Positions 1-44,221 of a DNA stretch of 44,221 nt are shown piece by piece; the stretch's first letter is position 1, and each line of letters opens with the position of its first letter. Origin of the DNA: Bacillota bacterium (GTDB lineage Bacteria > Bacillota > Halanaerobiia > B1SED10-174); contig SKTZ01000081.1 in NCBI GenBank assembly GCA_007122335.1, positions 1-44,221 on the forward strand, in the 5' to 3' direction. The position numbers were made by a program, and so were the translations under genes. The notes beneath the pieces are model-generated. The model was not told where the DNA came from. It saw only the letters and a program-made list of their open reading frames with translations, and made no database searches.

Positions 1-18
1 AGCTATTTTCCCTTTCAT
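1..18 (-). CDS. Start of next fatty-acid gene, probably 3-oxoacyl-ACP reductase (partial)
   Basis: Only the first six codons (MKGKIA) lie in the window, reading out through the left edge. A ribosome site GGAGGG sits a few bases upstream of the ATG at 18, and the ATG overlaps the fabD stop as ATGA, which predicts translational coupling. FabG (NADPH-dependent 3-oxoacyl-ACP reductase) normally follows fabD in Bacillota, and its N-terminus typically begins with a short K-G-K type lead before the Rossmann strand. The identity is inferred from position and six residues only. Confidence 0.6.
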
Positions 19-959
19 AGAAATCCCTCCAAACTGCCATTCTCTTGATTTTCTATTAAAACCTCCAGGTCACTGTTTCGGGAAATTTCCTTTAATTTAA
101 CACCAGAATTTATTGACCGCGTTAAAATCCTTAGAGTTTTCCCGGGCCCAAAAACTAAAAACTTTGCAAATCCTTCTTCGAACATTTTGTTTATTGTTTT
201 CTCCCACAAAACGGGCATGGTTACCTGTTGAACCAACAGAGCCTTAATCTCTTCTGGATCACTAACTTTTTCTCCGGTAACATTGGCCCAAAATGGAAAT
301 TTTGGTTTTCGGATTGGAACATCCTCAATTTCTTGAGCCAGTCCCCTGGCGGCAGGTTCCATCAAACGACAATGAAAGGGAGCGCTTACATTCAAAAATA
401 CAACCCTTTTTGCTCCTTCTTGCAAAAAGGAATCCCTAATTCTTTCCAGTGTTTCCCGGTAACCCGAAATAACGACCTGTTCTGGAGAATTAAAGTTGGC
501 AATCTCCACTCCCGTTCCGGATATTATAGCCTGGATTTTTTCCAGGTCAAGTTTGATTATGGCCGCCATTCCTCCCCGGTTTTCAGGCACCGCCTGGGCC
601 ATTAACTGCCCTCTTCTTCGAACCAGTTTTAAGGCATCGGAAAAGGCAAGGGATTCTGCAGCCACAAGAGCCGAAAATTCACCCAAACTGTGACCAGATA
701 AACCCCAGGAACCGGGAATAAAAGCCCGAGCAGCCCTAAAAGCAGCGATGCTTACAGCCAGAATAGCAGGCTGGGCATTTTCTGTAGCCCGCAATTTTTC
801 TTCAGGCCCCTCAAAACAAAGCCTGGAAAGAGAAAAACCCAATATTTCATCGGCCTCTTCAAAAACTTCTCTGGCCAGGGTGTGATTTTCATACAAATCT
901 TGGCCCATGCCAATTTTCTGCGACCCCTGTCCGGGAAAGAGGAAGCCCAGCTTTTCCAT
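15..959 (-). CDS. fabD: Malonyl-CoA:ACP transacylase FabD
   Basis: FabD moves the malonyl group from CoA to acyl carrier protein, supplying the extender unit for type II fatty-acid synthesis in the cytoplasm. The 314-residue protein has the usual family length. It shows the N-terminal GQGSQ loop (residues 10-14), the GHSLGE nucleophile elbow with catalytic Ser91, and the partner histidine in APFH (about residue 196). The ATG start is preceded by GGAGGG about 10 bases away. The gene lies 27 bp after fabH and its stop overlaps the next start (ATGA), so it belongs to a yceD-rpmF-plsX-fabH-fabD-fabG run. Nothing looks broken. Confidence 0.96.
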   Translation of the reverse strand: MEKLGFLFPGQGSQKIGMGQDLYENHTLAREVFEEADEILGFSLSRLCFEGPEEKLRATENAQPAILAVSIAAFRAARAFIPGSWGLSGHSLGEFSALVAAESLAFSDALKLVRRRGQLMAQAVPENRGGMAAIIKLDLEKIQAIISGTGVEIANFNSPEQVVISGYRETLERIRDSFLQEGAKRVVFLNVSAPFHCRLMEPAARGLAQEIEDVPIRKPKFPFWANVTGEKVSDPEEIKALLVQQVTMPVLWEKTINKMFEEGFAKFLVFGPGKTLRILTRSINSGVKLKEISRNSDLEVLIENQENGSLEGFL

Positions 960-986
960 CCCCTAATTTCCCTCCTATGACATATT

Positions 987-1976
987 TTATCCGGTCCACT
1001 CCACAATACACGAGCCCCATGTTAAACCTGCTCCAAATCCAACCAGTAGAATCTTATCCCCTGGACCAATTTTCCCTTCCTTCCAGGCTTCATATAAAGC
1101 GATCGGGATTGAAGCAGCAGATGTGTTTCCATAATTTTCTAGATTCATGAAAACTTTTTTGTCAGGAATTTTCAATCTTTTAGCTGAAGATTCAATAATT
1201 CTGATGTTAGCCTGATGGGGAATAAAAAGATCAATATCTTCAATGGCGAGGTTTGCATTTTTCGCAACTTTTTTGGCCGAGCGAGCCATGGCCTTAACTG
1301 CAAATTTAAAAACCTGATTGCCATCCATCTTTATGTAGTGAAGCCTATTATCAACAGATTCCCGGGATGCAGGAATAGCCCCTCCACCTGCAGGCATTTT
1401 TAAAAACTCTCCCCCCCCTCCGTCTGAACCCATTTCAAAACCCAAAAATCCCCCCTGGTCAACAGGCCCCATTACTGCTGCCCCGGCCCCATCGCCAAAA
1501 AGAACACAGGTATTGCGATCCTTCCAGTCGGTTATGCGGGAAAGAACTTCCGCCCCTATTACAAGTATATTCTTGTAACTACCATTATTAATAAACTGGG
1601 CGGCAAGGGTTAATCCATAAACAAACCCTGAACAGCCTGCTTCCAGGTCAAAAGCCGCTGCAGTAGGTGCGTTAAGAGCGTCCTGTAAAAGACATGCAGT
1701 TGCGGGGAAAACCATGTCCGGAGTAACGGTTGCAATTATTATTAAGTCCAGTTCTTCGGCAGAAACTCCAGCATTATCCAGAGCTTCTCGCCCTGCTTTC
1801 TCTGCAAGGGAAAGGTTTGTTTCCTCAGGGGAAGCTATTCGCCTTTCTTTTATCCCGGTCCGAGACCTGATCCATTCATCAGTGGTATCGACTTTTTTTT
1901 CCAGGTCTTTATTGGTTAATATTGTTTCCGGGAGGCTTGCCCCAAGACCAAGAATGCCCGCCTGAACTTTTTCCAT
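987..1976 (-). CDS. fabH: Beta-ketoacyl-ACP synthase III FabH
   Basis: FabH starts fatty-acid synthesis by condensing an acyl-CoA primer with malonyl-ACP. The 329-residue protein carries the full Cys-His-Asn triad of initiating thiolase-fold synthases: Cys115 in AGCSGF, His254 in IPHQAN and Asn284 in NYGNTS. The C-terminal glycine-rich GFGAGLTWG segment is also typical. It sits 23 bp after plsX and ahead of fabD, a common Bacillota order that couples acyl-phosphate formation with chain initiation. An ATG start with an upstream GAGGGAG was used. Primer preference (straight or branched) cannot be read from the sequence. Confidence 0.96.
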   Translation of the reverse strand: MEKVQAGILGLGASLPETILTNKDLEKKVDTTDEWIRSRTGIKERRIASPEETNLSLAEKAGREALDNAGVSAEELDLIIIATVTPDMVFPATACLLQDALNAPTAAAFDLEAGCSGFVYGLTLAAQFINNGSYKNILVIGAEVLSRITDWKDRNTCVLFGDGAGAAVMGPVDQGGFLGFEMGSDGGGGEFLKMPAGGGAIPASRESVDNRLHYIKMDGNQVFKFAVKAMARSAKKVAKNANLAIEDIDLFIPHQANIRIIESSAKRLKIPDKKVFMNLENYGNTSAASIPIALYEAWKEGKIGPGDKILLVGFGAGLTWGSCIVEWTG

Positions 1977-1999
1977 TGGATTTTCTCAACTCCCTCGCC

Positions 2000-2983
2000 C
2001 TAGAATAATTCCTCCAGGGTTTTAACCACTCTTTTTTCCACCATTTCCTGTCCAACAAAAATGGCGTTTTTAATGGCCCGGGCGGAGGAACTCCCGTGGC
2101 AGATTATGACCGGCGCTTTCAGTCCCAGAAGGGGAGCGCCACCATATTCCTCGTAATCCATCCTGCTTTTTAATGTTACTAAAGCCTTCTTCATAAGAAG
2201 AGCTCCCAGTTTGCTGGTAATACTTTTTTTGATTTCAGTTTTTAATAAATCAACCAGGGTTTTGCCTGCTCCTTCCATTACTTTTAGAGTAATATTCCCG
2301 ACAAAACCGTCGCTTATGATAACATCGGAGGTATCAGTAAAAATATCTCTCCCTTCAATGTTTCCAATGAAATTAAGTTCTTCAATCTTTCCTAATTCTT
2401 CGTAGGCTTCCTGATAGATTTTTGTTCCTTTTTTTGCTTCTTCGCCTACGTTCAAAAGTGCTACCCGGGGATTATCCCTGTGGTGAATTCTTTCCATAAA
2501 AACCCGCCCCATCTGGGCGAATTGGATCATATTTTGGGGTTTGCATTCTGAATTGGCCCCGGCATCGATCAATAAAGCCATCTGGCCAATTCCCGGAACA
2601 GGAGTGGCAATTCCCGGGCGTTCAATTCCAGGGGTTCTACCAATTAAAAAAATCCCTGCTGCCATGGTTGCTCCGGTGTTACCTGCCGAAACAAAAGCCT
2701 GAGCCTTCCCCTCTTTTACAAGCTGTGCGCACTGCATTAAAGAGGAATCTTTCTTTTCCCTTAAAACTTTAGAGGGAGCTTCGCCCATTCCCACAAGCCC
2801 CGGCGCATGAAATATCTCGACATTCCCGGGTTTGCCCCCATGCCTATCAAATTCTTTCGACAGAGCTTCAGAATCTCCTGTAACAATAACTTCCGGGCCG
2901 CCTCCCTGAGAAGCCTGAATAATCCCTTTAATAATTTCTCCCGGGGCATGATCTCCACCAAATCCGTCAATGGCAACCTTCAA
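2000..2983 (-). CDS. plsX: Phosphate acyltransferase PlsX
   Basis: PlsX converts acyl-ACP to acyl-phosphate, the donor used by PlsY to begin phospholipid synthesis. The start is set at a TTG (2983) because GGAGGGAG lies five bases upstream and the family N-terminus, VAIDGFGGDHAPGEI, follows at once. The longer open frame to 3061 would begin inside a hairpin and add 26 unrelated residues. The resulting protein is 327 residues, normal for PlsX. Conserved stretches include SAGNTGA, DAGAN and SDGFVGN. The acyl-phosphate product is also what FakA/FakB-type kinases (10593-13116 in this window) make from exogenous fatty acids, so two routes to the same intermediate are encoded here. Confidence 0.95.
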   Translation of the reverse strand: MKVAIDGFGGDHAPGEIIKGIIQASQGGGPEVIVTGDSEALSKEFDRHGGKPGNVEIFHAPGLVGMGEAPSKVLREKKDSSLMQCAQLVKEGKAQAFVSAGNTGATMAAGIFLIGRTPGIERPGIATPVPGIGQMALLIDAGANSECKPQNMIQFAQMGRVFMERIHHRDNPRVALLNVGEEAKKGTKIYQEAYEELGKIEELNFIGNIEGRDIFTDTSDVIISDGFVGNITLKVMEGAGKTLVDLLKTEIKKSITSKLGALLMKKALVTLKSRMDYEEYGGAPLLGLKAPVIICHGSSSARAIKNAIFVGQEMVEKRVVKTLEELF

Positions 2984-3011
2984 ATTACTCCCTCCTTCAC
3001 CAAATTTTGCC

Positions 3012-3052
3012 GAAAAAAATACAAGATAAAGAAATTCCTTTATCTTGTATTT
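3012..3052 (-). terminator. Perfect 14-bp inverted repeat between rpmF and plsX, terminator or attenuator
   Basis: Arms at 3018-3031 and 3038-3051 are perfectly complementary around a 6-base loop. On the minus strand the hairpin is followed by a run of about seven T. Shape and position fit an intrinsic terminator, but the stem is AT-rich (4 GC pairs of 14) and lies inside an operon, so partial read-through into plsX (attenuation) is likely. A symmetric protein-binding site is the alternative. Confidence 0.6.
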
Positions 3053-3067
3053 AAAGGACAAAAACCA

Positions 3068-3241
3068 TTATACCTCAATTGCCTTTTTGCCTTTGTAATT
3101 ACCGCATTCGGGACATACCCGGTGCGGAAGTTTTGGCTCGCGACACTTGGGACACTCCGCCAGCTGGGGAGCGGTTAATTTCCAGTGTGTGCGGCGCTTT
3201 CTTTTCCGAGTTTTGGAAACTCTCCTCTTGGGGACCGCCAT
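3068..3241 (-). CDS. rpmF: 50S ribosomal protein L32, zinc-binding form
   Basis: This is a 57-residue L32 with the invariant start [10 protein letters not shown] and a basic N-terminus. Two CxxC pairs (CPKC near residues 30-33, CPEC near 43-46) make a zinc ribbon, so this is the Cys-containing paralogue type. The ATG at 3241 is preceded by GGAGG with good spacing; the longer frame to 3292 overlaps the upstream gene and lacks a signal. It follows yceD closely, as in most bacteria, and precedes plsX after a strong inverted repeat. Confidence 0.96.
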
Positions 3242-3258
3242 TTTGCCACCTCCTAGTA

Positions 3259-3738
3259 TTAATTCTCCAGATACTGGCGCAATTTCTCCCATCGAGGATC
3301 AATTGCTTCTTGTTTGCAGTCACATTGGCCCTGATTCAGGTTCTTTCCACATCCGGGACAAAGTCCCTGACAACCTTCACGGCAAATTGACTGCATGGGA
3401 ATGCTCAAAACCAGGTGCTGGTAAATTTCTTGGGTAATATCAAGAACACTATTTTCATCAAGGTTAAATTCTTTCTTCGAATAAGTTTCAGTCAGCTCAC
3501 GCAAAAAAGACCATTTGAAAGGTTCCAAACAACGAGTGCAGGCCAATTCAACTTCACCGGTTATTGTTCCCTGGACCAGTATTTCATCCTGAGTATTGGT
3601 AAGGGTAATCTTAACCCGGGGAGGGTGAGGGAAAATAATTTTCCGGGACTGAATTTCCATCTCTTCAATCGCAAAATCATCCTCCACAGTAATGGTACCA
3701 CCTAGGGAGCCTAAAATGTCCTTGAGATTAATTTTCAT
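3259..3738 (-). CDS. YceD/DUF177 family protein
   Basis: The 159-residue protein belongs to the DUF177 (YceD) family, almost always encoded just before rpmF. In other bacteria and plastids the family is linked to 23S rRNA accumulation, but the biochemical role is unsettled. Visible marks are a central CTRCLEPF motif (Cys pair near residues 87-90) and a C-terminal cysteine cluster (about residues 119-141, including CPGC and CDC) that could bind a metal. The ATG is preceded by GGAGGAG, and a consensus promoter lies only about 30 bp upstream, making this the first gene of the lipid operon. Confidence 0.88.
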
Positions 3739-3765
3739 TTAAACTCCTCCTTAAACCCTCACCCC

Positions 3766-3794
3766 ATTATATAAGGAAGGTTATCCCTTGTCAA
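3766..3794 (-). promoter_or_regulatory. Consensus sigma-A type promoter for yceD-rpmF-plsX-fab genes
   Basis: TTGACA at 3794-3789, a 17-bp spacer and TATAAT at 3771-3766 match both consensus boxes exactly. The predicted transcript starts near 3759, about 20 bases before the yceD ATG. The -35 box contains the TGA stop of ackA (3793-3791), so the promoter is nested in the end of the upstream gene. Confidence 0.9.
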
Positions 3795-4996
3795 GAAGAC
3801 CCGTTAACCAGTTCGTGGGTGTCTCTGGCTATTACCAGTTCTTCATTGGTGGGGACAATAAAAACCTTAACCTTGGAGTCCTGAGAGGAAATTTCCGCCA
3901 GTTTTCGGCGGGCTTTATTTTTTTCCGGATCAACTTGAATACCCAGAAATTCCATTCCTTCAAGAGCCTGCTTGCGAACTATATCTGAGTTTTCTCCAAT
4001 GCCAGCGGTGAAAACAATTGCATCCAGACCACCCATCGCTGCAGCGTAAGCTCCAATATATTTTTTCACCCTGTAACAAAAGATTTCAACTGCTATTTTT
4101 GCCCTGTGGTTCCCTTCTTCCGCGGCTTCTTCAACATCACGGGAATCATTGCTTACGCCAGAAATTCCCAGCAAACCACTTTCTTTATTCAAAACATTCT
4201 CTACCCGTTCTGCATCCCATCCTTTGTTTTTCTGGAGGAAAGGGACAATTGCCGGGTCAATATCCCCACAGCGAGTTCCCATTACCAGGCCCTCAAGTGG
4301 CGTAAAGCCCATACTTGTATCGACTGATTTTCCCTGGTCAATTGCAGTAATACTGGCTCCATTACCCAGGTGAGCGGTAATGATTTTAAGATCTTCCATT
4401 TTTCTTCCCATTTCCCTGGCTGCCAGTTGAGCAACATATTTATGGGAAGTCCCATGGAAACCGTAACGCCTGATACCCAGTTCTTTATAAAACTCATAGG
4501 GAAGGGGATAGACAAAGGCTTTTTCGGGCATGGATTGATGGAAAGATGTATCAAACACGGCAACCTGGGGAACCCTGGGCAATAATTCCCGAACAACCTT
4601 GATCCCCGCCGCATTATGAGGATTGTGTAGTGGAGCAAGCCGAGAAAGATCCTTTATTTCCTTAAATTCCTCGTCACCTACAATAGTTGCTTTGGGGAAA
4701 GCCTCTCCGCCATGAGCAACCCGGTGACCTACTGCTTTTATATCATCGATGCTGTCTAATACTCCGTACTCCTCATCCTGGAGTATATCGATTACTTTCT
4801 CCACTCCTGTATTGTGGTCGGGAACATCTTCCTCAATTTTGGTTTTTTCCCCGGATATCTCAGCCTTGTGATCCAGGAAAGAACCTTCAATCCCAATTCT
4901 TTCAACAACTCCTTTAGCCAGAACAGATTCATCTCTCATGTCAAAAACCTGATATTTAATTGACGAGCTTCCACAATTTAAGACAAGAATTTTCAT
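3791..4996 (-). CDS. ackA: Acetate kinase AckA
   Basis: AckA interconverts acetyl phosphate plus ADP with acetate plus ATP, giving substrate-level ATP in fermentation. The 401-residue protein is full length and opens with the ASKHA-fold signature LVLNCGSSSIKYQ. HRVAHGG, FDTSFHQ, the GTSHKYV segment, HLGNGAS and the FTAGIGENS stretch near the C-terminus are all intact. It lies 23 bp downstream of pta in the same direction, with GGGGAGG before the ATG, so the two form one unit. The divergent tmcAL beyond pta uses acetate, the product of this enzyme. Confidence 0.97.
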   Translation of the reverse strand: MKILVLNCGSSSIKYQVFDMRDESVLAKGVVERIGIEGSFLDHKAEISGEKTKIEEDVPDHNTGVEKVIDILQDEEYGVLDSIDDIKAVGHRVAHGGEAFPKATIVGDEEFKEIKDLSRLAPLHNPHNAAGIKVVRELLPRVPQVAVFDTSFHQSMPEKAFVYPLPYEFYKELGIRRYGFHGTSHKYVAQLAAREMGRKMEDLKIITAHLGNGASITAIDQGKSVDTSMGFTPLEGLVMGTRCGDIDPAIVPFLQKNKGWDAERVENVLNKESGLLGISGVSNDSRDVEEAAEEGNHRAKIAVEIFCYRVKKYIGAYAAAMGGLDAIVFTAGIGENSDIVRKQALEGMEFLGIQVDPEKNKARRKLAEISSQDSKVKVFIVPTNEELVIARDTHELVNGSS

Positions 4997-5019
4997 AAGT
5001 TTTGCCTCCCCATTAATTA

Positions 5020-6012
5020 TTATGCTTTTACCTGCAATGCTGTAATCGCAACTAAGTTAATGATATCATCTACTGAACAACCACGGGAAAGATCGTTAAC
5101 GGGTTTAGCCATCCCCTGCAGGATAGGTCCAACAGCTTCAGCCCCTCCCAATCTTTCAACCATTTTATAACCAATATTGCCGGACTGCAGGTCAGGGAAA
5201 ACAAGGACGTTGGCTTTACCGGCAATCTTGCTTTCAGGAGCTTTTTTATTTCCAATATCAGGAACCAGTGCTGCATCTGCCTGGAGTTCACCATCGTACG
5301 CACCTTCTGGGTCCAGTTCTTTAGCTTTGGCAGTTGCCCGGGAGACTTTTTCCACCAGGGGATGTTTAGCGCTGCCCTTGGTTGAAAAAGATAAAAAGGC
5401 AGTTCTGGGCTCAAGACCTGCAATATCTCTGGCGGTCTTCGCTGAAGCCACACCAATCTCGCCCAGTTGTTCAGCATCCGGTTGGGGGTTTACTGCACAA
5501 TCGGCAAAAATAAGTTTTCCGTCAGGAGCAAATTTTGAATCCAAAAGCATAATAAAAGCACCTGAGATAACCGAGATTCCCGGGGCTGTTTTAATAATCT
5601 GCATTGCTGGTCGTAAAACATCGCCAGTAGAATTATCTGCCCCTGCTACAGAACCCCCTGCATATCCCTTTTGTACCAGCATAGTGGAAAAGTAAAGAGG
5701 ATCAGTAATTAGTTTCCGGGCTTCTTCCTTCTCCATCCCCTTCTCTTTTCGCATTTGATAGAGGGTTTCTGCAAAATCCTCTATTTCTGGAAAGGAAGCA
5801 GGGTCGATAATTTCTACTCCTTCCAGTTCAATACCTTCTTTTTTGGCCTTGCTTATAATCTCTTCTTTTTTCCCTAAAAGGATTATATGAGCCAATCCTT
5901 CCCTGTTTAAAAATGCCCCCGCTTCTATAATTCTTCTGTCCTGGCTTTCGGGAAGGACAATTTTTTGTTTTTTCTGTCGAGCTTTTTCCCTGATTTCCTG
6001 AATGAAATTCAT
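5020..6012 (-). CDS. pta: Phosphate acetyltransferase Pta
   Basis: Pta converts acetyl-CoA and phosphate to acetyl phosphate, the substrate of the adjacent acetate kinase. At 330 residues it is the short, catalytic-domain-only Pta typical of Gram-positive bacteria, without the N-terminal regulatory domain of the E. coli enzyme. Recognisable stretches include VLPESQDRR near the N-terminus, the GGSVAGADNSTGDVLRP region, and ELQADAALVP followed by the C-terminal NVLVFPDLQSGNIGYK. GGAGGT precedes the ATG. The gene is divergent from tmcAL across about 130 bp; I did not find a convincing promoter there. Confidence 0.96.
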   Translation of the reverse strand: MNFIQEIREKARQKKQKIVLPESQDRRIIEAGAFLNREGLAHIILLGKKEEIISKAKKEGIELEGVEIIDPASFPEIEDFAETLYQMRKEKGMEKEEARKLITDPLYFSTMLVQKGYAGGSVAGADNSTGDVLRPAMQIIKTAPGISVISGAFIMLLDSKFAPDGKLIFADCAVNPQPDAEQLGEIGVASAKTARDIAGLEPRTAFLSFSTKGSAKHPLVEKVSRATAKAKELDPEGAYDGELQADAALVPDIGNKKAPESKIAGKANVLVFPDLQSGNIGYKMVERLGGAEAVGPILQGMAKPVNDLSRGCSVDDIINLVAITALQVKA

Positions 6013-6146
6013 CTCTGATTATACCTCCATTTTGAGTTAATACCTTCACAAATTAAACTTTACTACAAAAACAACCCATCTCCTGCTTATTTAAACAGGA
6101 TTTGTTCCTGAAAAGGCGAATTCAGACAATTAGGGAGGGATTGCCT

Positions 6147-7376
6147 TTGAATACTCTGGGAGTAATTGCTGAATATAACCCTTTTCATAATGGTCACCTT
6201 TATCACCTGCAAAAAAGCCTGGAAAAAACAAATGCAAAAAGAACTGTTGTAGTAATGAGCTCAACTTTCATGCAGCGAGGGGAGCCCGCTATTTTTGACA
6301 AATGGAGCCGGGCTGAAATGGCAATTCACTGTGGAGCAGACGTGGTATTAGAACTTCCCCTCCCTTACGCCTGTGCAAGCGCAGATTATTTCGCCCGCGG
6401 GGCAACAAAAATCCTTAACGCTGCAGGCTGTAACCATATTGCCTTTGGAGCAGAAAATCCGGATTTAAAAGCCCTTGAAGAAATCGCCAGGTATATTTCC
6501 AGAGAACCTCCCGAGTTTTCTGAAGAGCTCAGGGCAAATCTGGATCAGGGGCATTCCTTTCCCCGGGCCCGCAGCCTTGCCCTGCAAAAATTTCTAAATA
6601 TCAACCCGGAGCTAGTTGATAATCCCAATAACATCCTGGGTATTGAATATTTACGGTCAATTTTCCGGGAGAATTATCCTCTAAAACCTGTAGTTATTCC
6701 CAGAAAGGGTTCACCTTACCATTCGAAATCTCTGGGGGAAGAATTTCCCAGTGCTACTGCCATACGAAACCATATTTACCGGAAAAAACCCCTTGATGAA
6801 ATGGAAAGATTTATGCCAGAGGCTTCTCTGAAAATCCTGAAAAGGGAAATGGAAAGTGGAAATGGACCCGTTTTTGCTTCTTCTTTTGACAAACCTCTTC
6901 TGGCCAGGCTTCGCGGTATCAGGGGGCAAGACCTTTCCCTTTATCCCGAGATTGCCCCCGGACTGGATAATCGCCTTTTACAACTGGCCGGAAAAACCAC
7001 GGGATGGAATGATCTTCTAAGCAAACTACAGACCAGGTGTTTTGTTCAAACTCGCCTGCAAAGAATCTTTGTTTATACTCTTCTTGATATTACCCTTTCT
7101 TTCCGGGAAGAAATAAACTTTCCCCAGAGCCCTCTTTATCTCCGTCCTCTGGCTTTCAATGAAAAAGGCAGGCAGATCCTGCACGAATTAAAGGATAGGG
7201 AAGATTTTCCCTTAATAACCCGGCCAGCAATCCGCCGTCTGCCAAGAATTTTAGAAATCCAAAAAATGATTGATCTCGAATCAAGGGCAACTGACCTCTG
7301 GGCTCTTTTTGTTTCCTCACCTGCCTATCAAAAAAGTGGCCGGGATTTTAGAATTCCTCCCGTATCCCTGTCCTAG
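6147..7376 (+). CDS. tmcAL: tRNA(Met) cytidine acetate ligase TmcAL (YlbM family)
   Basis: TmcAL acetylates the wobble cytidine of elongator tRNA-Met (ac4C34) using acetate and ATP. The N-terminus has the nucleotidyltransferase signature GVIAEYNPFHNGH. I chose the TTG at 6147 because AGGGAGGG lies six to seven bases before it and the conserved sequence begins right after; the frame extends back to 6102 but without a site. The protein is then 409 residues, normal for the family. It is one of the few plus-strand genes and ends in a hairpin terminator shared with convergent coaD. Its place next to ackA-pta is common in Bacillota and fits its need for acetate. Confidence 0.92.
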   Translation: MNTLGVIAEYNPFHNGHLYHLQKSLEKTNAKRTVVVMSSTFMQRGEPAIFDKWSRAEMAIHCGADVVLELPLPYACASADYFARGATKILNAAGCNHIAFGAENPDLKALEEIARYISREPPEFSEELRANLDQGHSFPRARSLALQKFLNINPELVDNPNNILGIEYLRSIFRENYPLKPVVIPRKGSPYHSKSLGEEFPSATAIRNHIYRKKPLDEMERFMPEASLKILKREMESGNGPVFASSFDKPLLARLRGIRGQDLSLYPEIAPGLDNRLLQLAGKTTGWNDLLSKLQTRCFVQTRLQRIFVYTLLDITLSFREEINFPQSPLYLRPLAFNEKGRQILHELKDREDFPLITRPAIRRLPRILEIQKMIDLESRATDLWALFVSSPAYQKSGRDFRIPPVSLS

Positions 7377-7385
7377 CAAACAAAT

Positions 7386-7420
7386 AACCTCTGTTGAAAA
7401 ACAGGGGTTTTATTTTTTCT
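7386..7420 (+). terminator. Intrinsic terminator of tmcAL, overlapping the coaD end
   Basis: A 10-bp stem (7386-7395 with 7400-7409, one G-U pair) closes a GAAA loop and is followed by a T-rich run. The T-run is also the last codons of coaD on the other strand. The reverse side has a weaker T-run, so it may work in both directions. Confidence 0.8.
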
Positions 7421-7907
7421 TGTTTTGTTTTTTGTAATATTTCAGCAAAAACTCCTTTACAGGGTCCGGAACCAGGCCGTCGATACACCCTCCAAGGGAG
7501 GCAATTTCTTTTACCAGGCTGGAGCTTAAAAACCCATATTCCTGTGAAGTCATTAAAAACATGATTTCCAGGTCCGGATTGAGCTTTTTATACATTAAAG
7601 CCTGCTGGAACTCCTTTTCAAAATCTGAAAGGGCTCGCAAACCCCGAACAATATTTCTGGCGTTTTTCTGAACTGCGTATTCATTGAGTAATCCACTGAA
7701 ATAATCAATCCGAACTCCCGGAATATCACCTGCAACTTTTTGCATTAATTCTACTCTTTCTTCCATGGAGAAAGTCGGGTTCTTGTTGGGGTTATTAAAA
7801 ACCGCAACTATAAGTTCATCGAATATGTAGCTTGCTCTTTTTATTATATCCAGGTGCCCATTGGTAACCGGGTCAAAGCTCCCTGGATATACCGCAATTT
7901 TGTTCAT
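7410..7907 (-). CDS. coaD: Phosphopantetheine adenylyltransferase CoaD
   Basis: CoaD transfers AMP from ATP to 4'-phosphopantetheine, the penultimate step of coenzyme A synthesis. The start at 7907 gives MNKIAVYPGSFDPVTNGH, with the TxGH nucleotidyltransferase motif ending at His18; a longer frame to 7976 overlaps rsmD and adds 23 unrelated residues. The 165-residue length is typical. The C-terminal half holds the conserved ARNIVRGLRALSDFE stretch. The gene starts five bases after the rsmD stop, the standard rsmD-coaD pairing in Bacillota. The C-terminus is lysine-rich and overlaps the convergent terminator. Confidence 0.96.
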   Translation of the reverse strand: MNKIAVYPGSFDPVTNGHLDIIKRASYIFDELIVAVFNNPNKNPTFSMEERVELMQKVAGDIPGVRIDYFSGLLNEYAVQKNARNIVRGLRALSDFEKEFQQALMYKKLNPDLEIMFLMTSQEYGFLSSSLVKEIASLGGCIDGLVPDPVKEFLLKYYKKQNKKK

Positions 7908-7912
7908 TGTTT

Positions 7913-8458
7913 TCACTCCCTTTGCCAGATTAAAAGCCTTGTATCGCCATAAACCCGGTTTTCCGCCAGCCGCCAAAAACCGAGGTCAAACAAATCGGCC
8001 TGACTTGATGTTTCTAGAATAACAATTCCTAAACTCTTTAAGAACCAATTCTTTTCAATTAAGTCCAAAAACTCCTCGGGATTAATTAAAGCATAGGGAG
8101 GATCCAGAAAAATAATATCAAAAATTTCTCCTGAAAATCCCCTCTGTAATACCCTTTGGGCATCACCTTTCCAAATCCTGCTTTGCTCTTTAAATCCCGT
8201 TTTTTCCAGGTTCTGTTCCAGGATTTTTAGCACCGCAGGATTTTTTTCAACAAAATGAACTCTTTCTGCCCCCCTGCTTAAAGCTTCAATACCTATACTG
8301 CCGCTCCCGGCAAAACAATCCAGAAAAATGCTCCCATAAACTCTCTCCCCTAAAATATTAAAGAGAGCTTCCTTAACGCGGTCAGCGGTGGGCCGGGTAT
8401 AGCTTTCCGGAGGAAGTTTCAATCGTCTTCCTTTTGCTTTTCCTGAAATAACTCGCAA
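7913..8458 (-). CDS. rsmD: 16S rRNA (guanine966-N2)-methyltransferase RsmD
   Basis: RsmD methylates G966 of 16S rRNA. The 181-residue protein begins RVISGKAKGRRLKLP, which is diagnostic for the family, followed by the T-R-P-T-A-D-R-V-K-E segment. The S-adenosylmethionine site FAGSGSIG (49-56) and the catalytic DPPY (119-122) are intact. It lies 39 bp after recG and five bases before coaD, so these three probably share a transcript. GGAGGTGGAT-type sequence precedes the ATG. Confidence 0.95.
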   Translation of the reverse strand: MRVISGKAKGRRLKLPPESYTRPTADRVKEALFNILGERVYGSIFLDCFAGSGSIGIEALSRGAERVHFVEKNPAVLKILEQNLEKTGFKEQSRIWKGDAQRVLQRGFSGEIFDIIFLDPPYALINPEEFLDLIEKNWFLKSLGIVILETSSQADLFDLGFWRLAENRVYGDTRLLIWQRE

Positions 8459-8497
8459 TCATCCACCTCCATCACCAAAAATTGTTCCGGTATAGAT

Positions 8498-10522
8498 TTA
8501 CCTGACAATATCTCCTGGAAAGCGCCTGTCGCTTTCATACAAAATTTGAACATACCGGGAAGCCTTTTCCCTGGCCAAGCGTAGTAATTTTTGGTGGGCA
8601 ATCAGATCAGCGAACCGGAAGGGAGTAGCTCCATGCTGACGGGTTCCAAAAAAATCCCCTGCTCCCCGCAGGCGCAAATCTTCTTCGGCAAGTAAAAACC
8701 CGTCATTGTGCTCTACAAGAGCATTTAATCTTTTTTGGGCCAGCTCATCTTCTGCATCGGAAATTAATATACAGTAGGATTGATCCGCACCCCGGCCAAC
8801 TCGCCCCCTCAACTGATGAAGCTGGGAAAGACCGAACCGGTGGGCATCTTCTATTAACATAATAGTTGCGTTGGGAATATCCACTCCAACTTCAATTACC
8901 GTTGTGCTAACCATAATATCAATTGCCCCGGCCTGAAAATCTTTCATGGCCTGCGCCCTTTTTTGGGCTGGAATTTGTCCGTGGATTAGCATTAATCTTA
9001 GCTCGGGGAATACCTCTTCTTGAAGGTAACGGAACATATCTTCCGCAGCAACCAGTTGCAATTTTTCTGATTCCTGGATTAAAGGACAAACAATAAAAGC
9101 CTGTCTGCCCTGCCCAACCTGTTCCCGAATAAATTGGTAAACTTTTGGCCTGACCGAGGTCTGTCGGACCCTTGTAACAATTGGTTTTCTACCAGCGGGA
9201 AGTTCGTCGATAACTGAAACCTCAAGATCCCCATATAGGGTTAAAGCCAGTGACCTGGGGATAGGGGTTGCGGTCATAACTAGGAGATCCGGGGTAATTC
9301 CCTTGCTTAATAAAGCTTCTCTCTGCTGAACTCCAAAACGGTGCTGCTCATCAATTACAACCATGGCCAGGTTGGAGAAGGTGACCTCTTCTTGAATCAA
9401 AGCATGAGTTCCTACAACAATATCTGCCTCCCCGGAAGAAATTGCTTTATTGTTTTTTTTCTTTTCCCGGGCAGAAAGACTGCCAGTTAGCAGGACTGTC
9501 TTCAGCCCGAATTCCTGAAAAACCGGTTCCATTTTATAAAAATGTTGCTCGGCAAGAATTTCCGTAGGAGCCATAAAAGCTCCCTGCCATCCATTTTCGA
9601 CTGTTTTAAGTAAGGAAAGCAGTGCAATGACAGTCTTCCCTGCCCCCACATCTCCCTGTAAAAGCCTGGACATGGGTGCAGGTTTTTCCATATCCTCTTT
9701 TATTTCTTTCCAGACCTTTTCCTGGCTTGAAGTCAGGGAAAAGGATAGTGATTTGATAAACTTCCTGGTATGGGAAGGAGCTGCTTCATGGCAGTAACCT
9801 GTTTTTTTGCTTTTTTCTTCTTGCTTGCGGGAAAGCTTAACCTGAAAAAGAAGAAGTTCCTCAAAAACAAGCCTTTCAAACGCTTTTTTTCTCTTTTCCA
9901 AGTCCGAGGGAAAGTGGACCTCCCAAATGGCTTGCTGTCGATCGGGCCAGTCCATTTCTTTTAATAATTCTTCAGGTAAAAATTCCTGGATTGCACCAAT
10001 ATGTTCTTCCAGGACACTATTTACCCAGCGTCGGAACTGGTTTTGATTCAACCCCTCAGTAAGCGGATATAAGGGGACTATTCTTCCGCTGTGCAGGCCC
10101 CCTTCCCCATCCAGCTCAAAATTAGGGTGGATAAACTCAATTCGTTTTTGCTGTTCCCAGCTTTTATCACTGATCTTTCCACTGATCAGCACTTCCTGGC
10201 CAGTGGAAAAATTTTTAAAAATATAGGGCTGGTCAAACCAGGTAGCATAAGCAATCCCGGTCTCATCAGAAAAAGCGATCTTAAAAATATTGCGGCCCGA
10301 CCGGGTCCTGATTTTATCCCGGGCTTTTACAACCCCAGCTACAGTTACCTCCTGGCCAGGCTCCACCTCGTTGAGCTTCTTTATCTGGCTACGATCCCGG
10401 TACTGGCGGGGAATATGGTAAAGGAGATCTTCAATTTTTTCGATTCCAAGTTTCTCCAGCATCTTTGCCCGGCGAGGGCCTACCCCTTTTACATACTGGA
10501 TGTTTTTGTCCAGTCCAGTCAC
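8498..10522 (-). CDS. recG: ATP-dependent DNA helicase RecG
   Basis: RecG remodels stalled forks and branched recombination intermediates. About 674 residues, full length. An N-terminal wedge/OB region begins with YVKGVGPRRAKMLEKLGI and contains the oligonucleotide-binding segment (about residues 55-140). Walker A GDVGAGKT, the DEQH box (IDEQHRFG), the MTATPIPRSL motif and the QLRGRVGRG helicase motif VI follow. A GTG at 10522, eight bases after GGGAGGAG, is the preferred start; a GTG six bases earlier and the frame start at 10540 are alternatives. The ribosome site directly follows the T-run of the upstream terminator. Confidence 0.95.
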   Translation of the reverse strand: MTGLDKNIQYVKGVGPRRAKMLEKLGIEKIEDLLYHIPRQYRDRSQIKKLNEVEPGQEVTVAGVVKARDKIRTRSGRNIFKIAFSDETGIAYATWFDQPYIFKNFSTGQEVLISGKISDKSWEQQKRIEFIHPNFELDGEGGLHSGRIVPLYPLTEGLNQNQFRRWVNSVLEEHIGAIQEFLPEELLKEMDWPDRQQAIWEVHFPSDLEKRKKAFERLVFEELLLFQVKLSRKQEEKSKKTGYCHEAAPSHTRKFIKSLSFSLTSSQEKVWKEIKEDMEKPAPMSRLLQGDVGAGKTVIALLSLLKTVENGWQGAFMAPTEILAEQHFYKMEPVFQEFGLKTVLLTGSLSAREKKKNNKAISSGEADIVVGTHALIQEEVTFSNLAMVVIDEQHRFGVQQREALLSKGITPDLLVMTATPIPRSLALTLYGDLEVSVIDELPAGRKPIVTRVRQTSVRPKVYQFIREQVGQGRQAFIVCPLIQESEKLQLVAAEDMFRYLQEEVFPELRLMLIHGQIPAQKRAQAMKDFQAGAIDIMVSTTVIEVGVDIPNATIMLIEDAHRFGLSQLHQLRGRVGRGADQSYCILISDAEDELAQKRLNALVEHNDGFLLAEEDLRLRGAGDFFGTRQHGATPFRFADLIAHQKLLRLAREKASRYVQILYESDRRFPGDIVR

Positions 10523-10540
10523 CTGCACCGCTCCTCCCAA

Positions 10541-10582
10541 AAAAAATCCTAATACATTCCCCTGAATGCATTAGGATTTTTA
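10541..10582 (-). terminator. Terminator between the fakB-like gene and recG
   Basis: Arms 10564-10581 and 10542-10559 form an 18-bp stem with one mismatch and a 4-base loop. A T8 run follows on the minus strand. It begins about 11 bases after the degV/fakB stop. The recG ribosome site starts immediately after the T-run, so recG depends on read-through or on a promoter inside the upstream gene. Confidence 0.85.
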
Positions 10583-10592
10583 ATATTCCCAA

Positions 10593-11444
10593 TTACCTGG
10601 GTGTCAGAACTATTCCTATAGCTCCAGGGCCAGTATGGGTACCAACAACCGGGCCCAGCTGGCTGATTTCAATTTTCTGGGGCCCGAATTTTTCCTCTAT
10701 GGCCTTTTTTAACCCATTTGCTTCTTCTTCGGCTGCAGCGTGTAAAATAGCCTGAAAACAATTGGGCCCATGTTCTTCAATAAACTCTCCAAAAAGATCA
10801 GCAAGCCTCTGCAAAACCTTTTTATGCCCTCTTATTTTCTCCAATGGAGCAACGTAACCTTCCCGGTCAACAGTAAGAATAGGTTTGATATTTAAAAGGG
10901 TTCCTAAAAGAGCCTGGGCCTTGCCAATACGGCCACCTTTCTCTAAGTATTCCAGGGTTTTTACCGAGAAGAAAATTTTCTGGTTCTCCTGGGTTTTTTC
11001 AAGTTTTTTGAGTATTTCTTCCTTGGAAGAACCTTTGCGGACTTCTTCAGCGGCCATTCGAACCTGGAAAGCCAGGGAAGTAGCTACCGTTTTCGAATTA
11101 ACAGGGACGATTTCCACATCAGAAAATTCCTTTGCTGCCAGGACTGCAGCCTGGTAGGTTCCACTAAGTTTGTCCGAAATATGGATGGAAATAATTGTGT
11201 CAAATTTTTGAGCAAGTTCTTTGTAAATTTCCACAAATCCTCCTACTGAAACCTGGGAGGTTGTGGGCAACCGGTCAGAGGTTTTCAATTTATCATAAAA
11301 CTTTTCGGGTGATATCTCAATCCCATCTAAAAAACTCTGATCGCCAAAATTAACGCTGAGCGGAGCAACGGTAATATCATGTTCTTCGGCCATTTGTTTC
11401 GTGAGATCAGAAGTGCTATCAGTAAGAATTGCAATTTTCTCCAA
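10593..11444 (-). CDS. DegV family fatty-acid-binding protein (FakB-like)
   Basis: DegV-family proteins bind a fatty acid and, as FakB, present it to the kinase FakA, which makes acyl-phosphate. The 283-residue protein shows the family marks AILTDSTSDL at the N-terminus, TTSQVS, HISDKLSGTYQAA and NSKTVATS. The TTG at 11444 is chosen because GGAGGTGA lies seven to eight bases upstream; the frame start at 11459 would put the ribosome site inside the gene. It follows the FakA-like gene after 16 bp. Together they look like a FakA-FakB pair; fatty-acid specificity cannot be inferred. A strong terminator follows. Confidence 0.9.
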   Translation of the reverse strand: MEKIAILTDSTSDLTKQMAEEHDITVAPLSVNFGDQSFLDGIEISPEKFYDKLKTSDRLPTTSQVSVGGFVEIYKELAQKFDTIISIHISDKLSGTYQAAVLAAKEFSDVEIVPVNSKTVATSLAFQVRMAAEEVRKGSSKEEILKKLEKTQENQKIFFSVKTLEYLEKGGRIGKAQALLGTLLNIKPILTVDREGYVAPLEKIRGHKKVLQRLADLFGEFIEEHGPNCFQAILHAAAEEEANGLKKAIEEKFGPQKIEISQLGPVVGTHTGPGAIGIVLTPR

Positions 11445-11460
11445 TAGGGTCACCTCCAAA

Positions 11461-13116
11461 TTATTCTACGGAAATTATAAGATAATAAAGGGGCTGATTT
11501 CCAGGGTACATCTCAACATCGCAGTCAGAAAACTCCTCGGTGATCATTTCTTTTATCTCTTCGCCTTTTTCTTCGGAAATTTTCTCTCCCCGATAAACAG
11601 TAATTAAAAAGTCTTCTTCATCAACCATTTTTTTCAGCAATTCCAAGGTAACCTTCCCAACATCAGTATTGGAAACAAGTATTTCGCCATTGGAAAGGCC
11701 AATTACATCGCCTTCCTTGATATTCATTCCTCCAACAGTAGAATCCCGGACAGCAAAAGTAACTTCCCCGGTTTTGATTTCTTCCAAACCTTTTTCCATC
11801 TCTTTAAGAATACTTGCAAAATCTTCTTCCGGATTGATTCTCATCATTGCAGCAATTCCCTCGGGAATTGAAGTAGATGGAAGGACAAAAATTTCTTTTT
11901 CAGTTACTTCTTTTACCTGTTCTGCGGCAAAAATTACATTTTTATTGTTAGGCAGTATTATGATCTTTTCGGAGCGGATTTTTTCACAACCCGCAGCAAG
12001 ATCCTGAGTACTGGGATTCATCGACTGCCCCCCGGTAACAAGTTCATCTGCCCCCAGACTGGTAAATATATCACCAAGACCATCGCCTGCTACAACCGCA
12101 ACTACTCCGAAGGCTTTTTCCATGGGTATTTCTTCTTCACTGGAAGTTTCGGGAATAGACCCGTATCTGTCTTCTATTTGTTCTTCCATATTATTGATTT
12201 TGACTTTACTCAAGCGCCCATATTGAACAGCATAATCAAGAACCTTCCCGGGGTTATTAGTGTGAATGTGAACCTTGGTAACTTCTGTCGAGCCTACAAC
12301 AAGCATGGAGTCTCCGTATTGATTGAGATACTTCCTGATTTTCTCGAGGTTAATTTTATGCCCCTTAATCAGGAATTCAGTACAATATGCATATTCTAGT
12401 TTTTCCGCTTTAACACTTCGGGAAGGATCTGCCGGGGCAACTTTTTTCAGTTCTTTTTCCAGAGTACTATCCCCTCTCAAGGCACGAAGGTAGCCTTCAA
12501 GTATCAGGCAAAACCCACGTCCTCCGGCGTCAACTACATTTGCATCCTTCAAAACCTTAAGCATTTCAGGTGTTTTTTCCAGTGTTTCCTCAGCTTGCAG
12601 TAGAGTAACTTCAAGCAACTGCCGGAAATCATCGGTTTTTTCAGCTTCTTTTTTGGCCGCATTCGCAGCTTCCCGAACCACGGTGAGAATTGTTCCCTCT
12701 ACTGGTTTCATAACTGCCTGGTATGCCTTTTTTGCCGCCTCCCCCATGGCGTAGGAAAATTCTTTTGGATTCAGGTGCTTTTTATTCCGAGCACCATTAG
12801 CAAAACCCCGAAAAATCTGGGATAAGATAACCCCAGAGTTTCCCCGGGCTCCCATCAAAGAACCATTTGCAAAAGCATCTAAAACCTTGCTAACTTCATT
12901 TTCTTCTATATTCTCAACTTCTTTTGCTGCATCAAACAGGGTCAGATACATGTTAGTTCCTGTATCTCCATCGGGAACCGGAAAAACGTTGAGGGCATCA
13001 ACCTCGGCCTGATTTTCATTCAACCAGAGGGTGGCTGCAACAATCATCTTTTTCATCAGCGGGGCGTCGATTTTTTCTACTTTTTTTTCTGGAGAGGGAT
13101 CAGTTTGTCTCACCAA
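11461..13116 (-). CDS. DAK2/DhaL-domain kinase, fatty acid kinase FakA-like (YloV family)
   Basis: The 551-residue protein matches the FakA/YloV architecture: an N-terminal DhaL kinase domain with NVFPVPDGDTGTNM (metal and ATP site) and GARGNSGVILSQIF, a middle region, and a C-terminal DegV-like domain. FakA phosphorylates fatty acids held by FakB, feeding acyl-phosphate to PlsY or, through PlsX, to acyl-ACP. The start overlaps the asp23 stop by 17 bp and the FakB-like gene follows at once, so asp23-fakA-fakB form one unit. The same Asp23-FakA neighbourhood is widespread in Bacillota. Confidence 0.9.
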   Translation of the reverse strand: MVRQTDPSPEKKVEKIDAPLMKKMIVAATLWLNENQAEVDALNVFPVPDGDTGTNMYLTLFDAAKEVENIEENEVSKVLDAFANGSLMGARGNSGVILSQIFRGFANGARNKKHLNPKEFSYAMGEAAKKAYQAVMKPVEGTILTVVREAANAAKKEAEKTDDFRQLLEVTLLQAEETLEKTPEMLKVLKDANVVDAGGRGFCLILEGYLRALRGDSTLEKELKKVAPADPSRSVKAEKLEYAYCTEFLIKGHKINLEKIRKYLNQYGDSMLVVGSTEVTKVHIHTNNPGKVLDYAVQYGRLSKVKINNMEEQIEDRYGSIPETSSEEEIPMEKAFGVVAVVAGDGLGDIFTSLGADELVTGGQSMNPSTQDLAAGCEKIRSEKIIILPNNKNVIFAAEQVKEVTEKEIFVLPSTSIPEGIAAMMRINPEEDFASILKEMEKGLEEIKTGEVTFAVRDSTVGGMNIKEGDVIGLSNGEILVSNTDVGKVTLELLKKMVDEEDFLITVYRGEKISEEKGEEIKEMITEEFSDCDVEMYPGNQPLYYLIISVE

Positions 13117-13462
13117 TTCTCACCCCCTGAACATATACATTGATTTTGCTCACCTGTAAACCAAGAATATTTTTCATGGTAAACGCTACTTTATCAATAA
13201 TGTTGTTGGCTACTTCAGTTATATTTGTCCCATACTCTACAATAACATAAAGATCAATTACCAGCTTATCTCCCTCACTGTTTACAGCGACACCTCGACT
13301 TAAGTTTTCTCTTCCCAATAATTCGGCCAGGCCATCCTGAATTTTTTTAGAGGCCATACCTACCAATCCATAGCACTCCATTGCTGCTAGTCCAGCAATA
13401 TTCGCAATTACTTCTTTGGAGATATGAACTTTCCCCAGTTCATTTTGAAATTCTTGGGTCAT
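13100..13462 (-). CDS. Asp23/Gls24 family envelope stress response protein
   Basis: The 120-residue protein belongs to the Asp23 (alkaline shock) family, small cytoplasmic proteins that in staphylococci sit under the membrane and affect cell-envelope stress. Typical features are VHISKEVIANIAGLAAMECYG and the alternating strand VIDLYVIVEYG, ending in VYVQGVRI. The ATG at 13462 follows GGGGGAG; the longer frame to 13735 only mirrors rpmB and was discarded. It leads the fakA-fakB operon and is divergent from rpmB. The link between the family and fatty-acid kinase genes is positional. Confidence 0.9.
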   Translation of the reverse strand: MTQEFQNELGKVHISKEVIANIAGLAAMECYGLVGMASKKIQDGLAELLGRENLSRGVAVNSEGDKLVIDLYVIVEYGTNITEVANNIIDKVAFTMKNILGLQVSKINVYVQGVRIGETN

Positions 13463-13539
13463 TTGAAGCTCCCCCTTTCCTATACTAACACCTTCTAATA
13501 TAAAATTCTCCTTTAAACCGATGGTTCCTGCAAATACCC

Positions 13540-13569
13540 TTGCATCCATACCCCTTTGTGTGGTAGAAT
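13540..13569 (+). promoter_or_regulatory. Promoter of rpmB
   Basis: TTGCAT (13540-13545), an 18-bp spacer and TAGAAT (13564-13569) stand upstream of the rpmB ribosome site AAAGGAGG. Each box has one or two departures from consensus. The transcript would start about 20 bases before the ATG. Confidence 0.7.
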
Positions 13570-13594
13570 AAGGTGCTGTAAAGGAGGTGGAACA

Positions 13595-13825
13595 ATGGCT
13601 AAGGTTTGCGCCATTTGTGGCAAAGGCAATAATACAGCTAATCGAATAATCCAGCGAGGAAAAGCAAAGCGCCTTGGCGGTGTTGGCCGTAAAACTACGG
13701 GTATCTCCCGCCGCCAGCAGAAACCCAACCTGCAAAAAATTAAAGCATTGGTTGGTGGTTCTCCTAAAAGAATAAAGGCTTGTACCACCTGTATTCGTTC
13801 CGGAAAAGTGGAACGGACATTATAA
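13595..13825 (+). CDS. rpmB: 50S ribosomal protein L28, zinc-binding form
   Basis: A 76-residue L28 starts at the ATG at 13595 after a textbook AAAGGAGGTGG site. A Cys pair at residues 5 and 8 (CAIC) and a second near the C-terminus (CTTC) identify the zinc-binding version. The family-typical ICGKG, RKTTGISRRQQKPNLQ and GSPKRIKACTTCIRSGKV pieces are intact. The gene is monocistronic: it has its own promoter, a terminator three bases after the stop, and lies opposite to asp23 as in Bacillus relatives. Confidence 0.96.
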   Translation: MAKVCAICGKGNNTANRIIQRGKAKRLGGVGRKTTGISRRQQKPNLQKIKALVGGSPKRIKACTTCIRSGKVERTL

Positions 13826-13855
13826 AGAGAGAGGGTAAACCTCTCTTTTTGTTTT
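13826..13855 (+). terminator. Terminator of rpmB
   Basis: A 7-bp stem (13828-13834 with 13840-13846) closes a GTAAA loop, followed by TTTTTGTTTT, immediately after the rpmB stop codon. Confidence 0.85.
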
Positions 13856-13933
13856 CTTGACCTATTCTATCAGACCCGCCTTTAAAATTCAAAAAAACCA
13901 AACCCCTTATACCCTCTTATGCCCGCTTTAACT

Positions 13934-13967
13934 CCTGTTTTCAGGCAAAAACTGGGCTTAAAGGCCC
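13934..13967 (-). terminator. Weak hairpins after the DNA methyltransferase gene
   Basis: The 150-bp gap between the rpmB terminator and the methyltransferase stop holds a GGGC/GCCC stem (13954-13967) followed on the minus strand by T5. A second 4-bp stem (CCTG/CAGG) lies at 13934-13945. This is the only terminator candidate for the thrS-methyltransferase transcript, and it is weak. Confidence 0.3.
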
Positions 13968-14009
13968 GTATCCTTATAAAAACTTACTTAAATTTTTTTT
14001 AAATCCCTT

Positions 14010-15458
14010 TCAACCTATTCTTTTGGTAATAATCCTTTCCCTTCCAAAGATATCAACCACCTCGAGACAACATTCTTCTTCCTCTCCAGAAAGAGGGATG
14101 CTCACTTTTCGGGGGAATGGTGGCATTATCACTGCTTTTTTCTCCCCATCAATTAAAACATTGACCGTTTCCAAAAGCTCTTCTGCAGCCAGTTTTGCCA
14201 GCGAGGTTTCCTCTCTCAAGGGTTGTTCATAATCCTGAACTGCAATTACGACTTTTTCTCCTATTACTTCAATTTCCGCATCCAGTCTTCCCAGGGGAAG
14301 ACCGGTTTGATCATAAAGAGGAAAAAGAAATAGTTTATTATTTATTTTGTCCAGTTTTTCCACCAGCGACCAGGGATACTGTATATCCCACCAGTGGAGA
14401 TCCTCTTCCCTATCATATTTCTTTAGAGCTTCAATTTCCTTTTCGTCAGGGCTAAAAAAGGTTTTTGCCCCGAGAGAAGGATTTTTTTCGTAATACTCCT
14501 GCAATAACTCCCGGCCTTTTTCTAAAAGAAAGCTTCCATCTCGTCGAAACTGGAATTCACTTTTAACCCTTTTTCTGGCCAGAAAAAGGCCAAAATTGTT
14601 CTGGTCTATTCCAATCCATTTACGCTCAAGAGTATCTGCTGCCTCCAGGGTTGTTCCCGACCCACAGAAGGGATCAACAATTACATCTCCCGGATCAGAA
14701 CTGCCCCTGATAATCCTTTCCAGGAGTGCAAGAGGTTTTTGGGTCGGATAACCAAGCCTTTCTCGAGCCTGGGAATTAATAATGGGAACTTCCCAGACAT
14801 CTTCGGGAGCTTTCCCCCGTGGGTTAACTTTTGTTTTCCGGCCAAATGATACAACCCCTTTTTCAGCCTGATCCAGGGTCCCCGGGGAATAAGGGACTCT
14901 GATTTTTTCCAGGTTGAACTTGTACTTATCAGATTTAGAGTAAAAAAGGATTGTATCGTGTTTGCGCATATAATTTTTCTTGGTATAACCAGAGGGATCG
15001 TGGTACCACCAGATTATTTCATTACGAAAATTCTTCGCCCCGAAAATTTCATCCATTATTAATTTTGTAGCATGAACTACCCGCCAGTCCAGGTGAACGA
15101 AAATAGAACCAGTTTCTGTTAATAGGTCGCGGCACTTTTTCAACCTGACCCGGAGCATTTCCAGAAAGGTGGGAACCCCAGCGTTCCAGGAATCATGAAA
15201 ACCCAGTTTTTCCACTTCCAGTTTTCCCGCCCTGGTTCTGACTTTGCTGGAAAAACGGTTCCCCGTACAGAAAGGGGGATCCATATAAATCAGGTCGGCC
15301 TGAATACCGTTTTTCAATAGCCAGTTTAACCAGGGATAATTATCCCCCTGCAACAGGAGATTCTCTCCCTGGTCTATTTCTTTTTCAGGAATTAAGAGGG
15401 GTTCCCCCGGGGGTGGGGTTGAACCCTTTCCGGGCCACTGCAGGCTGATATTTTTCAC
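14010..15458 (-). CDS. Orphan site-specific DNA methyltransferase (beta-class N4/N6 type) with C-terminal extension
   Basis: This methylates adenine-N6 or cytosine-N4 in DNA. Motif order is beta class: the catalytic DPPF (in IYMDPPFCTGNRF, about residue 75), then the FVHLDWRVVH and NEIIWWYHDPSG stretches, then YPTQKPLALLERII and the SAM loop DPFCGSGTTLEAA (about residue 260). About 180 residues follow that I do not recognise; they hold an acidic, strand-rich part and could recognise DNA. The GTG at 15458 suits the GAGGAAGG site better than the GTG at 15467. No restriction enzyme or specificity subunit is adjacent. It lies 14 bp after thrS and is probably co-transcribed. Target sequence unknown. 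Confidence 0.85.
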   Translation of the reverse strand: MKNISLQWPGKGSTPPPGEPLLIPEKEIDQGENLLLQGDNYPWLNWLLKNGIQADLIYMDPPFCTGNRFSSKVRTRAGKLEVEKLGFHDSWNAGVPTFLEMLRVRLKKCRDLLTETGSIFVHLDWRVVHATKLIMDEIFGAKNFRNEIIWWYHDPSGYTKKNYMRKHDTILFYSKSDKYKFNLEKIRVPYSPGTLDQAEKGVVSFGRKTKVNPRGKAPEDVWEVPIINSQARERLGYPTQKPLALLERIIRGSSDPGDVIVDPFCGSGTTLEAADTLERKWIGIDQNNFGLFLARKRVKSEFQFRRDGSFLLEKGRELLQEYYEKNPSLGAKTFFSPDEKEIEALKKYDREEDLHWWDIQYPWSLVEKLDKINNKLFLFPLYDQTGLPLGRLDAEIEVIGEKVVIAVQDYEQPLREETSLAKLAAEELLETVNVLIDGEKKAVIMPPFPRKVSIPLSGEEEECCLEVVDIFGRERIITKRIG

Positions 15459-15472
15459 ACTAGACACCTTCC

Positions 15473-17215
15473 TCAGTTTTCGTCAAGAAAGCTTTCCAGT
15501 TTCCTCTCTTTAACTTCTTTTTGGAGTTCTTCTTTAAAGCGGGAAAAATCAAACTGCCCAGCTTCACCCTTCTGCCTGTGGCGCAGGGAAACTTTTTCCG
15601 CTTCCATTTCCCGATCACCAATAGCGAGCATATAGGGAACTTTCTCTTTTTGGGCCTGCCGGATTTTATAGCCCACTTTTTCATCTCGCTCATCAACTTC
15701 AGCCCTGATCCCTTCATTTTCCAGTTCACGGCAAAGTTTGCGAGCATATTCTACGTGGTTTTCACCTATAGGAATAAATCTGGCCTGGACTGGGGCCAGC
15801 CAGGTTGGGAAAGCCCCAGCGAAATGCTCGGTTATTATCCCCAAAAACCTCTCCAGGGCACCAAAAAGTGCCCGGTGCAATAAAACTGGTCGATGCTCCT
15901 GCCCATCCCGACCAACATAAGTCAGGTCAAATCGCTGGGGTAACTGGAAATCGAGCTGAATGGTTCCCAGCTGCCAGCTTCTTCCCAGGCAATCTTCGAT
16001 GTGAAAATCGATTTTGGGACCGTAAAAGGCTCCATCTCCTTCATTGAGCTGATAGGGGAGGCCTCTTTTTTTCAGGGCGGAGGCAAGTGCTTTTTCCGCC
16101 TGGTCCCAATCTTCATCACTACCCATTGATTTTTCCGGCCTGGTGCTTAACTCCAATCGGTATTTTAAGCCAAAGGTATTGTAAATTTCCTCTGCCAGGC
16201 GAATTACCCCCAGAACCTCATCGGTAACCTGTTCGGGAAGCATGTAGATATGAGCATCATCAATATGGAACGAGCGAACTCTCAACAGCCCGTGTAAAAC
16301 CCCAGAAAGCTCATGACGGTGGACCAGCCCCAGTTCAGTAACCCGCATGGGAAATTCCCGGTAACTGTGAGGTCTGGATTTATAAATTAAAACTCCACCT
16401 GGGCAATTCATGGGACGAATTGCATAGTTGTCTTCATCAATTCTGGTAAAGTACATATTTTCCCGGTAATTATCCCAGTGTCCGGATTGATGCCACAGTT
16501 CTTCATTCAAAATCAGCGGAGTCCTTATTTCCTGGTAACCGTTGGCCCGATGTAATTCTCGCCAGTAGCGGGTCAATTCATTCCAGATTGCAACTCCTGC
16601 CGGATGCAGGAAAGGAAAGCCCGGCCCTTCTTCATGCATACTGAATAAATCGAGCTCTTTTCCAATCTTCCTGTGATCTCTTTTTTTTGCTTCTTCCAGG
16701 CGATACAGGTACTGTTTTAATTCTTTTCTATCGGGAAAAGCAGTTCCATAAATTCTCTGCAGCATTTTATTCTTTTCATCGCCCCGCCAGTAGGCTCCAG
16801 CTACACTGAGCAGCTTAAACGCTTTTAACTGGCCGGTTCTTTCCAGGTGGGGACCTCTACAAAGATCAAAAAAATCTCCCTGGCGGTAAATTGATACTTC
16901 TTCCCCGGGCTCCAGTTCTTCCAATAGTTCCAATTTATAGTTTTCGTTCTCTTTTTCCAGTAATTCTCTGGCTTCTTCTCTGGACAGTATTTCCCTTTCT
17001 AAAGGAAGGTTTTCTTTGATTATCTTTTTCATCTCTTCTTCAATGCGGCTTAAATCTTCAGGATTAATTCTTTCCTCCAGGTCAAAATCATAGTAAAAAC
17101 CATCTTCAATTGCAGGCCCGATTCCAAGTTTGACGTTGGAATAAAGTCTTTTAACAGCCTGCGCCATTACATGTGCGGCGGTATGGCGATAGCTTTCCAG
17201 ATTAATTTTATCCAT
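15473..17215 (-). CDS. thrS: Threonyl-tRNA synthetase lacking the TGS domain
   Basis: ThrRS attaches threonine to tRNA-Thr. The ATG at 17215 gives 580 residues. The protein begins directly in the editing domain (SYRHTAAHVMAQAVKRLY, with the HxxxH editing motif), continues with DLCRGPHL and SVAGAYWRGD, then the catalytic core (MNCPGGVLIYKS zinc cysteine, RVTELGLVHRHELSGVLHGLLRVRSF) and the C-terminal anticodon-binding domain. The usual N-terminal TGS domain of about 60 residues is absent. The 79 extra codons upstream in the frame overlap the T-box leader and are not protein. GGAGGAAGAGG precedes the ATG. Expression is controlled by the T-box. Confidence 0.96.
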   Translation of the reverse strand: MDKINLESYRHTAAHVMAQAVKRLYSNVKLGIGPAIEDGFYYDFDLEERINPEDLSRIEEEMKKIIKENLPLEREILSREEARELLEKENENYKLELLEELEPGEEVSIYRQGDFFDLCRGPHLERTGQLKAFKLLSVAGAYWRGDEKNKMLQRIYGTAFPDRKELKQYLYRLEEAKKRDHRKIGKELDLFSMHEEGPGFPFLHPAGVAIWNELTRYWRELHRANGYQEIRTPLILNEELWHQSGHWDNYRENMYFTRIDEDNYAIRPMNCPGGVLIYKSRPHSYREFPMRVTELGLVHRHELSGVLHGLLRVRSFHIDDAHIYMLPEQVTDEVLGVIRLAEEIYNTFGLKYRLELSTRPEKSMGSDEDWDQAEKALASALKKRGLPYQLNEGDGAFYGPKIDFHIEDCLGRSWQLGTIQLDFQLPQRFDLTYVGRDGQEHRPVLLHRALFGALERFLGIITEHFAGAFPTWLAPVQARFIPIGENHVEYARKLCRELENEGIRAEVDERDEKVGYKIRQAQKEKVPYMLAIGDREMEAEKVSLRHRQKGEAGQFDFSRFKEELQKEVKERKLESFLDEN

Positions 17216-17485
17216 TTCCTCTTCCTCCTTAATTTTAATAATAAAAAAAACCCTCGTCTCAAATGTAGAGACGAAGGTTTCGCGGTCCCACTCTACTTGG
17301 CTCGGGTTAAGCCCTCTCTCCAGTAATAACGGCCTGCGCCGGGCCTGCTTAATCGGGAAAACCCTTTCAGCAACCAGCTCTCGGGTGGTATTCAGTGCGC
17401 TTTCCTGAGGAAAACTTCCAGCCCTGGTTTTCCCTCTCTGCCAGTAAGGCACACCTACTCTTCCCGGTCATAGCTTTTTTGCTTT
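17216..17485 (-). promoter_or_regulatory. T-box leader (threonine) of thrS
   Basis: The roughly 270-nt leader contains the T-box core TGGGACCGCG (rc of 17281-17290, within a GAGTGGGACCGCG match). An intrinsic terminator follows at 17251-17277: a 9-10 bp stem with one mismatch, then T8 at 17250-17243. Upstream, Stem I features are visible: an AGAGA bulge region and GAAT-ACC-A, with ACC at 17389-17387 as the likely threonine specifier codon. Uncharged tRNA-Thr should pair with the specifier and the UGGN bulge and favour the antiterminator. The UGGN position reads G, which would need a wobble or C discriminator. Confidence 0.93.
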
Positions 17486-17490
17486 GCCTA

Positions 17491-17519
17491 ATTTTACCCG
17501 GTTTTTTTTCTTTTGTCAA
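17491..17519 (-). promoter_or_regulatory. Promoter of the thrS T-box transcript
   Basis: TTGACA (17519-17514), a 17-bp A-rich spacer and TAAAAT (17496-17491). It begins about 10 bp after the lemA stop. Transcription should start near 17484. Confidence 0.88.
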
Positions 17520-17529
17520 CTATCGAGTT

Positions 17530-18072
17530 TTAAAATTTAACCCTGACGTTTTCTCTTTCTTCTGCTTGGGCTTCGAAATAGGGTTCTTCTGAAAAATTAA
17601 AAAGCCTTGCCAGGATTAAGGTCGGGAACTGCCTGATTGCAGCCCGGTAGGACATAACCTTATCATTATAATTTCGCCGAACCCTTTCGATACTGTTTTC
17701 AGTTGAAGATAATTCCTGCTGCAACTGGAGAAAATTTTGATTGGCCTTGAGATCCGGATAGGATTCCGCGACAGCGATCAGACGCCCCAGGACACCTCCC
17801 AGCTGGTTTTCAGCATCTATTCTCTCTTCGGTATTTCGCGCTTGGGTTACCATGTTGCGGGCTTTTGTTACTTCTTCAAACACTTCTTTTTCATGCTTGG
17901 CATATCCCTTTACTGTCTCAACAAGATTCGGGATCAGGTCAAATCTCCTTTTTAACTGGACGTCAATCTGGGCCCAGGCTCCTTCAACACTGTTCTTTTT
18001 TCTAACAAGAGCGTTATAACCCACAAGGCCCCATATTACAATTAAAACTATAACAATTAAGAAAATTATCAT
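17530..18072 (-). CDS. LemA family protein
   Basis: LemA proteins are small, single-span, mostly helical proteins of uncertain role, often next to membrane peptidases or TPM-domain proteins. The 180-residue product has one N-terminal membrane helix (about residues 2-22), then the family signature YNALVRKKNSVEGAWAQIDVQLKRRFDLIPNLVETVKGYAKHE split by short segments, plus ANQNFLQLQQEL and RRNYND. It ends in a short charged tail. It has its own consensus promoter and stands alone; no HtpX or TPM partner is adjacent. AAGGAGAAGGG precedes the ATG by 14-15 bp, slightly long. Confidence 0.92.
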   Translation of the reverse strand: MIIFLIVIVLIVIWGLVGYNALVRKKNSVEGAWAQIDVQLKRRFDLIPNLVETVKGYAKHEKEVFEEVTKARNMVTQARNTEERIDAENQLGGVLGRLIAVAESYPDLKANQNFLQLQQELSSTENSIERVRRNYNDKVMSYRAAIRQFPTLILARLFNFSEEPYFEAQAEERENVRVKF

Positions 18073-18132
18073 TCCAATTCCCCGCCCTTCTCCTTATATT
18101 TTTCTTAAATACAGTACTAAAAGGATAGTAAA

Positions 18133-18162
18133 ATTATACCAGTATTTTTTCCAGCCTGTCAA
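18133..18162 (-). promoter_or_regulatory. Promoter of lemA
   Basis: TTGACA (18162-18157), an 18-bp spacer and TATAAT (18138-18133). As at the yceD promoter, the TGA inside the -35 box is the stop codon of the upstream gene (cysteine desulfurase, 18161-18159). Confidence 0.88.
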
Positions 18163-19313
18163 TTATTTTCCAATACCAGCCTTTTAAGAATATCAATTGC
18201 AGACCAAATCTCTTCTTCGGTGTTAAAAAAACCGGGGCTGAAACGCAAAGTTCCACCGGGAAAGGTTTGCAGGGCCCTGTGGCCTGCTGGACAACAGTGC
18301 AACCCTGACCTAACAAGAATTCCCTCCTCACCCAGTTGATGCGCCAAAACCCCGGTATCCTGCCCTTCCACAGTAATGGAAACAGTATGAACACTATCTT
18401 CCCCGGAAACTCCTATAACTTTTACACCTGTAATCTGGGCAAAACCTTTTATTAATTCCCTGGCCAGGATTTTTTTCCTGGCCTCAACCTGTTCTATTCC
18501 TTTCTCCTGGATATACTCAATTCCCTTTCTCAATCCTATTATACCGGGAGTATTGGGAGTTCCGCTTTCCATTTTGTCAGGTAGAAAATCAGGTTGGAAT
18601 TCACTGTCAGAAATACTGCCTGTTCCCCCCTGGATAATGGGTTTAATGTTTCTTGCAGCCCTTTCACTGAGCAGCATCCCTCCAGTTCCAGGAGGACCCA
18701 GTAACCCTTTATGCCCGGTAAAAGCAGTTACATCAATTCCTGCCTCCGGGGCGTCAATAGGAATGCTTCCCGCAGTCTGAGCTGTATCAACAACAAAAAA
18801 AGGATTACGTTCTTTTAAAACCGCTCCTACCCTGGTCACGGGGATAATCTGTCCAGTAATATTGGAAGCGTGGTTAACAACAACAACCCTGGTCTGGGGT
18901 GTGAGCAAATTTAAGAATTTATCTTCAGAAAAATCGGTCAGGGAAAAGGGGTAAACTGAAAGGGAAATCAATCCCTTTTTTTCCATGGTTTTTAAAGGTC
19001 GCCAGACTGCGTTATGCTCCAGATCAGATGTAATTACATGGTCACCTTTTCTTAAAAGTCCATAGAGAGCAAAATTTAAAGCCTGGGTTACATTCTGACT
19101 GAAAACAACATTTTCAGGTGAATCAGATCCAAAAAAACCCGCCACCGTTTCCCGGGTTTTCAATATTTCTCTTCCTGCTTCTAAAGAACATTCGTATCCT
19201 CCCCGTCCGGGATTGCAGCCCACTGCTTTTAGGAAATTACTCATCGCTTCAATAACAACTGGTGGTTTGGGCCAGGAAGTAGCTGCATTATCAAGGTAGA
19301 TTTTTCTGGTCAC
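18159..19313 (-). CDS. Cysteine desulfurase-like class V aminotransferase, selenium/sulfur locus
   Basis: This is a 384-residue PLP enzyme of the NifS/SufS fold. The sequence shows DLEHNAVWRP (His100), VVDTAQTAG (Asp176), the PLP lysine in FTGHKG (Lys202) and a Cys-Cys in RSGLHCCPAGH (340-341), where the desulfurase nucleophile is expected. The opening YLDNAATSWPKPP is typical of the subfamily that I recall being catalogued with selenium-utilising genomes. It would strip sulfur (or selenium) from cysteine (or selenocysteine) as a persulfide (or perselenide). Its GTG start overlaps the LysR stop (GTGA), so it is coupled to the regulator. The substrate is inferred from context. Confidence 0.88.
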   Translation of the reverse strand: MTRKIYLDNAATSWPKPPVVIEAMSNFLKAVGCNPGRGGYECSLEAGREILKTRETVAGFFGSDSPENVVFSQNVTQALNFALYGLLRKGDHVITSDLEHNAVWRPLKTMEKKGLISLSVYPFSLTDFSEDKFLNLLTPQTRVVVVNHASNITGQIIPVTRVGAVLKERNPFFVVDTAQTAGSIPIDAPEAGIDVTAFTGHKGLLGPPGTGGMLLSERAARNIKPIIQGGTGSISDSEFQPDFLPDKMESGTPNTPGIIGLRKGIEYIQEKGIEQVEARKKILARELIKGFAQITGVKVIGVSGEDSVHTVSITVEGQDTGVLAHQLGEEGILVRSGLHCCPAGHRALQTFPGGTLRFSPGFFNTEEEIWSAIDILKRLVLENN

Positions 19314-20197
19314 GTTAACTCGCTCCTTTCTTTTAAAAACAGGAAAAATTTATCAACCCAGCCGGGGAAGACCCTCCTCGGGTTGTAAACCACATAAAAA
19401 TTCCGGTATAAATCGAGGCCCTTGATGAAAAATTCCCCCAGTTGATCACCATTCTTTAAAGCTACCGAGGAAATAACACTAACTCCAAGGCCCTGACGGA
19501 CATGGTTTTTAATTCCTTCCAGGCTGTTAATTTGCAGGTAAATTTTAAATTTTTCCAGGGGAAAACCCATTGCAACCAAGCCCTCACTGAAAATTTTTCT
19601 GGTAGCAGAACCAGGTTGAGGGACGATTAAATGGCTTTCCAGTAAATCTTTAATTTCTATTTCCTTACCCTGCCAGGGATGTCCCCCCGGGATTATTCCA
19701 ACCATTTTATCCCGATAAAGCAAAAACTGGTCCAGGTCTTTGCCCAGCTCCCCTTCCCCGGTTATCCCCAGATCGCTTTGATAACTGGCAACCAGTTCCC
19801 GGGCTTTCTGGCTGTGGGTAAGGTTAATAGAAAAGGAAATACCCGGGTTTTCTTTTTTAAATTCCCCCAGCAAACCTGGTAACAAATAGGTTCCAGGAGT
19901 GGAAGAAGCCCCTATTTCTATTGTTCCTTTTGATTCAACATTAAACCGAGAAATTTTTTCCAGGCCCCTAGCTTTCATATTGATTATGTCCCGGGCAATG
20001 GGGAAAAATTCTTCCCCGGCTGGTGTTAAAACAACCTTTCTCCCTCTCCTCTCAAAAAGAGAGGACCCTACTTCCCTCTCCAGCTTTGCCATATGGGAGC
20101 TAACCGTTGGTTGAGTTAAAAAGAGGGTTTCCGCGGCCCGGGAAAAAGTCCCTTCTTTAACTACTTCAACAAAAATTTCTAATCTGTGGAAATCCAA
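19310..20197 (-). CDS. LysR family regulator of the selenium/sulfur locus
   Basis: The 295-residue LysR-type regulator has an N-terminal winged helix-turn-helix (about 2-61, containing TFSRAAETLFLTQPTVSSHMA and SLFERRGRKVVLTPAG split across two helices and the wing). A C-terminal effector domain of about 200 residues follows. The TTG start at 20197 has GGGGGAGG five bases upstream. It is divergent from yedE and overlaps the desulfurase-like gene, so it very likely controls both and itself. The sequence resembles the subgroup annotated as selenium-metabolism-associated LysR proteins (from memory). The inducer is unknown. Confidence 0.9.
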   Translation of the reverse strand: MDFHRLEIFVEVVKEGTFSRAAETLFLTQPTVSSHMAKLEREVGSSLFERRGRKVVLTPAGEEFFPIARDIINMKARGLEKISRFNVESKGTIEIGASSTPGTYLLPGLLGEFKKENPGISFSINLTHSQKARELVASYQSDLGITGEGELGKDLDQFLLYRDKMVGIIPGGHPWQGKEIEIKDLLESHLIVPQPGSATRKIFSEGLVAMGFPLEKFKIYLQINSLEGIKNHVRQGLGVSVISSVALKNGDQLGEFFIKGLDLYRNFYVVYNPRRVFPGWVDKFFLFLKERSELT

Positions 20198-20233
20198 ACC
20201 AGCCTCCCCCTTTTTTATTGCTTGTATCTATAT

Positions 20234-20261
20234 ATTATATTTATTCTATTTATATTTGCAA
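20234..20261 (-). promoter_or_regulatory. Promoter of the lysR-desulfurase unit
   Basis: TTGCAA (20261-20256), a 16-bp spacer and TATAAT (20239-20234) on the minus strand. It directly abuts the -35 of the yedE promoter, the usual arrangement for a LysR regulator acting on both strands. Confidence 0.65.
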
Positions 20262-20291
20262 TTTACTTTTTCCTCTTTTTGCCTTTATAAT
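20262..20291 (+). promoter_or_regulatory. Promoter of yedE-tusA-DUF3343
   Basis: TTTACT (20262-20267), an 18-bp spacer and TATAAT (20286-20291). The -10 is perfect and the -35 is weak, as expected for an activator-dependent promoter. The AT-rich stretch 20222-20262 is the likely LysR binding region, but I could not assign one clear T-N11-A dyad. Confidence 0.7.
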
Positions 20292-20322
20292 ATTTACAGT
20301 GGGAAAAAAAGAGGAGGTTGCA

Positions 20323-21375
20323 ATGAGCAGCAATAAACTCGTTATTATCGCAGGAATTATTGTCGGTTTGCTTGGTTCTTTTCTGGTTTTGTGGGGCAAT
20401 CCCCTGAATATGGGAATCTGTGTTGCCTGTTTTGTAAGAGATATAGCAGGAGGACTGGGGCTCCATCGAGCAACCCCGGTTCAGTATATCAGGCCAGAAG
20501 TAATTGGGTTTATTTTAGGATCCTTTATCCTCTCTATTTTTACTGGAGAATTTAAACCCCGGGGAGGTTCAGCCCCCTTAATTCGGTTCTCCCTGGGAAT
20601 TGTCATGATGATAGGGGCCCTGGCTTTTTTGGGGTGCCCCCTGCGTATGCTTTTACGCCTGGCAGCCGGGGACCTGAATGCCCTGATCGGTTTTTTTGGA
20701 TTTGCTGGGGGGATCTGGGTCGGGAGCGAGTTTTTGAAAATGGGTTTTTCCCTGGGCCGGAGTCCAGCTTTGAACAAAACCAATGGTTTTATTGTCCCCC
20801 TTATTATGGCTATTTTATTGATAATTTTTGTTATATCTCCCGGAATTTTCCTTTCCAGTACCACAGGACCGGGCTCTTTAAAAGCACCTCTATTACTGGC
20901 TCTGGGAGCAGGTTTGTTAGTGGGAACCCTTGCTCAGCGCAGCAGGCTCTGTACAGCTGGCGCCTTAAGGGATTTATTCTTAATAAAAAATCCTCATCTG
21001 TTTTATGGTATTGTTGGCATCTTTGCCGCAGCTTTGTTGGGAAATATTATCCTGGGGAATTTCTCCCTTGGTTTTTCCGATCAGCCCATAGCCCACACCG
21101 ATGCTATCTGGAATTTCCTTGGTTTGGGATTGGTTGGCTTAACTGCAGTAATGCTCGGGGGCTGTCCTCTCCGCCAGTTAATACTTGCTGGAGAAGGTAA
21201 TACCGATTCCGGGCTGGTTTTTATGGGTATGCTTGCCGGAGCGGCCCTTTCTCATAACTTTGGTCTGGCAGGCTCCCCTGCCGGTCTGGACCTGCCCGGG
21301 CAAGTAGCTGTAATTATCGGTTTTATTTTTACCCTTGCCATTGCAGGTAGTGTAATATTTTTTAATAAAAAGTAA
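20323..21375 (+). CDS. YedE/YeeE family membrane transporter, selenium-type
   Basis: The 350-residue polytopic membrane protein has about nine to ten hydrophobic segments in two YeeE/YedE repeats. Each half carries a GCPLR motif (LGCPLRMLLRLAAGD and LGGCPLRQLILAGE), plus RSRLCTAGALRD and an early CVAC pair (Cys33, Cys36). YeeE/YedE proteins take up thiosulfate or related sulfur/selenium species; the shorter fused type beside TusA and DUF3343 is the one associated with selenium. The ATG at 20323 follows GAGGAGG; the frame to 20218 adds 35 residues across the promoter and was rejected. The chemical form transported is not known. Confidence 0.88.
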   Translation: MSSNKLVIIAGIIVGLLGSFLVLWGNPLNMGICVACFVRDIAGGLGLHRATPVQYIRPEVIGFILGSFILSIFTGEFKPRGGSAPLIRFSLGIVMMIGALAFLGCPLRMLLRLAAGDLNALIGFFGFAGGIWVGSEFLKMGFSLGRSPALNKTNGFIVPLIMAILLIIFVISPGIFLSSTTGPGSLKAPLLLALGAGLLVGTLAQRSRLCTAGALRDLFLIKNPHLFYGIVGIFAAALLGNIILGNFSLGFSDQPIAHTDAIWNFLGLGLVGLTAVMLGGCPLRQLILAGEGNTDSGLVFMGMLAGAALSHNFGLAGSPAGLDLPGQVAVIIGFIFTLAIAGSVIFFNKK

Positions 21376-21390
21376 AGGAGGCCGTTAATA

Positions 21391-21621
21391 ATGAACGAAA
21401 TTACTATAGACGCCCGGGGGCTTTCCTGTCCGGAACCTGTTTTAAAAACCAGAGAACAAATTCTTAACCAAGAAGTTTCCGAATTTAAAATCCTGGTTGA
21501 TTCAGAGGTTGCCCGCGATAATATTTGCAACCAGGCCGAATTAGAAAGTTTTTCTTTTTCCATAGAAAACCAGGGTGAAGATTACCTGATTACTTTAAAA
21601 CGAAGGAAAAAAAATGGATAA
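21391..21621 (+). CDS. TusA/SirA-like sulfur (selenium) carrier protein
   Basis: The 76-residue protein has the TusA hallmark DARGLSCPEPVLKT with the active cysteine at residue 13 in the CPxP motif. TusA proteins pass persulfide sulfur between a desulfurase and acceptors; YedF, the selenium-linked form, has this domain fused to a second one. Here it stands as a single domain, and the next gene (DUF3343) is separate. Spacing is 15 bp after yedE with AAAGGAGG, and its last eight bases overlap the next gene. Inferred job: to receive sulfur or selenium from the transporter or the desulfurase-like enzyme. Confidence 0.9.
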   Translation: MNEITIDARGLSCPEPVLKTREQILNQEVSEFKILVDSEVARDNICNQAELESFSFSIENQGEDYLITLKRRKKNG

Positions 21622-21877
21622 AAATCATTTCTGTGCTATTACATTTCCCAGCACTCACCTTGCTTTGCGTTGGGAGACTCTGGCTATAAAAGAAAATTTA
21701 GAAGTAAAAATTATCCCTGTCCCCCGCCAGATCAGTTCATCCTGTGGACTTGCCGGAAAATTTTCCTGCGAAAAACTGGAACAGGTTTTAAATCTCTGTA
21801 CAGGAAAAAATATTGATTTTGAAAATATCTATCAGTTTCCTGCCGAGAAAAATGGAAAACCCCAATTAATCAAATAA
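21614..21877 (+). CDS. DUF3343 family putative Se/S carrier-like protein
   Basis: The 87-residue protein begins with an A-I-T-F-P-S-T-H-L-A-L strand-helix typical of DUF3343 and carries the conserved ISSSCGLAGKF motif with Cys44. Further cysteines stand at about 7, 52 and 62. The family has no proven biochemical function; it is found with YedE, TusA/YedF and selenium genes and is sometimes named a putative Se/S carrier. It overlaps tusA by eight bases, and a strong bidirectional terminator follows. AAGGAAAAAAAATGG gives a modest ribosome site, so translation is probably coupled to tusA. Confidence 0.85.
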   Translation: MDKNHFCAITFPSTHLALRWETLAIKENLEVKIIPVPRQISSSCGLAGKFSCEKLEQVLNLCTGKNIDFENIYQFPAEKNGKPQLIK

Positions 21878-21923
21878 AAAAGCTGCTTAATCCCTATCAA
21901 TATTGGATTAGCAGCCTTTTTTG
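21876..21923. terminator. Bidirectional terminator between DUF3343 and the Gfo/Idh gene
   Basis: Stem 21882-21893 with 21905-21915 (11 bp with one bulged T). T6 follows on the plus strand and T6 on the minus strand, so it can end transcription from both convergent genes. The Gfo/Idh stop codon lies inside the right arm. Confidence 0.88.
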
Positions 21924-23176
21924 TTTTCTATAAAATTTTCCCGGAATAAACTCATGGCGATGTCTTTTTTTTCTTTTCGGGATTCTTCTGCTGCCAGAGC
22001 CAGCAGGTGGCTTTCTAAAGATGTATCCACTCCTGAAGAAATTTCCAGTTTTTCTCCTTGGAGAAACCTGGTAAAGCTATCCATCAACCCCAGGTCTCCT
22101 CCGCCATGATCGCCCCTATCAGGAGCCAAATTTATTTCTTCCTTTTCCTGTCCAAAAATTTCTACCACGATTTTCCCGCTTGCAAAATCACCCCTTATTT
22201 CACCCTTAGTTCCAAAAATATTTGTCGTGCGGTTGATTTCCCCAGAAAAACCAGTGAGGGCAAACTGCACAATTAAATCATCCTCGAATTCCATTTCTAC
22301 AGTTTGCAGATCAGGGACATCATTGTCACAGGCAAACACACATCTCCCGTAAGGACCCTCTTCCAGGGCTTTTTTTATCCCCTCTGGAGTTAAATCCTCA
22401 GTAATCGCTGTTACCGGCCAGTCAGTATTTTCGGCAAGGTAAATTTTTGTTGCAGAATAGGCGCAGGTTCTTTCCAAAGAACATTGCAGGCATCTGTCCC
22501 CGGCCTCCCGGGGTTTATTCTCAGAATTAAAAAAGGAAAGCTGACCCCTAGATCGCAGTATTGTACATTTATGTGGGAGCCACCACTGCAAAAGATCAAG
22601 GTCATGACAGCATTTGGCTAAAATTATCGGGCAACTATTCTCTTCTTTTCGCCAGTTACCCCGGACAAAGCTATGGGCAAAGTGGAAGAAACCAATTTTT
22701 TCGGTATGTTGAACCAGGCGAACTTTCCCAACTACCTTTTTATCCAGGATCTCTTTAATTTTTTTATAAAACCTGGTATACCTGAGGACATGAGCCACAA
22801 TAATTTTCTCTGGATGGGCCTGATTTGCCCCGGTGAGATCAAGCAAATCTTCGATTTTTGTTGCCATTGGTTTTTCTAAAAGCACTTTGCACCCTTTCTG
22901 CAGGGCTTTTAAAGTTGGGGCAAGGTGGTCTCTATCCATTGTGGAGACAATTACCCCGTCCAGGTCTTCCCGGGCGGAAAGTAATTCTTCCCAGCAAGAA
23001 AAAACATCACCAGATTTTAGGCCGTGTTCACCGGCCACAATCTCGCGACGCTCTTTTATGGGCTCGGCCAGACTAACCAGTTTCAGCCGTTTTTTATTCT
23101 CGAGAATGTATTTACTATAAACTCTGCGGCCCCTGTTGCCTGCCCCCAGTAAAGCCAAACTCTTTGGACTTTCCAT
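21908..23176 (-). CDS. Gfo/Idh/MocA family oxidoreductase
   Basis: The 422-residue protein has an N-terminal Rossmann fold with the GAGNRGRR dinucleotide loop (about residues 10-17), the EKPMATK motif near residue 90 that carries the family's catalytic lysine, and a C-terminal alpha/beta domain. A central cysteine group (CLQCSLERTCAYSA, about 230-243) is common in a subset of these proteins and may bind a metal or shape the active site. The usual substrates are sugars, inositols or sugar-lactones; the actual one is not evident. Start at 23176 follows AAAGGTGA. It starts four bases after the M1-like peptidase gene, an unexpected partner. Confidence 0.87.
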   Translation of the reverse strand: MESPKSLALLGAGNRGRRVYSKYILENKKRLKLVSLAEPIKERREIVAGEHGLKSGDVFSCWEELLSAREDLDGVIVSTMDRDHLAPTLKALQKGCKVLLEKPMATKIEDLLDLTGANQAHPEKIIVAHVLRYTRFYKKIKEILDKKVVGKVRLVQHTEKIGFFHFAHSFVRGNWRKEENSCPIILAKCCHDLDLLQWWLPHKCTILRSRGQLSFFNSENKPREAGDRCLQCSLERTCAYSATKIYLAENTDWPVTAITEDLTPEGIKKALEEGPYGRCVFACDNDVPDLQTVEMEFEDDLIVQFALTGFSGEINRTTNIFGTKGEIRGDFASGKIVVEIFGQEKEEINLAPDRGDHGGGDLGLMDSFTRFLQGEKLEISSGVDTSLESHLLALAAEESRKEKKDIAMSLFRENFIENKKGC

Positions 23177-23180
23177 ATTA

Positions 23181-24788
23181 TCACCTTTCAAATTTCAAAG
23201 TTGGTGTGTCCTCAAAGCGGTATAAACGGCCGTGGGGATCAAGCCTGATCGAAAGATAATTTTCCTCAACAGGGAGGATTATTTCATTTGTTCCCCGGGC
23301 GATACGGGGGTTAATAACCCTTGTTCCCCAGGGGTATTCAATAATTATATCTACTAGATAGCGTAGTTCTTGATTACTGGTAACTACAAGGTAAAGTTGA
23401 TCCTCGGAACCCTCGATTAGCTGTTCAATAAAGAGTTCCACAGGAGTAGAACCCTGAAGCCAGTGCCGGAAAAAATAGGAGTAATTTTCTTGGAAAATTT
23501 TTTGGGCAGAAATTTCCATTGCCTTGACCAGATCGGTTTCTGTGCTGCTCCTGATTTCCCTGATGAATTCAAAAAGAGTTTCTTCGCCATAGGTCCTTTT
23601 TATTCCATCAAGCATGAGAACACTCTTGTAATAAGGAACAGGGGAATATTCCAGGTAGGAATACTGGAGCAGGGGTTTGGCTGCAGGGGCCCTTTGCAGG
23701 CGGCCTGCTGCATTTCTAATCCTGTTATTATAATCCAGTTCTCCAAAACGCTGACCGGTACTCCAAATTGCAAGGTATTCGGTAAAACCTTCCATATACC
23801 ACTGCCCACCCCAGAGATTGGCCAGGGAGATTGTTTCAAAGTGAAACCAGTAATGCCCAATCTCGTGAGCCAGGAGCGTATGAAAATCCCGATTTTCCGG
23901 ATTTTCTGAGTATTTTTCCAGGGAAGCCCGATTAAGCAAAACCAGGCCATCTGGATAGAAAGTACCCCTTTGTTGGCTGTCAACAATTGCCAGGGTAAAA
24001 TTTTCAGGGCCGGCGGGACCCAATTTGTTATTGAACTGGCTGAAAATATCATCAGCGAGTTGAGCCAGGTTTTCGTTAAGATGTTTTAATTCCGGCGGTA
24101 AAAACAGGGTCATAAAACGGGAGCTACCTACATAGGAAAATTCCTGGTAGGGATAAAAAATAATTGAAGAAAGCATTCCGCTCTGCCAGATACTTTGGTT
24201 AAAACCATCTGCTTCCCTGACTTCTAAAAGTTTTCCACCCGTTACCCCCAGCATTGGTTGAGGGGAATTTAAGCGGACAACCTGGTTGACATCCCGGAAG
24301 TTTTCCAGATAAGGCCCCAAAACCACTGGCTGCCAGAGCGACAGGATATCAAAATAGGCTCCTTCTACCCGGCTGTAACCGGGGCTTCTCTCAAAAATCC
24401 CTTCATGAGGGCCTTCGTACTGCAGGGCCAGAGTAAATTCTTCATTCCTCAGTTCCTGGGGAACTCCAATAAATTGAAGTACCCACATCTCGCGGGAACT
24501 AATTTCCCGGCCATTAATTTGCATGCCCTTAATTTCCAGGTGGGGAGAAAAAGCGAAAACCAGAAAAGACCTGGGGTTTTGGGAAGCAGGAGAAATTTTT
24601 ATTTCAACTGCAAAATCCGCCCGGGCTTTTTCCGGATTATAGGTAATTTCCATTTCCATATTTTGCACATTGTAAGTTCCCAGCAGTTTAGCTGTCTTTT
24701 CCAGGATTACAAACTGAAATTGCCGGAAAATCACGAGCAAAAGCAGGGCAATTAATATAATCAAAACTATCTTGTAAGCTCTTTTCAA
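23181..24788 (-). CDS. Membrane-anchored M1-like (gluzincin) metallopeptidase
   Basis: The 535-residue protein has one N-terminal membrane helix (about 8-22), so the catalytic part is probably outside the cell. Residues 308-312 are HEIGH, and a downstream glutamate in YMEGFTEYLA (Glu333) would be the third zinc ligand. The N-terminal 200 residues are strand-rich like the M1 N-domain. The HExxH-to-Glu gap is 20 residues rather than the usual 18 of M1, and no GAMEN motif is visible, so it is a divergent family member. TTG start at 24788 follows AAGGTGA. It appears to share a transcript with the oxidoreductase gene after it. Confidence 0.78.
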   Translation of the reverse strand: MKRAYKIVLIILIALLLLVIFRQFQFVILEKTAKLLGTYNVQNMEMEITYNPEKARADFAVEIKISPASQNPRSFLVFAFSPHLEIKGMQINGREISSREMWVLQFIGVPQELRNEEFTLALQYEGPHEGIFERSPGYSRVEGAYFDILSLWQPVVLGPYLENFRDVNQVVRLNSPQPMLGVTGGKLLEVREADGFNQSIWQSGMLSSIIFYPYQEFSYVGSSRFMTLFLPPELKHLNENLAQLADDIFSQFNNKLGPAGPENFTLAIVDSQQRGTFYPDGLVLLNRASLEKYSENPENRDFHTLLAHEIGHYWFHFETISLANLWGGQWYMEGFTEYLAIWSTGQRFGELDYNNRIRNAAGRLQRAPAAKPLLQYSYLEYSPVPYYKSVLMLDGIKRTYGEETLFEFIREIRSSTETDLVKAMEISAQKIFQENYSYFFRHWLQGSTPVELFIEQLIEGSEDQLYLVVTSNQELRYLVDIIIEYPWGTRVINPRIARGTNEIILPVEENYLSIRLDPHGRLYRFEDTPTLKFER

Positions 24789-24811
24789 AGAAAATCACCT
24801 TAAATCTGGGC

Positions 24812-24837
24812 GATAGTAACGCCTTAAATTTACTATC
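24812..24837. repeat. Perfect 8-bp inverted repeat upstream of the M1-like peptidase gene
   Basis: GATAGTAA (24812-24819) and TTACTATC (24830-24837) are separated by 10 bp. The centre lies 36 bp upstream of the start codon in the 5' leader or promoter. It may be an operator for a dimeric regulator. No GC-rich stem or T-run supports a terminator. Confidence 0.5.
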
Positions 24838-24865
24838 AATAAATTTATACTAAAATTTAAATTTT

Positions 24866-25294
24866 CTAAATTTCATCTGGACGTTCACTGAATACAATAT
24901 CTTCGGAATCATAGGTGAATTCAATTAAATGAGGGCCCATATAAATTGGGGCTTCACACCTTAAAGCCAGAGCGATACCATCACTTGGCCTGGAGTCAAT
25001 TACAATCTCTTTATCTCCCTGCTTTAAATATAATTCAGCATAAAAGGTTCCATCATTTATATCACAAATAACAACTTTTTCAACAACAGCATCTAGATTG
25101 TCACATACTGAACGCAGGAGATCATGGGTCATAGGACGCGGAACTGCCTTGCCTTGTAAAGGTAGAGCAATTGCCTGAGCTTCAAAGGGTCCCACCATTA
25201 TGGGCAAAAAATTCTTTTCTTCTTTATCGGCAAGCAGCACAGAAAAACTTCCATCTTTAATCAGGGCTACAGTTTTTACCTTCATTTCCAGCAT
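24866..25294 (-). CDS. Bifunctional nuclease / DUF151 family protein
   Basis: The 142-residue protein matches the DUF151 (BFN) domain: LPIMVGPFEAQAIA, then RPMTHDLLRSV, and DSRPSDGIALALR with an acidic patch near the C-terminus. Some plant and bacterial members cut DNA or RNA, but most bacterial ones are uncharacterised. The ATG at 25294 follows GGGAGGTGA; the frame to 25393 reads back over the promoter and was rejected. It has its own promoter (25317-25345) and is followed by the M1-peptidase gene in the opposite reading context of a 77-bp gap upstream of that gene's end. Nuclease activity here is family inference only. Confidence 0.9.
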   Translation of the reverse strand: MLEMKVKTVALIKDGSFSVLLADKEEKNFLPIMVGPFEAQAIALPLQGKAVPRPMTHDLLRSVCDNLDAVVEKVVICDINDGTFYAELYLKQGDKEIVIDSRPSDGIALALRCEAPIYMGPHLIEFTYDSEDIVFSERPDEI

Positions 25295-25316
25295 CCTCTT
25301 CACCTCCCTTTCCTCT

Positions 25317-25345
25317 ATTATACAGGTGTCCAGAAAACAATACAA
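25317..25345 (-). promoter_or_regulatory. Promoter of the DUF151 gene
   Basis: TTGTAT (25345-25340), a 17-bp spacer and TATAAT (25322-25317). The start of transcription would be about 10-15 bases before the GGGAGGTGA ribosome site. Confidence 0.8.
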
Positions 25346-25354
25346 CTTTATTCT

Positions 25355-25390
25355 TTTAAAAACCGGGGTTTTAACAACCCCGGTTTTAAA
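25355..25390 (-). terminator. Strong hairpin between the ATP-NAD kinase and DUF151 genes
   Basis: Arms 25355-25370 and 25376-25390 pair over 15 bp with one bulge and a GC-rich core (CCGGGG/CCCCGG). The loop is five bases. It lies about 95 bases after the ATP-NAD kinase-family stop and 10 bases before the DUF151 promoter. The following T-run is only T5, so termination efficiency is uncertain. Confidence 0.72.
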
Positions 25391-25483
25391 CAATCTGTAT
25401 ACAATTTCAGGCTAAGGGAAAATAAAACCCCTTTTGATCTTCCAACTTGAAATTTTAAGAGAAGATTACTGGCCAAAGAACTA

Positions 25484-26617
25484 TTAATCAACGGAAGTAG
25501 AACGAACTGAGTAAACCTTTTCTTCGAGGTAGCCAATCCTGACCTGAAAAAAACCGCTGAACTTTTGATCGATTTCCTGTTCTCCCGTATCAATTTTTAA
25601 ATTCCCATCGGGAATTGATTCGAGTTTGCTTTTGGAAGCTATGATTGTAATATCTTCTTTATTTATTTTCCGGAGAACCTCGGGGCTGAATTGTTGATTT
25701 CCCCTCCCAAAAACAAAACCCTGGCCGCCTATGGGTGTAACCACAATTTTACATTTACCCTTTTTTTGCAAGGAAAGAATATCTTTTTCACTTACATCGA
25801 GAGCAAGGAGTTTGCCATCTCTAACCACATCTACTCCCAGAAGGGTATACTCAAGATTGAGCTTTTCCATGACCCGCCGGGTGGTAGTTCCCGGACCAAT
25901 CAAATAAAAGGTTCCTTCTTCCATATCTTCTACAACCCGGTCGGCTATTCCGTCCAGGATTGCCTCTTGTCCTTCTTCCTGAACTCCTGTTTTTAACCCC
26001 TGGATAAGTCGATTATCAGCAGGAATTTTTAAATAGCCAAAAAGTTTTGCTGAAACTCTTCCCTCCCTGAAGGCTTCTTCATCAATATCCATAACTTCGG
26101 CTTCCACCAAATTTTCTATATCACCCCGGAAAAAATTCAAAAGAAGTTGCCCGGCATCAGCCGGAGTGTTGGCAAAAACCCCGGAGTGAATTTTAACTCC
26201 GGCAGGAACACCTAACACAGGAAGAGCAGCATCAATTGCTTTAAAAATATCCCTGGCCGTTCCATCCCCGCCCACAAAAACAATCAGGTCCACCCCTATT
26301 CTCTCCAGTTCCCGGGCAGCATTAACCGTATCATCGGAACTGGTTTCTCCATCATTAATTTCAAGAGAAATAACTTCGTATTCAAGTCCCAATTCTTGCA
26401 GGATGTTTTCGCCCATATCCCCAGGACAGGTCCAAACCTTTATTTTATCTTTCAAGTGTTGAAGATTGGACATGGCTTTTTTTGCCCTTGCGGGGGAAAG
26501 AGGTGTTGCTCCCCTTGCTCGGGCTTCAGCGAGGATATCAGGTCCGTCGGTTCCCTTTAAGCCTACTCTTCCTCCCATACCGGCGATGGGATTGACAATA
26601 AGTCCTAATTGTTTCAT
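25484..26617 (-). CDS. ATP-NAD kinase (AcoX-like) family protein
   Basis: The 377-residue protein opens with LIVNPIAGMGG and carries the diagnostic NAD-kinase/diacylglycerol-kinase loop GGDGTARD (116-123). Further family stretches are PAGVKIHSGVFANTP and LIGPGTTTRRVM. Members phosphorylate NAD or a related small molecule; this long form is distinct from the short housekeeping NAD kinase and is sometimes found with acetoin or catabolic genes. No such operon is visible here. The ATG is preceded by GAAAGGACG. The exact substrate cannot be told from sequence. Confidence 0.85.
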   Translation of the reverse strand: MKQLGLIVNPIAGMGGRVGLKGTDGPDILAEARARGATPLSPARAKKAMSNLQHLKDKIKVWTCPGDMGENILQELGLEYEVISLEINDGETSSDDTVNAARELERIGVDLIVFVGGDGTARDIFKAIDAALPVLGVPAGVKIHSGVFANTPADAGQLLLNFFRGDIENLVEAEVMDIDEEAFREGRVSAKLFGYLKIPADNRLIQGLKTGVQEEGQEAILDGIADRVVEDMEEGTFYLIGPGTTTRRVMEKLNLEYTLLGVDVVRDGKLLALDVSEKDILSLQKKGKCKIVVTPIGGQGFVFGRGNQQFSPEVLRKINKEDITIIASKSKLESIPDGNLKIDTGEQEIDQKFSGFFQVRIGYLEEKVYSVRSTSVD

Positions 26618-26660
26618 TTAAATTTCGTCCTTTCCTCGTCAAGTCCTAAATATTTCTTGC

Positions 26661-28966
26661 CTATTCCAGTTTGAATTTTTCCACCATTTTCATTAAATCA
26701 TCAGCCTGTTCTTTCAGTTTTGCACCCGCCCGGGCTATTTCCTTATTACCTTTTTGATTGCTACCGGTAATTTCGTTGACTTTTTCCACGTTATTTGCAA
26801 TCTGATCGTTGGTTGCTGAATGCTCTTGCATGGCAGCGGCTACATCCCTGAATAGTTCGGACATTTTCTCATTTACCCCAACCATTTCCTCCGTGGTTGA
26901 TAATTGTTCCCGGGTTGTTGATGCTACTTCCCCGATCAGATCATTAATTTTATCCGCCGCAGCACTGACCCTCTTGCTCTGTTCGGCTTCCTCATTTACG
27001 TTTTTGGTAATGGATTGGATACCTCTAGTTGCTTCTTCCACTGTTACAAAAATCTTTTTAAAAGCTTCTCCGGTCTCCCGGACCAGGACAACTCCATTTT
27101 CAACTTCCTCCTGGCCTTTCTGGCTGGTTTTGACTGCCTGAGAAACATCACCCTGAATGCCCTTTGTTAACTGTGCAATATCTTTTGTGGCTTCCTGGGA
27201 CCGATCCGCAAGATCCCCAGTGGCTCCAGCGACTACCGCAAAACCTTTTCCGTTTTCACCTGCTCGGGCTGCTTCAATCGAAGCGTTCAAGGCGAGTAAG
27301 TTTGTTTGTTCGGCAATATCATCAATAACTTCAATAATTTCTCCAATTTTACCTGCTGAATCTCCAAGGGAATTAACCACCCTGGCCCGTTCCTGGACTG
27401 CTTTTTTCAGTTCTTCAATTCCCTGGATAACCTTTTCAACCTTTTCCTGGCCTTCTCTTGTCACGGAATAAACTTCTTCCATTTGTTTTTCTGTGGCCGG
27501 GTAACAGTAACGGATTCATTTATAGCCGCATCCATTTCCCCCAGGGATTCAGTAACCCCGCTAATTTCATCAGTAACTTTCTGAATGTTTTCCGCGACAA
27601 TCTGGAAGGTAGAATTCATATCCCGCGCACTTTTAACTTTACCCTCAGAGTAGTTAGCCTCCTCCTGAACATTTTCCGATGATTGATTCATTGATGCATT
27701 CATTTCTTCAATACTTGCCGTCAAATCCTGAATTGACTCATTCTGGCTTGTAGAATCGGAATAAAGTTGTTCGGCAGTAGTCGCAATTTTCTAAGAGGAA
27801 AAATCAATTTTAGATGAGGCTTTTTAACTTTTTCCTGGCTTTCCTGTAGTCCATGGACCATTTTAGCAAAAGCCTGGCTCATCTGTCCAATTTCATCCCT
27901 GCTTTTTATTTCAGGTTTAACCGTCAGATCACCCTTCTCGGCTTCCCCCATCTTACTTCTTATATCCAAAACCGGTTTTGTAATAGAAGTGGAAAAGAAA
28001 TAACTTGTTCCAATAATTACCATGATTCCCACGGCCATAATCAGCATAATTCCCCACCACAAGACCCGGGCTTGAGAATATATTTCATCCTGATCAACCT
28101 TAATTACAATTCCTGCAGGCATCCCACCCAGTTGCAAAACTCCCATACTCCCAAAACGTGGTTACCCCGGAAACCTTCATATTTTGCCTGGTGGATAAAA
28201 TCCATTTCTCCCTGGTTGATTGGTCAGGCCAGGATGCTAACTTCTTCAGATTCAATATTCTCCTGAAGAGCAGAGCTTCGGTCAAAGGGTTCCTGCCGGG
28301 TATTTGTAAGGACAAGTCCTTCAGAGTTAATTAAAAAAGCAGGACTGGTTTCTCCAAGACTGCCTACTCCCCCGCAGATCATTTCATCGATAACCGACCG
28401 GGGAAAGGTAATATCAACAACTCCCAGAAGGCGGTCCCTACCTATTGGAGCTGTAACCACCATTGCATTCTCCCCAATTTCTTCAGAGAAGAAAAATTCG
28501 GACCAGCCCACAGAACCACTTTAAGCTTCTGCCACAAACCTTTCTTCTTTCATTTCCAAACCAATTTCATCTTCGTTTGTACTGTAAACAATTTTTCCTT
28601 CGGAATCAGTTGCAAAAAAAGATAAATACCCGAATTCCTGTATAACAGATTCGGCAAAATTTTCAAGGACGTTTCGCCTGCTTCTCCACATTGAACTTTC
28701 CAGGTCATAACCTGCAAGCCTTAAATAGTCAAGGGTATTATTCACATCTGCGGTTCGGGAAATAAAAAGGGCATCTCGCTCTCTTTCCGTAAAAAATCCT
28801 GAACATTGGCCGTTACCTGTTCTAAAAACAAGTCATTGGCCTTCAGGACTTCTTCCCGAATATTATTTTGTGAGGATCAGTAGCTGATAAAACCCATTCC
28901 CAGCATGGGCAAAAGCCCAACGATCAAAAAAACCAGCACCAGTTTTCTTTGTAGTTTGTTAAACAT
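26661..28966 (-). pseudogene. Decayed methyl-accepting chemotaxis protein
   Basis: The remnant reads as a full MCP: signal/TM segment (MFNKLQRKLVLVFLIVGL), periplasmic sensor (Cache-like), second membrane helix (about 28040), HAMP region and a complete C-terminal signalling hairpin with the [16 protein letters not shown] tip at about 27275. Lesions on the coding strand are TGA at 28879-28877, a frameshift at the T6 run near 28791-28796, TAA at 28523-28521, TGA at 28226-28224, a frameshift near 28150, a frameshift near 27823, TAG at 27793-27791 and a frameshift near 27497. GGAGGTGG precedes the ATG at 28966. Four stops plus four shifts make a real product implausible, although the signalling half (26661-27482) is still open. 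Confidence 0.9.
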
Positions 28967-29007
28967 TAAGCCACCTCCAGATACTTTAAAGGGCAGGTTT
29001 TTTTGGA

Positions 29008-29562
29008 TTACCGCATTGCCTTATAACTATTGAAAGAAAAAACCTGATCAAGATTTTTTCTTTTCCTCGGGCCCTGTTTTTCCTTTTCAGGGTAACCAAC
29101 CGTAATCAATAACCCTACTTCTTTATTATCGGGTATCTGGAGAATTTTTTTTAATTTTTTTTCATCAAACCAGCCAATAATACAAGTTCCCAGCCCCAAA
29201 CTCGTAGCCTGCAGGCAAAAATGCTGGGCAGCTATTCCCAGATCAATAAACTGAAATTGCTTCTTTTTAATTTTACCTCCCAGGCGTGATGTTAAATTTC
29301 CCGGTTCACAGACAACTACCACAATTACCGGAGCTTTTTGGACAAAGTGGTTTAGAGGAAGAAGGGTATTACTCGCAGTTTGGGCAACTTTATCCCTGAT
29401 TTCGGGCTGGTCCACAATAATGAATGTCCAGGGCTGGGAATTACAGGCCGAGGGAGCTAAAAGAGCAGCCTGAACGCAATTGAACAGTTTTTCCCTTTCC
29501 ACTTTTTGCTCCAGGTAATCCCTGATGCTTTTTCTTTTCTGAGCTAATTTTAAAAAATTCAT
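29008..29562 (-). CDS. Nitroreductase family protein
   Basis: The 184-residue flavoprotein begins with the typical AQKRKSIRDY segment (FMN-phosphate arginines) and has APSACNSQPW, a nitroreductase hallmark near residue 37. GLGTCIIGWF follows near the C-terminal third. Members use FMN and NAD(P)H to reduce nitro-aromatics, quinones or other electron acceptors; the physiological substrate is not evident. The ATG at 29562 suits the AAAGGTGG site; three codons earlier an alternative start exists. It lies 12 bp after the THUMP methyltransferase gene and is probably co-transcribed. Confidence 0.9.
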   Translation of the reverse strand: MNFLKLAQKRKSIRDYLEQKVEREKLFNCVQAALLAPSACNSQPWTFIIVDQPEIRDKVAQTASNTLLPLNHFVQKAPVIVVVVCEPGNLTSRLGGKIKKKQFQFIDLGIAAQHFCLQATSLGLGTCIIGWFDEKKLKKILQIPDNKEVGLLITVGYPEKEKQGPRKRKNLDQVFSFNSYKAMR

Positions 29563-29574
29563 TCCTACCACCTT

Positions 29575-30708
29575 TTAATTTCTTGGAGGTGCGGGGCCGA
29601 AAAACTGGTAATAATCTACCCGGATATTCCCGTTGAAAAGTTTCCTTTTCTTGCTGGCCTTTTTACCGAAAAATCTTTCAAAACCCGGGTGAGCACTCAG
29701 AACATAAAAAGACCAGGTGTCCAGTTTATTAAAAACTTTCCCCATTTTTTTATATAAATCTTCGGCATTTTTCACTTCTTCCAATCTTTCTCCGTAAGGA
29801 GGGTTACAGATTATTTTCCCGTACTTTTTTCGGGAATTCACTTCTTGGAGTTCCTGTTCCTGGAAATGAATTGCTTCCTCCAGTCCAGCCCTGGAAGAAT
29901 TTTTCCGGGAAATTCTTACTGCTTTAGGGTCAAAATCATAGCCCATAATATAATAGTCTCGATCTTTATTAATTTTAGAAAAAGCTTCGTCCCGGCTGGC
30001 CTTCCAGAGTTTTTTGCCCAACTGGGGCCACTCTTCTCCAGCAAAGTTCCTATTCAAACCAGGAGCAGTATTTGTCCCAATAAGCCCGGCCTCAATTGGT
30101 ATTGTCCCCGAACCGCAAAAAGGATCGATCAGGGGAATATCTGGTTTCCAGCGGGCCAGGTTAATTAAAGCTGCAGCAAGAGTTTCTTTTAATGGTGCTG
30201 TGCTCCCCGGTTCGCGATAACCCCTTTTATGAAGCCCAGGACCCGTAGTATCAATAGAAATTGTTGCAATATCTTTAAGCAAAGCTACTTCGATTTTATA
30301 TAAAGGTCCTGTTTCTGCGAACTGTTTTATTCCCGTTTTCTGCTTCATTCTCTCCACAATAGCCTTTTTTGTAACAGACTGACAGGCAGGCACACTGGAA
30401 AGCTGTGATTTAACCGATTTTCCCTCTACGGGAAAACGGGCTTCAACTGGAAGAATATCCGGCCAGGGGATCTCTTTAACCCCTGCAAAAAGCTGGTCGA
30501 AGGTTTTTGCCTCAAATTCAGCCATCTTCAAGCGCACCCTGTCTGCAGACCTTAACCAGAGGTTCGCAAGGCAAATATCCCTCTCTTTTCCCTTAAACTC
30601 AACCCTGCCATGTTCAATTTTCAGATCACCATATCCCAGTTCCTTTAATTCCTGGGCTACAACAGCTTCCAATCCAAAGGTCGCTGTGGCAATTATATCC
30701 AGTTTCAT
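29575..30708 (-). CDS. THUMP-domain class I RNA methyltransferase (RlmL N-terminal-like/YpsC family)
   Basis: The 377-residue protein opens with ATATFGLEAVVAQELKELGY, followed by a THUMP RNA-binding domain (about 45-155), then a Rossmann methyltransferase with DPFCGSGTIPIEA (SAM loop) and the catalytic NPPYGER. This is the family of the N2-G2445 23S rRNA methyltransferase half of RlmL. It lacks the RlmK half, as in other Gram-positives. Target base is inferred from the family. It ends in FFGPAPPRN and lies between the winged-helix gene and the nitroreductase gene. Confidence 0.92.
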   Translation of the reverse strand: MKLDIIATATFGLEAVVAQELKELGYGDLKIEHGRVEFKGKERDICLANLWLRSADRVRLKMAEFEAKTFDQLFAGVKEIPWPDILPVEARFPVEGKSVKSQLSSVPACQSVTKKAIVERMKQKTGIKQFAETGPLYKIEVALLKDIATISIDTTGPGLHKRGYREPGSTAPLKETLAAALINLARWKPDIPLIDPFCGSGTIPIEAGLIGTNTAPGLNRNFAGEEWPQLGKKLWKASRDEAFSKINKDRDYYIMGYDFDPKAVRISRKNSSRAGLEEAIHFQEQELQEVNSRKKYGKIICNPPYGERLEEVKNAEDLYKKMGKVFNKLDTWSFYVLSAHPGFERFFGKKASKKRKLFNGNIRVDYYQFFGPAPPRN

Positions 30709-30732
30709 TATTAATCATCCTGACTTGCTTAA

Positions 30733-31299
30733 TTATTTTTTTTCCGAAGGTTTCTGGGGATAGAAAAAAAGGGCCATTTCATAAAGTTTTGTATCTTCGT
30801 CCAAAACAGGTTTGGATCTTTCCATCATTTCCTTTAAAAAATCTTCTAACTTTAGCTTGGCCCAGGCAAAATCATCTGGCTCAAATTTAAATTGGTGGAA
30901 ACTGATCCGCCCCCGTTCAATAAATTCGTTATCCAGGTGGGCCATGGTCTGGGCAAAGCCCGCCAGGCGGTCAACCAGCATTTCTCTAAAAGAATCCATT
31001 CCCTCTTCTTTTTCCAGCAATTCTTTTTTTATCCGGTAATATTTCGCAACAGGCAAGTAAAACTCTTCTCCTTCTTCGGTAAATACATCGACGAAACCAA
31101 TGGCCAAAAGCCCGTGCATGTAGCCTTCAATTTCCCCCGGTTCTATCCCCAAAAACTCGGAGAAATCTCCAACAGTACAGGCACCTTTTTGTTCCATTAA
31201 TTTAAAAATTTTCTGGTGGACAGGGTGAGCAAGAGCTCTAATCTGTTCAATCTCTACAATATCCAGATTATCCAGCCTGGGCTCCCTTTTTTTATTCAA
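30733..31299 (-). CDS. ArsR-like winged-helix protein with C-terminal helical domain
   Basis: The 188-residue protein has an N-terminal ArsR-type winged helix (about 15-75) with ALAHPVHQKIFKLMEQKG and CTVGDFSEFLGIEPGEIEGYM, a pattern of helix-turn-helix followed by a short wing. The C-terminal 110 residues are helical and acidic, without a recognised domain. No metal-binding cysteine pair of classical ArsR is visible. The TTG at 31299 follows GAAGGGGG with seven-base spacing; the longer frame to 31344 overlaps the upstream gene. It follows the secreted-protein gene and may regulate nearby genes. Target and signal unknown. Confidence 0.7.
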   Translation of the reverse strand: MNKKREPRLDNLDIVEIEQIRALAHPVHQKIFKLMEQKGACTVGDFSEFLGIEPGEIEGYMHGLLAIGFVDVFTEEGEEFYLPVAKYYRIKKELLEKEEGMDSFREMLVDRLAGFAQTMAHLDNEFIERGRISFHQFKFEPDDFAWAKLKLEDFLKEMMERSKPVLDEDTKLYEMALFFYPQKPSEKK

Positions 31300-31318
31300 G
31301 ATAAAACCCCCTTCCAAT

Positions 31319-31801
31319 TCATTTACCCGTGACTTCCCAACCAATAACCAATCTTTTTATAGCTAGCTGCAGGGGAAGTCCCCTTCTTTCCCAGCAAGAG
31401 GCTCTGAAACGAACTTCCCAGGTTTGGGCTGGATCCAGCCCGGCAAAACTATCTGTGGAACTGTTATTCAACAAAAAAACATGTTCAGGTTTTTGCTCTT
31501 CCCCTTCCTTCTCGGATCCCTTCTGCCCTTTACCCAGAATAACCTGTAGTCCTGCAACTCCACCTGAGGTCAAAACCTCCCAATCCAGGCGAATAAAAGT
31601 AACACCAGCTTCAGGTGGAATATTATCTAAATTTTCCAGGTCCCATTTTGCCGGGTAAGACCAAACATTGGGGTGAGCAACCTGTAAAACAGCGGGTTCT
31701 GTTTCCCAGAGGGTTATAGTTCCCTGTTGAGCAGATCCCAGGGCCTGACCCCCCGTTAAAATTATTATTATTAAAAACAAGCCAGCTAATTTTTTTAACA
31801 T
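31319..31801 (-). CDS. Small secreted protein of unknown function
   Basis: This is a 160-residue protein with a clear signal peptide (a Lys-Lys followed by a hydrophobic core, AGLFLIIIILTGG, and a small-residue cleavage region near residue 25). The mature part is mostly strand-like and contains one acidic-lysine stretch (KGSEKEGEEQKPE, about 96-108). I do not recognise a family. The ATG at 31801 suits GGGAAGG better than the ATG two codons upstream. It directly follows the candidate selenoprotein gene (17 bp), whose stop is just before its ribosome site, so the two are likely expressed together. Confidence 0.65.
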   Translation of the reverse strand: MLKKLAGLFLIIIILTGGQALGSAQQGTITLWETEPAVLQVAHPNVWSYPAKWDLENLDNIPPEAGVTFIRLDWEVLTSGGVAGLQVILGKGQKGSEKEGEEQKPEHVFLLNNSSTDSFAGLDPAQTWEVRFRASCWERRGLPLQLAIKRLVIGWEVTGK

Positions 31802-31818
31802 AACCATCCTTCCCTTTT

Positions 31819-32088
31819 TTACCCCTGGATACTAACCAGTGGTTCTCCAAAAACAAAAAAGCGAAGCCTGATTTTCAAGCGGGACGCAGCATATTCTCTA
31901 ACAATAAAAAAGGTAAAATTATCTTTTTCAACTCTTGTAAATTCATCTTTTTGAGCCGGTTCACCTGCAGACACGGCAGGAAATGGGGTATAACCTCCTC
32001 AGCCCCCGTAAAAGACTTTTTTAATCGTAAAAACCCTCCCCTTCTTTTCCAGTTTTTTCTCCGCCCGGGGTGTAATTTCAATTTCCAC
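31819..32088 (-). CDS. Candidate selenoprotein, 89 codons with in-frame UGA (Sec30)
   Basis: The GTG at 32088 follows AAGGAGGAAG with six-base spacing and overlaps the ogt stop (TAGTG). The frame runs 29 codons to a TGA at 32001-31999, then 59 codons to TAA at 31821-31819. The Sec context is KKVFYGGUGGYTPFPAVSAG, and the predicted fold is strand-helix-strand, Sec loop, then two strands. The gene fills the otherwise empty 286-bp gap exactly: the next ribosome site starts right after its stop. The post-UGA P-x-V-x-x-G-x-P pattern recalls the small CC/Se-motif (seleno)protein family, but from memory only. A stem-loop fitting SECIS rules lies directly downstream of UGA. Without Sec, only a 29-residue peptide is made. 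Confidence 0.72.
31960..31983 (-). promoter_or_regulatory. Candidate bacterial SECIS element
   Basis: The stem-loop in the mRNA is a 5-bp GC-rich stem (CCUGC/GCAGG) with a 7-base loop CGUGUCU, a bulged U, then three more pairs (UUU with GAA, one G-U). The loop begins 23 nt after the UGA. It has G at its second position. Both fit the published bacterial SECIS description (16-37 nt from UGA to the apical loop, G in the first two loop bases). It lies wholly in coding sequence. Confidence 0.65.
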
Positions 32089-32561
32089 TAAAATCTTCCT
32101 CCTTCCAGATCAAGCAGTTTTCTTTTCAGGGACAACCCGCCACCAAACCCAACTAAGTCCCCGTCGCTACCGATAACCCGGTGACAGGGAACAATAATTG
32201 CGAGGGGATTTTTATTGCAGGCGCCCCCAACAGCCCGAGCTCTACCCAAACTTCCCAGTTTTTTTGCAATTTCTCCATAAGTTCGGGTCTCTCCATAGGG
32301 AATTTTAAGGAGTTCCTGCCAAACTGAACGCTGAAATTCTGTCCCTGTAAGCAGGTAAGGTATATCAAAGCTATACCTTTCCCCTTCCAGGTATTCCGAT
32401 ATCTCTCGGGCTACTTTTTTTAAAAAAGGATCCTGGTTTAAATCTATTTTTTTCATTGCCCCCTGAAGGGAGCCAGGCAGGTGCAGGGCAAACAATTTAT
32501 TTTCTTTCCAGGCTGCACCCCAGCACCCCCACTTATTTTCCAAAAAAATACCGTTTTTCAT
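32088..32561 (-). CDS. ogt: Methylated-DNA--protein-cysteine methyltransferase (Ogt-type)
   Basis: This repairs O6-alkylguanine by transfer to its own cysteine. The C-terminal domain carries FQRSVWQELLKIPYGETRTYGEIA and the acceptor-cysteine motif IVPCHRVIG. The total length of 157 residues is typical for Ogt. The ATG at 32561 overlaps the stop of the upstream Eis-like gene as TAATG, implying coupling; a TTG 12 bases earlier is an alternative. The stop TAG overlaps the GTG of the following selenoprotein candidate. N-terminal Ada-like domains are absent. Confidence 0.93.
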   Translation of the reverse strand: MKNGIFLENKWGCWGAAWKENKLFALHLPGSLQGAMKKIDLNQDPFLKKVAREISEYLEGERYSFDIPYLLTGTEFQRSVWQELLKIPYGETRTYGEIAKKLGSLGRARAVGGACNKNPLAIIVPCHRVIGSDGDLVGFGGGLSLKRKLLDLEGGRF

Positions 32562-33790
32562 TAGAAATCCCAATCCAATCTAGGTTTTGGCATTAAAAAA
32601 ACCTGGTCAAGTTCCTCTAATAGATCTTCTGATGCACAAAAATCACCGCTTAAACCCAGGCCCGTTGCAGGTAAAGCTCCCATCCACATTCTGGTAAAGG
32701 CCCCAACTGAAGCTTTTAGGGTAGGCAGGTTGTTTTGCAAACCACGTTTTATTTCCGATTCAGCCCCAATGGTCAGGTGATATTCTCCTCCTATCCCCTG
32801 CCATTCTTCTTCCGGAGGCAAAAACTTTTCAACTGGATCCATTAATTCCAGGTTAAAAGAAACTTCTCTCCCCGGCAGATGCGTATTATTTATACAGCCT
32901 TCCAAGTCCAAAATTCGCAGCTGCCAGTACGCCAGAGCCCGGTTTTTAACCTCAAACTTTCCACCTTTGGAAATCCTCGAGCTTTTCATTGGCTGTCTGA
33001 GGAAATCCTGGAGCTGCACTCCGGAAGGTTCAGCAATTCTAACCAGGTTAATCTGATCCCCCAAGTCCCGAAGCAGGCTCAATAATTCTAAAAACTGTTT
33101 ATTTTCCCTGTATACAGTCCAAAGCACGTTGTAAGGTCCGTGTTCAACATCATCAGGGCTAATCCAAAAATGATGAGTGAGTTCTCCACTATCTGGATCG
33201 CGAAAACCAAGGCCAAAACCACTGTCCTTGTATAACAGATCCGTTCTTGTAACTTCAGGGGGGTAGAGGTTAACCGAACCATGTTTTTGCAGCCTTTGCA
33301 ACCTGTTTTCGTGCATTTCCTGAAAATCTTTAGCTCCCAGCCGACAGGGAGGGCGGTTCGATCTGGGAACCTTAAGTTCCGCAGGATCAAAAGATAGGTG
33401 ATGTTCATAGGGACCGGTACCGAATCCCAGGAGATTGTAATAACCCTGTTCAAACATGCCCAGGCCGGCTATTTTTTTCCCTGCAGCAGCCTCCCTGGCC
33501 AGGGCGAGGGCGGTGACTTTTCCTGCCAGGCCCCTCTTGCGGGAAATCCTGCTGGTGGTAACTGCGGCAACTGCATGCAGTGGAAGTTGCACTCCATTGT
33601 AGTTTAAATCTCCAGAAATACTAAAAACAGAGGCTTCAGCCGCTCCATTCAGCTCTACAACCAAAATTCTGGAACTCTCCACAAAAAATTTAAAAATTTC
33701 TTTGTCTTCTTTCGGCTCCAGCCAGCCGATTTCTTCCCAGGTTCTCTTAATTTCCTGAAAATCTTTTTCAATATATCTTCTGATTTTCAT
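32561..33790 (-). CDS. Eis-like GNAT family N-acetyltransferase
   Basis: The 409-residue protein resembles the Eis (enhanced intracellular survival) family: a first GNAT domain with LHAVAAVTTSRISRKRGLAGKVT as the acetyl-CoA loop, a second GNAT-like domain, and a C-terminal sterol-carrier-like domain that begins near residue 300. Eis enzymes acetylate amines such as aminoglycosides or protein lysines. Here no resistance gene context exists, so the role could be small-molecule or protein acetylation. It follows the SDR gene by 21 bp and is coupled to ogt. Confidence 0.8.
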   Translation of the reverse strand: MKIRRYIEKDFQEIKRTWEEIGWLEPKEDKEIFKFFVESSRILVVELNGAAEASVFSISGDLNYNGVQLPLHAVAAVTTSRISRKRGLAGKVTALALAREAAAGKKIAGLGMFEQGYYNLLGFGTGPYEHHLSFDPAELKVPRSNRPPCRLGAKDFQEMHENRLQRLQKHGSVNLYPPEVTRTDLLYKDSGFGLGFRDPDSGELTHHFWISPDDVEHGPYNVLWTVYRENKQFLELLSLLRDLGDQINLVRIAEPSGVQLQDFLRQPMKSSRISKGGKFEVKNRALAYWQLRILDLEGCINNTHLPGREVSFNLELMDPVEKFLPPEEEWQGIGGEYHLTIGAESEIKRGLQNNLPTLKASVGAFTRMWMGALPATGLGLSGDFCASEDLLEELDQVFLMPKPRLDWDF

Positions 33791-33811
33791 AACTTTCTCC
33801 TTGCCTTTTAA

Positions 33812-34588
33812 TTATTTTTCCTCCCGGTGTAATAAATAAGGGTTGCGTTGAGCAGTAGGCATAATAACCAGGTCCTGAATATTGACATGTTCGGGGGAAT
33901 TTACAACGTAAAATACAGCATCTGCAATATCATCGGGTTTCAAGGGTTCAAACCCTTCATAAACTTTTGCTGCTCTTTTTTCATCCCCTTTAAATCTGAC
34001 CCGGGAAAACTCCGTTTCAACCGCCCCGGGATCAATACTGGACACCTTGATTTTGGTCCCATAAAGATCAATGTTCATCCCTTCATTTATGGCCCGGACC
34101 GCATATTTTGTTGCACAATAAATATTTCCCTGGGGATAAACCATGTGCCCCGCAATACTCCCGATATTTACCAGGTGCCCCTGGTTTCTTTCTACCATAA
34201 CCGGCAAAATTACCCGAGAAACATTAAGCAGACCTTTTACATTGGTATCAATCATTCTATCCCAATCGGTGAAATCACCCTCATGAAATTTATTTAGCCC
34301 ACTGGCCAGGCCAGCGTTATTTATCAATATATCGGGCGTAAGGTCTTCTTTTTTTAGGGTGCCGGCCCAATCTTTAACTTTTTCCCGGTCACAAACATCA
34401 AGTTCATAGGTTTTTACAGTTATTTTGTTTTCCTTTAGCAGTTCTTCCCGGAGAAGATCGAGTTTTTTCTTGCGCCTGGCAACTAATAACAAATTTGCTC
34501 CGTGGGAGGCGAAAATTCTGGAACAGGCTTCCCCGATGCCCGATGAAGCCCCGGTGATTATAACAATCTTTCCCTTAATTCTGTTCAT
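33812..34588 (-). CDS. SDR family NAD(P)-dependent oxidoreductase
   Basis: The 258-residue classical short-chain dehydrogenase has TGASSGIGEA (about 13-22) for cofactor binding, NNAG (about 90-93), a catalytic serine in NIGSIAG and YCATK (about 157-161). An arginine after the second strand (VARRKKK) suggests NADP preference. The overall sequence is close to YdfG-type 3-hydroxy acid (serine) dehydrogenases, but the substrate is not certain. GGAGGGAACG precedes the ATG. It lies 24 bp after the small membrane protein gene. Confidence 0.9.
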   Translation of the reverse strand: MNRIKGKIVIITGASSGIGEACSRIFASHGANLLLVARRKKKLDLLREELLKENKITVKTYELDVCDREKVKDWAGTLKKEDLTPDILINNAGLASGLNKFHEGDFTDWDRMIDTNVKGLLNVSRVILPVMVERNQGHLVNIGSIAGHMVYPQGNIYCATKYAVRAINEGMNIDLYGTKIKVSSIDPGAVETEFSRVRFKGDEKRAAKVYEGFEPLKPDDIADAVFYVVNSPEHVNIQDLVIMPTAQRNPYLLHREEK

Positions 34589-34612
34589 TTCGTTCCCTCC
34601 GTTTTTGACTTT

Positions 34613-34855
34613 TTAATCATTTTTATTGCCCCGGGTCCAAAACCAGGCAACAGCCCAGCCAGAAAAAATTACAAAAATAGGGATCCCCAGCATGGGGTGG
34701 GCAAATCTCCAGCCCACAACACCTATCATGAGGGCAAAAAGAACCGCTCCTGACATTTTCAAAACATCAAAAATAAAACATCTCCGACAGCGGGCTCTAT
34801 TGGTTGCGGGTCTGCTAAAACAGGTTGAACAAAATTCTTCAGTGATTTTTCCCAC
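34613..34855 (-). CDS. Small membrane protein with N-terminal zinc-ribbon-like cysteines
   Basis: The 80-residue product has CxxC-10-CxxC at the N-terminus (Cys9, 12, 23, 26), which could bind zinc, and two membrane helices (about 36-54 and 56-74), ending in a charged tail. No family recognised. The start is uncertain: the frame opens at a GTG (34855) that overlaps the GGAGG sequence, which would leave no space for ribosome binding. No better in-frame start is present before residue 34. It lies between the DUF212 gene and the SDR gene, after a cluster of GC hairpins. Confidence 0.55.
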   Translation of the reverse strand: MGKITEEFCSTCFSRPATNRARCRRCFIFDVLKMSGAVLFALMIGVVGWRFAHPMLGIPIFVIFSGWAVAWFWTRGNKND

Positions 34856-34916
34856 CTCCCATATTGTTGATAGTATTTAATTCTCCCATCCCAGTTAATT
34901 CCCTTTTATTTAACAA

Positions 34917-34954
34917 CCCCTATAAAGGGGGAAATCCCCCCAAAGGGGGGATTT
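34917..34954 (-). terminator. Overlapping C/G-tract hairpins after the DUF212 gene
   Basis: In the minus direction the order is C6, TTT, G6, ATTT, C5, TTTATA, G4, starting right after the DUF212 stop. C6 can pair with G6 (10-bp stem 34932-34941 with 34945-34954), or G6 with C5, or C5 with G4, which are mutually exclusive. There is no proper T-run, so it is either an unusual terminator or an mRNA 3'-end block. Confidence 0.55.
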
Positions 34955-35361
34955 TACCACCAGCCAACTAAAAAACCCAGAACAACTCCTACAAGAACCT
35001 CAAACGGAGTATGTCCAAGCAGTTCTTTCAGGCGGGCTTCTTCAATTTTTTTATGCGCCATAACTTCTTCCATAATTGTGTTTAAAATCGCGGCCTGTTT
35101 TCCTGCGGCCCTGCGGACTCCGGCAGCATCATATAGAACAACCATTGTAAAAACCAAGGCTATTGCAAAAACAGGTCCATCTACACCCACATCTTTCCCT
35201 AACTGGGTTGTTAAGGCAACTGTAAAGGCAGCATGAGACGAGGGCATACCACCTGCCCCAACCAGGCGCCTGAAATCAAAGCGTTTGTTTTTCCACCCAT
35301 AAATTATAATTTTAAAAATCTGGGCGATGAACAGGGCCACTAAAGGCCTGACAAAAAACAC
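34954..35361 (-). CDS. Divergent PAP2 family protein (DUF212, YuiD-like)
   Basis: The 135-residue integral membrane protein has family marks GGMPSSHAAFTVAL (with the PAP2-like SxxH) and VLYDAAGVRRAAGKQA, followed by LGHTPFEVLVGVVLGFLVG. DUF212 proteins are distant relatives of PAP2 lipid phosphatases, with unproven activity. The GTG at 35361 has AAGGAGGG six bases upstream. It is slightly shorter at the N-terminus than some relatives. It lies 12 bp after rocD, with which it is probably co-transcribed. Confidence 0.88.
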   Translation of the reverse strand: MFFVRPLVALFIAQIFKIIIYGWKNKRFDFRRLVGAGGMPSSHAAFTVALTTQLGKDVGVDGPVFAIALVFTMVVLYDAAGVRRAAGKQAAILNTIMEEVMAHKKIEEARLKELLGHTPFEVLVGVVLGFLVGWW

Positions 35362-35373
35362 TCTTTTCCCTCC

Positions 35374-36564
35374 TTAGGGCTGCAGGACTTTTTTCACCTT
35401 GGCGATTGCCCAGTCCAGATCTTCCCTGGAAATAATAAGGGGCGGAGCAAGGCGAATTACATTCTCGTGAGTTTCCTTGCAGAGGACACCTTCTTCTTTG
35501 AGTTTTTCACAGTAAGGACGGGCCTTTCCTTTTAATTCAATTCCTACAAAAAGTCCTTTGCCCCGGATTTCAACTATCTCGGGATTTTCAATAGTTGCCA
35601 GTTCTTTCTGCAGGTACTCTCCCAGTTCTAAAGATCTTTCAACAAGGTTTTCTTCCTTGATCACTTCCACAGCTGCTCTTCCACAGGCACAACCTAAAGG
35701 ATTTCCTCCAAATGTAGAACCATGAGAGCCAGGATTAAAGAGGTCCAAAAGAGAACCATCAGCAACAACAGCTGAAACCGGTATTACTCCTCCTCCCAGG
35801 GCCTTACCCAGTATATAAATATCGGGAGTTACATCTTCCCAGTCACAGGCGAATAATTTTCCGGTTCGACCAAAACCCGTCTGGATTTCGTCAGCCAGGA
35901 AAAGGACGTTATTGTCCCGGCAAATTTCTGCTGCTTCTTTTAAATAACCTTCGGGGGGAACAACTACCCCTGCCTCACCCTGAATTGGTTCAACCAAAAA
36001 GGCAGCTGTATTGGGGCCAATTGCTTCTTTTAAGGCCTCGATATCTCCATAGGGAATAACCTTAAATCCGGGAGTCAGGGGACCAAAACCCCTGTAATAA
36101 TTGGGGCTGGAGGAAAAAGAAATTACAGTAGTGGTTCTGCCGTGAAAGTTACCTTCACAAACAATGATTTCCGCTTTGTCTTTTTCCACCCCCTTTACAT
36201 CATAAGCCCAGCGGCGAACGCATTTAATCGCTGTTTCGACAGCTTCTGCCCCTGTATTCATAACCAGGGCCCGGTTTTTCCCTGTTAGTTCGGCTAATTC
36301 CTGGCAAAAGGGACCCAACTGATCATTGTGGAAAGCCCTTGAGGTTAGAGTAACCTTATCCAGTTGATCTTTAACTCTCTCAATAATCCGGGGATGCCGA
36401 TGTCCCTGGTTCAGAGCTGAATAAGAGCTGAGCATATCCATGTAACGATTTCCTTCGGGATCTTCAACCCAGACCCCTTCTGCTTTTTCGATTACAATAG
36501 GTAGCGGTAGATAGTTTGGTGCCGAAAACTGCTCGGTTACTTTTAAAATTTCTTGCGTTTTCAA
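35374..36564 (-). CDS. rocD: Ornithine aminotransferase RocD
   Basis: RocD converts ornithine and 2-oxoglutarate to glutamate semialdehyde and glutamate, a step in arginine/ornithine catabolism or proline synthesis. The roughly 396-residue class III aminotransferase has the RocD-typical [36 protein letters not shown], the [12 protein letters not shown] stretch and the PLP lysine in [13 protein letters not shown] at 36564 after AAGGAG (eight-base gap) is preferred to the GTG at 36573. It lies 95 bp after the flavoprotein gene; that gap contains the inverted repeat AGCAGG/CCTGCT but no clear promoter. Confidence 0.92.
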
Positions 36565-36668
36565 AACATTCACTCCTTGTAAAAATAATTAATAGCGGCA
36601 AAATAAAACCGCCATAGCAGGAATTCACCATAAACCTGCTTTTTCCCTTTTTCCCCCGCAAAAAAACC

Positions 36669-37886
36669 CTAACAATTTTCTCCTGCGAGAAAACCAGTAG
36701 AAAAAGCAAGCTGTAAATTGTAACCTCCGGTAAACCCGTGGATATTGATTAGTTCCCCTGCGAAAAATAACCCTGGAACAAGTTTTGATTCCATCGTTGC
36801 TGGAATAATTTCACCGCATTTTACCCCTCCCATGGTAATTATCGCTTCAGACCAGTCCCTTTTCCCCACAACTGAAAAGGAAAGGCTTTTTAGCACTTCC
36901 CCGATTACCTGTCTCTCTTCCCGGGTTATATGGCTTGCAGGTTTTTCCCAATCCAGCCCCGTAAATTTTATCAGGGGGCTTATTAAATCCCTTGGTAAAA
37001 GACCGCCCAATATTCCCCGGAGATTTTCCTTACTTTTATTTTCCAGGTCTCTCTGCAGCCTCCTGTCCAATTGTTCTGGTTCCAATCCGGGTTTCAGGTC
37101 CAGATCAAGAAAAAATTCTTGCCCTGATTTAACAAAAATACTTGCCGAAAGGACCAGTGCTCCGGAAAACCCATTTTCAGTTATATCTATCTCTCCGAGT
37201 TCACTGAACAGGATTTTCCCCCTTTTGTCCCTGAGCTTCAATCCAACATTTCTTAATACCAGGCCAGCGGCTGGAGCAAGGGTTATTTCTTTAACTATCA
37301 AAGGGACCAGCCCGGGTTCGGGGGTTTTAACTTTATGACCAAAATTTTTGGCCCAGGTATACCCATCTCCTGAAGAACCTGTTTGGGGGTAAGAACTACC
37401 TCCAGTTGCTAGGATTAAATTCTCAGACTTAAATTGGCCCCCCTCGGTAAAAATTGAAAACTTGTCGCCCTTTTTCTTACACTCCAGGACCCGGTTTAAA
37501 GGTTTAAGGTCAACTCCATTTTTTTTCATAAACTCAACCAGGGCATTTCTAATTCTGTGGGCATCATCATCAACCGGGAAAACCCTCTGCCCTCTCTCTA
37601 CCTTTAACCCAACTCCCCTTTGTTCCAGCCAATTCATCAAGGCCGAAGGAGGAAAAGCATTAAGGGCCGAATACAAAAATTTCCCCTGGGGGAAGAGATT
37701 GGCAATGTGATTTTCAATGTCTGTGGCGTTTGTTATATTGCAGCGCCCTTTCCCGGTGATTAATAATTTTCGACCAAAAACTCTATTCCTTTCCAGAATT
37801 GCAACCCTGTGCCCACGTTCAGCAGCAGTTCCTGCTGCCATCATTCCTGCGGGTCCTCCGCCAATAACCACAGTTGTATAATCCAT
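36669..37886 (-). CDS. NAD(P)/FAD-dependent oxidoreductase, HI0933/YhiN family
   Basis: The 405-residue flavoprotein has the FAD loop IGGGPAGMMAAG (8-19), the family signature GRKLLITGKGRCNITNA (about 40-56) and a C-terminal GELINIHGFTGGYNLQLAFSTG block. The HI0933/YhiN group has no settled reaction, although it is very widely conserved. The ATG at 37886 follows GGTGAGG; the frame start 15 bases upstream lacks a site. It lies 45 bp after the frameshifted gene in the same direction. Confidence 0.9.
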   Translation of the reverse strand: MDYTTVVIGGGPAGMMAAGTAAERGHRVAILERNRVFGRKLLITGKGRCNITNATDIENHIANLFPQGKFLYSALNAFPPSALMNWLEQRGVGLKVERGQRVFPVDDDAHRIRNALVEFMKKNGVDLKPLNRVLECKKKGDKFSIFTEGGQFKSENLILATGGSSYPQTGSSGDGYTWAKNFGHKVKTPEPGLVPLIVKEITLAPAAGLVLRNVGLKLRDKRGKILFSELGEIDITENGFSGALVLSASIFVKSGQEFFLDLDLKPGLEPEQLDRRLQRDLENKSKENLRGILGGLLPRDLISPLIKFTGLDWEKPASHITREERQVIGEVLKSLSFSVVGKRDWSEAIITMGGVKCGEIIPATMESKLVPGLFFAGELINIHGFTGGYNLQLAFSTGFLAGENC

Positions 37887-37931
37887 TTTAAACCTCACCA
37901 TCTATTATTTCCTGGTAAAAAAACCAGTTTT

Positions 37932-38355
37932 TTATTCCTCCCAGGTGCCTCGAGCAAGCTGCCGTAAATAGCTTAAAAGGACTTTCCTTTCTTTGGAGCT
38001 TAAATCACTTTCGGCCTTTCCTTCCTGGACAGCTTCGACTTTTTTCTGCCAGAAAAATAATTCCTTTTTTATAACTTCTTTGCTGAAATATTTCTCTTCC
38101 CTCTGGAGATATTCCCCAACCGCTTTACCTATCAAGTTAGTAATCTGTTGATCCTTTTCAACGGCCAGGTCACTTAATTTCTTCTCTTCTTCTGGGGATA
38201 AAATGTAGGTACTACCATCCGCAAGAGTGAATCCAAGGTCTTCTCTCTCTTTGGTTTCTTCTTTTTCTTCAAATTTAACTTTTTCCAGAAAGCGATCCAG
38301 AGTTTCATCAAGGGCCTGTTCCAGGCGGGATGTTTTTTTTGTTTTTCTTTACCAT
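37932..38355 (-). pseudogene. Frameshifted (or slippage-expressed) gene downstream of parA
   Basis: Coding sequence runs on from an ATG at 38355 that follows GGAGGAGG and overlaps the parA stop by seven bases. The frame from this ATG stops after 15 codons, but the sequence in the next frame is open from 38348 to 37932 without a standard start before 38135. Reading A8 (38340-38333 on the minus strand) as A7 joins the two into one 140-residue acidic, helical protein (S-R-L-E-Q-A-L-D-E... to R-G-T-W-E-E). The family is not recognised. Options are a genuine mutation, a homopolymer sequencing error, or transcriptional slippage. Its place after parA suggests a ParA partner, but it has no ParB features. 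Confidence 0.65.
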
Positions 38356-39095
38356 TTCTGCAGCACCTCCTCCGCCAGTTGCAGATAGGCCCTGTAACCT
38401 CGGGCCCGGGGGTCAAAAAAATTTATGGGTTCACCAACAACCTGGGCTTCTCCCAGGTGGACATTTCGTGGAATATAGGCCCCCAGGATTAAAGGAGAGT
38501 ATGCTTCGCTTAAAGCCCCGTGAATCATCTGATGCAGCCTGGTATTGGGCTGGGCCTCATTATAAAAAAGCCCGAGAACCTTCAGACTCTGGTTAACATT
38601 CCTTAACCGCAATCGAACCACGGTCAAAAAGAGCTGTTCTAACCCGGTAATTGAAAAATGCCCTGCTTTTATGAACACCAGCACGCGCTCCACTGCAGCA
38701 AAAACATTTAAGGTCAAGCGCCCCAGGGAAGGAGGAGAGTCCACAACTACAAAATCAAATTCTCCTTCAATCTGTTGCAGGTTTTCTTCTAATCGATGGA
38801 TGGGAAGGGAGTCTGCTTCAAGTCCCGCTAGACCCAAGTGGGCAGGAACAATTGATAGGTTGGCAAACCCTGTTTTTTGGGCCGCTTCCCTGATTGAACA
38901 CTTTCCTTCGAGGACATCCGCGGTTGTCCATTTAACTTCTTTTGTAAAAATTCCTACTCCAGAAGTTGAATTCCCCTGAGGGTCCATATCAACCAAGAGC
39001 ACTTTTGATCTGCCTGCCCATAACGAAGCGAGGTTTATAGAAGCAGTTGTTTTGCCTACCCCCCCTTTTTGGTTGGCAAGTGCAATTGATTTCAT
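38349..39095 (-). CDS. ParA family ATPase
   Basis: The 248-residue ParA/MinD-type ATPase has the deviant Walker A KGGVGKTT (residues 9-16) with the signature lysine, the Walker A' [10 protein letters not shown] and the Walker B VVVDSPPS. It lacks an N-terminal DNA-binding domain, as in chromosomal Soj proteins. No parB follows; the next gene is the frameshifted one, which overlaps its stop. The ATG at 39095 follows GGGAGG. ParA proteins position chromosomes, plasmids or protein clusters. Which cargo applies here is not evident, and no parS-like repeats were seen in the window. Confidence 0.9.
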
Positions 39096-39142
39096 CGGTG
39101 TTAGGCCTCCCAAAATAATTGGACGATATGTACTCATTCTCC

Positions 39143-39172
39143 ATTATAAAAACTATTCCTTTTGATTATCAG
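39143..39172 (-). promoter_or_regulatory. Probable promoter of parA
   Basis: CTGATA (39172-39167), an 18-bp spacer and TATAAT (39148-39143). The -10 is perfect and the -35 has four of six matches. It lies directly after the NCS2 permease terminator. Confidence 0.6.
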
Positions 39173-39176
39173 AAAT

Positions 39177-39205
39177 TAAAAAGGGCGCCTTTGTGGCGCC
39201 CTTTC
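39177..39205 (-). terminator. Terminator of the NCS2 permease gene
   Basis: A 9-bp GC-rich stem (39181-39189 with 39195-39203) with a five-base loop is followed on the minus strand by T5. It begins a few bases after the permease stop. Confidence 0.9.
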
Positions 39206-39206
39206 T

Positions 39207-40712
39207 TTAATCACTCTTTCCAGCTTTCTCCACTTCTTGCGGGGTTTCCTTGCCAAAATATTGATACATGAAAAACATTCCAATAGTTAAAATCAAATAG
39301 CCAATGGCAAATTCGCTGCCAAAATTAAAGCCTAATCGGGGAGCATGCATAACGCCAATCCCGGTTAAAATAAAAGCAGTAAAAGAAATAGCGGTTCCTC
39401 TGAGCCAGTCCCTATCGATACCAAAAACTGCAAAGGCGCCCCAGACCAAGGCAGTAAACATTGCTCCCTGTCCAAGGGCTTCAACTGCTGGATATTCTGC
39501 CATGAAAGTTTCTGGATCAAGCCCTCTGAAATTAGTCGTAAGGTAATTTGCAAGATAGGGGAACATGGCAAGTGCAACTGCGGGAGAGTGTCTTTCCGGG
39601 CTGGTTACAAAGGCTTTTCCTACCATTACAATCCCTACGTAAACAAGAATTGGGGCAATTACCGGTCCCGGGATTATTTGAGCGATTACTGCGATAACTC
39701 CAAAAATAGCAAATAAAAGGAAGGCTGCACCATTTAAGACACTATAACCACGGCCTGCTTTCATTTCCTTGGCCCCGGTTGAAGCAATGTAAACTGTTGT
39801 AGGGAATACGCCGCCAAAAAGGGCTCCAAGTATTGTTCCCGCCCCATCCACAAGCTGGCATTCCCTGACATTGTAGTCATCTCCCAGACCTGCAACTGCT
39901 TCAACATTATTCATTGTTTCAATAAAGTTATAAAGGGAAATGGGGATTACAGCTGCTAAAACACCAACCCCGATCATCTCAGCAAAACCTGTAAATCCGG
40001 CAATTGTTGGTAAGGGGAAATAAAAACCAAAGTGGGTAAAGCCTTCGGAAATTCCTGCCGGGTCAGCTCGGCCCAGGACATATGCTAGGACGGTTCCAAT
40101 TACAATGGCCAATAAAGAGGCAGGAAGTTTAAAGGGCATGGCATGCCGCCCAACCAAACCTATAACAATGATTGCTAAAACAATGGACCCGACAATCGGC
40201 ATTTCAAAAGTCTGGAAGAAAAGTTCCCCGCCGATAAAAGAAATAGCTACACCGGCAAGGGCACCAACCATTGCTGCCCGGGGCAGGTTGTTCCGGACCC
40301 AGGGACCAATAATACTCCCCAGCACTTCAATAATACCACCAAGTAAACACGCCGCAACACCAATCTGCCAGGCTCGTTCATGATCCCCATCAGTTGCCGC
40401 AAGAGCTGCCCCCAGGACTGCAAAAAGGAAAATAAACATCGGGGGAGTGCTTATCCCGTAGGATAAAGCGGTAACATCGGTCCTGCCCTCTTTCTGAGCC
40501 AGCCTTTTCGCCATGTAAGCATAATAAATATTCCCAAAAATAACTGCGATAGCTGCACCAGGAATTACCCTTCCAAAAACAATTGAAGTTGGAAAGCCCT
40601 GACCCAGCATAACAGTAGAAATAATGAAAAAGTTGGCCAGGTTATTCTGAAAAAGAGCAAAAAAACCATCAACATCTTCTCTCTTAAACCAGGGATATGT
40701 AAGATTGCCCAT
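39207..40712 (-). CDS. NCS2-type nucleobase permease family protein
   Basis: The 501-residue polytopic protein has about 12-14 hydrophobic segments and resembles the NCS2 (xanthine/uracil permease) fold: an N-terminal VMLGQGFPTSIVFGRVIPGAAI stretch split by glycine, DVTALSYGISTPPMF, and FGGVFPTTVYIASTGAKEM. Canonical motifs QXXP and NXXGT are not obvious, so the ligand could be other than a purine or pyrimidine. GAAAGGAGGTCG precedes the ATG. It stands alone between two terminators. The upstream AT-rich region contains TATAAT but no convincing -35. No purine riboswitch was seen. Confidence 0.75.
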   Translation of the reverse strand: MGNLTYPWFKREDVDGFFALFQNNLANFFIISTVMLGQGFPTSIVFGRVIPGAAIAVIFGNIYYAYMAKRLAQKEGRTDVTALSYGISTPPMFIFLFAVLGAALAATDGDHERAWQIGVAACLLGGIIEVLGSIIGPWVRNNLPRAAMVGALAGVAISFIGGELFFQTFEMPIVGSIVLAIIVIGLVGRHAMPFKLPASLLAIVIGTVLAYVLGRADPAGISEGFTHFGFYFPLPTIAGFTGFAEMIGVGVLAAVIPISLYNFIETMNNVEAVAGLGDDYNVRECQLVDGAGTILGALFGGVFPTTVYIASTGAKEMKAGRGYSVLNGAAFLLFAIFGVIAVIAQIIPGPVIAPILVYVGIVMVGKAFVTSPERHSPAVALAMFPYLANYLTTNFRGLDPETFMAEYPAVEALGQGAMFTALVWGAFAVFGIDRDWLRGTAISFTAFILTGIGVMHAPRLGFNFGSEFAIGYLILTIGMFFMYQYFGKETPQEVEKAGKSD

Positions 40713-40787
40713 ATTCGACCTCCTTTCTAAATTTTAATCCATATTATATTAATTTATATACAAACGAAAATTATCCTGCACATAAAA

Positions 40788-40816
40788 AAAAAGGCCCTAT
40801 TTTAAGGGCCTTTCAG
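40788..40816 (-). terminator. Terminator of the stalk-domain protein gene
   Basis: Stem 40790-40798 with 40805-40813 (9 bp, AAGGCCC core) with a six-base loop, followed on the minus strand by T9. It begins seven bases after the stop codon. Confidence 0.92.
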
Positions 40817-40819
40817 CTA

Positions 40820-41314
40820 TTAATTGGTGTTAATTCTCAACTGTTTTGTATCCTTATTCCATTCAACCTCTACTTCATACCCCAGGGCAATAACCTCAGG
40901 CATAACCATGGTTCTATCACCATGTAAAATAGGATGCATTTCAAAATTCCAGTGCTTGCGGTTACCGTAGGCAACATTGTTATTCAGCTGGATAATTATC
41001 CTGATTTCCTTTTCTTGGTCAACCATGGCTACCGTCCGGGGATCCTCAAACCAGTGAACTTCAGCTCCAAGGGCATTAAAGACTGCACGAAGTGGAATAA
41101 GTAAGTGCGCATCTCTGATAACCGGGTCTACATCTGTCTGTACGGTCTGTCCATTAACTATAATCTGGATTTCACTTAGATCCTGGCTGGAAAATCCGGT
41201 TACATCAATTGGGAAATGCAGTTCATTGTGTTGCGCTGCAAGAAGAGTTCCCCCAAACAAAACTGTAATCATAACAAAAATTAAAGAAATTTGAAAAATT
41301 TTTCCCCCAAACAT
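40820..41314 (-). CDS. Secreted copper amine oxidase N-terminal (stalk) domain protein
   Basis: The 164-residue protein has a signal peptide (residues 1-27, hydrophobic IFQISLIFVMITVLFG core) and a single stalk domain with PLRAVFNALGAEVHW and the VAMVDQEKEI strand, followed by MVMPEVIALGYEVEVEW. Such domains are common surface or secreted modules in Clostridia and are usually wall- or substrate-binding rather than catalytic. It has no further domain. GGGGG and a T-rich run precede the ATG. A well-formed promoter lies about 135 bp upstream, leaving a long leader. Confidence 0.82.
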   Translation of the reverse strand: MFGGKIFQISLIFVMITVLFGGTLLAAQHNELHFPIDVTGFSSQDLSEIQIIVNGQTVQTDVDPVIRDAHLLIPLRAVFNALGAEVHWFEDPRTVAMVDQEKEIRIIIQLNNNVAYGNRKHWNFEMHPILHGDRTMVMPEVIALGYEVEVEWNKDTKQLRINTN

Positions 41315-41677
41315 TTTTAAAACCCCCTTTTAAAAAACTCAAACCCTATTACAAACCGATTGATTTTTGCATTAACCCCCCCGGTTGCTCAAAAATTACC
41401 CAAACCAAGAAAGTTTTTTTTATCAGAATCTGGATAGAATGGGTTAATTTATTATAACACGCGAACAAACGTGCTGCAAGACACCCCGGAAGAATATTTC
41501 CCTTTTTATAAAAATTTCAATTTTTTCCGATAATAACCTTAGGGTATTCTTTATAGTATTACCTTCTTTCATTTTCCCCATCTCTCAAATTTGTCTTCAC
41601 CTCTTTCTTGAAAAACTGAAGGGTTTGCTGGAAAAATGGAAAATATTAAATTTAGAATAAAGAAACGGGTGGTTTTT
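41315..41677. other. Divergent intergenic region of about 360 bp
   Basis: It holds the stalk-protein promoter (41451-41479), a leader of about 130 nt for that gene, and the 5' side of the response-regulator gene. The leader contains G7 and short T-runs but no riboswitch pattern I recognise. The response-regulator side is AT-rich, with TATAGT near 41556 and no matched -35. Confidence 0.5.
41451..41479 (-). promoter_or_regulatory. Promoter of the stalk-domain gene with a dyad in its spacer
   Basis: TTGCAG (41479-41474), a 17-bp spacer and TATAAT (41456-41451). The spacer contains the dyad CACG...CGTG, which overlaps a sequence matching the Gram-positive LexA consensus CGAACRNRYGTTYG at 12 of 14 positions (41462-41475). 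A repressor binding there would block the promoter. Confidence 0.7.
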
Positions 41678-42847
41678 ATGGAAAAAACAATCCTCTTTGT
41701 CGATGATGAAGAAGCTGTTTTAAGAGCTTTTAAAAGATGTTTTTTGTTTTCCGACTATCCAGTCTACCTTGCTTCCAGCGGAGAAGAAGCACTTGAAATT
41801 CTTTCCTCTACTCCAATTAGTGTTATCATTTCTGATATTAGAATGCCCCAGATGAATGGATATTCTCTATTAAAAATTGTCCGGGAAAATTATCCCGATG
41901 TAATCAGGATAATCCTTAGCGGATATGCTGACGAGGAAATTCTGGTTAAAGCTTTCCAGAAAAATCTGGCCAAGATGTACCTGTTAAAACCCTGGGATAA
42001 CGAGGAATTATTAAAAATGATTGAAAGTTTTTTTAGCCTCGAGAAACGCCTGCAGGGAAAAAACCTTCCCTTCCACCTCAATCATTTAGAGGATCTCCCT
42101 CCCCTGGGTTTTACTTATTATAAAATTCAGGATTTAATTGAAAAAGACCGCTCAATGGATGAAATCGCTGCGGCCATAGGAGAAGACCCTGCAATAGCCG
42201 CCCGCTTGCTAAGGGTTGTAAATTCCGCCTTTTACCGGGTCAATACCGGTTCAATTAAAGATGCCCTGGTTTATCTGGGGCTTATAAATACAAAAAATAT
42301 AATTTTAACCTCCTCTGTTTTTGACTGGCTGGAAAAAGATCGGGTAGGAAATTTATACCAGGAAACACTCTGGCGACATTCCAGCCTTTGCAATAAAATT
42401 TCCAATGTTTTATTTCGGCACCTTTTAAACAAAGAAGTCCCGAAAACCCATGCTACAGCGGGCCTTTTCCACGACCTGGGCAGGGTTTTTCTGGTAAAGT
42501 ATTTCGGGGAAAATTATCCTAATAAGAGACCCAAGGATAACCAAACAATCTCCAACCAGGAAAAAGAAGTCCTGGGAATAGATCACTCGGAGATGGGAGC
42601 TTTCCTTCTCAACTGGTGGGAGCTTCCTCTGCCAATTATTGAAGCTGCAATGTACCATCATCATCCTCTGGATGAAAATATTATTCACAAAGAACTGTTA
42701 GCAATTGTCCACCTGGCGGATTATTTTGCTCACAAAATAATCCGGGCTCGCTACCAATCTCATATCTACCCTCAAATATTCGATTTTTTCGGCGTAAGTG
42801 AACAGGAAATTGATGCAATTCTAGCCACCAAAAAAGGGCTTAGATAA
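41678..42847 (+). CDS. Response regulator with REC and HDOD domains
   Basis: The 389-residue protein has an N-terminal receiver domain (about 3-125) with the acidic pair in FVDDEE, the phospho-acceptor in SDIRMPQMNG (about residue 52) and the lysine in YLLKPWDNEE. An HDOD domain follows (about 150-350), with the ALVYLGLINTKNII stretch and HATAGLFHDLGR. HDOD proteins act in signalling without the catalytic residues of HD-GYP. The ATG at 41678 follows GGGTGG; the ATG at 41636 has a weaker site and adds 14 residues. No histidine kinase is adjacent. It ends exactly where sdaAA ends on the other strand. Confidence 0.88.
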   Translation: MEKTILFVDDEEAVLRAFKRCFLFSDYPVYLASSGEEALEILSSTPISVIISDIRMPQMNGYSLLKIVRENYPDVIRIILSGYADEEILVKAFQKNLAKMYLLKPWDNEELLKMIESFFSLEKRLQGKNLPFHLNHLEDLPPLGFTYYKIQDLIEKDRSMDEIAAAIGEDPAIAARLLRVVNSAFYRVNTGSIKDALVYLGLINTKNIILTSSVFDWLEKDRVGNLYQETLWRHSSLCNKISNVLFRHLLNKEVPKTHATAGLFHDLGRVFLVKYFGENYPNKRPKDNQTISNQEKEVLGIDHSEMGAFLLNWWELPLPIIEAAMYHHHPLDENIIHKELLAIVHLADYFAHKIIRARYQSHIYPQIFDFFGVSEQEIDAILATKKGLR

Positions 42848-43720
42848 TCACCTGTTTTTCTCACTGATATCCAGGCCGGTTTTTGTCTGAGCAAGCCCTC
42901 CTTTTGCTGTTTCTTTTAAAGATGAGGGCAATAAACGACCAATTTCAGCCAGGGCATCAACCACTTCATCCGGAGGAATCACACTTTTCAATCCACCTCT
43001 GACCAGGTCTACTGCAAGCAGGGCTTGAACAGCGGCAAAACCATTTCTCTTAACACAGGGAACTTCGACCAGGCCTCCAACCGGGTCACAAACCAGGCCC
43101 AGCATATTTTTTACTGCCAGGGCAAAAGCCTGGAAAACCTCTGCTTCTTTTCCCCCCAGCATATACATGGCCCCGGCTGCCGCCATTCCACCAGCAACGC
43201 CGCATTCTGCCTGACAACCACCAGCAGCACCGGCCATCTCAAGTTTTTCACCAACAACCATACCGACTCCGGCGGCTATCAATAAACCTTCTTTTAACTT
43301 TTCATCCCCAAGCTTTTTCTCTTCATCCAGGGAGAAAAATACCCCAGGAACAATTCCCGAAGAACCACCCGTGGGCAGAGCTACTATTCTACCCATTCCT
43401 GCATTCTCCTGGGCTACAGCTATGGCATAAATCGCTGCTTTAATTGCCCCCGTCCCAGCGAAGGAACTGTTATCAGCAAAAAACTTTTGCAAGATTTTGC
43501 TTTCATCCTTGATCATACCCCCCGGGGTATGCTTTTCTCTTTTTAAACCCGCTTCCAGGCTTTCCCGCATCACTTTTAGCCTTTTTTCCAATTCATTAAT
43601 AATTGTTTCTCTTTTTGACCCGGTTTCTTCTATCTCTTTTTCCAGAACAACTTCCACCAGGGATAAATTCTTTTCCCTTGCTAATAAAAGCCAGTTTTCA
43701 AAAGTCCAAAGCGGTTTCAC
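42848..43720 (-). CDS. sdaAA: L-serine dehydratase, iron-sulfur-dependent, alpha subunit
   Basis: SdaAA with SdaAB deaminates L-serine to pyruvate and ammonia, an oxygen-sensitive [4Fe-4S] reaction typical of anaerobes. The 290-residue subunit carries cluster cysteines in GCQAEC, GLVCDPVGG and VPCVKRN. ATGGSSGIVPGVF is also typical. The GTG at 43720 follows GAGGTGATC. It starts four bases after the sdaAB stop, the usual beta-alpha operon. Its stop abuts the stop of the response regulator with no base between, so convergent transcription is unprotected by a terminator. Confidence 0.95.
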   Translation of the reverse strand: MKPLWTFENWLLLAREKNLSLVEVVLEKEIEETGSKRETIINELEKRLKVMRESLEAGLKREKHTPGGMIKDESKILQKFFADNSSFAGTGAIKAAIYAIAVAQENAGMGRIVALPTGGSSGIVPGVFFSLDEEKKLGDEKLKEGLLIAAGVGMVVGEKLEMAGAAGGCQAECGVAGGMAAAGAMYMLGGKEAEVFQAFALAVKNMLGLVCDPVGGLVEVPCVKRNGFAAVQALLAVDLVRGGLKSVIPPDEVVDALAEIGRLLPSSLKETAKGGLAQTKTGLDISEKNR

Positions 43721-43724
43721 CTGA

Positions 43725-44221
43725 TCACCTCACCCGCGGGATATAACGGCAGCTCTCTACAAATTCTTTCTGCCGAATTTCCTCAATTAATTCTTTTTCC
43801 AGGGAATCGTCACATTCAATTGTCATTGAGGCCAGCCCCCTGGGCTGACTTCTCTCCAGGCGCATATAAGCAATATTGATATGTTTTTCAGCGAGTAGAG
43901 AAGCTATTTTCCCGACCATTCCCGGCCGGTCATAATGCAAAATCCAGAGCGAAGGGTACTTGCCATCCAGATGGACATCAAACCCGTTTATTTTTTCCAC
44001 GAGAATATTGCCCCCACCACGGGAAGAACCTGCTAATTCAATTTTTTCTTCTCCGTTCCAGAGGACAATTTCCAGAGAATTGGGATGGCCTGCTGCCTGC
44101 TCAATTGTCTTGATTTTATAGGACAAGCCCTCCTCTGCTGCAATCTCTAAAGCCCTTGGGATACGAGCGTCTGAGGAATCCATGCCCAAAAGTCCTCCAA
44201 TTACAGCCCGGTCCGAACCAT
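43725..44221 (-). CDS. sdaAB: L-serine dehydratase, iron-sulfur-dependent, beta subunit (5' truncated by window edge)
   Basis: The frame is open through the right edge: the first visible residues, GSDRAVIGGLLGM, match the family's G-T-D-R-A-L-V-G-G region. About 165 residues are present. The second half is an ACT domain with LWILHYDRPGMVGKIASLLAEKHINIAYM and ends in RYIPRVR. The ACT domain probably binds serine for regulation. The missing N-terminal part, about 55 residues, lies beyond the window. It is coupled to sdaAA by a four-base gap. Confidence 0.94.
   Translation of the reverse strand, partial: GSDRAVIGGLLGMDSSDARIPRALEIAAEEGLSYKIKTIEQAAGHPNSLEIVLWNGEEKIELAGSSRGGGNILVEKINGFDVHLDGKYPSLWILHYDRPGMVGKIASLLAEKHINIAYMRLERSQPRGLASMTIECDDSLEKELIEEIRQKEFVESCRYIPRVR

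Follow-up and report, generated by a model that had tools for sequence, protein, structure and literature searches.

A UGA-containing gene of the CC/Se motif family (NF041239), very probably encoding a selenoprotein, in an apparent gap next to ogt

The window analysed here is a stretch of 44,221 nucleotides from the genome of a Bacillota bacterium, and the question raised by this locus is whether an apparently empty gap between two of its minus-strand genes holds a gene whose single in-frame UGA is read as selenocysteine (Sec). On one side of the gap lies ogt (32088 to 32573), encoding a methylated-DNA--protein-cysteine methyltransferase (TIGR00589, 111 bits, cut-off 46.4). The gene on the other side (31319 to 31807 in the ORF list) encodes a protein of 162 aa that appears to carry a signal peptide and for which no NCBIfam match was found. 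The gap measures 286 bp when the probable start of this downstream gene, the ATG at 31801, is used and 280 bp with the ATG at 31807 chosen in the ORF list. That list (table 11, at least 80 aa) omits the frame under study, in line with the claim of a sequence-only reading that standard gene callers would miss or truncate it. A conserved selenoprotein gene would thus be hidden where a standard ORF list shows an empty gap.

Translated with read-through, the frame (31819 to 32088) runs for 89 codons on the minus strand from the GTG at 32088-32086 to the TAA at 31821-31819, and its sole TGA is codon 30 (31999 to 32001). The GTG shares one base, 32088, with the TAG of ogt (TAGTG). It is preceded, within the 3' end of ogt, by the ribosome binding site AAGGAGGAAG (32095 to 32104, minus strand), whose AGGAGG lies 9 nt from the GTG; comparable ribosome sites also precede the orthologues. 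The frame with its GTG start and single TGA, the ribosome site, the overlap with ogt, and the neat fit before the downstream gene had all been described by the sequence-only reading and were confirmed from the read-through translation and the sequence. Judged from the sequence comparisons set out below, the gene is almost certainly real and its UGA recoded, and it is very likely that the fuller description, a selenoprotein gene with a recoded UGA that belongs to the CC/Se motif family, is correct as well.

The continuity of the frame had been put forward as an argument against chance. When first-order Markov sequences were matched to it in composition, about 1.4% stayed as open as this frame while containing no more than one TGA. 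Openness by itself is thus only moderately unlikely, so that this part of the argument did not stand on its own and the case must rest on comparison, which does exclude chance.

The read-through protein matches the family model NF041239, named 'CC/Se motif family (seleno)protein', with 49.4 bits (50.7 bits and E 1.4e-13 with a Met start; the curated cut-off is 40 bits), and the match covers most of the model. A six-frame search of the window's own genome with this model returned a single locus (42.4 bits) with one TGA inside, and no Pfam family matched the protein up to E 10. Members of NF041239 occur in 18 of 59 genomes of the class. Homologues aligning across the UGA, the finding by which the sequence-only reading had proposed to judge its claim, were found in 90 of the 398 genomes sampled from the phylum; most of them have one in-frame TGA, and some carry Cys instead. 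All four other genomes of the same genus that have the gene (orthologues L014, L017, L020, and L021) contain a single TGA at the same codon, and column 30 is invariant (Sec or Cys) in an alignment of 22 members. In homologues without a UGA, the position aligns with the second Cys of a CC motif (NSCCGG, SGCCGG, NGCCTV), with few divergent exceptions (e.g., L096).

The gene's surroundings are conserved too. A tblastn comparison of six neighbouring genes, this one included, found their order kept in four related genomes, which are metagenome-assembled genomes (MAGs) with the deposited name Halobacteroidaceae bacterium. The six genes encode an acetyltransferase, Ogt, the selenoprotein, the secreted protein of 162 aa, a protein of 203 aa, and a methyltransferase, with ogt directly upstream and the gene for the 162-aa protein directly downstream of the selenoprotein gene in four of four relatives.

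According to Table 1 of a 2026 review (PMC13188914), this family is predicted with high confidence, has the motif CxxU and one Sec, and was first seen in Moorella, as a hypothetical selenoprotein of Moorella thermoacetica; in the parts of the review drawn on here no function is given for it. The gene would accordingly be counted as an additional member of an already catalogued family and not as a new selenoprotein family. Many family members read CGGU, which is a CxxU motif, and several above the cut-off lack it (SGGU, YGGGU). The window protein reads YGGU and has no cysteine at all, and its genus has Y, S, A, or G at the position of the CxxU cysteine. CxxU is therefore no universal feature of NF041239 and is not decisive for membership.

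Downstream of the UGA, the transcript can form a candidate bacterial SECIS element (bSECIS; 31964 to 31980, minus strand) with a 5-bp stem (CCUGC/GCAGG) and a 7-nt loop (CGUGUCU), identified by its pairing and by covariation in relatives. The loop begins 23 nt after the UGA, and its second and third nucleotides are G and U. The element thus falls within the bSECIS rules as quoted in PMC13188914, namely a loop of 3-9 nt, a stem of 4-16 bp, a G among the first two loop nucleotides, and a distance of 16-37 nt from the UGA. It is formed by the P-A-V-S-A-G codons, starting from the seventh residue after the UGA. The pattern P-x-V-x-x-G-x-P, in which the sequence-only reading had seen a sign against chance, turned out to be a genuine motif of the family, and the same codons carry the SECIS stem-loop.

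All five pairs are formed at the same offset in 39 of 43 Sec-type loci; the remaining four (L009, L010, L016, and L026) are unpaired there, and two of these have a hairpin close to that site. Across 26 aligned sequences, both sides have changed in three of the five pairs, and 100% of the cells are paired compared with 22-41% in slid controls; the 26 sequences were taken from the 39 conforming ones, so that the 100% pairing is partly a product of selection, while the fair measures are the covariation and the count of 39 in 43 loci. The complete stem was seen in none of 13 homologues without an in-frame UGA. A pattern of this SECIS type occurs once in the 44-kb window and not at all in shuffled sequences (0 expected). 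The evidence for the element rests on covariation because its single-sequence minimum free energy (MFE) fold is not unusually stable (z -0.43). An Rfam search at a permissive threshold around the gene gave chance matches only.

A profile search of the genome found all four genes of the selenium machinery that the sequence-only reading had named as a check on its claim, each above its cut-off: selA (511.9 bits), selB (383.1 bits), selC, the tRNA-Sec gene with anticodon tca (77.1 bits), and selD (374.3 bits). selD itself has an in-frame TGA, read as SQKAGUGCKMGPEAL, from which the SelD of this genome would itself be a selenoprotein. Together, the family match, the homologues across the UGA, the covarying SECIS, and the full Sec machinery support the selenoprotein reading. 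With AAGGAGGAAG as the ribosome site, translation could begin at the GTG; at codon 30, SelB and Sec-tRNA docked on the SECIS loop would insert Sec for the UGA, and an 89-residue cytoplasmic protein would result.

A selenium-metabolism cluster (18159 to 21877) was also observed in the same window, 10 kb from the selenoprotein gene. It comprises genes for a cysteine desulfurase family protein (18159-19313, minus strand; TIGR01977, 401.6 bits, over the cut-off), a selenium-associated LysR regulator (19310-20197, minus strand; NF040786, 264 bits, over the cut-off), a YedE putative selenium transporter (20218-21375, plus strand; TIGR04112, 480.4 bits, over the cut-off), and two ORFs on the plus strand, encoding a small CPxP protein judged TusA-like by eye (21391-21621) and an 87-aa protein (21614-21877). 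Elsewhere in the window, a T-box leader (17264-17480, minus strand; Rfam RF00230, 110 bits) lies upstream of a threonyl-tRNA synthetase-like gene (15473-17452). A sequence resembling a methyl-accepting chemotaxis protein (26661-28511, minus strand) is spread over several frames (26661-27482, 27461-27724, 27721-28146, and 28224-28511), for which frameshifts, a pseudogene, or assembly errors are alternative explanations.

If the UGA were an ordinary stop within a frame that happens to be open in a non-coding gap, the modest improbability of that openness under the first-order model would pose little difficulty, and TGA is indeed the ordinary stop of 10 of the 31 genes in the window. This explanation is refuted by the comparative data, namely the match to a curated family, the orthologues that share the TGA codon, the covarying SECIS, and purifying selection after the UGA, and we regard it as extremely improbable. 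Within the genus, pN/pS lies at 0.14-0.76 after the UGA and at 0.29-0.61 before it, and on either side the third codon position is the one that changes most; purifying selection thus acts on both sides of the UGA, and the second part of the frame, which the sequence-only reading expected to be open in close relatives, has been kept open in them. None of the outcomes that this reading had named as refuting it was seen. The same data bear on the idea of a decaying gene, in which a Cys-containing ancestor was hit by a nonsense mutation and the product now ends after only 29 residues. The Cys found at the UGA position in homologues without a UGA would fit such a history. A UGA fixed at one codon throughout the genus and in dozens of genera is, however, not expected under decay, and pN/pS stays below 1 after the UGA while a paired stem is maintained 3' of it. 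Decay was therefore rejected, with hardly any probability left to it, and a functional gene with a recoded UGA is the reading followed here.

The family also includes a divergent paralogue in which two UGA codons lie in frame and which was observed in ten genomes of the phylum sample from five families and in one further genome, G452 (loci L082, L083, L084-L089, L099, L107, and L109; L114 and L083 are one gene). In every gene of this subgroup whose DNA was read, the two UGA codons lie side by side (UGAUGA) at the CC position, within the motif IHGUUNAFYAPSGLxGKPEN. A 7-bp stem with a loop starting with GG follows the UU and is fully paired in 12 of 12 loci checked (11 distinct genes), and pN/pS after the UU is 0.08-0.28. 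A CC version of this subgroup did not appear in any of the 26 genomes of that class. No adjacent UU motif is listed in the table of 119 families in PMC13188914, and the Sec-Sec subgroup is, as far as that table goes, apparently undescribed.

As for the fold, an AlphaFold2 model built from the 22-member alignment has a pLDDT of 83.7, and its best PDB matches are IscA, SufA, AQ_1857, HI1723, and DsrR, with 1x0g, 2d2a, 1nwb, and 1s98 as the best entries for the A-type fold. Both matches with E <= 0.001 are A-type proteins, as are nearly all of the top nine, with moderate TM-scores of 0.41-0.60; a sequence search of the PDB with the family profile gave nothing meaningful. Aligned by hhalign with three HesB-like selenoproteins of the class, the family reaches a probability of 79% (pairwise E 1.6e-5), and Sec falls on Sec. 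The A-type family PF01521 does not match the window protein and gives weak matches only in other NF041239 members. PF01521 proteins were not found in the window genome or in five sampled members of its family, and they are absent from most relatives, including class members without the selenoprotein gene. The three HesB-like selenoproteins (L100, L101, and L102; SIGUGGP), from three genomes of the class, were the only PF01521 matches among the 21 searched.

In light of the model, the protein may fold as an A-type (IscA/HesB) protein whose only Sec occupies the place of the first conserved Cys out of three. An intramolecular selenylsulfide cannot form because the window protein has no Cys; such Cys-free members narrow the possible chemistry. 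We tentatively propose a small dimeric redox or metal/chalcogen-handling protein in which the Sec would act by itself, whether as a nucleophile or in binding a soft metal or a cluster at the dimer interface, and in which a partner thiol or second selenol, if any, would be supplied in trans; we hold this role to be rather less than evenly probable.

Only slightly short of an even chance is given to another role for a real selenoprotein, that of a thiol/selenol redox enzyme of the CxxU type and not an A-type carrier-like protein. It draws on the many family members with CGGU and on PMC13188914, which files the family under CxxU and suggests such a role for CxxU families. On the other hand, the CxxU cysteine is replaced by Y, S, A, or G in the window's genus, and a window protein free of Cys makes a classical CxxU redox couple within one molecule less plausible. 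That the protein is a true Fe-S cluster or iron carrier replacing IscA/SufA in this lineage seems unlikely. The predicted IscA-type fold would suit a carrier, as would the failure to find PF01521 proteins in the genome and the five sampled family members, but the protein lacks the CxC ligands that A-type carriers have at the C terminus, and PF01521 proteins are likewise absent from most relatives, class members without the gene among them, so that there is no one-for-one replacement. The most specific form of the proposed A-type reading, a Cys-free A-type-fold protein that handles a chalcogen, metal, or cluster with one Sec as its only chalcogen residue, is likewise improbable on present estimates; if true, it would describe an IscA-like protein working with selenium alone in a lineage without a detectable PF01521 protein.

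Compared with IscA, SufA, and ErpA, the window protein shares the predicted fold and has its Sec at the position of the first cysteine (GC-x-G), but of the three conserved Cys (C-Xn-C-x-C) only this first position is kept, as Sec; the C-terminal CxC ligands are missing, and sequence similarity is at background level. Relative to the HesB-like selenoproteins (TIGR01911 and NF038090), it would be a distant homologue with only the predicted A-type fold and the Sec position in common, although it scores below the cut-offs of all HesB/IscA models and lacks the UxGP motif. With the NF041239 family it shares the Sec position, the core GGU-x-G...P-x-V-x-x-G-x-P, and the SECIS with a CGUG loop, whereas its genus lacks the CxxU cysteine that Table 1 of PMC13188914 gives for the family as well as the usual form of the C-terminal GFxxFKxL block. 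The comparison thus adds the window's genus to a known, functionally uncharacterised family, and it ties this family to a predicted IscA/HesB fold and to a well-supported SECIS.
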